A stretch of 64,000 bases of DNA from Porphyrobacter sp. AAP82. GTDB taxonomy: Bacteria > Pseudomonadota > Alphaproteobacteria > Sphingomonadales > Sphingomonadaceae. A model generated the notes under the pieces. The model saw nothing but the letters and a program-made list of their open reading frames with translations, was not told the origin of the DNA and did not search any database. The position numbers were made by a program, and so were the translations under genes. The stretch spans positions 62,001 through 126,000 of the forward strand of contig NZ_ANFX01000008.1 of NCBI RefSeq assembly GCF_000331285.1. Direction: 5' to 3'. Shown piece by piece: positions 1 through 64,000 of this stretch (position 1 is the stretch's first letter; every line of letters begins with the position of its first letter).

Positions 1-428
1 CGATCAAGCACCCATACCTCCTTGCCGGCCTTGGCCGCTTCCTCGAGCAGATACAGCAGCGTGGTCACGAAGGTGTAGATCCGGCAGCCCAAGTCCTGAA
101 GGTCGAACAGGAACACATCGGCGCTCGACATCATCCGCCCCGTCGGGCGGCGCACCTCGCCATAGAGCGAAAAGATCGGGATGCCGTAGCGCGGGTCCAT
201 CTCGTCCGCGGTCTCGACCATGTTGTCCTGCTTGTCGCCCTTGAGGCCGTGCTGCGGGCCGAAGGCGCTGTTCACCTGTACGCCTGCCGCAATCAGCGCA
301 TCGAGGCTGTGGGTCAGATCTGCGGTCACGCTCCCAGGGTGCGCGACCAGCGCAACGCGGCGGTCCTTCAATCGGGCGAGGAGTTCGGGGTCGGCGAGCA
401 ACCGGTCGATACCGTTCATCATGGGCAT
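1..428 (-). CDS. NamZ/DUF1343 family exo-beta-N-acetylmuramidase, N-terminal part
   Basis: The gene runs off the left edge, so only the first 142 or so residues are visible. They read as a DUF1343 (NamZ) protein: VALVAHPGSVTADLTHS, then FGPQHGLKGD (the family's PEHG-like loop) and FLFDLQDLGCRIYTFVT, all in the expected order. Characterised NamZ enzymes remove MurNAc from the non-reducing end of peptidoglycan fragments, so a cell-wall recycling role is likely. Three in-frame ATGs lie at 428, 422 and 419; I chose the first. The gene diverges from tspO across 84 bases that should hold both promoters. No signal peptide is obvious in this start region, which is unusual for an exported enzyme, so a cytoplasmic location is possible. 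Confidence 0.8.
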   Translation of the reverse strand, partial: MPMMNGIDRLLADPELLARLKDRRVALVAHPGSVTADLTHSLDALIAAGVQVNSAFGPQHGLKGDKQDNMVETADEMDPRYGIPIFSLYGEVRRPTGRMMSSADVFLFDLQDLGCRIYTFVTTLLYLLEEAAKAGKEVWVLD

Positions 429-512
429 CAGCGATGGAACATCGCCTGCGCAAAGGCAATCCTTGGGAATGAGGGCTGGGAACATTGTCCGCCGTGTGCC
501 AGTTAGGTGCCC

Positions 513-1016
513 ATGGACATCGACTGGACACCCGCAGCCATTGCCGCTGGCTGGGCAATCATCCTCGGCGGTGCGGGCGGCGCGCTGACCGAGATCGGCC
601 AGTGGTATCGCGACCTTCGCAAGCCGCCATGGCAACCGCCCGACTGGCTGTTCGGCCCGGCCTGGACGGTCATCCTCGCCCTGGCGGGGTGGAGCTTCTA
701 CATCGGCCTCACCGAGGCCCCCACGCCCGAGGCGCGGATTGCGGTCTGGGCGCTGTTCATCGCCAATTTCACGCTCCATTTCATGTGGTCGCCGCTGTTC
801 TTCAAGCTGAAGCGACCCGACTGGGCGCTCGCCGAGAATGTCTTCCTGTGGCTTTCGGTGGTGGCGCTGATGGTGGTGCTGCCGCGCTTGGTGGGCAACG
901 CCTTTGCGGGCTGGCTGAACGTCCCCTATTTCATCTGGGTGAGCTTTGCCTTCGTGCTCAACTGGAAGATCGTGCAGTTGAACCGCCCCTTCGTGACCGC
1001 AGCTCCGACGGGTTAA
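513..1016 (+). CDS. tspO: TspO/MBR family tryptophan-rich sensory protein
   Basis: A small integral membrane protein of about 167 residues, the normal TspO/MBR length, with five hydrophobic segments. Diagnostic stretches are WYRDLRKPPWQPPDWLFGPA near residue 35, GWSFYIGL and NFTLHFMWSPLFFKLKRPDW. TspO binds tetrapyrroles and related ligands; in photosynthetic alphaproteobacteria it modulates pigment gene expression under oxygen, but no photosynthesis genes are in view. ATG 513 is preferred over the in-frame GTG two codons upstream (507); neither has a good ribosome binding site. The stop codon overlaps that of the convergent DOMON-like gene by three bases. Confidence 0.9.
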   Translation: MDIDWTPAAIAAGWAIILGGAGGALTEIGQWYRDLRKPPWQPPDWLFGPAWTVILALAGWSFYIGLTEAPTPEARIAVWALFIANFTLHFMWSPLFFKLKRPDWALAENVFLWLSVVALMVVLPRLVGNAFAGWLNVPYFIWVSFAFVLNWKIVQLNRPFVTAAPTG

Positions 1017-1528
1017 CGCTCGATAATCAGCGCGCGGTTGGCTTCCGAATGGAACTCGGGCTGGCCGGGGGGAAAGGCGAGCGCCCAGTATTGCCTGGTG
1101 CCGTCGGCATGTTCGACCACCGCATTGAGTGCGACCTGCGCGGGCACGGGCAGATCGGCCGCGATGCGGGCCCTGAGCACAAGACTGCCATCGTCGTGCG
1201 AACAGGCCAGTGCAATTGCATGGACTGGCGCATCGCGCATCCCTTGGCGGAAGGAATCGAAGTCGTAAGCCGCCCACTGCCCCGAAGGCGAGAGGTTGAA
1301 CTCGCGATATTGTGTGTCTCCCAGCGGCTGCCAGAAGATCTCGAAGCAGGTCGTCTGCCACAGGTTGTCGCGCCGGCCGGGTGCGGCGGCAGGCGGCACG
1401 GTGATCCCCGCGATCGCCCCGTCGAGCCGGAATTCCGCCTCGCAGCCTTGGCTTGTGGCGGTGACCGAGGCGGTGACGGCGCGGACCGGGCCGAGGTCGC
1501 AGGCGACATGGAGCATCAGCGGGTGCAT
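1013..1528 (-). CDS. DOMON-like domain-containing protein
   Basis: A 171-residue soluble protein without a signal peptide. The sequence shows a single beta-rich domain with [37 protein letters not shown] and [11 protein letters not shown]. This matches the DOMON-like proteins often annotated in sphingomonads; related extracytoplasmic DOMON domains bind haem or sugars, but the ligand here cannot be told. The start is placed at the ATG giving [12 protein letters not shown] because the open frame above it is arginine-rich and low-complexity. ATG 1516 (MLHVACDL) is an alternative. It converges on tspO and diverges from tyrS, with 77 bases between it and tyrS. Confidence 0.72.
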
Positions 1529-1605
1529 CCACCCGGTGTGGCCGTTCCTCCCGCCCCCGGCAAGCCACTTCCCGTCGCGCAAGCGCCCTGTTAGGGGCGC
1601 TGGCC

Positions 1606-2835
1606 ATGAGCACCTACGAATCCGACCTCCTGCGCCTGCTCGAAGAGCGCGGCTACATCCACCAGATGACCGACGCGGCGGGCCTCGATGCACTTGCCGC
1701 AAGGCAGGTGGTGCCCGGCTATATCGGCTTTGACGCGACCGCGCCTTCGCTCCACATCGGCAGCCTCGTCCAGATCATGATGCTGCGCCGCTTGCAGCAG
1801 AGCGGGCACAAGCCGGTGGTGGTGATGGGCGGCGGCACGACGCGGATCGGCGACCCCACCGGGCGCGACGAGAGCCGCAAGATGCTCACCGACGAGACGA
1901 TCGAGGCAAACATCCGCTCGATCTTCACTGTCTTCGACAAGCTTCTGGTATTCGGCGATGGTCCGACCGATGCGGTGATGGTCAACAACCATGACTGGCT
2001 GGGCCAGCTCGGCTACATCCAGCTGCTCCAGGAAGTCGGCACGCACTTCACGATCAACCGCATGCTGACCTTCGACTCCGTCAGGCTGCGGCTCGAGCGC
2101 GAACAGCCGATGACCTTTCTCGAATTCAACTATATGATCCTGCAAGGATACGATTTCAGACACTTGTCAAAGGAACTTGATGTTCGCTTGCAGATGGGCG
2201 GGTCGGACCAGTGGGGCAATATCGTCAACGGGATCGAACTCGGCCGGCGGATCGACGGAACCGAACTGTTCGGCCTCACCACGCCGCTTTTGACCACCGC
2301 GAGCGGGGCGAAGATGGGCAAGACCGCGGCCGGCGCGGTATGGCTCAACGAGGATCAGCTCCCGGCGTATGATTTCTGGCAATACTGGCGCAACGTCGAT
2401 GACGCTGACGTGGGCCGCTTTCTGCGCCTCTTCACCGACCTGCCCCTCGATGAGATCAGCCGCCTCGAAGCACTGGAAGGCGCGGAGATAAACGCCGCCA
2501 AGGTGGTGCTTGCCAACGCGGTTACCGGCCTCGTGCGGGGCAGCGGCGCCGCGACCCGTGCCGAGGCCACCGCGCGCGAAACCTTCGCCGGATCGGGCGC
2601 GGGAGAAGACCTTCCAGCGATCGCCACCGGACCTGAAGGCGTGCGCCTTGCCGCGCTCCTCACCGAAGTCGGCCTTACCGCCTCGAATGGCGAGGCCAAG
2701 CGCAAGGTTGCCGAGGGCGCGGTGAAGCTCGAGGGCGAGACCGTGAGCGATCCGGCGCAGCTGGTTCTTCCGCAAGCGGGCGAGACTCTGCGCCTCAGCC
2801 TCGGCAAGAAACGCCATGCTCTTGTCACGCGCTAA
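1606..2835 (+). CDS. tyrS: tyrosyl-tRNA synthetase
   Basis: Class I aminoacyl-tRNA synthetase charging tRNA-Tyr in the cytoplasm. The 409 residues match bacterial TyrRS length. The ATP-binding HIGH motif reads PSLHIGS at residues 48-53, the tyrosine pocket region [18 protein letters not shown] is present, and the KMSKS loop reads KMGKT near residue 236. A C-terminal S4 RNA-binding domain covers roughly residues 340-409. The ATG start follows a short 77-base gap, and no other in-frame start gives a better N-terminus. It stands alone, with the PilZ gene 89 bases downstream. Confidence 0.97.
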
Positions 2836-2924
2836 TCCCTGAGGCGCGGTTCCTTTACCAATTGTCAGCCTTTCTGCGGCATTTCCCTTGTCTGTGACCC
2901 AGACGGAGGGAAGGATCGCGCTAC

Positions 2925-3263
2925 GTGACAGGTGGAGCTAATCTCAGCGTAACCGACATGCGCCGTGCGGCGCGTCACCCGGTGGATTTTCCGGCAATCG
3001 TCGAGCATTTCGCGTATGGCGACCTGCACCTGCACATCTGCAACCTTTCCGCTCACGGCTTCATGGTCGACGATGGCGGGCAGCTCCAGCGCGGCGACCG
3101 CATCATTATCCGCCTGCCGATCGTCGGCCGGATCGAGGCCTATGTGATCTGGACCCGCGACAACCGTGCCGGCTTTCAGTTCGAACGCATCATCCGGCTC
3201 GACGATTTCGTCGCCATCATCGACGAGCTCCAGCCCAATCCGCGCCTGCGCCGTACGCGCTGA
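2925..3263 (+). CDS. PilZ domain-containing protein
   Basis: A single-domain PilZ protein of 112 residues. The c-di-GMP-binding signature is seen as RRAARHPVDF (an arginine-rich RxxxR-type motif) followed by NLSAHGFMVDDG, in place of the consensus D/NxSxxG. Such stand-alone PilZ proteins act as cytoplasmic c-di-GMP receptors, often for motility or envelope functions; no partner is evident here. The GTG start at 2925 has a purine-rich GGAGGGAAGG about 12 bases upstream. An ATG at 2958 immediately before the arginine motif would remove 11 residues and is the alternative. Confidence 0.82.
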   Translation: MTGGANLSVTDMRRAARHPVDFPAIVEHFAYGDLHLHICNLSAHGFMVDDGGQLQRGDRIIIRLPIVGRIEAYVIWTRDNRAGFQFERIIRLDDFVAIIDELQPNPRLRRTR

Positions 3264-3324
3264 GCCAACATAAAGTCGCAGGGGCGCAAGTTTCGCCTGC
3301 TTGGCAGAGCGTCTGCCGCCTGCC

Positions 3325-4623
3325 ATGGCGCGCAGCGTGACCGATGCCGTGACTGCCCCCGTTCCCGCCTCCCCGCTCCATATCGGCGATTACCGGCGCT
3401 ATTGGCTGGCACGCTTCATGGGCGTGTTTGCGACCATGTCGATGGTGGTGCTGCTCGGCTACCAGCTCTACGCCGTGGCGCGTGACGATTACGGGATGAG
3501 CGTTGCCGAGGCCTCGTTCCAGCTCGGCCTCCTCGGATTGGCGCAGTTCGTGCCCCTGTTCCTGCTCACGCCGGTTGCAGGGCTTGCCGCCGACCGTTTC
3601 GACCGGCGCCATGTCGCGGCTTTCGCCAACGGGATCGACGGGCTTGTCGCGGTTGTGCTGGCGCTGGCGACCTGGGCCGATGCGCTGGATCTGCCGATCC
3701 TCTTCACGCTTGCCGCAGCGCACGGTGCGGCAAGGGTGTTCCTCGGCCCTTCGATGAGCGCGATCGCGCCCAATATCGTGCCCCCTGCCCTGCTGCCGCG
3801 CGCCATCGCGCTGTCCTCGATCGCCTGGCAGACCGCGAGCGTCGCCGGACTGGCGGTGGGCGGCCTGATCTTCGCCCGCGCCGAGTGGCTGCCGCATGCG
3901 CTCTCGGCCGCGCTGCTCGGCTGCTCGATGCTGCTAATCCTCACAGTGCGCCCCGTACGCGCGAGGCAGGACGGGCCGCGCCTCAAGCCGGTGAAGCAGA
4001 TCGCCGAGGGGCTGGTCTATGTCTGGCGCGAGCGGTTCCTGCTGGGCTGCATCACGCTCGATCTCTTCGCGGTGCTGCTAGCGGGTGCGACCGCGCTGCT
4101 GCCGGTCTTCGCGCGCGACATCCTGTTCGTCGGCCCCGAGGGCCTCGGCCTGATGCGCGCGGCCCCCGCTTTCGGGGCGGCGAGCGTGGCGCTGTGGCTA
4201 TCGTTCCGGCCCTTGCAGCGCGAGGTCGGGGTCAAGATGCTCTGGGCGGTCGCCGCCTTCTGGGCGCTGACCATCGCCCTTGCCTTTTCGCGATACTTCA
4301 TCGTGTCGCTGGCGATCCTTGCCGCGATGGGCGCGGTCGACATGGTCTCGGTGTTCATCAGGAGCTCGCTGGTCCAGCTTTTCACCCCCGACGACAAGCG
4401 CGGGCGGGTATCCTCGATCTCGGGACTTGCGATCTCGGCCTCGAACGAGCTCGGCGAGATGCAATCGGGGCTCGCCGCAGCGCTGCTGGGTGCTGTCGGC
4501 GCGGTTGTATTCGGCGGCGCGGGTGCGATAATCGTGACATTGGTCTGGGCGTGGTACTTCCCCGAGCTGCGCCGCGCCCGCAGTTTCGAGCCGCAGGAAC
4601 TCAAGAAAGAGGTATCATCATGA
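3325..4623 (+). CDS. MFS transporter
   Basis: A 432-residue major facilitator with about twelve hydrophobic segments. The cytoplasmic loop between helices 2 and 3 reads [12 protein letters not shown], the MFS signature, and the overall layout resembles the MFS_3/enterobactin-exporter-like group of drug or metabolite exporters. The substrate cannot be inferred. The start is the ATG at 3325; an upstream TTG at 3301 adds eight residues without support. Its stop overlaps the ATG of cysK (ATGA), so the two are translationally coupled, which may mean a thiol- or serine-related export role, though this is inference only. Confidence 0.85.
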
Positions 4624-5540
4624 AGGCCGACAACATCCTCGCCACCATCGGCGGCACCCCGCACATCCGCCTTGCGCGGCTGTTCCCGGATCACGAGGTA
4701 TGGGTGAAGTCCGAGCGCGCCAACCCCGGCGGCTCGATCAAGGACCGCATCGCGCTCGCCATGGTCGAGGACGCCGAGGCGCGCGGCGCTTTGAAGCCCG
4801 GCGGCACGATCGTCGAGCCGACTTCGGGCAACACCGGCATCGGGCTTGCGATGGTCGCCGCGGTCAAGGGCTACCGCCTGGTGCTGGTCATGCCCGAATC
4901 GATGTCGGTCGAGCGCCGCCGGCTGATGCTCGCCTATGGCGCGAGCTTCGACCTTACCCCGCGCGAGAAGGGCATGAAGGGCGCGATCGAGCGCGCGATG
5001 GAACTGGTCGCGAGCACGCCGGGCGCGTGGATGCCGAGCCAGTTCGACAACGCCGCCAACCCCGCCGTCCACGCGCGCACCACCGCGCAGGAAATTCTTG
5101 CCGATTTCGCCGATGCTCCCATCGACGTGATGATCACCGGAGTCGGCACCGGCGGGCACCTTACGGGCTGCGCCGAGGAATTGAAGAAGCACTGGCCGGC
5201 AATGAAGGCCTATGGCGTCGAGCCCGCGCTCTCGCCGGTCATCAATGGCGGCCAGCCCGGCCCGCACCCGATCCAGGGGATCGGCGCAGGGTTCATCCCC
5301 GGCAACCTCCACACCAACGCGATCGACGGCGCAATCACCGTCGATGCGGAGGAGGCCAAGGACATGGCGCGCCGCGCCGCGCGCGAGGAAGGCATGCTGG
5401 TCGGCATCTCGAGCGGGGCGACGCTCGCCGCCATTGCCAGCAAGCTCGGCGATCTCCCTGCGGGCGCGCGGGTGCTCGGGTTCAACTACGACACCGGCGA
5501 ACGCTATCTCTCGGTTCCGGATTTCCTTCCGGTCGAGTAG
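4620..5540 (+). CDS. cysK: cysteine synthase A (O-acetylserine sulfhydrylase)
   Basis: PLP-dependent enzyme making L-cysteine from O-acetylserine and sulfide. The 306 residues are the normal CysK length. The PLP lysine is K41 in [11 protein letters not shown], the substrate loop reads [12 protein letters not shown], the phosphate-binding turn is [10 protein letters not shown] and the late motif [10 protein letters not shown] is intact. The start overlaps the MFS stop codon, and the next gene starts one base after its stop, so MFS-cysK-hydrolase form one operon. Confidence 0.95.
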
Positions 5541-5541
5541 G

Positions 5542-6244
5542 ATGCTCGAGCAGATCGACTACGCCGACGGCGGGACCAAACTGACCGGATGGCTGGCGCG
5601 GCCGCTGGGTCGCGCGCGCGCGGCGGTGACGGTGTTCCCGACCTTCATGAACGCGACCCCCCGGGGTGACGGCCAAGGCAGGCGCGCTGGCGGATGCGGG
5701 GTGCATGGCATTGGCCGCCGACTTCTATGGCCCCGATGCGCCGCATGATGCTGCGAGCGCCCTTGCGGCGATGAACGCGCTGACCGCCGACCCGCTGGCG
5801 ATGCGGCGGCGGCTGCGGGCGAGCCTCGACACGCTGGCGGCGATCGCACCCGGTATCCCGCAGATGGCGATCGGATACTGCCTTGGCGGGATGGCGGTGC
5901 TGGAAATGGCCCGCGGCGGCGCCGATCTGGCGCTTGCGGCAAGCTTCCACGGCCTGCTGGCCAGTCCACTGCCCGCTGCCGCTCCGATCAGGCCGCGCCT
6001 GCTGGTGTGCCATGGCGATGCCGATTCGCTGGTGCCCCGCGCGCACGTCACCGCCTTCTGGGAGGAGATGGACCGGGTCGGCGCGGACTGGCAGTTCCTG
6101 TCTTTTGCCGGTGTCGAACATGGCTTCACCAACCCATTCACCCCCGCAGGCGATCCCAATCCGGCCTATCATCCGCTCGCCGACCGGCAATCATGGGCCG
6201 CGCTCATGGGACTGATCGACAGCGTCACTTCGGGGACCGCATAA
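5542..6244 (+). pseudogene. dienelactone hydrolase family protein, frameshifted
   Basis: The reading frame starts at ATG 5542 (MLEQIDYADGGTKLTGWLAR) directly after cysK. It loses register at a run of six C bases (5657-5662), after FPTFMNATP. The rest of the protein continues in the +1 frame from about 5666 (TAKAGALADAG) to the stop at 6244. Removing one C would join the two parts into about 233 residues, the usual length of a dienelactone hydrolase. The catalytic triad is visible in the second part: Cys in GYCLGGM, Asp in HGDADSLVP and His in VEHGF. As written the gene is broken; a homopolymer sequencing error is the main alternative. A restart at 5666 would lack the N-terminal strands. Confidence 0.78.
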
Positions 6245-6325
6245 CCCTTTCCTTAACCCTGCTGGCGTAACCCTGTGCGACAAGATTGCGCGAGCGATCA
6301 GGTCTTTGCGCGGGAACCGGCGGTC

Positions 6326-6829
6326 ATGAAGTTCATCAAGCTCGAATCGCGCGGCGGCAACTACCTCGTTGTCGCCTCGAACGTGGCTTGGCTGCGCACC
6401 GCCGAGAACGGCCAGACCAGCGTCGGCATCGTCGGCGGGCAGCCGCTGCTGGTGGTGGGCTCGATCGAGGAAGTGGCCGAGAAAATCCTGATCGGACTTG
6501 GCGAGGCGCATGGCGAGCCGGGCCCCGCCCCCGCTTCTGCCGCTGTTGCACCGCCTCCGCCGGTGGTCGCCGCACCTCCGCCGCCCGCCATTCCCGTGCC
6601 CGAGCCCGAGCCTGTGATCGCGGCCCCCGAACCCGAGCCAGAACCAGAACCCGTCCGCGCTGCGCAGCCGGCGCCCCCACCCCAGCGTCCCGCGGCAACC
6701 CCTGCGCCCGCCCGCCCCCGCGTCGCTTCGGCGCGGTCGGCCAGCCAATGGGAGCGGCCTGCATCGCCCGCAGCCAAGAGCCTCAAGATGAAGGTGAGCT
6801 CGCAGCGCATGATGGGGATGCTCGACTAG
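6326..6829 (+). CDS. hypothetical protein with FlbD-like N-terminus and Pro/Glu-rich linker
   Basis: The 167 residues fall into three parts. Residues 1-56 (MKFIKLESRGGNYLVV ... VGSIEEVAEKI) form a small beta-rich domain whose pattern resembles FlbD/SwrD-type proteins: a short strand, an asparagine or glycine turn, and a closing VEEV helix. About 80 residues of Pro/Ala/Glu-rich linker follow with a PEPEPEPEP tract. The C-terminus is a short basic tail, SLKMKVSSQRMMGMLD, likely the conserved functional end. No transmembrane segment is seen. The start is the ATG at 6326, the first giving the compact domain. Function unknown; the FlbD resemblance is my inference from pattern only. Confidence 0.6.
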   Translation: MKFIKLESRGGNYLVVASNVAWLRTAENGQTSVGIVGGQPLLVVGSIEEVAEKILIGLGEAHGEPGPAPASAAVAPPPPVVAAPPPPAIPVPEPEPVIAAPEPEPEPEPVRAAQPAPPPQRPAATPAPARPRVASARSASQWERPASPAAKSLKMKVSSQRMMGMLD

Positions 6830-6929
6830 CTTCGGCACGGCTGGTCATCCGCCGGATCGCCCTCGAAAGCCATTGCGCTCGCCCGCGCACCTGATACCCC
6901 CATGTGACACACACAGGGGAGACCAGCAC

Positions 6930-8435
6930 ATGAAGCGAGCTTTTGCGGGATGGACCTTTGGCGCGGTGATCGCGCTTGCTGCCGCGCCGCTGGCGGCCGA
7001 GACGCCGCAGCGCGAAAAGATCGCGGCCACCGTCGCCGCGCAGCACGACACCACTGTCAAGGCGCTTCAGGACTGGGTCGCCTTGCCCACCATCGCCGCC
7101 GAAAAGCGCGGCACGCCCGAGGGGGCCGAATACATGATGAAGCTCGCGCGCGATGCCGGGTTCCAGCAGGCCAAAATCATCCCCACCGACGGCGTGCCTG
7201 CGGTGTTCGCCACGCTCGATGCTGGCGCCAAGACCACGGTCGGTATTTACTTCATGTATGACGTCAAGCAGTTCGATCCGTCCGAATGGAACACCGACCC
7301 GCTCCAGGCGACGCTGGTCGATCGGCCCGGCGAGGGCAAGGCGATCGTCGGGCGCGGAGTGGTCAACCAGAAGGGGCCGGAGATGGCCTTCCTCGCCGCG
7401 ATCAAGGCGATCCAGGCGAGCGGGCGCAAGCTGCCCGTCAACCTCGTGCTGGTGGCCGAGGGCGAGGAGGAGGTCGCCTCGACCCACTTCGACCAGGTCG
7501 TCGCCGTACCCGAAGTGCAGGCGGCGCTCTCCAAGGCGATCGGGGTGTTCATCCCTTCGGGTGCACAGAACAAGGATGGCAGCGCCGAGATCACCCTGGG
7601 TGCCAAGGGCGCGGTCGAATTCCAGCTGGTGGTCGGCGGCGAGACCTCTGACAAATACCCCAAGACCGACGTCCACTCCTCGAACTACGCGCGTGTCGAA
7701 AGCCCGGCATGGCGTCTGGTCAAGGCATTGGACACGCTGGTCGCCGATGACGGGCATACGCCCGCGATCGATGGCTGGTTCGAGAACGTCCAGCCCCTCA
7801 CCGCCCGCCAGAAGGAGCTGATTGCGCAGGGTGCGACGCCCGAACGCGAACGCCAGGAGAAGGCCTCGCTCGGCATCGGGCAATTCATCGACAACGAGGA
7901 TTACCAGACCAGCCTCGAGCGGTTCTATTCGCAGCCTACCGTCAACATCCAGGGCCTCGTGTCGGGCTACACCGGCGAAGGCGGCAAGACCGTGCTGCCC
8001 GGCCGCGCCGAAGCGAAGCTCGAATTCCGCCTCGTGCCGAACATGACCAAGGCCGAAGCCGTCAGCAAGCTTCAGGCGCACCTTGCCAAGCGCGGGTTCG
8101 ACGATGTGCGGGTGACGGTCTCGGGCGGCTACGGCCCCAACGAAACCGCCGAGGATGCGGCCCTGATCCGCGCGCAGAAGAAGCTCTTCGAGGCGAGCGG
8201 CATCCCCTACACGATCCGCCCGCGCAATGCCGGGAGCTGGCCGGGGGTGATCTTCAACGGCGCGCCGCTGAACCTGCCGGCCTCGCAATTCGGCCTCGGC
8301 CGCGGCGGGGGTGCGCATGCGCCCAACGAATGGTTCCTGATCGAGAGTTCGGACCCCAAGGTCTTCGGGCTCGACCAGGTGACCATGGCCTATGTCGATT
8401 ACCTCTATGTGATCGCCGAGGAAGCGAAGAAGTAG
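6930..8435 (+). CDS. exported M20 family metallopeptidase homologue with altered metal site
   Basis: 501 residues starting with a signal peptide (MKRAFAGWTFGAVIALAAAP, cleavage near LAA/ET). The fold order matches M20/M25/M40 dipeptidases, including the lid dimerisation domain (GAVEFQLVVGGETSD to about residue 370). The expected metal His is Met109 in YFMYDV, and the bridging Asp is Asn146 in GRGVVNQKG. The catalytic and ligand Glu pair E179-E180 in EGEEEVAS and the last His, H463 in GGGAHAPNEW, are kept. I find no clear acidic fourth ligand where one is expected (IPSGAQN). ATG 6930 follows AGGGGAGACC. Whether it is a working peptidase is uncertain; it could be a binding protein or a known divergent subfamily. 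Confidence 0.82.
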   Translation: MKRAFAGWTFGAVIALAAAPLAAETPQREKIAATVAAQHDTTVKALQDWVALPTIAAEKRGTPEGAEYMMKLARDAGFQQAKIIPTDGVPAVFATLDAGAKTTVGIYFMYDVKQFDPSEWNTDPLQATLVDRPGEGKAIVGRGVVNQKGPEMAFLAAIKAIQASGRKLPVNLVLVAEGEEEVASTHFDQVVAVPEVQAALSKAIGVFIPSGAQNKDGSAEITLGAKGAVEFQLVVGGETSDKYPKTDVHSSNYARVESPAWRLVKALDTLVADDGHTPAIDGWFENVQPLTARQKELIAQGATPERERQEKASLGIGQFIDNEDYQTSLERFYSQPTVNIQGLVSGYTGEGGKTVLPGRAEAKLEFRLVPNMTKAEAVSKLQAHLAKRGFDDVRVTVSGGYGPNETAEDAALIRAQKKLFEASGIPYTIRPRNAGSWPGVIFNGAPLNLPASQFGLGRGGGAHAPNEWFLIESSDPKVFGLDQVTMAYVDYLYVIAEEAKK

Positions 8436-8438
8436 GCC

Positions 8439-9329
8439 TCAGCGCGCGGCGATCAGAGCGGCGGCGGCTTCGGCCATCCCGGCATTGCTGTGCGCGATGC
8501 CGGGCACGCGCTGCATGGTCCAGCCGAAGCGCAGCCCTCTGGCAGCAGCGGCGGCCTCGCCCTGCGCGAAGAACGCCTGCCCGCGCGCATAGCGGTGCGG
8601 GCCTTGCGCATCGGCCTCGGGGGTCTTGCGCAGATCGGGGTCGGCGCGGTCGGTGTCGGCCGTACCAAGCAGCACGGTGAGCGGCTTGCCGAGCGCTGCG
8701 GCAAGCGCTGCTTCTTCCACCGGCGTGGCGCCGAGCCCGTAGGGAAAGGCAATGCTGCGGTCGGGCATGGTGTACCAACCCGCATTGGCGGCAATCGCCT
8801 TCTCGATGCGCGCCTCGGCCATGAACAGGACATAGCGGTGCACGAACTGCGCACCGGCGGAATGGCCATAGATGCTGTAGCGCTGCACCTTTGTGCCGAA
8901 GCGCTGGCGGGCTTCATCGAAGAGCGGCTCGATCGCGGCGAAAGACCAGCGGCCCGGCGGGCGAGGCGCGCCGTCCTCGGCCGTGAAATAGCCGGTGTTG
9001 TAACCGAGCGATCCGGGGAAATCGGCCGTGCCGAACTGCGGAGCGATGGCGATGAAACCGTGGCGGCGGGCCAGCAGCGCCCATTCGTCACGGTAGCGAT
9101 CGGCATCGCGGTTGACCCCGTGCATCACGAAAAGCACAGGCGTATCGGCGGTGACCTGATCGGGGAGCTGGTAATAGACCGGCAAGCCCGGCCCCTCCCA
9201 AGCGGTGAAGACAAAGCTCCCGCTCGCCGGGTTCCGGGTCGCCGCGCGATCCGGCTGCAAGGGTGACGCTGTGCCGGGAACGGCGAACAGCGATGCGGCA
9301 GCAGCGATTGCCAAGATCCAGCCCCGCAT
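8439..9329 (-). CDS. secreted alpha/beta hydrolase
   Basis: 296 residues with an N-terminal signal peptide (MRGWILAIAAAASLFAVPGTA). The nucleophile elbow is GHSAGAQF, the oxyanion region reads LFVMHGVNRDADRY, and the late acid and histidine are probably in LLGTADTDRAD and VPGIAHSNAG. The layout resembles secreted esterases of the polyhydroxybutyrate-depolymerase/feruloyl-esterase type, but the substrate is unknown. The start at 9329 gives the signal peptide directly; the open frame continues upstream without support. It converges on the M20 gene with three bases between their stops. Confidence 0.8.
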   Translation of the reverse strand: MRGWILAIAAAASLFAVPGTASPLQPDRAATRNPASGSFVFTAWEGPGLPVYYQLPDQVTADTPVLFVMHGVNRDADRYRDEWALLARRHGFIAIAPQFGTADFPGSLGYNTGYFTAEDGAPRPPGRWSFAAIEPLFDEARQRFGTKVQRYSIYGHSAGAQFVHRYVLFMAEARIEKAIAANAGWYTMPDRSIAFPYGLGATPVEEAALAAALGKPLTVLLGTADTDRADPDLRKTPEADAQGPHRYARGQAFFAQGEAAAAARGLRFGWTMQRVPGIAHSNAGMAEAAAALIAAR

Positions 9330-9368
9330 CGACGCTCTCCTGTAAACCAAGCCCGGCGCACAAAGCAT

Positions 9369-9400
9369 GCGGGCCGCCATGGATCAACATGGCGGCCCGC
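9369..9400 (-). terminator. 13-bp perfect hairpin after the acyl-CoA dehydrogenase gene
   Basis: Arms GCGGGCCGCCATG (9369-9381) and CATGGCGGCCCGC (9388-9400) are perfectly complementary around a six-base loop. It lies 22 bases past the acyl-CoA dehydrogenase stop, where a terminator is expected. On the minus strand the T5 tract comes before the stem and only a weak ATGCTTTG follows, so it is not a canonical intrinsic terminator; it may instead be a 3-prime stabilising hairpin. Confidence 0.4.
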
Positions 9401-9422
9401 AAAAAGTGTCGCAAGGGCTGGC

Positions 9423-11228
9423 TTACGCGGCGGTCGCGAAGGCCTCCGCCGGCAGCTTCATCATGTAGTCGCTGCCCGCTTCCAGCTTGCGGCGCAGCGC
9501 GCCCGCATCGGGGAGGAAGCGTTCGGCGTAGTAATTGGCCGAGACCAGCTTTGCCTCGTAGAAGGCCTTGTCGTCCGGGCCCTCGGCAACCTTCGCGAGC
9601 GCCACCTTGGCCATCTTCAGCCAGAAGTGCCCGAGCGTCACGATGCCCATGATGTGCATGTAGTGATGCGCGCCCGCGCCAAGGTGGTTGGGGTTCGCCA
9701 TCGCGTTCTGCATGAACCACATGGTCGCCGCCTGCTGCTCGCCGAGCGCCTTTTCGAGGCGTTCGGCGATCGGCTTGAGGGTCTCGTCCTGCTTGGCGGC
9801 GGCGATTTCCTCGCCGATCATCGCGAAGAAGGCCTGGATCGCCTTGCCGCCCCCTGCTGCGAGCTTGCGGCCGCACAGGTCCATCGCCTGCACGCCGTTG
9901 GCGCCTTCGTAGATCATCGCGATGCGGCTATCGCGCACGAACTGCTCCATGCCCCACTCGCGCACATAGCCGTGGCCGCCATAGACCTGCTGCATGTTGT
10001 TGGCGATGTCATAGCCCTTGTCGGTGCCATATCCCTTGATGACCGGGGTCATCAGCCCAATCAGAAGGTCGGCCATCTCGCGCTCTTCGGGGGTCTGCGC
10101 CTTGTGGGTGAGATCGACCTGGAGCGCGCCCCACAGGCACAGGGCGCGCATGGCTTCGGTGAAGACCTTGGCGTCCATCAGCATCCGGCGCACGTCGGGG
10201 TGGACGAAGATCGGATCGGCCTTGGCAGCGGGGTCGGCCGGGCCGGTCAGCGCACGGCCCTGACGGCGGTCGAGCGCGTAGGTCACCGCGTTCTGGTAGG
10301 CGACCTCGGCCTGGGCATAGCCCTGGATGCCGACGCCAAGGCGCGCGGCGTTCATCATGATGAACATCGCGGCAAGGCCCTTGTTCTCCTCGCCCACGAG
10401 ATAGCCGGTCGCGCCGTCATAATTGAGCAGGCACGTGGCGTTGCCGTGGATGCCCATCTTCTTCTCGATCGACCCGCAGGTGACGCCGTTGCGCACGCCG
10501 GGGTTGCCGTTCTCGTCAAGGATGAACTTGGGCACGATGAACAGCGAGATGCCCTTGGTGCTGTCGGGCGCACCCGGGGTCTTGGCCAGCACCAGATGGA
10601 TGATGTTGCTGGTAAGATCATGCTCGCCAGCCGAGATGAAGATCTTGGTACCGGTGATCGCATAGGTGCCATCGCCATTGGGCACGGCCTTGGTGCGGAT
10701 CATGCCGAGATCGGTGCCGCAGTGCGGCTCGGTCAGGTTCATGGTGCCCGACCATTCGCCCGAGATCATCTTGGGGACATAGGTTGCCTTCTGCTCGTCC
10801 GAACCCTTGGCGATGATCGCCGAAATCGCCCCGGCAGTGAGGCCGGGATACATCGCAAAGGCCTGGTTGGCAGTGCCGGTATATTCCTCGAGCACGAAGC
10901 CCAGCACGTGGGGGAGGCCCTGACCGCCGAACTCTTCGGGCTGGGCAAGCGTGCCCCAACCGCTTTCGACATAGGCCTGATAGGCTTCCTTGAAGCCCGG
11001 GGGGGTGGTGACGCTGCCATCGTCGTGGCGGGTGCAGCCATGCTCGTCCCCGGCCTGGTTGATCGGGGCGAGCACTTCGGCACAGAACTTGCCGGCCTCG
11101 TTGATGACGGTCTCGATCATGTCGGGCGTCGCGTTCTCGAAGCCCGGCAGGTTGCCGTAGCTCGCAAGATCGAGCACTTCATTGACGATGAAGCGCGTGT
11201 CGCGGGTGGGCGCGGTGTAGGTCGGCAT
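9423..11228 (-). CDS. acyl-CoA dehydrogenase (DmdC/AcdA-like, with C-terminal extension)
   Basis: FAD-dependent acyl-CoA dehydrogenase of 601 residues, the length of the AcdA/DmdC group rather than the 380-residue short type. An N-terminal domain (PTYTAPTRDTRFIVNEVLDL) precedes the core motifs LTEPHCGTDLGMIRTKAVPN, GTKIFISAGEHDL and QVYGGHGYVREWGMEQFVRD, followed by the extra C-terminal domain. The likely catalytic Glu lies in the QFVRDSRIAMIYEGANGVQ segment. Substrate could be a medium or long-chain acyl-CoA or 3-methylthiopropionyl-CoA; the sequence does not decide. The MerR regulator gene ends 59 bases upstream on the same strand. Confidence 0.92.
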   Translation of the reverse strand: MPTYTAPTRDTRFIVNEVLDLASYGNLPGFENATPDMIETVINEAGKFCAEVLAPINQAGDEHGCTRHDDGSVTTPPGFKEAYQAYVESGWGTLAQPEEFGGQGLPHVLGFVLEEYTGTANQAFAMYPGLTAGAISAIIAKGSDEQKATYVPKMISGEWSGTMNLTEPHCGTDLGMIRTKAVPNGDGTYAITGTKIFISAGEHDLTSNIIHLVLAKTPGAPDSTKGISLFIVPKFILDENGNPGVRNGVTCGSIEKKMGIHGNATCLLNYDGATGYLVGEENKGLAAMFIMMNAARLGVGIQGYAQAEVAYQNAVTYALDRRQGRALTGPADPAAKADPIFVHPDVRRMLMDAKVFTEAMRALCLWGALQVDLTHKAQTPEEREMADLLIGLMTPVIKGYGTDKGYDIANNMQQVYGGHGYVREWGMEQFVRDSRIAMIYEGANGVQAMDLCGRKLAAGGGKAIQAFFAMIGEEIAAAKQDETLKPIAERLEKALGEQQAATMWFMQNAMANPNHLGAGAHHYMHIMGIVTLGHFWLKMAKVALAKVAEGPDDKAFYEAKLVSANYYAERFLPDAGALRRKLEAGSDYMMKLPAEAFATAA

Positions 11229-11287
11229 CGGTTGATCCCTCTGGTGTGCAGACGTGTTGAAGCGGTGCGGTGCTGCTTGCTAGCGCA

Positions 11288-11737
11288 TCAGCGCAAGTCG
11301 AGCTTTTCGATTTCAGCCACGAAGTCGGTCAGTTCCTTGATCGAGCTGTCGATGTCGTCGCGCTGCGCCTTCAGCTTGGCGATATGCGTGCGGCATTTCT
11401 CGATCGTGACGCGGCGCTGTTCCACGCGGCCGTCGTCGAGATCGTAGAGGTCGATCATCTCGCGGATCTCGGTCAGCGAAAAGCCGACATTCTTGGCGCG
11501 CATGATCCACGCGAGCCGCGCGCGGTCACGTTTGGAATAGACGCGGGTGAGCCCGACGCGCGCCGGGTTGATCAGACCCTCGTCCTCGTAGAAGCGCAGC
11601 GCGCGCGCGGTGCAGCCGAACTCCGAGGTCAGGTCGGAGATGGTGAAATGTTCGCGCTCGTGGACATCCGGCCGGTCAAGATGCGCACCGTTGCGGCGCG
11701 GTTCGGCGGCGGCGGGTTGAGCAGGAGCGGTAGCCAT
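11288..11737 (-). CDS. MerR family transcriptional regulator
   Basis: 149 residues: a disordered N-terminus of about 28 residues, then a MerR helix-turn-helix (FTISDLTSEFGCTARALRFYEDEGLI), the wing (VYSKRDRARLAWIMRAKNVGFSLTEIREMI) and a long dimerisation coiled coil to the end. There are no C-terminal cysteines, so it is not a metal sensor. It resembles the MerR regulators of fatty-acid and branched-chain amino-acid degradation (LiuR-like). Its position directly upstream of an acyl-CoA dehydrogenase supports that. An imperfect palindrome sits just upstream of the start codon and suggests autoregulation. Confidence 0.88.
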   Translation of the reverse strand: MATAPAQPAAAEPRRNGAHLDRPDVHEREHFTISDLTSEFGCTARALRFYEDEGLINPARVGLTRVYSKRDRARLAWIMRAKNVGFSLTEIREMIDLYDLDDGRVEQRRVTIEKCRTHIAKLKAQRDDIDSSIKELTDFVAEIEKLDLR

Positions 11738-11751
11738 GACGCGCGTCCTAC

Positions 11752-11767
11752 CTTACGTTTACGTGAG
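11752..11767 (-). promoter_or_regulatory. imperfect palindrome upstream of merR, likely operator
   Basis: CTTACGTTTACGTGAG matches its own reverse complement at 12 of 16 positions, with ACGT half-sites on either side. It lies 15 bases upstream of the MerR start and ends three bases before the hisI stop codon. LiuR/PsrA-type MerR operators are similar ACGT-rich palindromes, so autoregulation of merR and the acyl-CoA dehydrogenase gene is the likely role. Confidence 0.55.
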
Positions 11768-11769
11768 CG

Positions 11770-12165
11770 TCAAGTATCCTTGCGGCGCAGCGCCGGCTCG
11801 CCGTCGCCCTCAACGACTTCCCGGTAGAAGCAGGAACGCGCGCCGGTGTGGCACGTGGGGCCGGCCGGCCTGGCCCGAATCAGCAGCGCGTCCTGATCAC
11901 AATCGACCAGCATCCCCTCGAGCGCCAGATAGTGCCCCGAACTCTCGCCCTTCATCCACAAGGTCCCGCGCGACCGGGACCAGAAATGGACCTTGCGGCT
12001 CTGGAGCGTCTTTGCGAGCGCTTCGGCGTTCATGTGCGCCACCACCAGCACGGTGCCGTCGGCGGCATCGACCACGACCGCGGTCAGCAGCCCTGCCCCA
12101 TCGAATTTGGGTGCAAAGACAGGGCCCTTCTCGCGCTCTTCGGGAGTGAGGACAGGGTCGGGCAT
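11770..12165 (-). CDS. hisI: phosphoribosyl-AMP cyclohydrolase
   Basis: Third step of histidine biosynthesis: opens the purine ring of phosphoribosyl-AMP. The 131 residues form the stand-alone HisI without the HisE pyrophosphohydrolase domain. The conserved stretches are VLVVAHMNAEALAKTLQS, VHFWSRSRGTLWMKGE and the Zn/Mg site region LVDCDQDALLIRA followed by CHTGARSCFYRE, with all expected cysteines and aspartates. No other his gene is in view. It is followed within 33 bases by merR on the same strand, so readthrough is possible. Confidence 0.96.
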   Translation of the reverse strand: MPDPVLTPEEREKGPVFAPKFDGAGLLTAVVVDAADGTVLVVAHMNAEALAKTLQSRKVHFWSRSRGTLWMKGESSGHYLALEGMLVDCDQDALLIRARPAGPTCHTGARSCFYREVVEGDGEPALRRKDT

Positions 12166-12289
12166 GCAGGCAACTCCAGAAAGGGCCGGGGCCGGTCATG
12201 CAAGGATTGTTGCAAGCACACAACAGGACGTCACAAAAAATTGCGCGCGCCCAGGTTTCGTCTTCCGCGTCAGGCAAGTCGGTGGAACA

Positions 12290-12526
12290 AAACCGCCGGA
12301 GCCTTCGCAAGGGGTTCTCCGCCGGACTTGTGGCACCGCCCGGTGCCACGTTCAGGGGGTGACCGGACCGCAGATTTGGCAGCGGGGTGCCAGCGCGACC
12401 GGTTGAACGATAGGGACTGGATCCCGGCAGCGAAGCTAGGGGTCGCTGCCTCTGCTCGCCAGAGAGGATCCGCACCGTTTCGTCACGTGGCGCCCGGGGC
12501 CGAAAGGCCTCGGGCGTTATGTTTTT
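12290..12526 (+). ncRNA. candidate structured RNA between hisI and comF
   Basis: The 376-base gap 12166-12541 has no convincing protein gene but a run of hairpins ending in a plus-strand terminator. In order: CCGCCGGAG/CTCCGCCGG (12293-12325, one mismatch), GTGGCACC/GGTGCCAC with a GCCC loop (12330-12349), TGGCA/TGCCA (12377-12392), and an apparent three-way junction closed by GGATCC at 12419 and GGATCC at 12466. That junction encloses GGCAGCGA/TCGCTGCC and CTCTG/CAGAG. All genes from hisI back to the hydrolase at 8.4 kb, and comF, are on the minus strand, so the terminator has no coding partner. The first part, 12166-12289, shows only an inverted TGTTG/CAACA. I do not recognise the RNA, and the 5-prime end is a guess. 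Confidence 0.5.
12491..12526 (+). terminator. intrinsic terminator facing right
   Basis: Stem CGCCCGGGGCC (12491-12501) and GGCCTCGGGCG (12506-12516) with a GAAA tetraloop and one G-T pair, followed by TTATGTTTTT. The T tract is on the plus strand only, so it ends a rightward transcript that starts within the hisI-comF gap. Confidence 0.8.
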
Positions 12527-12541
12527 ACGGGCCGGCAGACC

Positions 12542-13237
12542 TCACGGATGCGCGAGCTTGTGATCCTCCTCGACCCGCGCAAAGCAGGCCAGCGCGACCG
12601 ATGCGGGCGCTGCCGCCGAGATGGCGGCAAGACAGGCGCGGCTGGTCGCACCGCTGGTGAGCACGTCGTCGACGAGCACCACGTCGCGTCCCCTGAGCCG
12701 CGCCGCCGCGCCCGGCGCTAGGCGGATCGCGCCGGTCAGCACCCGCTCGCGCGCCTCGCGGCCCAACCCGCCAAGGTTGGGCGTGCGTCGGAACCGCATC
12801 AGCGCCGCGACCGCCGCCTCGCCCTTGCCCTGCCGCGCCAGCGCCTGCGCAAGCAGCGCCGCCTGGTTGAAGCCCCGGCTCCACAGCCGCCAGCGGTGGA
12901 GCGGCACCGGCACCAGCAGCGGCAGTGGCTGGCCTGCCTCGGGTTCGGGCATCCGCGCTGCGATCAGCCGCGCCAGCAGCCCGCACAGTGCGATCCGCCC
13001 GCCGTGCTTGTAGGCCAGCACCAGCTTGCGCGAGGTCTCGTTGTAATAGGTCGCGGCGTAGACCGGCACGGTATGGCCAGCCACCTGCGCATGTTCGGGC
13101 ACCTCGAGCGTGCTCCAGCAATCGGTGCACAGCCCCGCCTGCCCCGCGACCGCTGCCCCGCACGACGGACAGCGCGGCGGATAGATGAAATCCACCAGCG
13201 GGGCCATCTGGCGGGCAAGGTGAAGGGCCGCTGCCAT
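12542..13237 (-). CDS. comF: ComF family protein (phosphoribosyltransferase fold)
   Basis: 231 residues. An N-terminal zinc-finger (CPSCGAA and CTDCW) precedes a phosphoribosyltransferase domain whose PRPP loop is DVVLVDDVLTSGAT near residue 190, with the VPVPLHRWRLWSRGFNQ segment typical of ComF. In naturally competent bacteria ComF takes part in DNA uptake or processing; many non-competent bacteria also carry it, so the role here is unclear. It diverges from the methyltransferase gene with 56 bases between starts. The start MAAALHLARQM is an ATG with several in-frame alternatives just downstream. Confidence 0.88.
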   Translation of the reverse strand: MAAALHLARQMAPLVDFIYPPRCPSCGAAVAGQAGLCTDCWSTLEVPEHAQVAGHTVPVYAATYYNETSRKLVLAYKHGGRIALCGLLARLIAARMPEPEAGQPLPLLVPVPLHRWRLWSRGFNQAALLAQALARQGKGEAAVAALMRFRRTPNLGGLGREARERVLTGAIRLAPGAAARLRGRDVVLVDDVLTSGATSRACLAAISAAAPASVALACFARVEEDHKLAHP

Positions 13238-13293
13238 GCGCGCCAGTGTCGCACGTCTTGCAACCAGCAGGCAAGCGCGGCAGGGCGGCGCGG

Positions 13294-14061
13294 ATGAACA
13301 CCCCCGCCGTCCCCACGATCTTCGCCGAGACCCGCCGCCTCGCCCGGGCCCGCCGCGCGGCGCAGCGGCAGCGGGCGTCTGCCGATCCGGCGCGGTTCAT
13401 CCTTGATGACATCGCCGAGGACATGATCGACCGGCTCGGCTTCGTGCGCCACATCCCGGCTCGCGCGCTGCTCATCGGCCACGGCGGAGAGGCGCTCGCG
13501 GACTACCTGACCAAAGGCGGGGCCGCGGTCGCAAGCGAACCCCTGGTCAATCCGGCCGAGCCGCTGGCTGGCGGCCCATTCGACTTCATCGGCGTTAGCG
13601 GCCAGCTCGATGCGGTCAATGACCTGCCCGGCGCGCTCATCCACCTGCGCGGCGCGCTCACCCCTGGCGGCCTTGTCATCGCCAGCTTCATCGGCGGCCA
13701 GAGCCTCGGCGCCCTGCGCGCCGCGATGCTCGCCGCCGAGCCAGATCGTCCCGCGGCCCGGCTCCACCCGCTGGTCGACGCCCGCGCCGCCCCGGCCCTC
13801 CTCCAGCGCGCCGGCTGGAAGGACCCGGTGGTCGATACGCACAGCCTGACCGTGCGCTACGGATCGTTCGGCAGATTGGTCGCGGACCTGCGTGACCAAG
13901 GCCTCGGCAATGCCCTCGCCCGGCCCGCCGGCGCGCTGGGCAAGGCCGCCTTGACCCGCGCCCGCGCCGCCTTCGCCGCCCGCGCCGATGCCGATGGCAA
14001 GACCGCCGACACCTTCGAGATCGTCACCCTCACCGGACGGCGATCCCTCGCCGGAACCTAG
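13294..14061 (+). CDS. SAM-dependent methyltransferase (BioC/NDUFAF5-like)
   Basis: 255 residues. The N-terminus (IFAETRRLARARRAAQRQ) and the spacing to a class I methyltransferase core resemble the BioC/NDUFAF5 group. The glycine-rich SAM loop is degenerate (ALLIGHGGEAL), the later acidic/aromatic motif reads GPFDFIGVSGQLDAVNDLPG and the fourth strand GGLVIASFIGG. NDUFAF5 relatives hydroxylate or methylate complex I subunits, but the target here is unknown. The ATG start follows the comF divergent gap. Its stop overlaps the convergent ppdK stop by four bases. Confidence 0.75.
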   Translation: MNTPAVPTIFAETRRLARARRAAQRQRASADPARFILDDIAEDMIDRLGFVRHIPARALLIGHGGEALADYLTKGGAAVASEPLVNPAEPLAGGPFDFIGVSGQLDAVNDLPGALIHLRGALTPGGLVIASFIGGQSLGALRAAMLAAEPDRPAARLHPLVDARAAPALLQRAGWKDPVVDTHSLTVRYGSFGRLVADLRDQGLGNALARPAGALGKAALTRARAAFAARADADGKTADTFEIVTLTGRRSLAGT

Positions 14062-16724
14062 GCCTTCTTCAACGCCGCCTGCGCCGCCGCAAGCCGCGCG
14101 ATCGGCACGCGGTAGGGCGAAGCGCTGACGTAATCGAGGCCGACACTCTCGCAGAAGGCGATGCTAGCCGGGTCGCCGCCATGCTCGCCGCAGATGCCGA
14201 GCTTGATGTCGGGCCGCGTCATGCGCCCGCGCTCTGCCGCGAGTTCGACCAGCTGACCGACGCCCTCGATATCGAGGCTCACGAAAGGATCGCGCGGGAA
14301 GATGCCCTTTTCGACATAGACGCTGAGGAACCGCGCCGCATCGTCGCGGCTGACGCCGAGTGTGGTCTGGGTGAGGTCATTGGTGCCGAACGAGAAGAAC
14401 GCGCCTTCCTCGGCGATCTCGCCCGCCATCAGCGCGGCGCGCGGCAGTTCGATCATCGTGCCCACGAGGTATTCGACCCGCGTGCCAACCTCGGCGAACA
14501 CGGCTTCGGCTTCCTTGTCGACCAGCGCCTTGAGGATCGCGAGCTCGCGCTTGGTGGCGACCAGCGGGATCATGATTTCCGGGAGCGGCGCCTCGCCAGA
14601 AGCCTGCATGACCGCGCAGGCCGCCTCGAAGATCGCGCGGGCCTGCATCGCGTAGATCTCGGGGAAGGTGATGCCCAAGCGGCAACCACGGTGGCCCAGC
14701 ATGGGGTTGAACTCGTGCAGCTCGCCCGCGCGGCGCTTCAGGTGATCGACCCCGAGGCCGGTGGCGTCCGCCAGCTCGGCGAACTCCTCGTCGGCGTGCG
14801 GCAGGAATTCATGCAGCGGCGGATCGAGCAGGCGGATCGTGCAAGGCAGCCCCGCCATCACCTCGAAGATCGCGGTGAAGTCCGCACGCTGTTCGGGCAG
14901 CAGCCCCTCCAGCGCCCGGCGGCGCCCCGCCTCGTCTTCGGCGAGGATCATCTGGCGCACGAGGCTGATGCGCGAGGCTTCGAAGAACATGTGCTCGGTG
15001 CGGCACAGACCAATGCCCTCGGCCCCGAACTGGCGCGCCATGCGGCAGTCTGCCGGCGTCTCGGCATTGGTGCGCACCTTCATGCGCCGCAGCTTGTCCG
15101 CCCACACCATCAGCGTCCCGAAATCGCCCGCCAGCTCCGGCTCGACCGTCGGCACGATGCCGAGCATCACCTGCCCCGTCGCCCCATCGAGGGTGATGGC
15201 ATCGCCCTCTTTGAGCTCGGTGGTCCCGATGCGCAGGGTGCGGCTTGCCCGGTCGATCGACACCGCGCCCGCTCCCGAGACGCAAGGGCGCCCCATCCCG
15301 CGCGCCACCACCGCCGCGTGGCTCGTCATCCCGCCGCGCGCGGTGAGGATGCCCTGGGCTGCGTGCATCCCGTGGATGTCTTCCGGGCTGGTCTCGACCC
15401 GCACCAGGATCACCTTCTCGCCGCGGCCCGCCCATTGCTCGGCGGTGTCGGCATCGAGCACGATCCGGCCCGCCGCTGCCCCCGGCGAGGCGGGGAGCCC
15501 GGTGGTCAGCACATTGCGCTCGGCCTTCGGGTCAAGCGTGGGGTGGAGCAATTGGTCCAGCGCCATCGGATCCACGCGCCGCACCGCCTCGCGCTCGTCG
15601 ATCAGGCCCTCGGCCACCATGTCGACCGCCATCTTCAGCGCAGCCTTGGCGGTGCGCTTGCCCGAGCGGGTCTGGAGCATCCACAGCTTCCCGCGCTCGA
15701 CGGTGAACTCGATGTCCTGCATGTCCTTGTAGTGGAGTTCCAGCAGGTCGAACACGCGGGCGAGTTCGGTGTAGGCCTCAGGCAGCGCCTCTTCCATCGA
15801 CGCCGGCTTGGCGCCGGCCGCCGCGCGCGCCGCCTTGGTCAGGTATTGCGGTGTGCGGATGCCGGCGACCACATCCTCGCCTTGCGCGTTGATCAGGTAC
15901 TCGCCGTAGTAGGCCCGCTCGCCGGTCGCCGGATCGCGGGTGAAGGCGACGCCGGTGGCGCTGATCTCGCCCATGTTGCCGAACACCATCGCCTGCACGT
16001 TGACCGCGGTGCCCCAGTCGCCCGGGATGTCGTTCAAACGCCGGTAGACCTTGGCGCGGTCCGAATCCCAGCTGTCGAACACCGCGCGGATCGCGCCCCA
16101 CAGCTGCTCGGTCACATCCTGCGGGAAGTCGCGGCCCAGTTCCTCGGCGACGATCCCCTTGTATTCGCCCACCAGCGCCTGCCAGTCTTCGGCGGCCATC
16201 TCGGTGTCGTTGTAGAAGCCCTTGTCTTCCTTGGCGATCTCGAGCGCTTCTTCGAACAGCCCGTGATCGATCCCGAGCACGACATCCGAATACATCTGGA
16301 TGAAGCGGCGGTAGCTGTCCCAGGCGAAACGCGCGTCGCCGCTCGAGGCGGCGAGGCCCTCGACGGTCGCATCGTTCAGCCCGAGGTTGAGCACCGTGTC
16401 CATCATCCCCGGCATCGACACCCGCGCGCCCGATCGGACCGAGACCAGGAGCGGGTCCGCCGCCTCGCCGAAGCGCTTGCCGACCGCCGCCTCGACATGG
16501 GCGAGCGCATCGGCGACCGCTGCCTTCAGCCCCTCGGAAAAGCCCGCACCATCGCGCAGATAGGCGACGCATTCCTCGGTGGTGATGGTGAAGCCCGGGG
16601 GCACCGGCAGGCCGATCGACGCCATCTCGGCAAGGTTGGCGCCCTTGCCGCCGGTGACGGTCTTGTCCTTCTGGCGCGGATCGGTGTGCGCGGCGCTGCC
16701 GCCGAAGGGGTAGACTGTTTGCAC
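14058..16724 (-). CDS. ppdK: pyruvate, phosphate dikinase
   Basis: 888 residues, full family length. Interconverts pyruvate, ATP and phosphate with PEP, AMP and diphosphate, so it links glycolysis and gluconeogenesis. In order: ATP-grasp domain with GGKGANLAEM near residue 25 and GVAFTRDPATGE; the swivelling phosphohistidine domain with GGMTSHAAVVARGMGRPCVSG (catalytic His in TSHAA); and the C-terminal PEP/pyruvate barrel with CRTEHMF, GHRGCRLG and FGTNDLTQTTLG. The start MQTVYPFGG is an ATG with no competing upstream start. glyS lies 76 bases upstream on the same strand. Confidence 0.97.
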   Translation of the reverse strand: MQTVYPFGGSAAHTDPRQKDKTVTGGKGANLAEMASIGLPVPPGFTITTEECVAYLRDGAGFSEGLKAAVADALAHVEAAVGKRFGEAADPLLVSVRSGARVSMPGMMDTVLNLGLNDATVEGLAASSGDARFAWDSYRRFIQMYSDVVLGIDHGLFEEALEIAKEDKGFYNDTEMAAEDWQALVGEYKGIVAEELGRDFPQDVTEQLWGAIRAVFDSWDSDRAKVYRRLNDIPGDWGTAVNVQAMVFGNMGEISATGVAFTRDPATGERAYYGEYLINAQGEDVVAGIRTPQYLTKAARAAAGAKPASMEEALPEAYTELARVFDLLELHYKDMQDIEFTVERGKLWMLQTRSGKRTAKAALKMAVDMVAEGLIDEREAVRRVDPMALDQLLHPTLDPKAERNVLTTGLPASPGAAAGRIVLDADTAEQWAGRGEKVILVRVETSPEDIHGMHAAQGILTARGGMTSHAAVVARGMGRPCVSGAGAVSIDRASRTLRIGTTELKEGDAITLDGATGQVMLGIVPTVEPELAGDFGTLMVWADKLRRMKVRTNAETPADCRMARQFGAEGIGLCRTEHMFFEASRISLVRQMILAEDEAGRRRALEGLLPEQRADFTAIFEVMAGLPCTIRLLDPPLHEFLPHADEEFAELADATGLGVDHLKRRAGELHEFNPMLGHRGCRLGITFPEIYAMQARAIFEAACAVMQASGEAPLPEIMIPLVATKRELAILKALVDKEAEAVFAEVGTRVEYLVGTMIELPRAALMAGEIAEEGAFFSFGTNDLTQTTLGVSRDDAARFLSVYVEKGIFPRDPFVSLDIEGVGQLVELAAERGRMTRPDIKLGICGEHGGDPASIAFCESVGLDYVSASPYRVPIARLAAAQAALKKA

Positions 16725-16765
16725 GTCACGTCATCCTGTTAAGCAGCGGCCGCAAGCGGCAAGTT

Positions 16766-16787
16766 GGAGACACATGAGACACTGTCC
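16766..16787 (+). repeat. 22-bp dispersed repeat, copy 1
   Basis: A 22-base sequence that is identical to the one at 27798-27819. It contains GAGACAC, then AT, then GAGACAC again, and ends TGTCC. It lies between the ppdK start and the glyS stop. Too long to match by chance in this window; possibly the end of a lost insertion sequence or a protein-binding site. Confidence 0.7.
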
Positions 16788-16800
16788 AGGGGCGAAACGC

Positions 16801-19092
16801 TCACCCCTCGATCCGGCTGAAATCTGCTACCCGGTGCACCGCATCGCGGAAACGCGCGAGCAGGGCAAGGCGCGCGGCGCGCTTGTCCGCTTGCGGGTCG
16901 TTGACAGTCACCTCTTCAAAGAACCGGTCGATGGGAGCGCGCAAGGTGGCGAGCGCAGCCATGGCATCGGCGAACCTCTCGGCCTCCACCGCCGCAGCAG
17001 CGCGCGGAGCGGCGGCATCGAGCGCGTCGATCAGCGCCTTTTCCGCTTCTTCGGGCGTGTAGGAAAGCGCTGAATTGTCGCGGGCTTCGGCGGCGAGGAT
17101 CTCGCCCACGTCGGGATCGTCGACCATCGCCAGCGGGTCTTCCTCGCCGGTGTCGGGGATGGTGTCGTTGCCGTCCTTGAGGCTGGCGAGCACCATGGGA
17201 TCGGGCGCGCCGGTCGGGCCTTGGTAGCCCTCCTTCTTGAGAATGTTGGCGGCACGCTTGTAGCCCGCGAGGAGGTTGGTGCCGTCCTCGGTGGTGACGA
17301 AGGCCTGAAGCGCATGAACGCGGGCGAGCAGGCGGACGAGATCGTCCTCCCCGCCGAGCGCGAAAACGGCGTCGATCAGGTCGTGGCGGACCCCGGCTTC
17401 GCGCTGCTGGACCTTGAGGCGGTCGGCGAAGAAGTCAAAGAGCGCGTCGAGCGCCGCTGTTCCCGAAGTAGGAGCGTCGAGCGTTACGAGGAAATCGTGG
17501 CGTCCAATCGCTGTGCCGAGCCGAAACCTGAGGCCATTTTTCAAGACAAGTGCGATAATGGCGAGAGTTTGCCGTCTCAGAGCAAACGGGTCTTTTGAGC
17601 CCGTCGGCTTCTCGTCTACGGCGAAAAACGAAACGAGCGTATCCAGCTTATCCGCCAGCGACACCGCCACCGTAACCGGCGCAGTCGGCACATCGTCGCC
17701 CTGTCCGACCGGCTTGTAGTGATCGCGGATCGCCTCGGCGACCTCTTGCGGCAAGCCCTCCTTCGCGGCGTAGTAGCCGCCCATCAGGCCCTGCAATTCG
17801 GGGAACTCGCCGACCATCTCGGTGACAAGATCGGCCTTGCACAGCCGCGCGGCTTGTTCGGCGAGGTCGGCCAGACTCCCCTCCCGCTTGCGGGAGGGGT
17901 CGGGGGTGGGCGCATCAGGGCGCGCGCTCGCAGGCCCACCCCCAGCCCCTCCCGCAAGCGGGAGGGGGGTGTCGGCGACAATCCCCTCCTCGCACAGCCA
18001 GCGCGCCAGCTTCGCCACGCGCAGGGCCTTGTCGGCGACGGTGCCGAGCTTTTCGTGGAAGGTGATGCGGGAAAGCTTCTCGTCATGGACTGCGAGCGGG
18101 GTCTTCTGGTCCTGCTCCCAGAAGAAGCGCGCGTCGGAGAGGCGCGCGGCGAGGACCTTGCGGTTGCCGTCGATGACCACAGCGGGGTCGAGCGGAGCGA
18201 TATTCGCGGTGCAGACGAAGGCGTTGGCGAGTTTGCCCTTCGCATCTTCGCACACGAAATACTTCTGGTTCACCCGCGCGGTGAGCTGGATCACCTCGGG
18301 CGGCACGTCGAGGAAAGCCTCGTCGAAGCGACCGAGCAGCGGGACGGGGTTTTCGGTGAGGCCCGCGTTCTCGATGACAAGGCCCTCGTCGGCGATCAGG
18401 GTGAGGCCCGCCTCGGCAGCGACCTTGGCCGCACCTTCCCGGATGATGTCCTGCCGCTCCTCGTGATTGACGATCACGAAAGCGTTGCGCAGCTTGGCGA
18501 TGTAGTCGTCCGCACCGTCGATAGTGACGGGGCCAGATGCGTGGAAGCGGTGGCCGTAGGTTGTATTTCCGCTTTCGAGCCCGTCAAAATCCGCTGGCAC
18601 CGTTTCTTTGCCCAGCATTGCGACAATTCCAGATAGCGGCCTAACCCAACGAAGGGAATTCATCATTCGGGACTGTTCGCCCCAGCGCATCGACTTGGGC
18701 CAAGCGAAATCCCAAACAATGCTGAAAACAACGTTGTGCAGGACTTCTAGCATCCTGAATCCGGGAACATTTTTGACCGCGAACCACACACCGTCTCGTT
18801 CAAGAAGTTCTTCTCGGGTCACTTTGACCTTGCTCAGGAAGCCGGTCAAAGCCTGCTCGGGAGCGCTTACCTTCGGTCCCTTAGTTTCTTCGATAACGGG
18901 ATTAGATGTGTCCGGTAGGTCACGAGCAATCAACACGAGACGTCGAGGAGTTGACCAAACAGTAACGTCACCAACCTGTGCGTTCCATTTGCCCATCTCG
19001 CGGCGGAACAGCTTTTCGAGTTCCGCGCGCGCACCGGCCTGCATCCGGGCAGGGATTTCCTCGCAGCGCAGTTCGAGCAGGAAGTCGGCCAT
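16801..19092 (-). CDS. glyS: glycyl-tRNA synthetase beta subunit
   Basis: Beta chain of the heterotetrameric GlyRS, carrying tRNA binding and part of the active site. The N-terminus [18 protein letters not shown] is the family signature, and an HD-like/anticodon-binding region ends the protein. At 763 residues it is longer than usual (about 690-720). The excess is largely an in-frame palindromic repeat that adds a Pro/Gly/Arg-rich stretch at residues 375-405 (17877-17968). Two segments (about 17480-17640 and 18540-18990) have near 50% G+C with different codon use, against about 66% nearby, suggesting gene conversion from a divergent lineage. The start overlaps the glyQ stop (TGATG). Confidence 0.95.
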   Translation of the reverse strand: MADFLLELRCEEIPARMQAGARAELEKLFRREMGKWNAQVGDVTVWSTPRRLVLIARDLPDTSNPVIEETKGPKVSAPEQALTGFLSKVKVTREELLERDGVWFAVKNVPGFRMLEVLHNVVFSIVWDFAWPKSMRWGEQSRMMNSLRWVRPLSGIVAMLGKETVPADFDGLESGNTTYGHRFHASGPVTIDGADDYIAKLRNAFVIVNHEERQDIIREGAAKVAAEAGLTLIADEGLVIENAGLTENPVPLLGRFDEAFLDVPPEVIQLTARVNQKYFVCEDAKGKLANAFVCTANIAPLDPAVVIDGNRKVLAARLSDARFFWEQDQKTPLAVHDEKLSRITFHEKLGTVADKALRVAKLARWLCEEGIVADTPLPLAGGAGGGPASARPDAPTPDPSRKREGSLADLAEQAARLCKADLVTEMVGEFPELQGLMGGYYAAKEGLPQEVAEAIRDHYKPVGQGDDVPTAPVTVAVSLADKLDTLVSFFAVDEKPTGSKDPFALRRQTLAIIALVLKNGLRFRLGTAIGRHDFLVTLDAPTSGTAALDALFDFFADRLKVQQREAGVRHDLIDAVFALGGEDDLVRLLARVHALQAFVTTEDGTNLLAGYKRAANILKKEGYQGPTGAPDPMVLASLKDGNDTIPDTGEEDPLAMVDDPDVGEILAAEARDNSALSYTPEEAEKALIDALDAAAPRAAAAVEAERFADAMAALATLRAPIDRFFEEVTVNDPQADKRAARLALLARFRDAVHRVADFSRIEG
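17877..17968. repeat. paired palindromic (REP-like) element inserted in glyS
   Basis: Two hairpins in inverted orientation: arms CCCCTCCCGC (17878-17887) and GCGGGAGGGG (17890-17899), and the same arms again at 17946-17955 and 17958-17967. The inner feet GGGGGTGGGC and GCCCACCCCC pair with each other, so the whole unit can fold as one long cruciform. It keeps the glyS frame open. Same family as the elements at 29892, 51912 and 52314. Confidence 0.85.
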
Positions 19093-20024
19093 CAGAGGAG
19101 ACTCCACCCGGGGTATTTCGCCTGCCACTCCGGCGTCATCTTGGCCGCATAGGCCTCGCAACTGGAGCGCGCGAGGTCGCGGACGCGGCCCATGTAGCTG
19201 GCGCGTTCCTGCACCGAGATCACGCCGCGCGCCTGCAGCAGGTTGAAGACATGGCTCGCCTCGATCGCCTGTTCGTAAGCGGCGATGGGGACGCCTGCCG
19301 ACAGTGCATTGCGGCACTCGGCCTCCGCCTTGGCGAAGAGCTCGAACAGCGCGTCGGTGTTCGCCACTTCGAAGTTCCACTTCGACATCTGGCGTTCGTT
19401 TTCGAGAAACACCTCGCCGTAAGTCACGCCCTGCGAATTGAAGGCGAGGTCATAGACGTTGTCGACGCCCTGGATGTACATTGCGAGGCGCTCGAGCCCG
19501 TAGGTCAGCTCGCCCGCGACGGGCTTGCAATCGAAGCCGCCCATCTGCTGGAAATAGGTGAACTGGGTGACCTCCATCCCGTCGCACCACACTTCCCACC
19601 CGAGGCCCCATGCGCCCAGCGTGGGCGATTCCCAGTCGTCCTCGACGAAGCGGATGTCGTGCGCCAGCGGGTCGATGCCGATCGCGGCGAGGCTCTTAAG
19701 GTAGAGCTCCTGAATGTCGCTCGGCGAGGGCTTCAGGATCACCTGATACTGGTAGTAGTGCTGGAGCCGGTTGGGGTTCTCGCCATAGCGCCCGTCGGTC
19801 GGGCGGCGGCAGGGCTGGACGAAAGCGGCGTTCCACGGCTCGGGCCCCAATGCGCGCAGGGTGGTCGCGGTGTGAAAGGTTCCCGCGCCCATGCGCATGT
19901 CATAGGGCTGGAGAATGACGCAGCCCGCGTGCGCGCTCCAGAAGTCGTGGAGCGTGAGGATCATGTCCTGAAACGAGCGCGCGGGATCGCGTGCGGGAGG
20001 CGTAAAGAGGGGCGTAGCGCTCAT
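19092..20024 (-). CDS. glyQ: glycyl-tRNA synthetase alpha subunit
   Basis: Catalytic alpha chain of the heterotetrameric GlyRS; the 310 residues are the usual length. Class II motifs are visible: [18 protein letters not shown] near the N-terminus, [16 protein letters not shown] and [11 protein letters not shown], and later [17 protein letters not shown]. The start is placed at the ATG giving [13 protein letters not shown], with further ATGs possible at MILTLHDFW. glyS follows with a one-base overlap, so the two subunits are translationally coupled. Confidence 0.95.
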
Positions 20025-20177
20025 GGCGGCTCGCCATGGCCGAAGCCCCCGCAAGCGTCAATGCCGCGCCGCAGCATTGCCGAGGGGAAAGCGGCCGCAA
20101 GAGCGCCCGGGCACAGGCCTGAAGGCGTGTCTGCGAGGTCTGGCAGTCATGCAGATAAGACAGAAAGACAGGTTGTC

Positions 20178-20206
20178 TTGACATGGTCAGCGAATCACGA
20201 CATATA
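20178..20206 (+). promoter_or_regulatory. sigma-70-type promoter for the XRE module
   Basis: TTGACA (20178-20183), 17 bases, then CATATA (20201-20206). This is the clearest housekeeping promoter in the window and drives the small operon beginning at 20255. Confidence 0.7.
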
Positions 20207-20229
20207 GTCAGCATCACCTGACATTCAGT
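20180..20229 (+). promoter_or_regulatory. three GACAT-box repeats over the promoter, likely XRE operators
   Basis: GACATGGTCAG (20180), GACATATAGTCAG (20199) and GACATTCAGTC (20220) are spaced 19 and 21 bases apart, about two helical turns. They overlap the -35, the -10 and the region just downstream, as expected for autorepression by the XRE protein encoded at 20378. Confidence 0.5.
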
Positions 20230-20254
20230 CGGGTTAACGTGACGGAGAACGGAC

Positions 20255-20374
20255 ATGAACATCCTCACCAAGAACGTCTGCGTGAAGCAATGGCTGCTGA
20301 TCGTGATGACCCTGATGAGCGGCTATGCGGCCGGCGCGATCCTCGCCAAGCTGTCGACCGCGGCGGGGTTCTGA
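20255..20374 (+). CDS. small membrane peptide of the XRE module
   Basis: A 39-residue protein, MNILTKNVCVKQWLLIVMTL and onward to a stop at 20374. It has one hydrophobic helix (WLLIVMTLMSGYAAGAILA) after a short basic start. GACGGAG lies at a good distance before the ATG, stronger than most ribosome binding sites here. It sits three bases before the XRE gene. No family is recognised; a membrane partner of the regulator is possible. Confidence 0.6.
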   Translation: MNILTKNVCVKQWLLIVMTLMSGYAAGAILAKLSTAAGF

Positions 20375-20377
20375 CCG

Positions 20378-20578
20378 GTGAAGAACCGCCTCAAGGTGCT
20401 GCGCGCCGAGCGTGACTGGAGCCAGGCGGAACTGGCCGGCCGGCTCGATGTCTCGCGCCAGGCGGTCAACGCCATCGAAACCGGCAAGCACGACCCCTCC
20501 CTCCCCCTCGCCTTCCGCATCGCTCGCCTGTTCGACATGCGGATCGAGGAAATCTTCGACAATGGAGACCCCGCATGA
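20378..20578 (+). CDS. XRE family helix-turn-helix regulator
   Basis: A 66-residue protein that is almost entirely one HTH_3 domain: MKNRLKVLRAERDWSQAELA, the recognition helix SRQAVNAIETGKHDPS, and the closing AFRIARLFDMRIEEIF. This is the compact YgzD/YozG-like type that commonly sits next to a membrane-protein gene. The GTG start has no clear ribosome binding site, but the gene starts three bases after the preceding stop, so translational coupling is likely. Its stop overlaps the next ATG. Confidence 0.9.
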   Translation: MKNRLKVLRAERDWSQAELAGRLDVSRQAVNAIETGKHDPSLPLAFRIARLFDMRIEEIFDNGDPA

Positions 20579-21030
20579 TCTGGAACAGCAAGGACGAAGT
20601 GCTTGGACCGGGCGAGACCCGCACCCGCCAGCGCCAGCGGCGGCAGATTTTCTACATCGGGGTTGCGGCGCTGTTCGGCGGGGTGATCGGCTTTTCGACC
20701 GGCTTCTTCGATGAAGGGACCGGCAGCCTGTTCAGCGGTGACTGGGAGAATATCAAGCTCCCACCGGCGCTCGCGCTCGGGCTCGTGGTCCTGCTGCTCG
20801 GCGGCTTCCTGGTGCTCCCCCTGTGGGGCTTCCGGATGATCGACGATTACAAGCGCGAGCACAACTTCATCGGCTTTACCGGCGGCTGCGTGTCGGTGCT
20901 GGCAGGCTACCCCATCTGGGCGGTGCTCTATGCCGGCGGCTTTGCGCCCCCGCCCCATGCCTTCGGGATCTTCGGAATCGCCTACGTCTCGATGATCCTT
21001 GCCTTTCTCTATGCCCGCTGGCGGCTCTGA
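20575..21030 (+). CDS. four-helix membrane protein of the XRE module
   Basis: 151 residues with a charged N-terminus (DEVLGPGETRTRQRQRRQ) and about four transmembrane segments (IFYIGVAALFGGVIGF, ALALGLVVLLLGGFLVLP, FTGGCVSVLAGYPIWAVLYA, IFGIAYVSMILAFLY). No enzymatic motif. Start overlaps the XRE stop (ATGA). XRE plus small membrane protein pairs are widespread in Sphingomonadales; the function is unknown, and stress or envelope sensing is only a guess. Confidence 0.8.
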   Translation: MIWNSKDEVLGPGETRTRQRQRRQIFYIGVAALFGGVIGFSTGFFDEGTGSLFSGDWENIKLPPALALGLVVLLLGGFLVLPLWGFRMIDDYKREHNFIGFTGGCVSVLAGYPIWAVLYAGGFAPPPHAFGIFGIAYVSMILAFLYARWRL

Positions 21031-21114
21031 CCTTCCCCGCAGGTCATGCCAGCACCTTGTTTCCCGGGTATTTTTGACCCACACACCAACACATCACCGA
21101 AAGGAATCCGTGAC

Positions 21115-22125
21115 ATGAAGCTTTCATCCCTTCTCGCTCTGACCGCCGCGCCCTTCGCCCTGTTCGCGGCGAACCCCGCGCTGGCGCAGGACCCTGCCGG
21201 CACTGCCGAGCCTGCCGCGGCCGCGCCCAAGGGGCCGGCGCTGTGGAAGGTCGCCGATGCCGATACCACCATCTACCTGTTCGGCACGGTCCACGTGTTG
21301 CCCCAGGGCCTAGAGTGGTACGATGCCACGATCGCCAAGGCGCTCGACGGTTCGGACATTCTCGTGACCGAAATCCCGATGGACCCGGCGAGCGAGGCCG
21401 CGATGGCGCAAATGGCCCGGCAGAAGGGCGCGCTGCCGGCCGGCACCACCCTGCGCTCGCTCCTGAATGACGAGCAGAAGGCCACCTACACCGCGGCCCT
21501 CACCCAGCTTGGCGGCAAGATCGAAGCCGCGCAGCTTGCCCAGGTCCCGGCCGAAGCGCGCGCCCAGTACGAGGACGCCAAGGCCAAGGGTCTGGTCCCG
21601 GCTCCGGGCGAGATGCTGGCGGGCCAGTTCGACGGTCTCAAGCCCTGGATGGTGGGCCTCACCATGTCGATCCTGCCGCTCACCTTCGAAGGCTATGATC
21701 CCAATAGCGGCGTCGAGAAGGTGCTGCTCGGCAAGGTCGGCACCAAGGAGAAGGGCGCGCTCGAGACCGCCGAGTTCCAGCTCGGCATCTTCGATAGCAT
21801 GCCGCAGGACGCGCAGGTCACCTTCCTGATCGAAGCCGCCAAGTCGATCGACGAAACCAAGCCGATGCTCGACCGCATGGTCGCCGAGTGGATCGAGGGC
21901 GATGCCGACCAGCTTGCCGCGGTGATGAACGAGAGCATGGACGATCCCAAGGTCGCCGATGCGCTGCTCTACGCCCGCAACCGCAACTGGGCCGAGTGGA
22001 TCGACACCCGCCTCGACCAGCCCGGCACCGTGTTCATCGCGGTCGGCGCGGGCCACCTTGCCGGCGCCAAGAGCGTGCAGGACTACCTCGCCCAGAAGGG
22101 CATCAAGGTGAGCCGCGTCAAGTAA
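21115..22125 (+). CDS. TraB/GumN family protein, exported
   Basis: 336 residues with a signal peptide ending near NPALAQ. The TraB/GumN signature is GTVHVLPQGLEWYD near residue 58, and the closing motif is VFIAVGAGHLAGAKSV with the conserved GxGH. Family members are thought to be metal-dependent proteases or erythromycin-esterase-like enzymes; biochemical evidence is limited. AAAGGA lies before ATG 21115. The paralogue directly downstream overlaps by one base. Confidence 0.88.
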   Translation: MKLSSLLALTAAPFALFAANPALAQDPAGTAEPAAAAPKGPALWKVADADTTIYLFGTVHVLPQGLEWYDATIAKALDGSDILVTEIPMDPASEAAMAQMARQKGALPAGTTLRSLLNDEQKATYTAALTQLGGKIEAAQLAQVPAEARAQYEDAKAKGLVPAPGEMLAGQFDGLKPWMVGLTMSILPLTFEGYDPNSGVEKVLLGKVGTKEKGALETAEFQLGIFDSMPQDAQVTFLIEAAKSIDETKPMLDRMVAEWIEGDADQLAAVMNESMDDPKVADALLYARNRNWAEWIDTRLDQPGTVFIAVGAGHLAGAKSVQDYLAQKGIKVSRVK

Positions 22126-23042
22126 TGGCAGGAACGCCAGGGGCGATGGGCTTGCGGTTCGCCGCGGGGATCATCGCCCCCCTCCTCCTCCTTCTGGCTG
22201 CCGGGTGCAGCGATACACCCGACATGCCCGCAGCCGACAGGGCCCCGCCCGCACCGCTGCTCTACGAAATCGCTTCGGCCGACGGGTCGGTGGAGGGCTG
22301 GATGGTCGGCACCATCCATGCCCTCCCCGCATTTGTCGAGTGGCGCACGCCAGCCCTCGCCAAGGCGGCGGACAGCGCCGATCTGCTGGTGGTGGAAGTC
22401 CGCGATCTGTCAGGCGGCGGCGCGGCGGCAGCGATCTATGCAGGGCTGGCGAAGAGCCCGGGCCTTCCCCCTCTCGACCAGCGTCTTCCGCCCGAACTTC
22501 GCCCGCAACTGGCCGCGCTGATGGCGCGCGGCGGCCTGGCCGCCAATGATCTTGCCGCTGACGAGACCTGGGCTGCGGCGCTTGCGCTTGCCCGGATCGA
22601 TGCGCCCGGCGATCCTGCCAATGGCGTCGACCGCGCGCTGATCGCAGACTTTGCCGGGCGCCCGGTGCGCGAACTCGAAGGCTTTCGCGGCCAGCTGGCG
22701 ATCTTCGACCGCCTGCCCGAAGACCAGCAGCGCGCCATGCTTGCTGCCGTGGTGCGCGAGAGCACATCGGCCGTGCGCGATCCCGAGCGCCTCCAGCGCG
22801 CCTGGATTGCCGGCGATGCGGCCATGATCGAAGCCTCGACCCGCCAGGGCATCCTTGCCGATCCTGCCCTGCGCGCAGCGCTGCTGACTGCGCGCAATCG
22901 CCGCTGGGCCGCCGCGCTCGGGCCCCTGCTTGCCGGGGACCCGCGCCCGCTCATCGCGGTCGGCACCGCGCATCTGGTCGGGTCCGATGGGCTCGCCGCC
23001 CTGCTTGAGGCGCAGGGCTACCGCCTGCGCCCGATCCCCTAA
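22125..23042 (+). CDS. TraB/GumN family lipoprotein
   Basis: 305 residues, the second of a tandem pair. The signal sequence ends in the lipobox LLLAAGC, so it is probably a lipoprotein. The GumN signature MVGTIHALPAFVEWRTP and the closing GTAHLVGSDGLA are both present. The start at 22125 overlaps the previous stop (TAATG); an in-frame ATG at 22146 would give a more typical 20-residue signal and may be the true one. Low identity to the upstream copy, so the duplication is old. Confidence 0.82.
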   Translation: MAGTPGAMGLRFAAGIIAPLLLLLAAGCSDTPDMPAADRAPPAPLLYEIASADGSVEGWMVGTIHALPAFVEWRTPALAKAADSADLLVVEVRDLSGGGAAAAIYAGLAKSPGLPPLDQRLPPELRPQLAALMARGGLAANDLAADETWAAALALARIDAPGDPANGVDRALIADFAGRPVRELEGFRGQLAIFDRLPEDQQRAMLAAVVRESTSAVRDPERLQRAWIAGDAAMIEASTRQGILADPALRAALLTARNRRWAAALGPLLAGDPRPLIAVGTAHLVGSDGLAALLEAQGYRLRPIP

Positions 23043-23162
23043 ACGGGTTGCCTTTCGGGCAATCCCTCTCTAAGGGCCCGCGCTTCGGTGCTTCCGGTCA
23101 TCCCTGGAGGCGGTGGCACCGTGTGACTGTATCCATCAAACACGCATTCGAAAGGCATCCGT

Positions 23163-23765
23163 ATGAGCGAGACTCTTACCCTGCCGGCCGAAGCGCGCGA
23201 ACGGGCTGGCAAGGGAGCCTCCCGAGCACTTCGCCGCGAAGGTCGGACCCCTGCTGTCATCTATGGCGGCAAGGAAGAACCCACCATGATCCACGTCGAG
23301 CAGAAGGAACTGGTGCGCCAGCTGGGCACCGGGCACTTCATGAACTCGATCGTCCTTATCGAGATCGGTGGCAAGACCGTCCGCACGCTCCCCAAGGATG
23401 TCGCCTTCCACCCGGTGACCGACCGTCCGACCCATGTCGATTTCCTGCGCTTGTCGGGTGACAGCAAGGTCGAAGTCTCGGTGCCGGTGGTGTTCGTCAA
23501 CGAAGACGCCTCGCCCGGCCTGAAGAAGGGCGGCGTGCTCAACATCGTGCGCCACGAACTCGAACTGCTGTGCCCCAATGCCGACATCCCCGAGGAAATC
23601 GCGGTCGATGTCACCGGCAAGGAGATCGGCGATTCGATCCACATCAGCGACGTGGCCTTGCCCAAGGGCGTGACCAGCGTGATCACCGACCGCGATTTCA
23701 CCATCGCCACCGTGATCGCCCCGTCGGGCCTCAAGAGCAGCGAAGGCGAAGCCGCTTCCGAGTAA
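23163..23765 (+). CDS. rplY: 50S ribosomal protein L25/general stress protein Ctc
   Basis: Binds 5S rRNA in the large subunit. The 200 residues are the long Ctc-like form: L25 domain (residues 1-95, with AREREG-type start [21 protein letters not shown] and TPAVIYGG) followed by the C-terminal beta domain ([18 protein letters not shown]). The ATG is preceded by GAAAGG. Followed by a strong terminator, so it is a separate transcription unit from pth. Confidence 0.95.
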
Positions 23766-23806
23766 GCGCGCTGCCTCTCATGGCTTTGCAGCCAAGGAAA
23801 CTAGGG

Positions 23807-23845
23807 CGCCGGGCTTCCTTCGCGGGAAGTCCGGCGTTTCGTTTT
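23807..23845 (+). terminator. intrinsic terminator after rplY
   Basis: Stem CGCCGGGCTTCC (23807-23818) and GGAAGTCCGGCG (23825-23836), twelve pairs with one G-T, followed by TTTCGTTTT. It lies 42 bases after the L25 stop and just before pth. Confidence 0.85.
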
Positions 23846-23871
23846 ATGCAAGGGGGCATTAGGGAAACGTC

Positions 23872-24441
23872 ATGCAGATCTGGGTCGGCCTCGGAAATCC
23901 CGGACCGCGCTATGCGCTCCACCGGCACAATGTCGGCTTCATGGCCGTGGACGTGATCGCCGACATGCATGATTTCGGCCCCGTCCAGAAGAAGTTCGCC
24001 GGATTGGCGCAGGAAGGGCGGATCGGCGCGCACAAGGTGCTGTTGCTGAAGCCTGCCACCTTCATGAACGAAAGCGGCCGCGCCGTGGGCGAGGCGCTGC
24101 GTTTCTACAAGCTCGATCCGCAAGCGCTCACCGTTTTTCATGACGAGCTCGACCTTGCCCCCTTCAAGGTCAAGGTGAAGCAGGGCGGCGGCCATGCCGG
24201 TCACAACGGCCTGAGGTCGATCGACCAGCATCTGGGCCCCGATTTCCGTCGCATCCGCCTCGGCATCGGGCATCCGGGACACAAGGACCGGGTCAACGGC
24301 TACGTGCTCGGCAACTTCGCCAAGGCCGAGGAGGATGATCTTGCCGCGATGCTCGGCGCGATCGGTGCGGAGGCGGAATGGCTCGCCAAGGGCGATGACG
24401 TGCGCTTCATGAATGATGTGGCATTGAGGATGCAGGATTGA
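23872..24441 (+). CDS. pth: peptidyl-tRNA hydrolase
   Basis: Cleaves peptidyl-tRNA released from stalled ribosomes. 189 residues, normal length. Motifs are WVGLGNPGPRYALHRHNVGF (catalytic His in RHNVG), KPATFMNESGRAV and HDELDLAPFKVKVKQGGGHAGHNGLRS. The ATG follows the L25 terminator. The usual rplY-pth pairing is retained. Confidence 0.97.
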   Translation: MQIWVGLGNPGPRYALHRHNVGFMAVDVIADMHDFGPVQKKFAGLAQEGRIGAHKVLLLKPATFMNESGRAVGEALRFYKLDPQALTVFHDELDLAPFKVKVKQGGGHAGHNGLRSIDQHLGPDFRRIRLGIGHPGHKDRVNGYVLGNFAKAEEDDLAAMLGAIGAEAEWLAKGDDVRFMNDVALRMQD

Positions 24442-24445
24442 TTCC

Positions 24446-24868
24446 GTGACAGACACGCGCGCCTATCTCGAGGTCAGCCCGCAGCAGGGCGCCGCGTTCT
24501 TCGGATCACCGGATAATGGCCCGGTGGTGATGCTCAACCTGCTGCGGTTCCGCGAGACGGCCGACTATGCCCACGCCCCCGATCGCGCTCCGCCAGCGCC
24601 GGTCAGCGGGCGCGAGGCCTATGAGCTGTATATGCGCGCGATGCTGCCCTTGCTGGAGGCGAGCGGCGGGGCTGTGTTGTTTTCAGGGTCTGCCGGCGCT
24701 TTCCTGATCGGCCCGGCCGGCGAAGGCTGGGACCATGTCCTGCTGGTGCGACAGGCGAGCAAGTCCAGCTTCCTCGCTTTCGCCAGCGATCCCGAAAGCC
24801 AGCGCATCGCCGCCCACCGCACTGCGGCGATCAGCGATTCACGGTTGCTGCCGATCCGCGCGGATTGA
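24446..24868 (+). CDS. DUF1330 family protein
   Basis: 140 residues, a single ferredoxin-like alpha/beta domain with VVMLNLLRFRETADYA and GWDHVLLVRQASKSSFLAF, as in DUF1330 proteins. Biochemical role unknown. GTG start four bases after the pth stop; TTCCG precedes it but no clear Shine-Dalgarno. Probably cotranscribed with pth and the next gene. Confidence 0.75.
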   Translation: MTDTRAYLEVSPQQGAAFFGSPDNGPVVMLNLLRFRETADYAHAPDRAPPAPVSGREAYELYMRAMLPLLEASGGAVLFSGSAGAFLIGPAGEGWDHVLLVRQASKSSFLAFASDPESQRIAAHRTAAISDSRLLPIRAD

Positions 24869-24873
24869 GCAGC

Positions 24874-25386
24874 ATGAACCGCGTGCTCATCATCGGCCCG
24901 TGCGGTTCGGGCAAGAGCACGCTGGCCCGCGAACTCGCGCCGCGCATGGGCCTGCCCCTCGTCCACATGGACCAGCTCGGCTGGCAGGCGGGTTGGGTCG
25001 AGACCGAGAAGGCCGAACTGAACGCCCGCCTCGCCGAGGTGGTCGCGCAGGACCGCTGGCTGATCGAGGGCAATTACGGCAGCACCCTCGTCCCCCGCCT
25101 CGCCCGCGCCGACACCGTCATCTATCTCGATTTCCCGATCCGCCTGTGCCTGTGGCGGCTCGTCCGGCGCCTGCTCGCCTACCGCGGCCGGTCACGCCCC
25201 GACATGCCCGAGGGCTGTCCCGAACGCTTCGATGCGGGCTTCCTGTGGTATGTGCTGAACTGGAACGCGGGCCCCCGGGTGCGCACCGAGGCCAAGCTCA
25301 AGGGCTCCACCGGCAACCTCGTGCGGCTGAACGGCCCCGCCGCGCTTGCCGGATGGCGACAGGCACAGGGGCTTGGGCCTCAGTAA
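24874..25386 (+). CDS. P-loop NTPase (topology-modulation/adenylate-kinase-like)
   Basis: 170 residues. The Walker A loop is IIGPCGSGKSTLAREL at residues 5-20, followed by LVHMDQLGWQAGW and WLIEGNYGSTLVPRLARADT, with a Walker-B-like VIYLDFP. The family (FlaR-like, adenylate-kinase-related) is small and poorly characterised. ATG 24874 is used; a TTG at 24865 would add three residues. It overlaps the convergent hydrolase gene by seven bases. Confidence 0.8.
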   Translation: MNRVLIIGPCGSGKSTLARELAPRMGLPLVHMDQLGWQAGWVETEKAELNARLAEVVAQDRWLIEGNYGSTLVPRLARADTVIYLDFPIRLCLWRLVRRLLAYRGRSRPDMPEGCPERFDAGFLWYVLNWNAGPRVRTEAKLKGSTGNLVRLNGPAALAGWRQAQGLGPQ

Positions 25387-26537
25387 TCGGCGTCGGGATA
25401 TTCCCAGCGCCACGGCATGCCGGTCTCGCCCAGCAGCGCGTCGATCAGCCTGGGGAAGCGCCGCTCGGCCCGCACATCGTTCGCCATGACCACGACGCAG
25501 CGCTGCCCCGCCTCGAGGCAGACCATCATGTTGGCGGTCGAATCATTATGGCCGCCCTTGAACCAGCCCGGCCCCTGCGGCCCGGTGAAGGCGATCACCC
25601 CAAGGCCTGCGCGCATGGCGAAGCGCTCGGCCTCGGGCGCCTCGGGCTGGAGGCTCGGGAACTGCGAACGGGTGGTGATCGCCATGTGCCCCCGTGCGAA
25701 TTCGGCGTGCATCGCCGGCGACAGGCCGAAGCCGCGCACCATCGCGGCGGCAAGCTGGGCCATGGCTTCAGGCGAGACATCCATCGAACCCGCCATCCGC
25801 ACCCGGCTGCGCTCGTCATGCGGCGCGATCTCGCCGCTCCGGGTCCACCCGTCGGCAAGGTTCGCGGCAAACTCGGGGCGCCACATCAGGCCCACATCCG
25901 TAAGACCCAGCGGCGCGAACAGATCGGCAGCGACGCCCTCGCCCACGCTTGGCCCCCCATCGGCCTCGAAGGCGAACTGGAGCAGCATGATGCCCTCGCC
26001 CGAATAGCCGTAGCGGCTGCCGGGATCGAAATGGAAGCGCAGCTTGCCGCCCTCATCGAGGAACGCGAAGTTGGCAAAGCCGGTGGCGTGGCTCAGCACA
26101 TGGCGCGCCGTGATGCGGCGCCATCTGTCATCGCCTGCAAGGTCGCCCCAATTGCCATAGGCGTCGAGGTTGCCGTAGTCCGGCAAGGGCCGGGCAAGCC
26201 GCACGGCCAGCGGCGCGTCGAGATCGATCCGGCCGCGCTCGGCCTGCATCGCGGTCCAGTATCCGAACACCGCCTTGGTGAGCGAGGCGCCGTACATGAT
26301 GGTTTGCGGGGTCAGCGGCTCTGCGCTGGCGTTGCGGATCCCGAACGTCTGGACCGAGCGCACCTGCCCGGCATCGATCACCGCGATGGCGAGACCCTGC
26401 GCCCCGCTCGCCTCCATCGTCCCGCGGGCAAGCGCGGCGACGGTGTCAGGACCGGCCACGGGCGGGCTGTGGGCCGCCGCTGCGCTCGCCAGGGCACTCC
26501 ATGCGAGCCCCGCCATCATGCCCGCGCGCTTCGCCAT
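25380..26537 (-). CDS. serine hydrolase, class C beta-lactamase family
   Basis: 385 residues with a signal peptide (MAKRAGMMAGLAWSALASAAAA). The nucleophile motif SxxK is SLTK in YGASLTKAVFGY near residue 88, the second motif YSG is in RYGYSGEGIM and the third KGG-type motif is in GPGWFKGGHND. These match penicillin-binding-protein/esterase relatives more than true beta-lactamases. Probably periplasmic. The substrate is unknown, and antibiotic hydrolysis should not be assumed. Confidence 0.85.
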   Translation of the reverse strand: MAKRAGMMAGLAWSALASAAAAHSPPVAGPDTVAALARGTMEASGAQGLAIAVIDAGQVRSVQTFGIRNASAEPLTPQTIMYGASLTKAVFGYWTAMQAERGRIDLDAPLAVRLARPLPDYGNLDAYGNWGDLAGDDRWRRITARHVLSHATGFANFAFLDEGGKLRFHFDPGSRYGYSGEGIMLLQFAFEADGGPSVGEGVAADLFAPLGLTDVGLMWRPEFAANLADGWTRSGEIAPHDERSRVRMAGSMDVSPEAMAQLAAAMVRGFGLSPAMHAEFARGHMAITTRSQFPSLQPEAPEAERFAMRAGLGVIAFTGPQGPGWFKGGHNDSTANMMVCLEAGQRCVVVMANDVRAERRFPRLIDALLGETGMPWRWEYPDADY

Positions 26538-26661
26538 CCCGCTCTCCCGTCACCGCCATGGCTATCGCGACCCGCCCGGCATGTCCACCGCCCCGCCTCT
26601 AGCCATGCGCGCCCCTCCCCGCTAAGGGCGGCGCTTTCCAGCTAGCCAAGGCACTTTCATC

Positions 26662-27762
26662 ATGGGTTTCCGTTGCGGGATCGTCGGCCTGCCCAACGTG
26701 GGCAAGTCCACTCTGTTCAATGCGCTGACCGAGACGCAGGCGGCGCAGGCGGCGAACTATCCCTTCTGCACCATCGAGCCCAATGTCGGGCAAGTCGCCG
26801 TTCCCGACGAACGCCTCCAGAAGATCGCGGCCATCGCCAAGAGCGCCAAGATCATCGAGACCCAGCTGGGCTTCGTCGACATCGCCGGGCTCGTGAAGGG
26901 CGCGAGCAAGGGCGAAGGGCTCGGCAACCAGTTCCTCGGCAACATCCGCGAGGTCGACGCTATCGTCCACGTCCTCAGGTGCTTCGAGGATGACGACATC
27001 CAGCACGTCGCCAACAAGGTCGATCCCATTGCCGACGCCGAGGTGGTCGAGACCGAGCTGATGCTCTCCGACCTCGAGAGCCTCGAGAAGCGCGTGCCGG
27101 CCGCCGCCAAGCGCGGGGCGGCGGGCGACAAGGAGGCCAAGGCGATGGCGAGCGTGCTCGGCCAGGCCTTGGAGCTGCTGCGCGAGGGCAAGCCCGCCCG
27201 CCTCACCGTCCCCAATGACGAGGAGGAAGCGCGCCTCTTCCGGCAGGCCCAGTTGCTCACCGCCAAGCCGGTCCTGTATGTCTGCAACGTCGCCGAAGAG
27301 GACGCCGCGACCGGCAACGACCTGTCCGCCAGGGTCTTCGCCAAGGCCGCCGCCGAGGGCGCCGAAGCCGTCGTCGTGTCCGCCGCGATCGAGGCCGAAC
27401 TGGTCGCCATGCCCGAGGAGGACCGCGCCGAGTTCCTCGAAGCCCTCGGCCTTACCGAGAGCGGCCTTGCCCGGGTGATCCGCGCCGGGTTCAAGCTCCT
27501 CGGCCTCAAGACCTTCTTCACCTGCGGCCCGAAGGAGGCCCGCGCCTGGACCTTCCCCGATGGCGCCAAGGCCCCCCAGGCCGCCGGCGAGATCCACTCC
27601 GACTTCGAACGCGGCTTCATCCGTGCCGAGACCATCGCCTACGAGGACTACGTCACGCTCGGCGGGGAGGCAGGCGCCAAGGAAGCGGGCAAGCTCAGGC
27701 AGGAAGGCAAGGAGTACGTCGTGCAGGACGGCGACGTGCTGCTCTTCAAGTTCAACGTCTGA
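26662..27762 (+). CDS. ychF: redox-regulated ATPase YchF
   Basis: 366 residues, an Obg-family P-loop protein that prefers ATP. G1 is GLPNVGKSTLFNALT at residues 8-22, G3 is DIAGLVKGASKGEGLGNQFL and a C-terminal TGS-like domain (FTCGPKEARAWTFPDGAKAP) follows. YchF associates with ribosomes and the oxidative-stress response. Good ATG start. It stands alone, with a 240-base gap after it that holds the second copy of the 22-bp repeat. Confidence 0.96.
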   Translation: MGFRCGIVGLPNVGKSTLFNALTETQAAQAANYPFCTIEPNVGQVAVPDERLQKIAAIAKSAKIIETQLGFVDIAGLVKGASKGEGLGNQFLGNIREVDAIVHVLRCFEDDDIQHVANKVDPIADAEVVETELMLSDLESLEKRVPAAAKRGAAGDKEAKAMASVLGQALELLREGKPARLTVPNDEEEARLFRQAQLLTAKPVLYVCNVAEEDAATGNDLSARVFAKAAAEGAEAVVVSAAIEAELVAMPEEDRAEFLEALGLTESGLARVIRAGFKLLGLKTFFTCGPKEARAWTFPDGAKAPQAAGEIHSDFERGFIRAETIAYEDYVTLGGEAGAKEAGKLRQEGKEYVVQDGDVLLFKFNV

Positions 27763-27797
27763 ACCGGCGCCCCGGCAGGCCGCGGCGCGCGCCTGTA

Positions 27798-27819
27798 GGA
27801 GACACATGAGACACTGTCC
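27798..27819 (+). repeat. 22-bp dispersed repeat, copy 2
   Basis: Identical over 22 bases to 16766-16787 and in the same orientation. Located 36 bases after the ychF stop. The flanks differ (TGTA before versus AGTT in copy 1). Confidence 0.7.
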
Positions 27820-28002
27820 TGGCGCGGAAAACCTCCGTTCCGGCAGCCCGCCAATCTGCCGATAATGATGCGCGATGTCAGGGCCTTGTCCATGCCGCCC
27901 TTGTACCCCTGCGGGCGGTCTGTAGGAAAGGGGCAACTGCGGCCCTTCGGAAGGGGCGCCTGCGTCTCGCCTTTGCAACGGGCGCGGGCTAAGGCGGGCG
28001 CC

Positions 28003-29211
28003 ATGCGCAGGCTCATCCTCATCATCATCGCCCTCGTGTTCCTCCCCGCCGGCCTCGCCGCCAAGGAGGCCCCCCGCCCCGTCACCGTGCTGGTCGGGAT
28101 CGACGGCTTCCGCGCCGATTATCTGGAACGCGGCCACACCCCCCGCCTCGCCGCGCTGGCAAGACAGGGCGCCGCCGGCCCGATGCGCCCGAGCTTTCCC
28201 ACCAAGACCTTCCCCAACCACTTCGCGCTCGTCACCGGCTACCGCCCCGACCGCAACGGGATCGTCGGCAACTCCATGATCGACCCGCGCCGCCCGGGGG
28301 TAATGTTCGGTCTGGGCAACAACCCGCAGGCGCTTGATCCCTTCTGGTGGAGCGAGGCCGAGCCGCTCTGGATCACCGCCGAAAAGGCCGGCCTGCGCAG
28401 CGCGACGATGTTCTGGCCGGGCAGCGAGGTCGCCATCCAAGGCCGCCGCCCGTCCGATTGGCTGCGCTACGACCAGAACGTCTCCAACGTGCAGCGGGTC
28501 AACACCCTCATCGACTGGTTGCGCCGCCCCGCCGCGATCCGCCCGGCCTTCACCACGATCTATTTCGACACGGTCGACACCGCCGGCCACCGCTTCGGCC
28601 CCGACAGCGCGGAGGTCAACGCGGCGCTCGCCGAGGTGGACACCCGCATCGGCGAGCTGGTCGATGGGGCAGCGAAGATAGGGGTGAGGTTGAACCTTGT
28701 CATCGTCGCCGACCACGGGATGCGGGCTATCGACGAAAGCCGCAAGATCCAGCTTGAGGATTTCATCGACCCGGCAAGCTTCATCCTCGTCGAAGGCGGA
28801 CCCTATGCCGCCATCGAGCCGGTCACCGGCACCGACGACCGCGTCGCCAGGGCGCTTCTGGTGCCGCACGAGCACATGACCTGCGCCCGCAAGGAAGACC
28901 TTCCCGCACGCCTGCACTGGGGCAGCAACCCGCGTGTCGCGGCGATCATCTGCATCGCCGAACCGGGCTGGGTGATCGGCGCGGGGACCCCGCCCTACCC
29001 GATCACCGGCGGCGCCCATGGCTACGACAATGCCGATCCGCAAATGCTGGCGCTGTTCGTGGCAAACGGCCCCGCCTTTGCACAAGGGGCGCGGCTGGAG
29101 GTGTTCGACAATGTCGCGGTCGCCGCCCTGCTGCGCGCGGTGCTCGGCCTGCCCGAGGATGCGGACGCCGACGGGAAGCTGGCGGATGTGCGGGCGGCGC
29201 TGCGGCGCTAA
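28003..29211 (+). CDS. alkaline phosphatase family protein, NPP-type phosphodiesterase
   Basis: 402 residues with a signal peptide (MRRLILIIIALVFLPAGLAA). The ectonucleotide pyrophosphatase/phosphodiesterase layout is clear: metal Asp in GIDGFRADYL, nucleophile Thr in FPTKTFPNHFALVTGYRPD, then YFDTVDTAGHRFGPDS and VIVADHGM, and a final metal His in ITGGAHGYDN. It hydrolyses nucleotide or phosphodiester substrates in the periplasm. The ATG at 28003 is chosen because it begins the signal peptide; the open frame upstream is unlikely coding. The stop overlaps the convergent mutL stop by three bases. Confidence 0.87.
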   Translation: MRRLILIIIALVFLPAGLAAKEAPRPVTVLVGIDGFRADYLERGHTPRLAALARQGAAGPMRPSFPTKTFPNHFALVTGYRPDRNGIVGNSMIDPRRPGVMFGLGNNPQALDPFWWSEAEPLWITAEKAGLRSATMFWPGSEVAIQGRRPSDWLRYDQNVSNVQRVNTLIDWLRRPAAIRPAFTTIYFDTVDTAGHRFGPDSAEVNAALAEVDTRIGELVDGAAKIGVRLNLVIVADHGMRAIDESRKIQLEDFIDPASFILVEGGPYAAIEPVTGTDDRVARALLVPHEHMTCARKEDLPARLHWGSNPRVAAIICIAEPGWVIGAGTPPYPITGGAHGYDNADPQMLALFVANGPAFAQGARLEVFDNVAVAALLRAVLGLPEDADADGKLADVRAALRR

Positions 29212-31082
29212 TGCCGCCCGAACAGCTTTTCGACGTCCTCCATCGACAGCTTCACCCAGGTCGGCCGCCCGTGGTTGCACTGGCCTGACCTCGGCGTCGC
29301 TTCCATCTCGCGCAGCAGCGCGTTCATCTCCGCGACGCTCAGGGTGCGCCCGGCGCGCACCGAGCCGTGGCAGGCCATGGTGGCGAGCACCAGTTCGAGG
29401 CGTTCGGCGAGCAGCAGCGCGCCCGAATCCTCCTGGCGCCCATGCTTGGCGATGTCGTCGGCCAGATCGCGCAGCAGCGCGCTGCTATCGGCCTTGGGGA
29501 GCGCGGCGGGGAGCGCGCGCACCAGCATCGCGGCCGGGCCGAAGCGCTCGATGACGAGGCCGTAGCGGGCAAGGCCCGCGGCGGCGTCTTCGAGGCGGTC
29601 GCAATCGACTTCGTCCAGCTCGACCACGTCGGGGACCAGCAGGGCCTGGCTGCGGCGCATGTTCTCGTCCGCACCGGCGGCGCGCAGGCGTTCGAGGACG
29701 AGGCGTTCGTGGGCTGCGTGCTGGTCGACCAGCACGAGGCCATCGGCGGCCTCGGCGACGATATAGGTGCCCGCAACCTGCCCGCGGGCGATGCCGAGGG
29801 GGTAGGATTGCGCCTCGGCGGGGAGAGGCGCTGCGGGTTCTGCGCGGCCTTGGGGCATGGCAAAGGTCTGTGCCATCTCCCGCAACAAGAGCCCCTCCCC
29901 TTGAGGGGAGGGGTTGGGGAGGGGTGCTTCGGTCCATGCGGGATAGGGCAGCCCTCCCATCCCCGACCCTTCCCCCGAGGGGAAGGGAGGAGAAAGGGGC
30001 TCCGCCTGCCACCGTGCCATCGCCGCCCGGTCCGGCCCCTGCGCGCTGCGGCGGTCACCGCTCGCCAGCGCTTGCCTGAGGCCCGAGACGATGAACCCGC
30101 GCACCCCCGCGCTGTCGCGGAACCGCACCTCGGTCTTGGCCGGGTGGACATTCACGTCGACATCCTGCGGCGGCAAATCGAGAAACAGCGCGAGCACCGC
30201 GTGGCGATCACGCGCGAGCATGTCGGCATAGGCGCCGCGCACCGCGCCCACCAGCAGGCGGTCCTTCACCGGCCGCCCGTTGACGAAGAGATACTGGTGA
30301 TCGGCGACACCGCGGTTCCAGGTGGGAAGCCCCGCCACGCCGGTCAGCCGCATCACGCCGTGGGGCGTGTCGCGCTCGATCGCGATTGCGACCGAATTGT
30401 CCTTGAGCTCGTGGGCGATGATCCGCGCGACGCGGGTTGCCAGCTCCTCGCCCGCTTGCAGGTTGAGGACGGTCCGCCTTGCCCCCTCCCCGAGCGTCTC
30501 GAGCGTGACCGCGATATCGGGCCGCGCCATGGCGAGGCGGCGCACCACATCGAGGCAGGCGGCATATTCGCTGCGGGCCGAACGCAGGAAATTGCGGCGC
30601 GCGGGCACCTTGGCGAACAGCTCCTCGACCCGCACGCGGGTGCCCGGCGGAAGCGCGGCGGGCTCATCGGCAATCGGCGCGCCGTGATCGACCACCCGCC
30701 GCCAGCCTTCCGCGGCGCCAGCCTCGCGGCTCTCGATGGTGAGGCGCGCGACGCTGGCGATGCTCGGCAGCGCCTCGCCGCGGAAGCCCAGCGTGGTGAC
30801 GAGCTCGATCGCGCCGTCCGCGCCGATCAGCGAATCGGGGAGCTTGGAGGTCGCATGCCGCTCCAGCGCCAGCGCCATCGCCGCAGGGCCCATCCCGCAG
30901 CCGTCATCGGCCACCTCGATCCGCGCAAGGCCTCCTTCGGCCAGCACCACGCCGATTCGCCGCGCGCCAGCGTCGATCGCGTTCTCGACCAGCTCCTTCA
31001 GCGCCGCAGCCGGGCGCTCGACCACCTCGCCGGCGGCGATGCGGTTGACCAGATCGGTAGGGAGGCGGCGGATTTCCGGCAT
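29208..31082 (-). CDS. mutL: DNA mismatch repair endonuclease MutL
   Basis: 624 residues. The N-terminal GHKL ATPase is intact (IAAGEVVERPAAALKELVEN, DDGCGM, TLGFRGEALPSI). The C-terminal dimerisation domain carries LVDQHAAHERLVLE and ends CNHGRPTWVKL. The linker, at residues 365-397, contains an in-frame palindromic repeat encoding a Pro/Gly/Ser-rich stretch (PPFPSGEGSGMGGLPY, PNPSPQGEG), in the variable linker where insertions are tolerated. The ATG at 31082 is used; a TTG three codons upstream is possible. mreB is divergent, with 206 bases between starts. Confidence 0.96.
   Translation of the reverse strand: MPEIRRLPTDLVNRIAAGEVVERPAAALKELVENAIDAGARRIGVVLAEGGLARIEVADDGCGMGPAAMALALERHATSKLPDSLIGADGAIELVTTLGFRGEALPSIASVARLTIESREAGAAEGWRRVVDHGAPIADEPAALPPGTRVRVEELFAKVPARRNFLRSARSEYAACLDVVRRLAMARPDIAVTLETLGEGARRTVLNLQAGEELATRVARIIAHELKDNSVAIAIERDTPHGVMRLTGVAGLPTWNRGVADHQYLFVNGRPVKDRLLVGAVRGAYADMLARDRHAVLALFLDLPPQDVDVNVHPAKTEVRFRDSAGVRGFIVSGLRQALASGDRRSAQGPDRAAMARWQAEPLSPPFPSGEGSGMGGLPYPAWTEAPLPNPSPQGEGLLLREMAQTFAMPQGRAEPAAPLPAEAQSYPLGIARGQVAGTYIVAEAADGLVLVDQHAAHERLVLERLRAAGADENMRRSQALLVPDVVELDEVDCDRLEDAAAGLARYGLVIERFGPAAMLVRALPAALPKADSSALLRDLADDIAKHGRQEDSGALLLAERLELVLATMACHGSVRAGRTLSVAEMNALLREMEATPRSGQCNHGRPTWVKLSMEDVEKLFGRH
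29892..29987. repeat. paired palindromic (REP-like) element inserted in mutL
   Basis: Two hairpins in convergent orientation. The first has arms CCCCTCCCCT (29892-29901) and AGGGGAGGGG (29904-29913), followed by TTGGGGAGGGGT. The second has arms CCCTTCCCC (29967-29975) and GGGGAAGGG (29979-29987), preceded by CCCTCCCATCCCC. The layout matches the glyS element, with a different loop and spacer, and it is in frame with mutL. Confidence 0.85.
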
Positions 31083-31258
31083 TTGCCGCAACGCTAGCGG
31101 CGAGCCGCCGCAATTTCGAGGGCAGCCGCGCCAAAATCACCGCGACGGTGGACAAATATTTTGGCCTTTTGCCCGCGGATTCGCTAGGCGCGCGCAGTCA
31201 TGTCATAAACGGGTCCGCAACCTCCCGCCGCCGCATCCCCGACAGCGGTAGCGGATGA

Positions 31259-32332
<1,074 letters not shown>

Positions 32333-32380
32333 TTCGCGCATCGGTAAGCCGGCTCCGGCAGCAGAAGGGAATCTAAAGCC

Positions 32381-33358
32381 ATGGCGCCCCCCTCTTCGCG
32401 CCGCGCCGGCTTCTCGAAGAAAGCGCAACTCTCGCTGTTCACCGGCTACCTGCTGGCCGCAGCGGGAGCCGTGGTGGGTGCAGCGCTGCTCGCCCTGTCG
32501 CTGTGGCAGCCGTCCGCCTTTGCCCCCTTGCGCGGACTGGCCGGCGATGTCGTCACCCCGGTTGGAAGCGGCACGGCAGCGGCGCGCGCGGGCTCGCAAG
32601 GGCTGTTCGCCGGGCTGATCGGCTATTTCAACGCCGGCACCCAGAACGCCGAATTGCGCCGCGAGAACGCAATCGCGCGCATCCGCCTTGCCGAGGCCGA
32701 AGCGGTCAAGGCCGAGAACGCCCGCCTCAAGGGCCTGCTCGGCCTGCGTGACGGGGAGAGCAAGCCGGTCGCCACCGCGCGGCTGGTCGGATCGACCGCC
32801 ACCAGCGGGCGGCGCCACGCCTATCTCGGCGCGGGCTCGGCGAGCGGGGTTGCGCCCGGCATGCCGGTGCTGTCCGAACGCGGCGTGATCGGCCGGGTGC
32901 TCGAAACCGGGCGCTTCTCCTCGCGCGTGCTGCTGCTCACCGACAGTGAAAGCGTGTTGCCGGTGCGCCGCGCCAAGGACAACGTCATCGCCTTTGCCGA
33001 AGGGCGCGGCGATGGCCTCTTGCGCATCCGCCTCGTCAACCTCGGGGTCAATCCATTGAAGGTCGGCGACATGATGGTGACGAGCGGCGCGGGCGGCTAC
33101 TACCGCCCCGGGGTCGCGGTTGCGATCATCGCCAAGATCACGCCCGACGGCGGCATCGCCCGGCTTGTGGCGGAACCGGCGGCGACCAATTTCGTATCGG
33201 TGCTGCCGATCCACGAGGCCGCCGCGATTGCCGAGCTCGATGCCCCGCCAGGCGCTGACGCCCCGGCTGCGGCCCCGTCTGCTGCTGCGCCTGCGCCCCG
33301 GCCTTCTGCGGCGCCAACGCCAGCGGCACCCGACGGCGGCGCGGGCGCGGAGGAGTGA
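32381..33358 (+). CDS. mreC: rod shape-determining protein MreC
   Basis: 325 residues: a short cytoplasmic basic N-terminus, one transmembrane helix (FTGYLLAAAGAVVGAALLA), a coiled coil around residues 80-115, and the MreC beta domain with SVLPVRRAKDNVIAFAEG and GDMMVTSGAGGYY. A Pro/Ala-rich tail ends the protein. It links MreB to the periplasmic synthases. It starts 48 bases after mreB and its stop overlaps the mreD start. Confidence 0.93.
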   Translation: MAPPSSRRAGFSKKAQLSLFTGYLLAAAGAVVGAALLALSLWQPSAFAPLRGLAGDVVTPVGSGTAAARAGSQGLFAGLIGYFNAGTQNAELRRENAIARIRLAEAEAVKAENARLKGLLGLRDGESKPVATARLVGSTATSGRRHAYLGAGSASGVAPGMPVLSERGVIGRVLETGRFSSRVLLLTDSESVLPVRRAKDNVIAFAEGRGDGLLRIRLVNLGVNPLKVGDMMVTSGAGGYYRPGVAVAIIAKITPDGGIARLVAEPAATNFVSVLPIHEAAAIAELDAPPGADAPAAAPSAAAPAPRPSAAPTPAAPDGGAGAEE

Positions 33359-33912
33359 TGGAGCGGCTCGACCCTCGTGCCCGTTCGGACATCTATGGCC
33401 CGCGCATCAACCGCGCGCCGGCCCCGTGGCGGGTGCGCAGCGTGCCCTATGCCTCGATCATGCTCGCTTCGGCCCTGCCGGTGCTGCTGATCGCCGACAC
33501 CATGCCGCTTGCCCCCTCCTTCGGCTTTCTGATGCTGCTCGCGTGGCGGATGGTGCGGCCCGGCCTGCTGCCCCTGTGGGCCGGCGCACCGCTCGGGGCC
33601 TTCGACGACCTGTTCAGCGGCCAGCCTTTCGGCAGCGCGATCTTGCTGTGGTCGCTCGCCATGATCGCAATCGAGGCGATCGAGGCGCGCTTTCCCTGGC
33701 GCGGGTTCTGGCAGGACTGGTTCACCGCAGGGGTGATCGCGGTGGTCTACTGGCTGGCAAGCCTTGTCGTCTCGGGCGCGAGCCTGACGCCCGAGATGCT
33801 GCTCGTCGCCGCCCCGCAGGCGCTGCTGGGCGTGCTGCTCTATCCGGTCATCGCCCGCGCCGCCGCCGGGCTCGACCGCTTCCGCCTGTCACGCGCGCGG
33901 ACGATCGACTGA
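33358..33912 (+). CDS. mreD: rod shape-determining protein MreD
   Basis: 184 residues with about five transmembrane segments (VPYASIMLASALPVLLIAD, FGFLMLLAWRMVRPGLLPLW, AILLWSLAMIAIEAI, WFTAGVIAVVYWLASLVVS). Standard MreD length and order. GAGGAG precedes ATG 33358; the in-frame GTG one codon earlier is less likely. One base is shared with the mreC stop, and its stop overlaps the mrdA ATG. Confidence 0.88.
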   Translation: MERLDPRARSDIYGPRINRAPAPWRVRSVPYASIMLASALPVLLIADTMPLAPSFGFLMLLAWRMVRPGLLPLWAGAPLGAFDDLFSGQPFGSAILLWSLAMIAIEAIEARFPWRGFWQDWFTAGVIAVVYWLASLVVSGASLTPEMLLVAAPQALLGVLLYPVIARAAAGLDRFRLSRARTID

Positions 33913-36062
33913 TGAAGATCCCCTTCCTCCAGCGCGGTCCCCACAAGCCTGCGCGGATGATCAGCGCCTCGCTCCTGCGTTCCTCGTTTGAACGGCGCGC
34001 GGTGCTGATCGGCGCGGTACAGGGCGGCGTGGGCGTGCTGCTGGCCCTGCGGCTGGGCTATCTCTCGGTCGCGGAGAACGAGAAATACCGCACGGAATCC
34101 GAAAGTAACCGCGTAAACCTCACGCTCATTCCGCCGCGCCGGGGCTGGATTCTCGACCGTGACGGCGCGCCGCTCGCTTCCAACCGTGCCGATTTCCGCG
34201 TCGATCTCATCCCCGAACGCCTGGTCGATGCCGAGGGGACGATCGACCGGCTCGGAGCATTGCTCAGCCTCGAGCCGGCGCGGATTGCCGACATCAAGGA
34301 CAAGGTCTCGGCCGCGCGCGGCTTCCAGCCTGTCGAGGTGGCGAGCGGGCTTCGCTACGAGGACTTCGCGGCGATCAGCGTGCGCCTGCCCGAATTCCCC
34401 GGCGTCGTCCCGCAGCGCGGCTTCTCGCGGTTCTACCCGACCGCATCGAGCGTCGGCCATCTGATCGGCTATGTCGGCCCTGCATCGGCCGAGGAATACG
34501 AGAAAGATCCCAACCCCCTGCTCATCACACCCGGTTACAAGATCGGCAAGGACGGGCTTGAAAAGCAGTTCGAAATGAACCTGCGCGGCGTCCCCGGTGC
34601 GCGCCGGGTCGAGGTCACCGCAGGCGGCCGGATCGTGCGCGATCTCGAAACCCGCGAGGATGTGCAGGGGCAGCCGGTCAAGCTCACCATCGACGGCCCC
34701 TTGCAGGATTATGCGGCGCGCCGCATCGGCCTCGAAAGCGGCTCGGTGGTGGTGATGGACTGCCGCACCGGCGACCTGCTCTGCATGGCATCGATGCCGA
34801 GCTTCGATCCCAACTCCTTTTCCGACGGGATCGGCGGGGTCGAATATGCGATGCTGCGCGACGATGAACGCGTGCCGCTGCGCAACAAGGTCCTGAAAGG
34901 GCTCTATCCTCCCGGCTCGACGGTCAAGCCGATGGTCTCGATGGCGCTGATGCAGGCCGGGATCGACCCCGAAGAGACCGTCAGCTGCGGCGGGGGGCTG
35001 CGCGTCGGCAACCGTGTGTTCGGCTGCTGGAACCGCCGCGGTCACGGCTCGGTCAACATGGCCAAGGCGATCTACCAGAGCTGCGACGTCTATTTCTACG
35101 CGATGGCCCAGCGCATCGGGATGCAGCCGATCGCCGACATGGCGCGCCGCTGCGGGATGGGGCAGGAATTCCCCCTGCCCGTGGTCAGCCAGTTCTTCGG
35201 CACCGTGCCCGATCCGGCGTGGAAGATGAAGAAATGGGGCCGCGAGTGGCAGACCTTCGATACGGTCAACGCCACGATCGGCCAGGGCTATATGCTCGCA
35301 AACCCGATCCAGCTTGCGGTGATGGCGTCGCGGATCGCAACCGGGCACCACGTGATGCCCCGTCTGACGCTCGACACCACGCCCAAGGGCTTCAACGACA
35401 TCGATTTCCCGCTGGAGCAGGTCCAGTATGTGAGGCAGGCGATGAGCGACGTCGTCAACGGTCCGGGCACCGCCGGCCGCGCGCGCCTGCCCATCCCCGA
35501 TGTGCTGATCGCCGGCAAGACGGGGACCGCGCAGGTCGTCTCGCTGTCGATCTCGAACGGCAAGTCGGGTCCGTGGAAATATCGCGACCACGGGTTGTTC
35601 ATCTTCTTCGCCCCCTATGACAAGCCGCGCTACGCCGGTGCGGTGGTGATCGAGCATGGCGGCGGGTCGGGCGCGGCCTATCCGATCGCGCGCGATGTGA
35701 TGACCTATCTGTTCGACCCCGCCAAGGGGCTGGAGGCGCTCGCCGCGCTCGAGGCCGGGTGGGGCGGCACGGCGCAGCAACGGCTCGAGGCGCGTTATGC
35801 CGCCTATGCGGCCGAGCGCGGGGCCGGCGTCAGCCGCCCGCCGCGCCGCGACGAGGAAATCTTCGACCGGGTCGAGGCCGAAGCCCGCCGCGCCGCCACC
35901 CAGACCGATGCGATCGCGGGCGAGGTGATCGCCCCGCGGCCCGAGGCCAACCCCTCGGGCACCCCGCCGGGCGGCGCCGCCCCGCCTGCGCAGGCGCCCG
36001 CTGACTCGCCTGCGCCCGCGCCCACCGCAACCCCCGCGCCACCCGCAGAGACCGCCACATGA
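33912..36062 (+). CDS. mrdA: penicillin-binding protein 2 (peptidoglycan transpeptidase)
   Basis: 716 residues. One N-terminal transmembrane helix, a dimerisation domain from about residue 60 (RVNLTLIPPRRGWILDRDG), and a transpeptidase domain with catalytic S336 in YPPGSTVKPM (SxxK) and K536 in AGKTGTAQV. It works with RodA to cross-link lateral wall. About 60 residues of Pro/Ala-rich, probably disordered tail follow position 660, longer than in most relatives. Start overlaps the mreD stop; stop overlaps rodA (ATGA). Confidence 0.95.
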   Translation: MKIPFLQRGPHKPARMISASLLRSSFERRAVLIGAVQGGVGVLLALRLGYLSVAENEKYRTESESNRVNLTLIPPRRGWILDRDGAPLASNRADFRVDLIPERLVDAEGTIDRLGALLSLEPARIADIKDKVSAARGFQPVEVASGLRYEDFAAISVRLPEFPGVVPQRGFSRFYPTASSVGHLIGYVGPASAEEYEKDPNPLLITPGYKIGKDGLEKQFEMNLRGVPGARRVEVTAGGRIVRDLETREDVQGQPVKLTIDGPLQDYAARRIGLESGSVVVMDCRTGDLLCMASMPSFDPNSFSDGIGGVEYAMLRDDERVPLRNKVLKGLYPPGSTVKPMVSMALMQAGIDPEETVSCGGGLRVGNRVFGCWNRRGHGSVNMAKAIYQSCDVYFYAMAQRIGMQPIADMARRCGMGQEFPLPVVSQFFGTVPDPAWKMKKWGREWQTFDTVNATIGQGYMLANPIQLAVMASRIATGHHVMPRLTLDTTPKGFNDIDFPLEQVQYVRQAMSDVVNGPGTAGRARLPIPDVLIAGKTGTAQVVSLSISNGKSGPWKYRDHGLFIFFAPYDKPRYAGAVVIEHGGGSGAAYPIARDVMTYLFDPAKGLEALAALEAGWGGTAQQRLEARYAAYAAERGAGVSRPPRRDEEIFDRVEAEARRAATQTDAIAGEVIAPRPEANPSGTPPGGAAPPAQAPADSPAPAPTATPAPPAETAT

Positions 36063-37195
36063 GCACCATCGTCCAGCGCTCCGGGATCATCCCCGAACCG
36101 ATCGCCCGCCAGCCCTGGGAGATGCTGATCCCGCTGGTGCTGCTGACCTCGTTCGGCGGTCTGGTGCTCTATTCAGCAGGCGGCGGCGCGATGGAGCCCT
36201 TTGCGCTGTCGCACTTCATCCGCTTCGGGGTGTTCGCGGTGATGACCGCGATCATCGCCTCGCTCCCGCGCGATGCGGTGCGGGTGCTCACCTACCCCGC
36301 CTATCTGATCGTGCTGCTGCTGCTGCTGGCGGTCGAGATCGTCGGCCAGGTCGGCGGGGGGAGTCAGCGCTGGCTCGAATTCGGTCCGATCCGCATCCAG
36401 CCTTCCGAGCTGATGAAGCCCGCGGTGGTGCTGGCGATGGCGCGCTTCTACGAGACGCTGCCTGCGGGCATGATCGGATCGTGGCGTTCGGTGCTGCCGG
36501 CGGGCATGCTGATCGTGCTGCCGATCGGGCTGGTGCTGCTCCAGCCCGACCTTGGCACCTCGGTCGCGATTGCCTTCGGGGGCGTGGTGGTGATGTTCCT
36601 CGCTGGCCTTCCCATGTGGTGGTTCCTGTCGGCGATGGGGGCCGGGATCGCCGCGCTGCCGCTCGTCTATTTTTTCGCGCTCCACGATTACCAGCGCGCG
36701 CGGGTCACCACCTTCCTCGATCCCGAAAGCGATCCGCTGGGCGCAGGCTATCACATCGCGCAATCAAAGATTGCAATAGGTTCTGGCGGTATCTTCGGAA
36801 AAGGCTTCAACAACGGCACCCAGAGCCACCTCGATTACCTGCCCGAACCGCACACCGATTTCGTGTTTGCCACCATGGCCGAGGAATGGGGGCTGATGGG
36901 CGGTCTGTTCGTGCTCGCCATGTATGCGCTGATCCTCAAGTGGGGCTGGAAGGTCGCCAACCAGAGCCACGACCGGTTCTGCTCGCTGCTGGCCGCGGGC
37001 GCCACCGCGACGATCTTCTTCTACATCGCGATCAACCTGCTGATGGTGATGGGCATGGCGCCGGCCAAGGGCATCCCGCTGCCGTGGATGAGCCACGGGG
37101 GATCCTCGATGATGACCAACATGATCTGCATCGGCCTGCTGATGATGGTCAACCGCTGGAACCGCGAAGCCCCGCGCCGCGGCCTCACGGTCTGA
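36059..37195 (+). CDS. rodA: rod shape-determining protein RodA
   Basis: SEDS-family glycosyltransferase, 378 residues with about ten transmembrane helices. Signature parts: QRWLEFGPIRIQPSELMKPA, LLQPDLGTSVAIAFGGVVVM, and the conserved end GIPLPWMSHGGSSM. The last loop shows NGTQSHLDYLPEPHTDFVFA, with the catalytic region of the family. Stop is followed 120 bases later by tRNA-Lys. Confidence 0.96.
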   Translation: MSTIVQRSGIIPEPIARQPWEMLIPLVLLTSFGGLVLYSAGGGAMEPFALSHFIRFGVFAVMTAIIASLPRDAVRVLTYPAYLIVLLLLLAVEIVGQVGGGSQRWLEFGPIRIQPSELMKPAVVLAMARFYETLPAGMIGSWRSVLPAGMLIVLPIGLVLLQPDLGTSVAIAFGGVVVMFLAGLPMWWFLSAMGAGIAALPLVYFFALHDYQRARVTTFLDPESDPLGAGYHIAQSKIAIGSGGIFGKGFNNGTQSHLDYLPEPHTDFVFATMAEEWGLMGGLFVLAMYALILKWGWKVANQSHDRFCSLLAAGATATIFFYIAINLLMVMGMAPAKGIPLPWMSHGGSSMMTNMICIGLLMMVNRWNREAPRRGLTV

Positions 37196-37281
37196 TTTGC
37201 CGCGCGTGCGAAAAGGGTCTTGCCATCAGGGAGAGACCGGCTAAATGCAGCGCCTCACGCGAATCGGGACGCGGCTTCGGC

Positions 37282-37298
37282 CCCCGTTCGCGGGGTTT
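37282..37298 (+). terminator. short hairpin after rodA, possible terminator
   Basis: CCCCG/CGGGG stem closed by a TTCG tetraloop and followed by TTT. Short T tract, so a weak terminator or an RNA-end stabiliser between rodA and the tRNA gene. Confidence 0.4.
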
Positions 37299-37314
37299 CC
37301 GGCATGATCGGAAC

Positions 37315-37390
<76 letters not shown>

Positions 37391-37412
37391 CCCCCTTGAA
37401 TTGTCGCGATTG

Positions 37413-38765
37413 TTACTCTGCCCCGAGGCAGCGGTCGAGCGCGTCGTGGAAGTGCTGGACGCGGCATTCCTCGTCGCTCAGCCACACCCTATCGAACCCC
37501 GCCGAGGCCATCCCCTGCTGCACCCGCCCGAGCAGCGAGATGTCCTCGTCGATCGTCACCGTCATGGTCTTGGCCCCTGCGAGGATGTCCTCATGGGTGA
37601 AGCTGTCGCGTTCCGGGCGCCGGTAATCGGCCGGGCGCGGGCCGTTCAAACGGAAGTGGGTGCCGATCCGCTCGCCCTCTTCGTCCCCCGCTTCGCTGCC
37701 GGGCGTTCCGTGGAAGCGCACCAGCGTGATCATGTCGAGCATCGAGCGGCCCGGATCCGCTGCATCCGGGCGCGAGCGCATCAGCCAGGCGCTTTCGGGC
37801 GTGACCGAGAGGATGACGTTGGGAAACAGGTTGAACTGCCAGACATCGGTGAGCTGCGCGTCGGTGAAATCCGCATAGGCCAGCCCCTGCTCGGCCGCGA
37901 GCGCGCGCTTGGCGCGTTGCAGCGCCGGCCTGATCTCGCCCACCCGCCCCCGAAACGCGGCGGGATCGAGGCCGAAAGCCTCGAGCTGCATGGCCTGCAT
38001 GTCGCTGGGCACATCGGGCACGGGGAAGCCCGAATCCGTCACACCGCCCTCGACGAACACCGCCGTGTGCCCGTGATCATAGAGCCCGATCGGCGCGGTG
38101 GTGCACTCGAACATCCGGCGGTGGATCGGGTGAAGGAAGGGCACGTGGTAGAGCTCGGCGAAGTTGTCGATGATCGCCTTCCAGTTGCACAGGTGCGAGA
38201 CGCTCTGGTCGCCCGTCACGTCCATCAGATCGAGCCGGTAGGTGCCGATCGCTGCGGCCAGTGGGGCGAGGAATTCGGCGAGAGTGAGCGGCCCCGGCGT
38301 CAGGCGAATGAACACGAGGCCCAGCGCCTCGCCCACCTCGACCGGGCGGAGCGACAGCTCTTCGCGCGGCACGCCGTTGGAGAAGCGCCCCGCCCCCGGC
38401 ACACTCTCCAGCGCGCCGTCGAGCCCGTAGACCCAGGCGTGGTAGGGGCAGACGAACTTGCGCAGCACGCCTGCCGCCGCTGTGACCAGGCGCGTGCCGC
38501 GATGGGTGCAGGCATTATGCATGGCCCGCAGGGCGCCATCGGCGCCGCGGGCGACGATCACGCTCAGCTTGCCGATATCGAAGGTGATGAATTGGCCGGG
38601 CTCGCGCACATCGGCGGCAACCCCGGCCACCAGCCAGCTGGTCGCCCACAGCTGCTCGGCTTCACGCTCCATCCAACCGGGCGAGACGTAGCGTTCCTTG
38701 GTGAAGTTGCGGATCGCGATGGGTGAGCGATCCGGTGTGTGGGCCTGCGCGAAAGTGGTTGCCAT
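37413..38765 (-). CDS. Rieske-type aromatic ring-hydroxylating oxygenase, alpha subunit
   Basis: 450 residues. The Rieske [2Fe-2S] ligands are in NACTHRGTRL and FVCPYHAWVYG (Cys-His pairs, residues about 110-135). The mononuclear iron site is in NFAELYHVPFLHP (the two His near residue 220). These are alpha-subunit features of ring-hydroxylating dioxygenases and Rieske demethylases. No reductase, ferredoxin or small subunit is nearby, so electron supply comes from elsewhere. Substrate unknown. The start at 38765 is chosen; a longer frame upstream lacks support. Confidence 0.87.
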   Translation of the reverse strand: MATTFAQAHTPDRSPIAIRNFTKERYVSPGWMEREAEQLWATSWLVAGVAADVREPGQFITFDIGKLSVIVARGADGALRAMHNACTHRGTRLVTAAAGVLRKFVCPYHAWVYGLDGALESVPGAGRFSNGVPREELSLRPVEVGEALGLVFIRLTPGPLTLAEFLAPLAAAIGTYRLDLMDVTGDQSVSHLCNWKAIIDNFAELYHVPFLHPIHRRMFECTTAPIGLYDHGHTAVFVEGGVTDSGFPVPDVPSDMQAMQLEAFGLDPAAFRGRVGEIRPALQRAKRALAAEQGLAYADFTDAQLTDVWQFNLFPNVILSVTPESAWLMRSRPDAADPGRSMLDMITLVRFHGTPGSEAGDEEGERIGTHFRLNGPRPADYRRPERDSFTHEDILAGAKTMTVTIDEDISLLGRVQQGMASAGFDRVWLSDEECRVQHFHDALDRCLGAE

Positions 38766-38943
38766 CCGTGCCTCCTCCTGCCGCCGCTCATGGGTAGGAT
38801 CGGGCGCCCGGGCGCGGAACTGGTTAAACTCACATGCCATGGGGAGAGGGCGAGGCTGCGGGACGGCATTTTCCCTCGGTGAAACCCTGCGTAAACCACC
38901 CCGCGTGAGGGGGGATTTAACCCCCTTGCTGTAATCCGCGCGG

Positions 38944-41310
38944 GTGCTCCGCTCTATCGCCCTTTATTGCCTTGGCTTGCTCGCGCTCGTGATGCTCGGC
39001 GCAGCGCCCGTGCGTGCGCAGCAGGGGACCTTGCGTTCGGCGCTTGCGGGCTGGTCAGCCGCGCCCGTCGAGCCTGCCGCGCGCGAGGCACCGCGCACGC
39101 CCGCCAGGCGCGAGGTGGTGGCCGCGATCCGCAAGGCATCGCAGCGCACCGGGGTCGATTTCGGCTATCTGCTCGCCCAGGCGCATCTCGAATCCGGGCT
39201 GAACCCGGATGCCAAGGCCCGCTCGTCCAGCGCGCGGGGCCTTTACCAGTTCATCGAGAGCACCTGGATCGCGAGCTACCAGCGCAATGGCGCGCGCTAT
39301 GGCCTGCGGGACGGCGCCTCCGCCGCGCCCGCCCCGGCCTCGCGCGCCGCCCTGCTTGCGCTGCGCAGCGACCCTTCGGCGGCCGCGGTGCTGGCGGCGG
39401 CCGATGCGCTCGACAATGCCGCGGTGCTGAAACCGGTGCTCGGCCGCGCGCCGGGCCCTACCGAGCTCTACCTCGCCCACTTCCTCGGCTCGAGCGGCGC
39501 GGCGCGGTTCCTGACCGTCTGGCAGCGTTCGCCCGGAACCAGTGCCGCCGCACTCTTCCCGCGCGAGGCGAAGGCCAACCGCGCGATTTTCTTCGCAGCC
39601 GGCGGCGCGCCGCGCTCGCTGGCCGAGGTGCTGAGCACGGTTGACGCAAAGGTCAGGGGCGGATTTGCAGCAACGGCAGATCTGCACGATCTGGGCGCTG
39701 CCAATGACACGGTGGAAGGTAATCTTTCCGCGTTTTTTGATGCGGATGGATCATCTTCTTCAAGAAATCTCGAGAAACAATCGGCAATCGTCGCGCGGTC
39801 GATTGCAGGCCCGGGCAAGGGTGTCGCTGAAGTGGCGAATGGCGCCGCTCGCGCTGCGCAAGCCGCGCCCTGCCCCAGCACTCCACAGTTCGCACGTGTG
39901 ACAGAGAATATCACACTGAATCAGAGCTATGAGCGCTATATCTCGCACAGGGTCTCAGAAGTCGGCGGTCACCCTGACGGGACTGCGGGCGGGGTGGCAT
40001 CGCCAATCCGATATTCGCCCGCCACACCTTGCGATCACATCGTAATGTGCTATATGCAACCCATGAGCACATCGATCATCACACGTGTCCGCGAGCTTGT
40101 GGACAGCGGGAAGATGACTCGCGCCGGGCTTGCCCGTGCTGCCGGTCTCCATGCCAACACCCTGCGCGATGCGGCGGAGCCTGACTGGAATCCCACGGCC
40201 GAGACCCTGCAAAAGATAGAAATGTTTCTTGATTTCAACGATTCCCGGCCCATTCTTGCGACAATTGATGAAATCATCGACGAAGCGCGCAATGGCCGCA
40301 TGTATATTCTCGTCGATGACGAGGACCGCGAGAACGAGGGCGATCTCATCATTCCCGCGCAGATGGCCACCCCTCAGGCGATCAACTTCATGGCCACCCA
40401 TGGCCGCGGGCTGATCTGCCTCGCGCTCACCAAGGAACGCGTCGACCACCTGGGCCTCACCCCGATGAGCCGCAACAACAAGGAATCGATGCAGACCGCC
40501 TTCACCATCTCGATCGAGGCGAAGGAAGGCGTGACCACCGGCATTTCGGCCGCCGACCGCGCGCGCACCATCTCGGTCGCGATCGACGCAGCCAAGGGCG
40601 CCGACGATCTGGTCACCCCCGGGCACGTCTTCCCGCTGGTGGCGCGCGATGGCGGTACGCTGGTGCGCGCGGGGCATACCGAGGCGGCGGTCGATATCTC
40701 GCGCCTCGCCGGCCTCAACCCGAGCGGCGTTATCTGCGAGATCATGAACGAGGACGGGACCATGGCCCGGCTCGATGATCTCATCACCTTCGCGCGGCGC
40801 CACGACATGAAGATCGGCACGATCCGCGACCTCATCGCCTATCGGATGCGCAACGACCATCTGGTCGAGCGCCTGTCCGAGCGCGCCTTCACCTCGGACT
40901 ACGGCGGCCAGTGGCGGATGATCACCTATCGTGACCGGGTGGCGGGCGCGGAGGCCTATGTGCTCCAGAAAGGCCACGTCATCCCGGGCGAGGCCACCCT
41001 CGCCCGCGTCCACCCGATCTCGGTGTTCGATGACGTGCTGGGGGCACCCGGCCCCCGCAAGCGCACGCTCCAGCGCGCGATGCAGGCCGTGGGTGAACAT
41101 GGCTCGGGCGTGATCGTGATCCTGACCGGGCGGGTCGGCACCGGCGCATGGGATGCCAGCGAAGAGCTGCGCAACATCGGCATCGGCTCGCAGATCCTCG
41201 TCGATCTCGGCGTGTCGGAAATGGTGCTGCTGTCGAACAGCCGCCCCGATCTGGTCGCGCTCGAAGGCTATGGCCTGACCATCACCGACTTCCATCCCAT
41301 TCCGGAGTAA
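38944..41310 (+). CDS. lytic transglycosylase-like frame, open through ribB
   Basis: From GTG 38944 the frame is open to the ribB stop (788 codons). Residues 1-25 are a signal peptide ([14 protein letters not shown]). Residues 55-165 look like an SLT domain: [11 protein letters not shown] with catalytic Glu83 and [14 protein letters not shown]. After about residue 235 ([11 protein letters not shown]) the sequence is a low-complexity, AT-richer filler (39660-40060) with no recognised domain, and then the RibB domain starts in frame at 40063. No stop codon separates them. Two genes read in one frame by chance is more likely than a real periplasmic-cytoplasmic fusion, since ribB has its own start and promoter. 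If so, the SLT gene has lost its stop codon or an indel altered its end. Confidence 0.6.
39896..39916. promoter_or_regulatory. GTGTGA-N9-TCACAC inverted repeat upstream of ribB
   Basis: Half-sites GTGTGA (39896-39901) and TCACAC (39911-39916) with a nine-base spacer, about 150 bases before ribB. CRP/FNR-like half-sites, but the spacer is not the usual six, so a role is uncertain. Confidence 0.3.
40029..40056 (+). promoter_or_regulatory. ribB: probable ribB promoter
   Basis: TTGCGA (40029-40034), 16 bases, then TATATG (40051-40056). Transcription would begin about six to seven bases later, at or next to ATG 40063, so ribB could have a leaderless message. The region is AT-richer than its surroundings. 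No FMN riboswitch is visible. Confidence 0.45.
40063..41310 (+). CDS. ribB: 3,4-dihydroxy-2-butanone-4-phosphate synthase with RibX-type domain
   Basis: 415 residues. Makes the C4 precursor of the riboflavin xylene ring from ribulose 5-phosphate. Residues 1-70 form an HTH-like extension ([20 protein letters not shown]) not needed for catalysis. The DHBP synthase core has the metal/phosphate motif [12 protein letters not shown], then [11 protein letters not shown] and GHTEAAVDI. The C-terminal GTP cyclohydrolase II-like domain lacks the zinc cysteines (no CxxDC motif is seen), as in the RibBX-type proteins known from Proteobacteria. ATG 40063 is preferred; the frame is open upstream to 38944, and 40054 and 40045 are other in-frame ATGs. 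ribH follows after five bases. Confidence 0.93.
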
Positions 41311-41315
41311 CCCCC

Positions 41316-41735
41316 ATGGCCGATATCCTCATCGTCGAAGCGCGCTTCTATGCTCACCTCAACGACATGCTGATCGCAGGCGCCCGCGCCGCGCTCGAAG
41401 CCAAGGGGCACAAGGTCGAGGTGCTGACCGTTCCCGGCGCGCTCGAGATTCCGGGCGCCATCGCGCTTGCTGCCGAGGCCGACCGCTATGACGCCTTTGT
41501 CGCCATCGGCGTGGTGATCCGCGGCGAGACCTACCATTTCGAGATCGTCGCCGGCGAAAGCGCGCGCGCGCTCATGGCGCTGACGATGGACGGGATCGCG
41601 ATCGGCAATGGCATCCTGACGGTCGAGAACGAGGCCCAGGCGCTCGTGCGCGCCGACCCCGCGCAGAAGGACAAGGGCGGCGAGGCGGCCAAGGCGGCGC
41701 TCGCGCTGCTCGCCTTGCAGGACCGCTTCGGTTGA
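41316..41735 (+). CDS. ribH: 6,7-dimethyl-8-ribityllumazine synthase
   Basis: 139 residues. Condenses the RibB product with the ribitylaminouracil to lumazine, the last-but-one step to riboflavin. The motif order [26 protein letters not shown] and [18 protein letters not shown] (with the catalytic His) is intact. Close coupling to ribB supports a ribB-ribH operon. Confidence 0.96.
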
Positions 41736-41899
41736 GATTTGCGCAGCCCCGCGTCCCGCTCCGGGGCGAGGGCCGCGCTACGTAGTTTCCCTCTGTAGAT
41801 TTCCATAGGGCATTAACGCGATATCACACCCGTCCCGGCGGCCGCGCACGAAGCGTGCGGGCACCGCGGACACGGGTTGCGCTTGCTTGGGATCTGACT

Positions 41900-42064
41900 G
41901 TGGAAAACCTCACTTCGACCGTGCCGGGCGATGCCCGCCTGCCTGCCGTCATCGCCGCACTCGAACGCGAGCTTGCCGTGCTTGACGAGATGGGCGCGCA
42001 TATCGCCGGCGCCTATCTCGATGCGGCCATCGATCACCTGCGCCGCGGCCAGGCGCAGCGCTGA
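41900..42064 (+). CDS. small hypothetical protein
   Basis: 54 residues from a GTG start (VENLTSTVPGDARLPAVIAA): a charged helical protein with two helices (ALERELAVLDEMGAHIAGA and AAIDHLRRGQAQR). Its composition matches coding DNA of the neighbourhood, and the 164-base gap before it contains no other gene. No family recognised. An upstream ATG at 41855 gives 69 residues and is a possible alternative. Confidence 0.5.
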   Translation: MENLTSTVPGDARLPAVIAALERELAVLDEMGAHIAGAYLDAAIDHLRRGQAQR

Positions 42065-42208
42065 TAAAGCGCCGCAGCTCTTGTTTTCCCTAGGGAAAAT
42101 ACCGCACTGCGTATTCGTCCGTAAAGCCAACCAGATCGGATGATCTTACATCGGGTTCCGTAGGCATTCCCCTGCGGACGCGAGTCCCGGGCCCCGGAAG
42201 GCGGATGG

Positions 42209-44076
<1,868 letters not shown>

Positions 44077-44256
44077 TTAGGGTGTTAAGACATTCGGCCC
44101 CTATGATATTGGGCAAGAGGATGGATCGGGCATGATTCTGGCTTGATGCGACCTTGTGACGAGCCGCTCGCGCGCTGTCCCTATGCGTGAGGAAGGCCTT
44201 GCGCAAGCGGCTGCACGAGAGCACCCGATCGCCCGGAAACGCAATGGAGACCTTCT

Positions 44257-44883
44257 ATGGCAGACACCAACCCGACCGACACCGCCCCCGCGAAGAAGAC
44301 CCCGGCCAAGTCCGCCAAGGGCGGCGTGACCAAGTCCGAAGGGCCGGCCAAGGCTGCCTCGCGCAAGACGGCGGCAACCGCCAGGGCAGCCGACGCCGCG
44401 CCGGCCGAGGCAGCGCCTGCATCGACGCAGGTCATCGAGGCCAAGAGCCGCTTCAATGCCGCGCTCGAAGAAGCCAAGGCCGGCGCCGCAGCCCTGCGCG
44501 CCGAGGCCGAGACGCGCCTCTCGGCCGTCAGCGGCCAGGCCAGCGCCAAGGGCACGGATTTTGTCGCCGAAGCCAGGGGCAAGGCCGGCGAGCTTGCGGT
44601 CGAAGGCAAGCAGGCCGCGAGCGACGCCATCGCCTCGCTCGGCAAGGTGGTGGGCGACAGCGCGCCCCAGATCGACGAGCGCCTCGGCGAGCAATATGGC
44701 GACTATGCCCGCAAGGCTGCGCGAACCTTGCAGGAAACCTCGGCCAGGCTCGAATCCAAGAGCGTCGAGGAATTGGGCGAGGACGCGCGCGAAATGGTGC
44801 GCAAGAGCCCGGGCGTTGCGGTCGGCGTTGCCGCGGTGGTCGGCTTCTTCCTGGCGCGGCTGCTGGGCAGCAGGCGCCGCTGA
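44257..44883 (+). CDS. YqjD/ElaB-like (DUF883-like) membrane-anchored protein
   Basis: 208 residues. Lys/Ala/Pro-rich start (AKKTPAKSAKGG), a long predicted coiled coil (ASTQVIEAKSRFNAALEEAK to about residue 165), and a C-terminal hydrophobic anchor (VAVGVAAVVGFFLARLLGS) with an RRR end. This is the YqjD/ElaB shape, in which the inner-membrane anchor is C-terminal and ribosome binding has been shown in E. coli for YqjD. First gene of a four-gene row. Function here inferred from shape only. Confidence 0.65.
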   Translation: MADTNPTDTAPAKKTPAKSAKGGVTKSEGPAKAASRKTAATARAADAAPAEAAPASTQVIEAKSRFNAALEEAKAGAAALRAEAETRLSAVSGQASAKGTDFVAEARGKAGELAVEGKQAASDAIASLGKVVGDSAPQIDERLGEQYGDYARKAARTLQETSARLESKSVEELGEDAREMVRKSPGVAVGVAAVVGFFLARLLGSRRR

Positions 44884-44904
44884 CGGCGGCGGGGAGGCTG
44901 GCCC

Positions 44905-45348
44905 ATGGCTGATATCGACCCCGGCCTCGCACGGCCGCAGGATGGCGCTCCCCCCGAGGCCGAGCGCGCGCCCGCGCCCTCGCCCACCGCACCCGAAGCA
45001 CCCGATGCGGGCCTTTCGGCGCTGCGCGAGGATGTGACCGCGCTGGTCGAGGACGCGCGCAATTATGCCGAGGCTGAAATCGCCTTCCAGAAGACCCGCG
45101 CGGCGCTCGCCGGCAAGCACGGCGCACGCGCGCTCATGCTGCTGGTGCTGGCGCTGGTGCTGCTCAACCTCGCGCTGATCGCGCTGGCGGTGGGCGCGGT
45201 CATTGCGCTCGCCCCGCTGGTGACGATCTGGGGGGCGATCGCGATCGTCGTCGGCGTGCTGCTGCTGGGGGTGGTGCTGCTGGTGATGGCGGCAGCGAGG
45301 GACGGCAAGATGATCGGGGCGATGTTCGGCGGGGGAGAGGGATCATGA
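44905..45348 (+). CDS. phage holin superfamily/YqjE-like membrane protein
   Basis: 147 residues. A Pro/Glu-rich N-terminus, a helix (ALREDVTALVEDARNYAEAE) and two strong transmembrane segments (ALMLLVLALVLLNLALIALAV and GAIAIVVGVLLLGVVLLVMAA). This is the YqjE/Phage_holin_3_6 pattern that follows YqjD in enterobacteria. Not evidence for a phage. It starts 21 bases after the YqjD-like gene. Confidence 0.65.
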   Translation: MADIDPGLARPQDGAPPEAERAPAPSPTAPEAPDAGLSALREDVTALVEDARNYAEAEIAFQKTRAALAGKHGARALMLLVLALVLLNLALIALAVGAVIALAPLVTIWGAIAIVVGVLLLGVVLLVMAAARDGKMIGAMFGGGEGS

Positions 45349-45722
45349 CCCGCCTCACCGACCGCTTCATCGCGGACCGTGCCCTGCGCGACACCGCCCG
45401 CCGGGTCCTCAACAATGATATCGAACGCCTGCGCGGCGCGCTTGCCGAACAGGGGATCGCGAGCCGGGTGTCGTCGGGCGTCACCGCGACCATCTCGGAC
45501 CGGATCCGCTCCGGCGCGCGCGATGTGCTCGCCGAGGCGCGCGTGCAGGCCGGGACACGCAAGGGGCTGCTCGCCGGGATCATTGCGGCCATCGTGCTGT
45601 TCCTCGCCCGCGGGCCGATCCTCGACTGGATCGAGGAACTGCTCGAAAGCGATTTTGACGAAGAAGACGATCCGACCATGCCGGATGGCCCCGCAGAGCC
45701 TTTCGAAGGAGACCCCGCATGA
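45345..45722 (+). CDS. YqjK-like protein of the membrane-stress operon
   Basis: 125 residues: an N-terminal charged helix (DRALRDTARRVLNNDIERLR), a second helix (SRVSSGVTATISDRIRSGAR), one transmembrane segment (GLLAGIIAAIVLFLARGPIL) and an acidic tail (SDFDEEDDP). No known domain. The start overlaps the preceding stop (ATGA), and the stop overlaps the next start. Confidence 0.6.
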   Translation: MTRLTDRFIADRALRDTARRVLNNDIERLRGALAEQGIASRVSSGVTATISDRIRSGARDVLAEARVQAGTRKGLLAGIIAAIVLFLARGPILDWIEELLESDFDEEDDPTMPDGPAEPFEGDPA

Positions 45723-46300
45723 CCGATACCCCCGCCCCGGAACAACGCGACTCCCAGCGCGATGCGCTGCGTGCCCGCATCGAGGCGGCCGAGCGCCGCA
45801 ATGCCGAAAAGAACCTCGCCGAGCAGGCCCTCGCCGCCGCAGATGCGGCGATCGACTACACCCGCGCCAATCCGCTGACCGTGGTCGGCGGGGCGGTCGC
45901 GTTCGGGTTGGTGATCGGCCTTCTCACCCGCCCCGGCCGCCGCGTGGCAGGCCGCGCGCTGCATTCGGCCGGCGATGCGCTGTCCGGCGCGGCCACCGGC
46001 GCCACGTCGGGCGTCAAGTCGGTCGCGGCGCGCGGCGGATCGCGGCTCGGCCAGATGATCGGCGAGGCGGCAGTCGCCTACGCGATGACGATGATCGACG
46101 AGGTGCTCGACGCCGCGCGCGAGGGCAAGGAACGCGCCGGGGATCTGGGCGAGGCGGCCGGCGCGCAGGCCAAGAAGCTGTCCGCCGGCGCCGCCGATGC
46201 GGCAGGCTCGGCAGCGGACAGCACCCGCACCCTTGCCCGCCGCACGCGCGATGCCGCGCTCGAGGTGGTGCGCGATATCCGGCGTCAGACCAAAGGCTGA
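45719..46300 (+). CDS. second DUF883-like membrane-anchored protein
   Basis: 193 residues. An N-terminal coiled coil (IEAAERRNAEKNLAEQALAA), a hydrophobic segment (NPLTVVGGAVAFGLVIGLLTRP) near residue 60, then amphipathic Ala/Gly-rich repeats (AGDLGEAAGAQAKKLSAGA) to the end. Unlike the 44257 gene its membrane segment is internal, not terminal. Last of four tightly spaced genes; start overlaps the previous stop. Confidence 0.6.
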   Translation: MTDTPAPEQRDSQRDALRARIEAAERRNAEKNLAEQALAAADAAIDYTRANPLTVVGGAVAFGLVIGLLTRPGRRVAGRALHSAGDALSGAATGATSGVKSVAARGGSRLGQMIGEAAVAYAMTMIDEVLDAAREGKERAGDLGEAAGAQAKKLSAGAADAAGSAADSTRTLARRTRDAALEVVRDIRRQTKG

Positions 46301-46382
46301 TCCGCGCGCGCAGTGGAGGCTTGCCCTTGGCGTCAAGCGCGCTAGAGCCGCGCGCATCCTTCCTCTCCAAGGGCGCACGACC

Positions 46383-46613
46383 ATGGCAGAAACCACCCCC
46401 ACCCAGCGGCTCCACCTCGTGATGGGCGGCCGCGTCAAGGATCCGCGCGGGATCGAATTCCAGGACCCGGAAAGCCTCCACGTCGTCGGTGTCTTCAGCT
46501 CCTATGACGCCGCGGTCGACGCGTGGCGCACGCAGGCCCAGCGCACCGTCGATGATGCCGAGATGAAATACGTCGTGGTGCACATCCACAAGCTGCTGAC
46601 GCCCGAGGACTGA
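46383..46613 (+). CDS. DUF4170 domain-containing protein
   Basis: 76 residues, one small alpha/beta domain: QRLHLVMGGRVKDPRGIEF, VVGVFSSYDAAVDAWRTQAQ and KYVVVHIHKLL. This matches the DUF4170 family typical of Alphaproteobacteria, of unknown function. ATG 46383 follows GGGCGCACGACC. It is 82 bases after the membrane operon and five before the GNAT gene. Confidence 0.85.
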   Translation: MAETTPTQRLHLVMGGRVKDPRGIEFQDPESLHVVGVFSSYDAAVDAWRTQAQRTVDDAEMKYVVVHIHKLLTPED

Positions 46614-46617
46614 GGCG

Positions 46618-47097
46618 GTGATCCGGCCCTTCCGCGCGGAAGATGCCGGGGCCGTTGCCGCTCTGACGCTGGCGGCGATCCGCTCCCTGGGCGCGCGCGC
46701 CTATTCGCCCGTGCAGGTGGCCGCATGGGCCGCCCGCCATCAGGGGCCCGAACCCTTCCTGGCGCGCGCAGCCAAGGGGGACAGCATACTTGTTGCCGTC
46801 GACGCGCAGGACCTACCCCTAGCCTATGTGCTGACCGAGGCGGACGGGCACGTCGACATGCTCTACTGCCACCCGGATCACAGCGGGAATGGCGTGGCTG
46901 GCTTGCTGCTGCGCATAGCCGAAGCGGAAGCGCGCGACACGGGAAGCACGTGCTTGTACACCGAGGCCAGCGAGCTGGCCCGCCCGGTTTTCGCGCGCGC
47001 AGGCTACCGCCTGCTCGGCCGGCGCGACTTCACGATCCCCCACGAGGGCCGTGCGATTGCGATCCACAATTACGCGATGGAAAAGCGCTTCGCCTGA
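46618..47097 (+). CDS. GNAT family N-acetyltransferase
   Basis: 159 residues. Start IRPFRAEDAGAVAALTLAAI is the family's first strand and helix. The acetyl-CoA loop is VDMLYCHPDHSGNGVAGLLL (the Q/RxxGxG/A motif in degenerate form), and the fourth part reads LYTEASELARPVFARAGY. Acceptor unknown. A GTG start four bases after the DUF4170 stop suggests coupling. Confidence 0.85.
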   Translation: MIRPFRAEDAGAVAALTLAAIRSLGARAYSPVQVAAWAARHQGPEPFLARAAKGDSILVAVDAQDLPLAYVLTEADGHVDMLYCHPDHSGNGVAGLLLRIAEAEARDTGSTCLYTEASELARPVFARAGYRLLGRRDFTIPHEGRAIAIHNYAMEKRFA

Positions 47098-47106
47098 GCC
47101 GCGCCC

Positions 47107-47394
47107 TTAGCGCAGCGCCGCGACCGCTGCCGCGACACCGACCGCCAGCAGCGCGACCACGGCCTTGGTCCGGCGGTTCGAGAGCCGGCCCTGCCACAGC
47201 TCTTCATCGAGCCACCATCTGCCCTTGCCGTCGGTCCTGAGCACATCGGCGCCCTTCAACCGTTCGAAGGCGCGCTGGCGGCTCGGGCGTGCGGGGGCAT
47301 AGGGGATCGCATCGGCCATGCTGACCGCGCGTTTCTGGATGAAGTGGGCCGCAACCTTGCGTTCGGCGAGCGGCCTTACCGGAGGTATCGCCAT
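47107..47394 (-). CDS. hypothetical protein with C-terminal membrane anchor
   Basis: 95 residues. A basic start, a middle region (GRWWLDEELWQGRLSNRRTK) with a short hydrophilic domain, and a C-terminal hydrophobic segment (AVVALLAVGVAAAVAAL). No known family. It lies 21 bases downstream of greA on the same strand, so it is probably in the same transcript. Confidence 0.6.
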   Translation of the reverse strand: MAIPPVRPLAERKVAAHFIQKRAVSMADAIPYAPARPSRQRAFERLKGADVLRTDGKGRWWLDEELWQGRLSNRRTKAVVALLAVGVAAAVAALR

Positions 47395-47415
47395 GACCGC
47401 CCCCCTTGATCCGCG

Positions 47416-47892
47416 TTAGATGAACTCGATCTTGTCGACGAGGTAAAACTTCTCGCCCGAGGGCACGGTGACCTCGATCTCGTCACCCACGATCTTGCCG
47501 ATCAGCGCGCGCGCAAGCGGCGAGTTGTAGCTGATGCGGCCCTTGTTGGCATCGGCCTCGGTCTGGCCGACGATCTGGTAGCGCACCGGCTTGTCGTTCT
47601 CGTCGAGCAGGGTGACGGTCGCGCCGAAGATGATCTTGTCGCCCGACAGCGTGGTGGGATCGATGATCTGCGCGCGGCTGACCTTGTCTTCCAGTTCGGC
47701 AATCTGCGCCTCGACCTGGCCCTGGCGTTCCTTGGCGGCGTGATATTCGGCGTTTTCCGAAAGGTCGCCATGGGCGCGCGCTTCCTCGATCGCCTCGACG
47801 ATCTTCGGGCGTTCCTCGCGCAGGACCTTGAGGTCGGCGGTCAGCCGCTCGTAACCCTCGGCCAGCATCGGGACCTTTTCCATCGTCGCCAT
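47416..47892 (-). CDS. greA: transcription elongation factor GreA
   Basis: Stimulates transcript cleavage by backtracked RNA polymerase. 158 residues: N-terminal coiled coil ([20 protein letters not shown] with the acidic tip region [16 protein letters not shown]) and C-terminal FKBP-like domain ([20 protein letters not shown]). ATG 47892 gives the usual [10 protein letters not shown] start. It follows carB in the same direction, the standard alphaproteobacterial order. Confidence 0.96.
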
Positions 47893-48009
47893 AGCTCTTC
47901 GTCTTTCCGCTTGTTTTTCTGGACCCCTGCCCCCGAGGGAAAAGAAAGCTATCAACGCCGTCCAGCTGGCTCGACGTCAGGCACTCTCGTTTGTCGGGGG
48001 AGGTGTCAG

Positions 48010-51335
<3,326 letters not shown>

Positions 51336-51336
<1 letters not shown>

Positions 51337-51923
51337 CAGGATTCCTGCTCGGAAAAGGCGAAGGTCAGCTTGGTGTAGCGGTTGACGTAGGGCAGCACGT
51401 CGGGCTTTGAGGCAGCGCTGCCGAAGACGAAGGTGCAGTTGCGGCGGATGTCGATCAACCGGTCCCCGTCGCGCGCCATGATGTAGGAGAGGACGTACCA
51501 CGAGCGCGGCGCATTGCGGCGGCCGATGACGTCGAGCTTTTTCACCGTTTCGGTGCCGCTGACGAGGCGTTCGCCGTCAATAAAACCCTGTTCGCGGCGC
51601 GCTGCGGCCACCGCCTTGTGGCGTCTGGCGGGGTCGAAGTCTTCCTCGCTGAACGGGCCTTGGGAGGCGGCGATGCGGCAGTCCATCCGGCCCGCGACAG
51701 GGTAGCGGGTGCCTTCGTCATGCAGCACGGGCCGCCAGAAGGTGATGACCGGGAGGCCGGTGTCGGGCGAGGCATCAAGCGTCACCGAGCCATCGCCCTG
51801 AAACGCGACGCCCTCGGCGATCTCGGCACCGGGCCAATCGGCGACAGGCGCAGGGTTCTGGGCGAGGGAAGCGGTTGAAATGGTTGCCAGAGCAGCGACG
51901 AATGCTGTACTCCCCTTCCCCAT
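51336..51923 (-). CDS. exported hypothetical protein whose start lies in a palindrome
   Basis: 195 residues. The first residues MGKG come from the centre of the palindromic element (51912-51947), and a short hydrophobic signal-like segment follows ([18 protein letters not shown]). The mature part is a single unrecognised domain ([46 protein letters not shown]). No known family. The insertion has probably replaced the original first codons; whether the gene is still translated is uncertain. Its stop overlaps the carB start. Confidence 0.6.
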
Positions 51924-51947
51924 GGGGAAGGGGTAGGGGATGGGGGT
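51912..51947. repeat. palindromic element, left of DUF559
   Basis: A perfect 22-base palindrome with arms CCCCTTCCCC (51912-51921) and GGGGAAGGGG (51924-51933), followed by the foot TAGGGGATGGGGGT (51934-51947). The reverse-strand ATG at its centre is the start codon of the gene at 51336. Confidence 0.85.
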
Positions 51948-51956
51948 AAGACAGTA

Positions 51957-52307
51957 GTGGAAAAGCGCCTGACCAGCCTCGCGCGCAAGCTTCGCAACCA
52001 ACCCACGGACGCCGAACACCGCGTCTGGCAACACCTGCGCGCCAGCCAACTCGAAGGCGTCAAATTCACCCGCCAATACCCCATCGGCGACTTCATCGCC
52101 GACTTCGCCTGCCGCTCCTTGCGTCTCGCCATCGAACTCGACGGCGGGCAACACGCCGACAGCCCCACCGACGCGAACCGAACCCGCATCATCGAAGCCC
52201 ACGGCTACCGCGTGATCCGTTTCTGGAACAACGAGGTGCCGGGGAATATCGATGGGGTGCTGACAGTGATAGCCGAGGAAATCGCCATCGCACGAAATGA
52301 GCGCTGA
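51957..52307 (+). CDS. DUF559 (Vsr-like) endonuclease domain protein
   Basis: 116 residues. Typical DUF559 layout: basic helix (LARKLRNQPTDAEHRVWQHL), the strand FTRQYPIGDFIADFAC, then the catalytic core SLRLAIELDGGQHAD (Asp, E-x-D, His) and the last strand YRVIRFWNNEV. All expected PD-(D/E)xK-type residues of the Vsr-like fold are present, so it should be catalytically competent. It is encoded opposite to carAB, from a GTG start, and is enclosed by palindromes. No methyltransferase is beside it, so it is not an ordinary restriction system. Confidence 0.88.
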   Translation: MEKRLTSLARKLRNQPTDAEHRVWQHLRASQLEGVKFTRQYPIGDFIADFACRSLRLAIELDGGQHADSPTDANRTRIIEAHGYRVIRFWNNEVPGNIDGVLTVIAEEIAIARNER

Positions 52308-52313
52308 CGCGCC

Positions 52314-52422
52314 CCCCTTCCCCTGGGGGAAGGGGCTGGGGGATGGGGGTGCGACGCCCGAAATGACGCCCTGCCCCCTCACCGCCGAACCCCCATCCCC
52401 AACCCTTCCCCGAGGGGAAGGG
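52314..52422. repeat. paired palindromic element, right of DUF559
   Basis: Hairpin 1 has arms CCCCTTCCCC (52314-52323) and GGGGAAGGGG (52326-52335) with the foot CTGGGGGATGGGGGT (52336-52350). An inverted copy follows: foot AACCCCCATCCCC, arms CCCTTCCCC (52403-52411) and GGGGAAGGG (52414-52422). Hairpin 1 has the same orientation as the left element; the second faces it. Confidence 0.85.
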
Positions 52423-52461
52423 AGAAGAGAGCGCGGCTTTGCACGGCGCCTTCGCATGACT

Positions 52462-52701
52462 TCAGTCCTCGAGACCAAAATGTGCCTTGCCTGCTTCCAT
52501 GAGTTGTAAAAAGGCCTCCCGGCTCAGCCGGATGTTCTGCGAGCGAGCACCAAGGTGCACCCGCTTTTCCGAACCATAGGAATTAAGCTGCAAAAATTTC
52601 TCACCCGAGAAAACAAGCGGCACAATCCGTCCTCCGATCGCTTCGGGCTGGTCGCGTTCTCGACCCTGAACATCGAGGTCAAACTCTCTGATAACGGCCA
52701 T
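52462..52701 (-). CDS. small hypothetical protein after carA, low G+C
   Basis: 79 residues (MAVIREFDLDVQGRERDQPE start; AHFGLED end), one compact domain with SRSQNIRLSREAFLQLMEA-type helical end. No known family. It starts three bases after the carA stop, so it is read from the carA message, and has lower G+C (roughly 53%) than carA. Possibly acquired together with the neighbouring accessory DNA. Confidence 0.6.
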   Translation of the reverse strand: MAVIREFDLDVQGRERDQPEAIGGRIVPLVFSGEKFLQLNSYGSEKRVHLGARSQNIRLSREAFLQLMEAGKAHFGLED

Positions 52702-52704
52702 AGG

Positions 52705-53889
52705 TCAGCTCCCCAGCCCCCCGACAAACTTCTCGAACAGATAGAAGCTGTCCTGCGGCCCCGGCGACGCCTCGGGGTGATACTGCACCGCAAACGCCTT
52801 CTTGCCGCGAATGGAAATCCCGCAATTCGTCCCGTCGAACAGCGAGACGTGGGTCTGCTCCACCCCATCGGGCAGGTTCGCGGCATCCACCGCAAAGCCA
52901 TGGTTCATCGAGGTGATCTCGACCAGCCCCGAGGTCTCCCCCCAGCCCTCGCCGACGCGCTGCACCGGATGGTTCGCGCCGCGATGGCCCTGGTGCATCT
53001 TGATCGTCTTGGCGCCCGCCGCCAGCGCGAGCATCTGGTGGCCGAGGCAGATGCCGAACAGCGGCACGTCGGCATCCAAGAGCGCGCGGATCACGGGCAC
53101 GGCATGTTCGCCGGTCGCCGCCGGATCGCCCGGGCCATTGGAGAGGAACACGCCGTCGGGCTTGAGCGCCATGACCTCGTCGAACGATGTTTTCGCAGGC
53201 ACGACGGTCACCCGCGCCCCCGCCTTCACCAGATTGCGAAAAATATTGTCCTTCGCGCCGTAATCGATCGCGACCACATGCGGCTTGGCGTCAAACGCCG
53301 CGCGGCCATAGCCCTTGCCGAGGCTCCACGATCCGCCCGCCCATTGCTCGCCGCCCTCGCGGGTGACGCGGATCGCGAGGTCCATGCCTTCGAGGCCCGG
53401 CCACTCGGCCGCGCGCTTCACCAGCGCGGGAATGTCGAACCTGCCGTCGGGCGCATGGGCGATCACTGCGTTGGGCGCGCCGCTCTGGCGGATGCGGCGG
53501 GTGAGCGCGCGGGTGTCGATGCCGGAAAGGCCGATCTTGCCGTTCCGCGCCATCCACTCGGCGAAGCGCTCGGCCGAGCGGAAGTTGGAGGGCTCGGTCA
53601 CATCCTCGCGCACCACGCAGCCGACCGCGCCTTCCACGCGGCTCTCGATATCCTCGCCATTGGCGCCGACATTGCCGATATGCGGGAAGGTGAAGGTGAC
53701 GATCTGCGCGGCGTAGGAAGGATCGGTCATCACTTCCTGGTAGCCGGTCATCGCGGTGTTGAAGCACACCTCGCCCACCGCAGAGCCCGCCGCGCCGAAG
53801 CCCCGGCCCCACACCACGGTGCCATCGGCCAGAACGAGGACTCCCGTCGCGCCAGAAGGTTGCGCGCGAGAAGATGCGGGGTCGGCCAT
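52705..53889 (-). CDS. carA: carbamoyl-phosphate synthase small subunit
   Basis: 394 residues. Glutamine amidotransferase that feeds ammonia to CarB. The N-terminal CPS-specific domain (GEVCFNTAMTGYQEVMTDPS) and the C-terminal class I GATase with nucleophile Cys in LFGICLGHQ and the His-Glu pair region in MNHGFAVD and QYHPEASPG are intact. Transcribed toward carB but separated from it by the 79-residue gene, the palindrome-nuclease unit and the 195-residue gene. Confidence 0.97.
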   Translation of the reverse strand: MADPASSRAQPSGATGVLVLADGTVVWGRGFGAAGSAVGEVCFNTAMTGYQEVMTDPSYAAQIVTFTFPHIGNVGANGEDIESRVEGAVGCVVREDVTEPSNFRSAERFAEWMARNGKIGLSGIDTRALTRRIRQSGAPNAVIAHAPDGRFDIPALVKRAAEWPGLEGMDLAIRVTREGGEQWAGGSWSLGKGYGRAAFDAKPHVVAIDYGAKDNIFRNLVKAGARVTVVPAKTSFDEVMALKPDGVFLSNGPGDPAATGEHAVPVIRALLDADVPLFGICLGHQMLALAAGAKTIKMHQGHRGANHPVQRVGEGWGETSGLVEITSMNHGFAVDAANLPDGVEQTHVSLFDGTNCGISIRGKKAFAVQYHPEASPGPQDSFYLFEKFVGGLGS

Positions 53890-54032
53890 GGGGCGCTCCG
53901 TTACAGTTGATCCGGCGATGGTGCTAAGTTTTGCCCGCTAGGCCCGCGCGGCATCCGCGTCAACCTAGGCTTGGCGCTGAATTTGCGTTAGGGGCGCGCG
54001 GCATAGAACCCTTCCACAGGAATGAGCAAAAA

Positions 54033-54488
54033 ATGATCCGTGACGCTATCAAGGCCGCCACCATTGCCGCGATGAAGGCGGGCGAGAAGGACCGCACCGC
54101 CGCGCTCCGCCAGATTTCGGCCAAGATCAAGGACCGCGACATCGAGGAACGGACCGCCGCGCAGCCGGTCGCCGATGACGATGTGCTGGTGACGAGCGTG
54201 CTCCAGAAGATGGCCAAGCAGCGCCGCGAATCGATTGAAATGTATGATGCAGGCGGCCGCACCGAACTTGCCGCAGTCGAGCGCGCGGAGCTTGCGGTGA
54301 TCGAGGAATTCCTGCCGCAGATGATGGACGAGGCCGCCACCACGGCCGCGATCGAGGCGATCAAGGCGGACCTCGGCGCATCCAGCATGAAGGACATGGG
54401 CGCGGTGATGACCGAACTGCGCGCGCGCCACGGCGCGGTGCTCGACGGAAAGCTGGCGAGCGGGCTGGTGAAGGCGGCGCTTTCGTGA
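54033..54488 (+). CDS. GatB/YqeY domain-containing protein
   Basis: 151 residues. YqeY fold: two helices (MIRDAIKAATIAAMKAGEKD) and the conserved KQRRESIEMYDAGGR and EEFLPQMMDEA. The C-terminal domain matches the tail of GatB, but it lacks any amidotransferase part, and its function is unknown. GAGCAAAA precedes ATG 54033. It stands 211 bases upstream of dnaG, the usual YqeY-dnaG-rpoD arrangement in Alphaproteobacteria. Confidence 0.9.
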   Translation: MIRDAIKAATIAAMKAGEKDRTAALRQISAKIKDRDIEERTAAQPVADDDVLVTSVLQKMAKQRRESIEMYDAGGRTELAAVERAELAVIEEFLPQMMDEAATTAAIEAIKADLGASSMKDMGAVMTELRARHGAVLDGKLASGLVKAALS

Positions 54489-54699
54489 TTGGTTGCGTGC
54501 CCCCCTTGCGCGGGCACGTCCTCGGTGCAGTTCCTCCGCTTCGCTCCGGGCACTTGCGGCTCGCGCACGTGCGCTCGCGGCCCGTCCGTTGGCGGGCCGA
54601 GGGTGCGCTTCGCTTGGATTGACGCAGTATCCACACGGGGTGCACAGTCCCTTTGCCCGCCGCCTCGACACGCGCCCGTTAGAGGACCAATGAATACCC

Positions 54700-56598
54700 A
54701 TGGCGATCACCCCGCAATGGAAGGACGAGCTGCGTGCGCGGATCACGCTGTCTTCGCTTGTCCAGCGATCGGTGAAGCTGACGCGGGCGGGCCGCGAATG
54801 GAAGGGGTGCTGCCCGTTCCACGACGAGAAGACGCCGAGCTTCTACGTCAACGACCAGAAGCAGTTCTACCACTGCTTCGGCTGCGGCGCGCATGGCGAT
54901 GCGATCAGCTGGATGGTGGACAGCCAAGGCCTGCAATTCATGGACGCGGTCAAGGAACTGGCGGGCATGGCCGGGATGGAGGTCCCTGCCCCTGATCCGG
55001 TGATGGCGAAACGCGCCGAACAGCGCGCCAGCCTGATCGACGTGACCGAAGCGGCGCAGCGCTTCTTCGCCGAGAGCCTCGCCGGGCCGGGCGGCGGCGC
55101 GGCGCGCGCGTACCTGCAACGGCGCGGCTTTTCGCCGGAAGTGATGCGCGAATTCGGCTTCGGCTGGGCCCCGGACGACCGGCAGGCCCTCCCCCGCGCG
55201 CTCCCGCAGTTCGGCGAGGAGATGCTCGAGGGCACCGGAATGCGCGCGAGCAACGACCAGGGCGAGCGCTACGACCGCTTCCGGGGCCGCGTCATGCTCC
55301 CCATCCACGACGCACGCGGGCGCGTGATCGCCTTCGGGGGGCGGATCCTCGCCAAGCGGGATGGCGTTGCGAAATACCTCAACTCGCCCGACACCGAGCT
55401 CTTCGACAAGGGCCGGACGCTCTACAACCTCCACCGCGCCGCCCCCGCCGCGCGCCAGTCGGGCCGCGTGGTGGTGGTCGAGGGCTATATGGATGTGATC
55501 GCGCTCGCCAATGCGGGGATTGCCGATGCGGTCGCGCCGCTGGGGACGGCGCTCACCGAAATGCAGCTCGAGCTGCTGTGGCGCATGACCGAGGTGCCGG
55601 TGCTGTGCTTCGATGGCGATGCCGCGGGGCAGAGGGCGGCGATGCGGGCGATTGCCCGGGCGCTGCCGATGCTGGCGCCGATGCGCTCATTGGGGATCGT
55701 GCGGCTGCCCGCCGGGCTCGATCCCGATGACCTTGTCAAGCAGCAGGGCGCCAGAGCAATGGAGCAATTGCTGAGCCGCCCCGCCCCGCTGATCGACACG
55801 CTGTGGGAATTCGAACGCGATGCGCAAGCCCTTGCGACGCCCGAGGCCAAGGCGGGGTTGAAGGCGCGGCTGATGGCGCATGTCGAGACCATCGCCGATC
55901 CCGAGATCAAGAGCCTCTATCGCCGCGAGCTTTCCGACCGCTTCTCGGCCTTTGCCTACCCGCCGCGCGAACACAAGGGCCTTGGCCGCGCCGCGCCGAA
56001 TGCGCGCAGCCTGTTCGGCCAGCGCGCAGGATGGCGCGGTGCGGCCCTGCCTGCGCCGGGCTTGTCGGATGCCGCGCGCGAGCAGCTTTCCGCAATCATG
56101 GCCGGGGGCCAGCGGCTCGGTCTGCTCCAGGCCGTGCTGGCCGGGCTCGCGCGCTATCCCGGGCAGATCGCGCGGCACACCGAGGCGCTCATCGGCCTTG
56201 CCCGGCTGGTGCCCGATGCCGCACCTGCCATCGAATCGCTCCTCGAACTTGCAGAAACGCTTGATTCGCGCGGGCCAACCGCCATATGCACTCCCAAGCA
56301 AGGCCAACCCGCCCCGTCGGCAGATATCCGCTACGCCTTTCTCGAAGAAGGCACCGATCCCGACGCTGCGTGCGAGGAGCTGGCTGAAGCTGTGTCGCTG
56401 CTGGTCGAAAGACCGGCGCTTGAGGCTGCGCTTGCGGCCACGATCGCGCGCTTCGACAGCGATCCGGAAGGATCGTTTGCGGAGCAGACCCGTTTGCGTG
56501 CACAGCTCATCGCAACCGAGGATAGATTGAAGGCCTTCGGACGCCGCAAGGCCGCCGCGCCGGCCAGGCTCGAGGCCGGCACGGACGATACGCCCTGA
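54700..56598 (+). CDS. dnaG: DNA primase
   Basis: 632 residues. The N-terminal zinc domain has [12 protein letters not shown] and [11 protein letters not shown]. The TOPRIM catalytic centre includes [13 protein letters not shown] (Glu) near residue 265 and [12 protein letters not shown] (Asp pair). A C-terminal helicase-binding region ends the protein. It makes RNA primers for replication. ATG 54700 follows a short untranslated stretch; rpoD starts 73 bases downstream. Confidence 0.97.
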
Positions 56599-56671
56599 CC
56601 GGGGCACACATGGGATCAACAGGCGCCCCGCCATCCGGCAGGTCGCCCGGCAACGGATAGACGCAGGAAAT

Positions 56672-58699
<2,028 letters not shown>

Positions 58700-58711
58700 A
58701 GGATCATACGA

Positions 58712-58999
58712 ATGCAGTGGTTCGTAAAGCAAATGACCCTTCAGGAGTAGTCAGACTTTCAGGAAAAGTTTGAAGCGCTTTATGTTGCTTTGGGCGGGCC
58801 TGCCGACGATGCCGTTTTCGAACGTGGCGACTTTGGGTCGCCGAATTCGGAAATTTTTGTGACCAGTAAAGATATTGCTTTTCAGGCACTCTGTCCGGGC
58901 GCGTGGCAAGAAGCTGCGAAGCCATCTGGGCCAAGGCTCCATATGCTGATTGGGCATCACGACTTTTGTGAGAGACATGGAATTGACGTCGGCGTTTAA
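58712..58999 (+). pseudogene. small gene with an in-frame amber stop, low G+C
   Basis: From ATG 58712 the frame reads MQWFVKQMTLQE and then a TAG at 58748-58750. After that it reads on as SDFQEKFEALYVALGGPADD to the stop at 58999, 95 codons in all. Everything after the TAG looks like one compact protein (NSEIFVTSKDIAFQALCPGA, MLIGHHDFCERHGIDVGV) in lower-G+C DNA that differs from its neighbours. The nonsense change would be CAG or GAG to TAG. A start after the TAG (ATG at 58790, giving 69 residues) is an alternative. No family recognised. The 196 bases that follow, up to rpiB, show only a possible promoter. Confidence 0.45.
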
Positions 59000-59195
59000 T
59001 CTCGCTGAAAGGTATTTCGTGAGGTATATTTGCCTCGCGGCGCTCGCATCTTCAACCTGACACTCGGAATCTCAGATCGTGCTGCCCTGATAAGAGCCAC
59101 TAGCTTGGTGACGCCGGTGATCCGATTGTAAGCGTCGGTCGAAAAAGCAACGCGACGGGGTGGAGATTCCCCGTCCCAACGCCTATAGCCCCCCC

Positions 59196-59675
59196 ATGCG
59201 CATCGCCATCGCCTCCGATCACGCGGCCGTAGACCTCAAGGCCGAGCTTGCCGAATGGCTTGTCGAGGAGGGCCACGAGGTCGCCGACCTCGGCCCGGAA
59301 CCCGGCACGAGCGTCGATTATCCCGATTACGGCTATCGCCTCGCGGAAATCGTCGCGGAAGGCACTGTCGAATTCGGGATCGCGCTGTGCGGCAGCGGCA
59401 TCGGCATTGCGATCAGCGTCAACCGCCACCCGCAGGTGCGCTGCGCTCTGGTCTCCGAGCCGCTGTCGGCTGCCCTCGCGCGCGAACACAATGATGCCAA
59501 TTGCATCGCAATGGGCGCGCGTCTCGTAGGGATCGAGATGGCGAAATCCTGCGTTGCGACCTTTCTCGACACAGAATTCGCCGATGCCGGCGATCCGGCC
59601 GGGCGTCACCAGCGCCGGGTCAGCAAGCTCGGCAAGCCGCCCTTCCAGCCCGATCACATCGAGACCCATCAATGA
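59196..59675 (+). CDS. rpiB: ribose 5-phosphate isomerase B
   Basis: 159 residues. Interconverts ribose 5-phosphate and ribulose 5-phosphate in the pentose phosphate pathway. RpiB features: [20 protein letters not shown] at the start, [20 protein letters not shown] with the catalytic Cys and [17 protein letters not shown] 59196 is the start; TATAGC a few bases before may be a -10 of a nearly leaderless promoter. The stop overlaps the glyA start (ATGA). Confidence 0.94.
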
Positions 59676-60991
59676 GCACCGCCCCTCTCGACTTCGCCGC
59701 CCGCACCTCTCCGATGGACGGGTTCTGGCACAATGATCTTGCCCACGCCGATCCCGAGATCGCCGCGGCCATCGGCAAGGAACTCGCCCGCCAGCGCGAC
59801 AAGATCGAGCTGATCGCCTCTGAAAACATCGCCTCGCGCGCGGTGCTCGAAGCGGCCGGATCGGTTTTCACCAACAAGTATGCCGAAGGCTACCCGGGCA
59901 AGCGCTACTACGGCGGCTGCGACTATGCCGACGTGGTCGAAACCCTTGCCATCGAGCGTGCCAAGCAGCTGTTCGGGTGCAACTTCGCCAACGTCCAGCC
60001 CAACTCGGGCTCGCAAATGAACCAGGCGGTGTTCCTTGCCCTGCTCAATCCTGGCGACACCTTCATGGGGCTGGATCTGAATTCCGGCGGGCATCTGACG
60101 CACGGCTCGCCGGTCAACATGAGCGGCAAATGGTTCAATGTGGTGTCCTACGGCGTGAGCCGCGAGACCGAGACCATCGACATGGACGAGGTCGCCGCCA
60201 AGGCCCGCGAACACAGCCCCAAGATCATCATCTGCGGCGGCACCGCCTATTCGCGCACCTGGGACTTCCCCGCCTTCCGCGCCATCGCCGATGAAGTGGG
60301 CGCAGTGCTCTTGTGCGACATGAGCCACATTTCCGGCCTTGTCGCAGGCGGCGCGCACCCCTCGCCCTTCCCCCATTGCGACATCGTCACCTCGACCACC
60401 CACAAGAGCCTGCGCGGGCCCCGTTCGGGCATCATCCTGTGGAATGACGAGAAATACACCAAGCCGCTCAACATGGCGGTATTCCCCGGGCTTCAGGGCG
60501 GCCCGCTGATGCACATCGTCGCGGCCAAGGCGGTGGCCTTCAAGGAAGCGCTCGATCCGTCCTTCAGCGATTACGCCCACCGCATCGTCGCAAACGCCCG
60601 CGCGGTGGCGGCAAGCCTCGAGGAAAACGGCCTGCGCATCGTTTCAGGCGGGACCGACAACCATTCGATGCTGGTTGACCTCACCGCCAAGGACGTCACC
60701 GGCAAGGATGCCGAGAAGGGTCTCGACCGCGCCTTCCTCACCTGCAACAAGAACGGCATCCCCTACGACACCCGCTCGCCCTTCGTAGCCAGTGGCATCC
60801 GGCTCGGCACGCCCGCCGGCACCACCCGCGGCTTTGGCCCCGAGGAGTTCCGCGCCGTCGGCAAGCTGATCGCCGAAGTGGTCGAGGGCCTTGCCAAGAA
60901 CGGCCCCGAGGGCGATGCGCAGATCGAAGAGAGCGTGCGCCAGCGGGTCGCCGCGCTGTGCGCCGCCTTCCCCGTCTATCCCGGCATGTAA
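59672..60991 (+). CDS. glyA: serine hydroxymethyltransferase
   Basis: 439 residues. PLP enzyme converting serine and tetrahydrofolate to glycine and methylene-THF. The PLP lysine is in [15 protein letters not shown], with folate-region [15 protein letters not shown] and substrate region [13 protein letters not shown]. The start overlaps the rpiB stop, indicating coupling. glyA also supplies glycine for the GlyRS encoded at 17-20 kb, though the two loci are apart. Confidence 0.97.
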
Positions 60992-61003
60992 GGAGCTGCC
61001 ACG

Positions 61004-61219
61004 ATGAACGAACCGAACGGGCGTCAGGACTGGGTCGAGGACGTCAAGGCCGAAGTCACCGGCATGGCCAGGGAAGGGATCAACCACCCCTCGACCGCGC
61101 CGGTGCTGACCGGGGCGGCGATCGGTGCCGTGGCCGGGGCGATCCTGCCGGTGATCTCCTGGCCACTTGGCCTGATCGCCGGGGTGGGCTTCGCGCTTTA
61201 TCAGAGGGTCAAGAAGTAA
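61004..61219 (+). CDS. small membrane protein between glyA and nrdR
   Basis: 71 residues. A charged N-terminal half (NGRQDWVEDVKAEVTGMARE) and one or two hydrophobic segments (VLTGAAIGAVAGAILPVISW and LGLIAGVGFALYQ) with a Lys end. GAGCTGCC before the ATG. No known family; likely cotranscribed with nrdR, which starts eight bases later. Confidence 0.7.
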   Translation: MNEPNGRQDWVEDVKAEVTGMAREGINHPSTAPVLTGAAIGAVAGAILPVISWPLGLIAGVGFALYQRVKK

Positions 61220-61227
61220 CCCCCTGA

Positions 61228-61704
61228 ATGCGCTGCCCCTTCTGCGCCCATGACGATACCCAGGTAAAGGACAGCCGCCCGACCGAGGACAATGCCTCGA
61301 TCCGGCGCCGTCGCCAGTGTTCGTCCTGCGGGGCGCGCTTTACCACCTTCGAGCGCGTGCAGCTGCGCGAGGTCGTGGTGGTGAAGTCCGGGGCCAATGG
61401 AGAGCAAGGGCGCCGCGAGCCCTTCGACCGCTCCAAGCTCGAACAATCCATCGCGCTTGCCTCGCGCAAGCGCGGAATCGACCAGGAGCGGCTCGACCAG
61501 CTGATCAGCGGCATCCAGCGCCAGGTCGAAACCTCGGGCGAGGCGGAAGTGCCCTCCTCGCATATCGGCGAGCTGGTGATGGAAGGTTTGCGGCAGATCG
61601 ACAGCGTGGCCTATATCCGTTTCGCCTCGGTCTACCGCGATTTCTCCGAAGCGCGCGACTTCGAGGAATTCGCGAGCACCGTGCAGCAAGCCGCGAAAGA
61701 ATAA
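61228..61704 (+). CDS. nrdR: transcriptional repressor NrdR
   Basis: 158 residues. The N-terminal zinc ribbon has CPFC and CSSCG (residues 3-6 and about 31-35) and the ATP-cone domain follows ([20 protein letters not shown]). Regulates ribonucleotide reductase genes in response to ATP/dATP. Regulated nrd genes are not in view. Confidence 0.95.
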
Positions 61705-61711
61705 GCAGATC

Positions 61712-62458
61712 ATGTCAGGTCTCAACAAGCCGGTGATCGTGCTGGTGCGCCCGCAGCTGGGCGAGAACATCGGCAAGGCGGCGCGCGCGATGCTCAATTT
61801 CGGGCTGACCGAGATGCGGCTCGTCGCCCCGCGCGACGGCTGGCCCAACCCTTCGGCGGGTCCAGCTGCAGCGGGCGCGGATGTCGTGCTCGAACAGGCG
61901 CAGGTGTTCGAAACCACCGCCGCAGCGGTTGCCGACTGCGCGCATGTCCACGCCACCACCGTCAGGAAGCGCGGCGTCACCAAGCCGGTGATCGGCGCCG
62001 ACGAGGCCGGACGGCAGGTCCACACCCTCGCCGGCCGCCACGCGATCATCTTCGGCCCGGAACGCTCGGGGCTGGAGACCGAGGACGTGGCGCTCGCCCG
62101 CAATATCCTGACCGTGCCGATCAATCCCGAATTCGGTTCGCTGAACCTCGCGCAGGCGGTGATCCTTGTCGCCTATGAATGGGCGCGCATCGGCCGCGAG
62201 ATCGCCGGTGCCGGGGAAGCGCTGGTGCAGCCGACGCGCGAGGACGCCCTCCCCCCCGCCCCCCAGGACGAGCTCGACGGCATGATCGCGCATTTCGAGA
62301 AGCTGCTGGAACCGCGCGGCTATTTCTTCCCGCACTCGCGCGCAGGGGCGACGCGGCGGACGCTGCGCGGATTGCTCACCAAGCCGGGCTGGAACCATCT
62401 CGAGGTGCGCACCTTGCGCGGCATCCTCAGCAGCCTCGAACGCCCGCCCGAGGAATAG
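61712..62458 (+). CDS. trmJ: tRNA/rRNA methyltransferase TrmJ (SpoU family)
   Basis: 248 residues. SPOUT signatures are LVRPQLGENIGKAARAML at the start, IIFGPERSGLETEDV with the knot and NPEFGSLNLAQAVILVAYEW. TrmJ 2-prime-O-methylates tRNA at position 32. The C-terminal 80 residues are a family-specific helical extension (ENLEK-like EKLLEPRGYFFPHSRAGATR). It starts seven bases after nrdR. Confidence 0.9.
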   Translation: MSGLNKPVIVLVRPQLGENIGKAARAMLNFGLTEMRLVAPRDGWPNPSAGPAAAGADVVLEQAQVFETTAAAVADCAHVHATTVRKRGVTKPVIGADEAGRQVHTLAGRHAIIFGPERSGLETEDVALARNILTVPINPEFGSLNLAQAVILVAYEWARIGREIAGAGEALVQPTREDALPPAPQDELDGMIAHFEKLLEPRGYFFPHSRAGATRRTLRGLLTKPGWNHLEVRTLRGILSSLERPPEE

Positions 62459-62549
62459 CCGTTCGAAAAGCGGTCACGCGAACGTAGCAAAAATGCCGCA
62501 ATATTTCGATAGGCCACGGGGAAGTCGCCAACGGGGCCAGCAAAAACAG

Positions 62550-63479
62550 ATGCGGATTGTCGAACCCGTTGCCGCGCCGGCCTGTGCGCTTGATCCTCAG
62601 GCCTGGCCCGACCATTCCCAAGCCCGGATGACCCGCGATTTCCTGCTGTGGCGGCACCTGCGCGTCATCCGCGCGCGCGCCATGCGCCACGCCCATCTGA
62701 TCGCGGACAGGCTGCGCGGCACGGCAGGCCCGCGCGCGGCGCGCTCGGTCTACGGGGTCGTGATGGAAAGCAACTGGGCGGACCGCACCTTTGCCTATTG
62801 CCAATACGGCACCTACGGGCCCTACCTTGCCGATCTGCTCGCCAGCATCGACCGGCCTTTCGCCTTTCTCGACATCGGCGCAAATCAGGGCCTGTTCTCG
62901 CTGATTGCGGCGCAAAATCCCATGTGTGAGCGGATCGTCGCGCTCGAACCCGTCCCCGCGACGCACCGGCTGCTCGCCGCCAACCTCGCGCTGGCGGAGC
63001 TGGGCGAACGGGCGCTGGCGCTCAATGTCGGGCTGTCGGACACCGCGGGCATGCACGCCATCACCATCAACCCGGTGCACAGCGGCCAGGCGAGCCTCGA
63101 GGCGCATATGGCCGAGCGCAGCGACTGCGAGAGCATCACGATCGAACTCGTCACCATGGCGGGGCTCGACGCGCATCTCCCGCCGGGCCTGCCACTGTTC
63201 GTCAAGATCGATGTCGAGGGGCACGAGCCGGTCATCATCGAGGAACTGCTCGCCTCGCGCCATGCGGCCAATGTGATCGGCATCTTCTACGAGCACGACA
63301 ACCGCTGGACCGACAACGCCACGATTTGCCGTGCGCTCTACCGCGCGGGCTTCGCCAAGCTGAAGCGCTTCGGGCGGGGCAAGCACTTCGATGTCCTCGC
63401 CGGCCCCTCGCCCGTGCCGCTCGAACGGATCCCCGCCTTCGAGCAGGGCATCGCCGAGCCCCATCGCCAACGCGCCTGA
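62550..63479 (+). CDS. FkbM family methyltransferase
   Basis: 309 residues. A basic N-terminus, then the FkbM core: FLDIGANQGLFSLIAAQNP (SAM loop), LEPVPATHRLLAANLALAEL and KIDVEGHEPVIIEELLAS. Substrate unknown; FkbM enzymes methylate sugars, polyketides or peptides. ATG 62550 is chosen because the 19 extra codons back to 62493 use rare-looking codons. A later ATG at 62628 (MTRDFLLWRH) is also possible. Downstream lies the rpsD promoter region. Confidence 0.8.
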   Translation: MRIVEPVAAPACALDPQAWPDHSQARMTRDFLLWRHLRVIRARAMRHAHLIADRLRGTAGPRAARSVYGVVMESNWADRTFAYCQYGTYGPYLADLLASIDRPFAFLDIGANQGLFSLIAAQNPMCERIVALEPVPATHRLLAANLALAELGERALALNVGLSDTAGMHAITINPVHSGQASLEAHMAERSDCESITIELVTMAGLDAHLPPGLPLFVKIDVEGHEPVIIEELLASRHAANVIGIFYEHDNRWTDNATICRALYRAGFAKLKRFGRGKHFDVLAGPSPVPLERIPAFEQGIAEPHRQRA

Positions 63480-63501
63480 GGAGCGCCAGGCATCTGACCG
63501 C

Positions 63502-63529
63502 TTGACCTGTGGCAGGTTCCTGCTATGCG
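63502..63529 (+). promoter_or_regulatory. rpsD: probable rpsD promoter
   Basis: TTGACC (63502-63507), 16 bases, then TATGCG (63524-63529), about 129 bases upstream of the rpsD start, in a 178-base gap with no gene. Confidence 0.4.
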
Positions 63530-63657
63530 CGCGCCTTCGCAAATGGGCCCTGCACCCCGGTGAAGCAGGCGCCGCGTCGGGAGTTTCGTTCCGACGGAGC
63601 GATGCCGGGTTGAATGGTCGGCACTGGGCCGATCCAGCACATTGAAGGATACGACGT

Positions 63658-64000
63658 ATGTCGAAGCGCAAGAGCGCCAAGCACAAGCTTGACCGCCGCA
63701 TGGGCGAAAACATCTGGGGCCGCCCGAATTCCCCGGTGAACAAGCGGTCCTACGGTCCCGGCCAGCACGGCCAGCGCCGCAAGGGCAAGATGAGCGACTA
63801 CGGCCTCCAGCTGCGCGCCAAGCAGAAGCTCAAGGGCTATTATGGCGACGTCACCGAAAAGCAGTTCAAGCGCAACTATCTCGAAGCCTCGCGCATGAAG
63901 GGCGACACCAGCCAGAACCTGATCGGCCTGCTCGAACAGCGCCTCGACATGGTGGTCTACCGCGCCAAGTTCGCGCCGACCATCTTCGCCGCGCGCCAGA
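63658..64000 (+). CDS. rpsD: 30S ribosomal protein S4, N-terminal part
   Basis: The gene continues past the right edge; about 114 residues are visible. The start [20 protein letters not shown] and [20 protein letters not shown] match S4, which nucleates 30S assembly by binding 16S rRNA and may repress its own operon. The S4 domain begins near [26 protein letters not shown] lies before ATG 63658. Unlike many bacteria it is not beside the alpha operon genes here. Confidence 0.97.

Follow-up and report, generated by a model that had tools for sequence, protein, structure and literature searches.

A covarying non-coding RNA with exposed G-tracts between hisI and comF, widespread in one family of sphingomonads

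In bacteria, regulatory RNAs of the CsrB/RsmY type carry repeated motifs for which CsrA is the known protein, while LhrC of Listeria is a multi-site trans-encoded sRNA with repeated seeds that are C-rich and directed against Shine-Dalgarno sites. Sphingomonads are bacteria known for the breakdown of pollutants and lignin. The SuhB RNA of Sphingopyxis granuli TFA, with a length of 61 nt, is described as a trans-acting sRNA on experimental evidence (PMC6563040). Here, we analyzed a stretch of 64,000 nucleotides from Porphyrobacter sp. AAP82 (the window), in which a structured, rightward element of about 230 nt is located between the genes hisI and comF.

A scan of the 64-kb window with 4227 Rfam families brought only a tRNA to its gathering score, and the three matches obtained at E ≤ 10 in the segment 12160-12600 had scores far under their cut-offs. 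The initial annotation saw no resemblance to 6S RNA, SRP RNA, tmRNA or RNase P, and this was borne out by the Rfam and ARAGORN searches. 6S RNA (RF00013) was matched neither at the gathering score anywhere in the window nor at E ≤ 10 within the segment 12160-12600, and the 6S RNA of this genome was located elsewhere (G000:C8:208140-208312, 52.5 bits), ahead of a 5-formyltetrahydrofolate cyclo-ligase gene. The tmRNA, RNase P and SRP RNA were rejected for lack of an Rfam match at the cut-off; the single RNase P-related match, RNaseP-T, had 11.1 bits where 60 are required, and no tmRNA was found by ARAGORN in the window. SuhB (RF00519) gave no match at the RNA and was recovered at another site in the genome (76 nt, G000:C21:52971-53046). 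A literature search by title and the start of the abstract, with subscription papers and supplements outside its scope, returned nothing on this RNA. Because there was no Rfam match at the gathering score and no match in the literature, we place the RNA in a new family, within the known kind of structured bacterial non-coding RNAs.

The features of the locus are listed in Table 1. The presence of a structured rightward element between hisI and comF was confirmed, and reading and folding of the region agreed with the initial annotation in the coordinates, the hairpins, the three-way junction closed by GGATCC halves and the terminator on the plus strand. The RNA converges on comF, with 15 nt between the two ends, and its start is head-to-head with hisI. 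The name comF was taken from the initial annotation, and the domains identified agree with it. It was also stated that every protein gene nearby is on the minus strand, which holds for hisI, comF, a MerR-type gene, an acyl-CoA dehydrogenase gene and the ORF at 14058-16724, but not for an ORF at 13294-14061. The latter, located past comF on the plus strand, is conserved, with a tblastn match in 55/55 loci of the genus, our own included, and had no Pfam or NCBIfam match.

Table 1. Features of the hisI-comF locus (positions in the window; the basis of each assignment is given in the last column).
Feature	Position	Strand	Basis or remark
hisI, upstream divergent neighbour	11770..12165	-	PF01502 PRA-CH, E 7e-32
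Palindromic box TTGTTGCAAGCACACAACA (TTGTTGCAnGATAACCACA in more distant genera)	12207..12225	+	~80 bp ahead of the inferred RNA start
Promoter-like elements CTTCCG and TGGAACAA	12262..12289	+	Genus consensus CTTY and TGRRAC
RNA gene	12293..12526	+	~230 nt from the inferred start to the terminator T-run; conserved block and covarying structure
Hairpin P1	12293..12325	+	Own fold; stems with differing letters in most of 55 singly folded loci, by eye
Hairpin P2 (GTGGCACC/GGTGCCAC)	12330..12349	+	Own fold; single folds of 55 loci, by eye
Motif GTTCAGGGGG, G-tract 1	12350..12359	+	Unpaired in the consensus; columns ≥90% to 100% conserved, 40 sequences
Hairpin P3	12360..12404	+	Helices 1-3: 12/13 pairs with two-sided changes
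P3 loop GCGGGG, G-tract 2	12382-12387	+	
Predicted long-range helix ACGA/TCGT	12407..12410 with 12480-12483	+	No variation in 3/4 pairs, one G-U in the fourth (40 sequences)
Three-way junction	12419..12471	+	Helices 6-8: 16/16 pairs with two-sided changes
Junction closing stem GGATCC/GGATCC	12419-12424/12466-12471	+	
Junction hairpin with loop AAGCTAGGGGT, G-tract 3	12433-12443	+	Short second hairpin also in the junction
Stretch TTTCGTCACG preceding the terminator	12478..12487	+	TTCGTCACG invariant in 40/40
Intrinsic terminator	12485..12526	+	17-bp stem 12485-12522, Ts to 12526; helix 9 99.8% paired
comF, downstream convergent neighbour	12542..13237	-	PF18912 and PF00156

Folding of the single sequence is suggestive when taken alone, with a z-score of -2.93 for the plus strand and -2.35 for the minus strand, and with 2/200 shuffles folding as well in each case. 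Since this is only moderately unusual, the status of the RNA rests mainly on comparative evidence. Among the 55 loci of the genus, two (L005, L018) did not match the end pattern and were dropped; 51 sequences were kept by a 97% filter, and 40 of these were aligned (alignment A1) after 11 had been omitted by eye, mostly close relatives along with locus L030. In the 50-pair consensus structure predicted by RNAalifold, from which P1 and P2 were left out for the pair count, 95.8% of the cells were paired, and 32 of the 50 pairs had two-sided compensatory changes (213 cells). None of 500 shuffles reached the observed values, and pairing dropped to 34.8-49.8% of the cells when the partners were slid by 1-3 columns. 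Covariation thus gives strong support to hairpin P3 and to each of the three junction arms, whereas the long-range helix (ACGA/UCGU) is compatible with the data but hardly varies, and is therefore not proven in this way. The 17-bp stem and the T-run of the terminator are plain in the fold, although a simple scan of 11700-13300 returned no terminator-like site.

The initial annotation had proposed a non-coding transcript and had staked this reading on conservation of the hairpins with compensatory changes, which is what the alignment contains. Compensatory helices, a terminator of its own and the lack of a conserved reading frame are the features of an independent structured non-coding RNA, and judged from these comparisons it is almost certainly a real one. 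One exception among the relatives is L030 (genome G007, minus strand, near 1506-1708), in which P2 and the GTTCAGGGGG motif with G-tract 1 are missing; the gap may be due either to deletion in nature or to faulty assembly.

Of the 119 G-runs of four or more located before the terminator, 116 were unpaired in the consensus structure, as compared to 49% of positions overall. The pattern is less clear-cut for runs of three or more (126 unpaired and 68 paired, 126/194), and G accounted for 41% of the unpaired and 34% of the paired positions. About three exposed G-tracts per RNA between stems that change in sequence would fit repeated contact sites, and near-invariant unpaired motifs between variable stems look like a binding surface. 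As would be expected for the seeds of a trans-acting sRNA, the motif GTTCAGGGGG and the loop AAGTTAGGGGG are near-invariant in the genus and unpaired in the consensus structure.

We searched for the RNA in other genomes, using DNA similarity, an exact core sequence and covariance models. In the DNA search of 100 genomes, our own included, 56 genomes were matched, all of them within the genus (56/61); five genomes of the genus and all 39 genomes from other families of the order were without a match. In 55/61 genomes of the genus, and thereby in all 55 genus loci, the RNA lay between the two genes and on the strand opposite to them, and the remaining matched genome (G054) had weak matches only, in loci without hisI and comF. 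An exact search with an 18-base core recovered 90 stretches of named genomes, mostly from Erythrobacter, Qipengyuania, Porphyrobacter, Altererythrobacter or Pelagerythrobacter. The order hisI-RNA-comF was present in 81 of these, seven more were cut at an edge with one neighbour left, and two, binned as Akkermansia and Caulobacterales and lacking both genes, were taken as chance matches. No viral contig was recovered with the exact 18-mer and no plasmid by blastn.

Erythrobacter is placed in the Erythrobacteraceae, Sphingomonadales, in the NCBI taxonomy, and the wider family searched (f1, at least 96 genera) is one that we take to be the Sphingomonadaceae in the GTDB sense. A covariance model, R1, had matches in 201/397 genomes of this family, representing at least 67 of the 96 sampled genera, and in 66 of 196 genomes of the order, every one of them from the same family. 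The model does not recognize the 6S RNA of our genome, over which it scores at most 3 bits. Among the matches listed, there was one R1 match per genome. In 70 inspected loci, which include our own genome and some of the earlier loci, hisI and comF were both present in 60, comF only in one and neither in nine. The RNA in the latter nine loci is head-to-head, by coordinates, with proS (six loci) or lolC/E (three loci). These nine RNAs have in common the sequence GGTTC with a following GGG, at the place of the GTTCAGGGGG motif, and TCGTCAC from the stretch preceding the terminator, each invariant in 9/9, while the three-way arm is missing from most of them in the alignment. No Rfam match was obtained for any of the nine at E ≤ 0.01.

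A second model, R2, was built from these nine RNAs. In its best 31 loci, proS or lolC/E was present in 29 (five of the 31 had been used to build the model, L244 is truncated, L255 has neither gene and the match in L247 is about 1 kb off). Across the class, 24/385 genomes were matched by R2, five of them from the family. At the 22 loci of the remaining 19 genomes, GGTTC(A/G/T)GGG was never present close to the match, and TCGTCAC was present at one (L277); the matches, with up to 37.2 bits, appear by eye to be ordinary GC-rich terminators. In other Alphaproteobacteria (L264-L284, L286), false covariance matches arise from similar terminators of the form CGCCCGG...CCGGGCG, in which a GAAA loop is frequent. 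Because R2 reaches 37.2 bits outside the family, its matches in 83/96 genera of the family were judged to be an inflated figure, and R1 was relied on instead.

The R2 matches listed were mostly one per genome, with two or three in some. Because most genomes have a single match, we interpret the proS/lolC form as the hisI-comF gene moved to another location, not as an additional gene. The score of R2 for the RNA of our own genome, 38.9 bits, is close to the false-positive level of 37.2 bits, and the case for one relocated gene is built on the shared motifs, the nine R1 loci in one context, the 29/31 R2 loci and the lack of the palindromic box at hisI. For the last point, 20 genomes selected for having the RNA elsewhere were queried, and the box was found within about 200 bases of hisI in none of the 19 that contained hisI. 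The proS/lolC context was seen in 17 of these 19; the other two are G182 and G314, the latter with neither gene in its locus. In the two such loci tested (L288, L293), hisI is divergent from purF and not beside the RNA and comF. The core motifs are kept after relocation to proS/lolC, which argues that the RNA is independent of hisI and comF.

Upstream of the RNA, the gap between the palindromic box and CTT is exactly 36 nt in 55/55 Erythrobacter loci, and the distance from CTT to TG is constant in 54/55, with variable letters in between. Exact spacing with variable letters speaks for contacts between DNA and protein over an RNA element, and the palindromic box is probably an activator site. 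In a broader set of 42 hisI-comF loci (from 52, leaving out the nine non-syntenic loci and L123, and with 4/42 from our own genus), the box TTGTTGCAnGATAACCACA was matched exactly by pattern in 35 loci, with 1-3 mismatches in six, of which a match with three can be due to chance, and in one locus (L112) not at all. The counterpart of TGRRAC in the distant genera is, by eye, TGGRAT-like. A sigma-70 promoter scan of 11700-13300 predicted no promoter. The main promoter of Zymomonas is described as TTGNNN and TANNNN (PMC7566282), which is a poor fit to the elements of the hisI-comF form. The proS/lolC form has a conserved TGACA that resembles a -35 element. The box had five sites with at most one mismatch in our own genome, two of them exact, one being that of the RNA and the other in coding DNA read by eye as gltB. 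A role of the box in a wider regulon was rejected after inspection of the two exact sites.

Based on the covariation, the fixed promoter, the relocation, the lack of a conserved frame and the unpaired G-runs, we favor, with a probability of roughly 0.4, a stand-alone RNA of about 230 nt that acts in trans through G-rich contact sites, by base pairing. The gene, usually in one copy per genome and kept across one family (Sphingomonadaceae in the GTDB sense), would be controlled at its start, in the hisI-comF form, through binding of a regulator to the palindromic box near -80. The transcript, ending at its own terminator, would form a scaffold from hairpins and a three-way junction, as shown by covariation, along with the predicted long-range helix, and would usually leave three G-rich stretches unpaired, as in the consensus structure. 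Together with the GUUC and UUUCGUCAC motifs, these stretches would be offered to partners, with pairing to C-rich parts of other RNAs, and thereby altered translation or stability, as the preferred mode. RNA partners seem slightly more likely than a protein, and we assume that one mechanism is shared by the hisI-comF and proS/lolC forms, whose arms differ much. Two particular targets were examined. Pairing with the 3' tail of 16S rRNA (40 shuffles each) had a mean z of -1.40, -0.40 and +0.22 in three groups, with values below -1.64 for 25/53 Erythrobacter, 5/39 other hisI-comF and 0/9 proS/lolC RNAs, and mimicry of a Shine-Dalgarno sequence is thus suggestive within Erythrobacter only; the pairing is not conserved across the groups, and this reading was rejected. 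A sponge for SuhB was rejected, as pairing was not favored (mean z of +0.73 and +0.37, with 0/53 and 0/9 below -1.64).

The same unpaired motifs could equally be bound by protein, and a tentative alternative is that the G-tracts load several copies of an RNA-binding protein, either sequestering it by the logic of CsrB/RsmY or building a ribonucleoprotein. Similar motifs repeated in the loops of a covarying scaffold would suit such a role, as would wide conservation with usually one match per genome, as in housekeeping ribonucleoproteins. However, CsrA (PF02599) was identified in 0/21 genomes, our own included (13 from the genus and eight from other families of the order), by a search in which 3/14 control genomes were positive, and the loop consensus sequences GCGGGG and AAGTTAGGGGG in alignment A1 have GGGG without a conserved GGA. 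A GGA is contained in the internal-loop stretch GATGAGGGA. Sequestration of CsrA itself was rejected because no CsrA was found in the 21 genomes. It is conceivable, albeit unlikely, that the G-tract scaffold, perhaps folding together, loads a protein into a family-wide RNA-protein particle of a new class, with its own regulator at the TTGTTGCAnGATAACCACA box; if so, the particle would be as central to sphingomonads as 6S RNA is elsewhere.

Folding of the G-tracts on each other is also at the core of another explanation, in which the joined tracts form an RNA G-quadruplex that serves as the functional element or that senses either K+ or a ligand. Each RNA does contain two to five unpaired G-runs of three or more, but there are three such runs in 29/40 RNAs and four or five in only eight, and the runs are far apart, making this explanation improbable. 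We give slightly less credence still to an element that acts on comF or hisI in cis or as antisense, by which convergent transcription or overlap would dampen comF: the arrangement at both ends of the RNA is in its favor, but neither coding region is overlapped, the RNA has its own terminator, and it persists beside proS or lolC/E where hisI is found without it. The least probable reading is an mRNA for a small protein or a dual-function RNA. Although the base in front of TGRRAC (window 12282-12288) is A or G in 53/55 loci, so that the element resembles a start codon, the frame that it opens ranges from 1 to 88 codons across the 55 loci and the longest frames listed differ in place and sequence. 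The coding reading was rejected, as no reading frame is conserved in the 55 loci.

That a strongly covarying RNA with no Rfam match occurs in 67 or more of the 96 genera sampled suggests that a regulator of one large family has been overlooked. Models R1 and R2, the hisI-comF and proS/lolC contexts and the upstream box provide the means to test its expression, partners and regulator directly in cultured strains. Compared to the described systems, the RNA resembles 6S RNA in its length (about 200 nt), its structured fold and its separate genomic location, but differs in having no match to RF00013. It is a sphingomonad RNA like SuhB, but with another location, sequence and size (61 nt or 76 nt for SuhB, as compared to about 230 nt). 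With CsrB/RsmY it shares a motif that is repeated in several loops of a scaffold, the motif being a G-tract here and GGA there, where the partner is CsrA, not found in the 21 genomes searched. Finally, as in LhrC, a short seed recurs in several loops and a terminator is present, but the loops are G-rich in this RNA and the seeds C-rich in LhrC.
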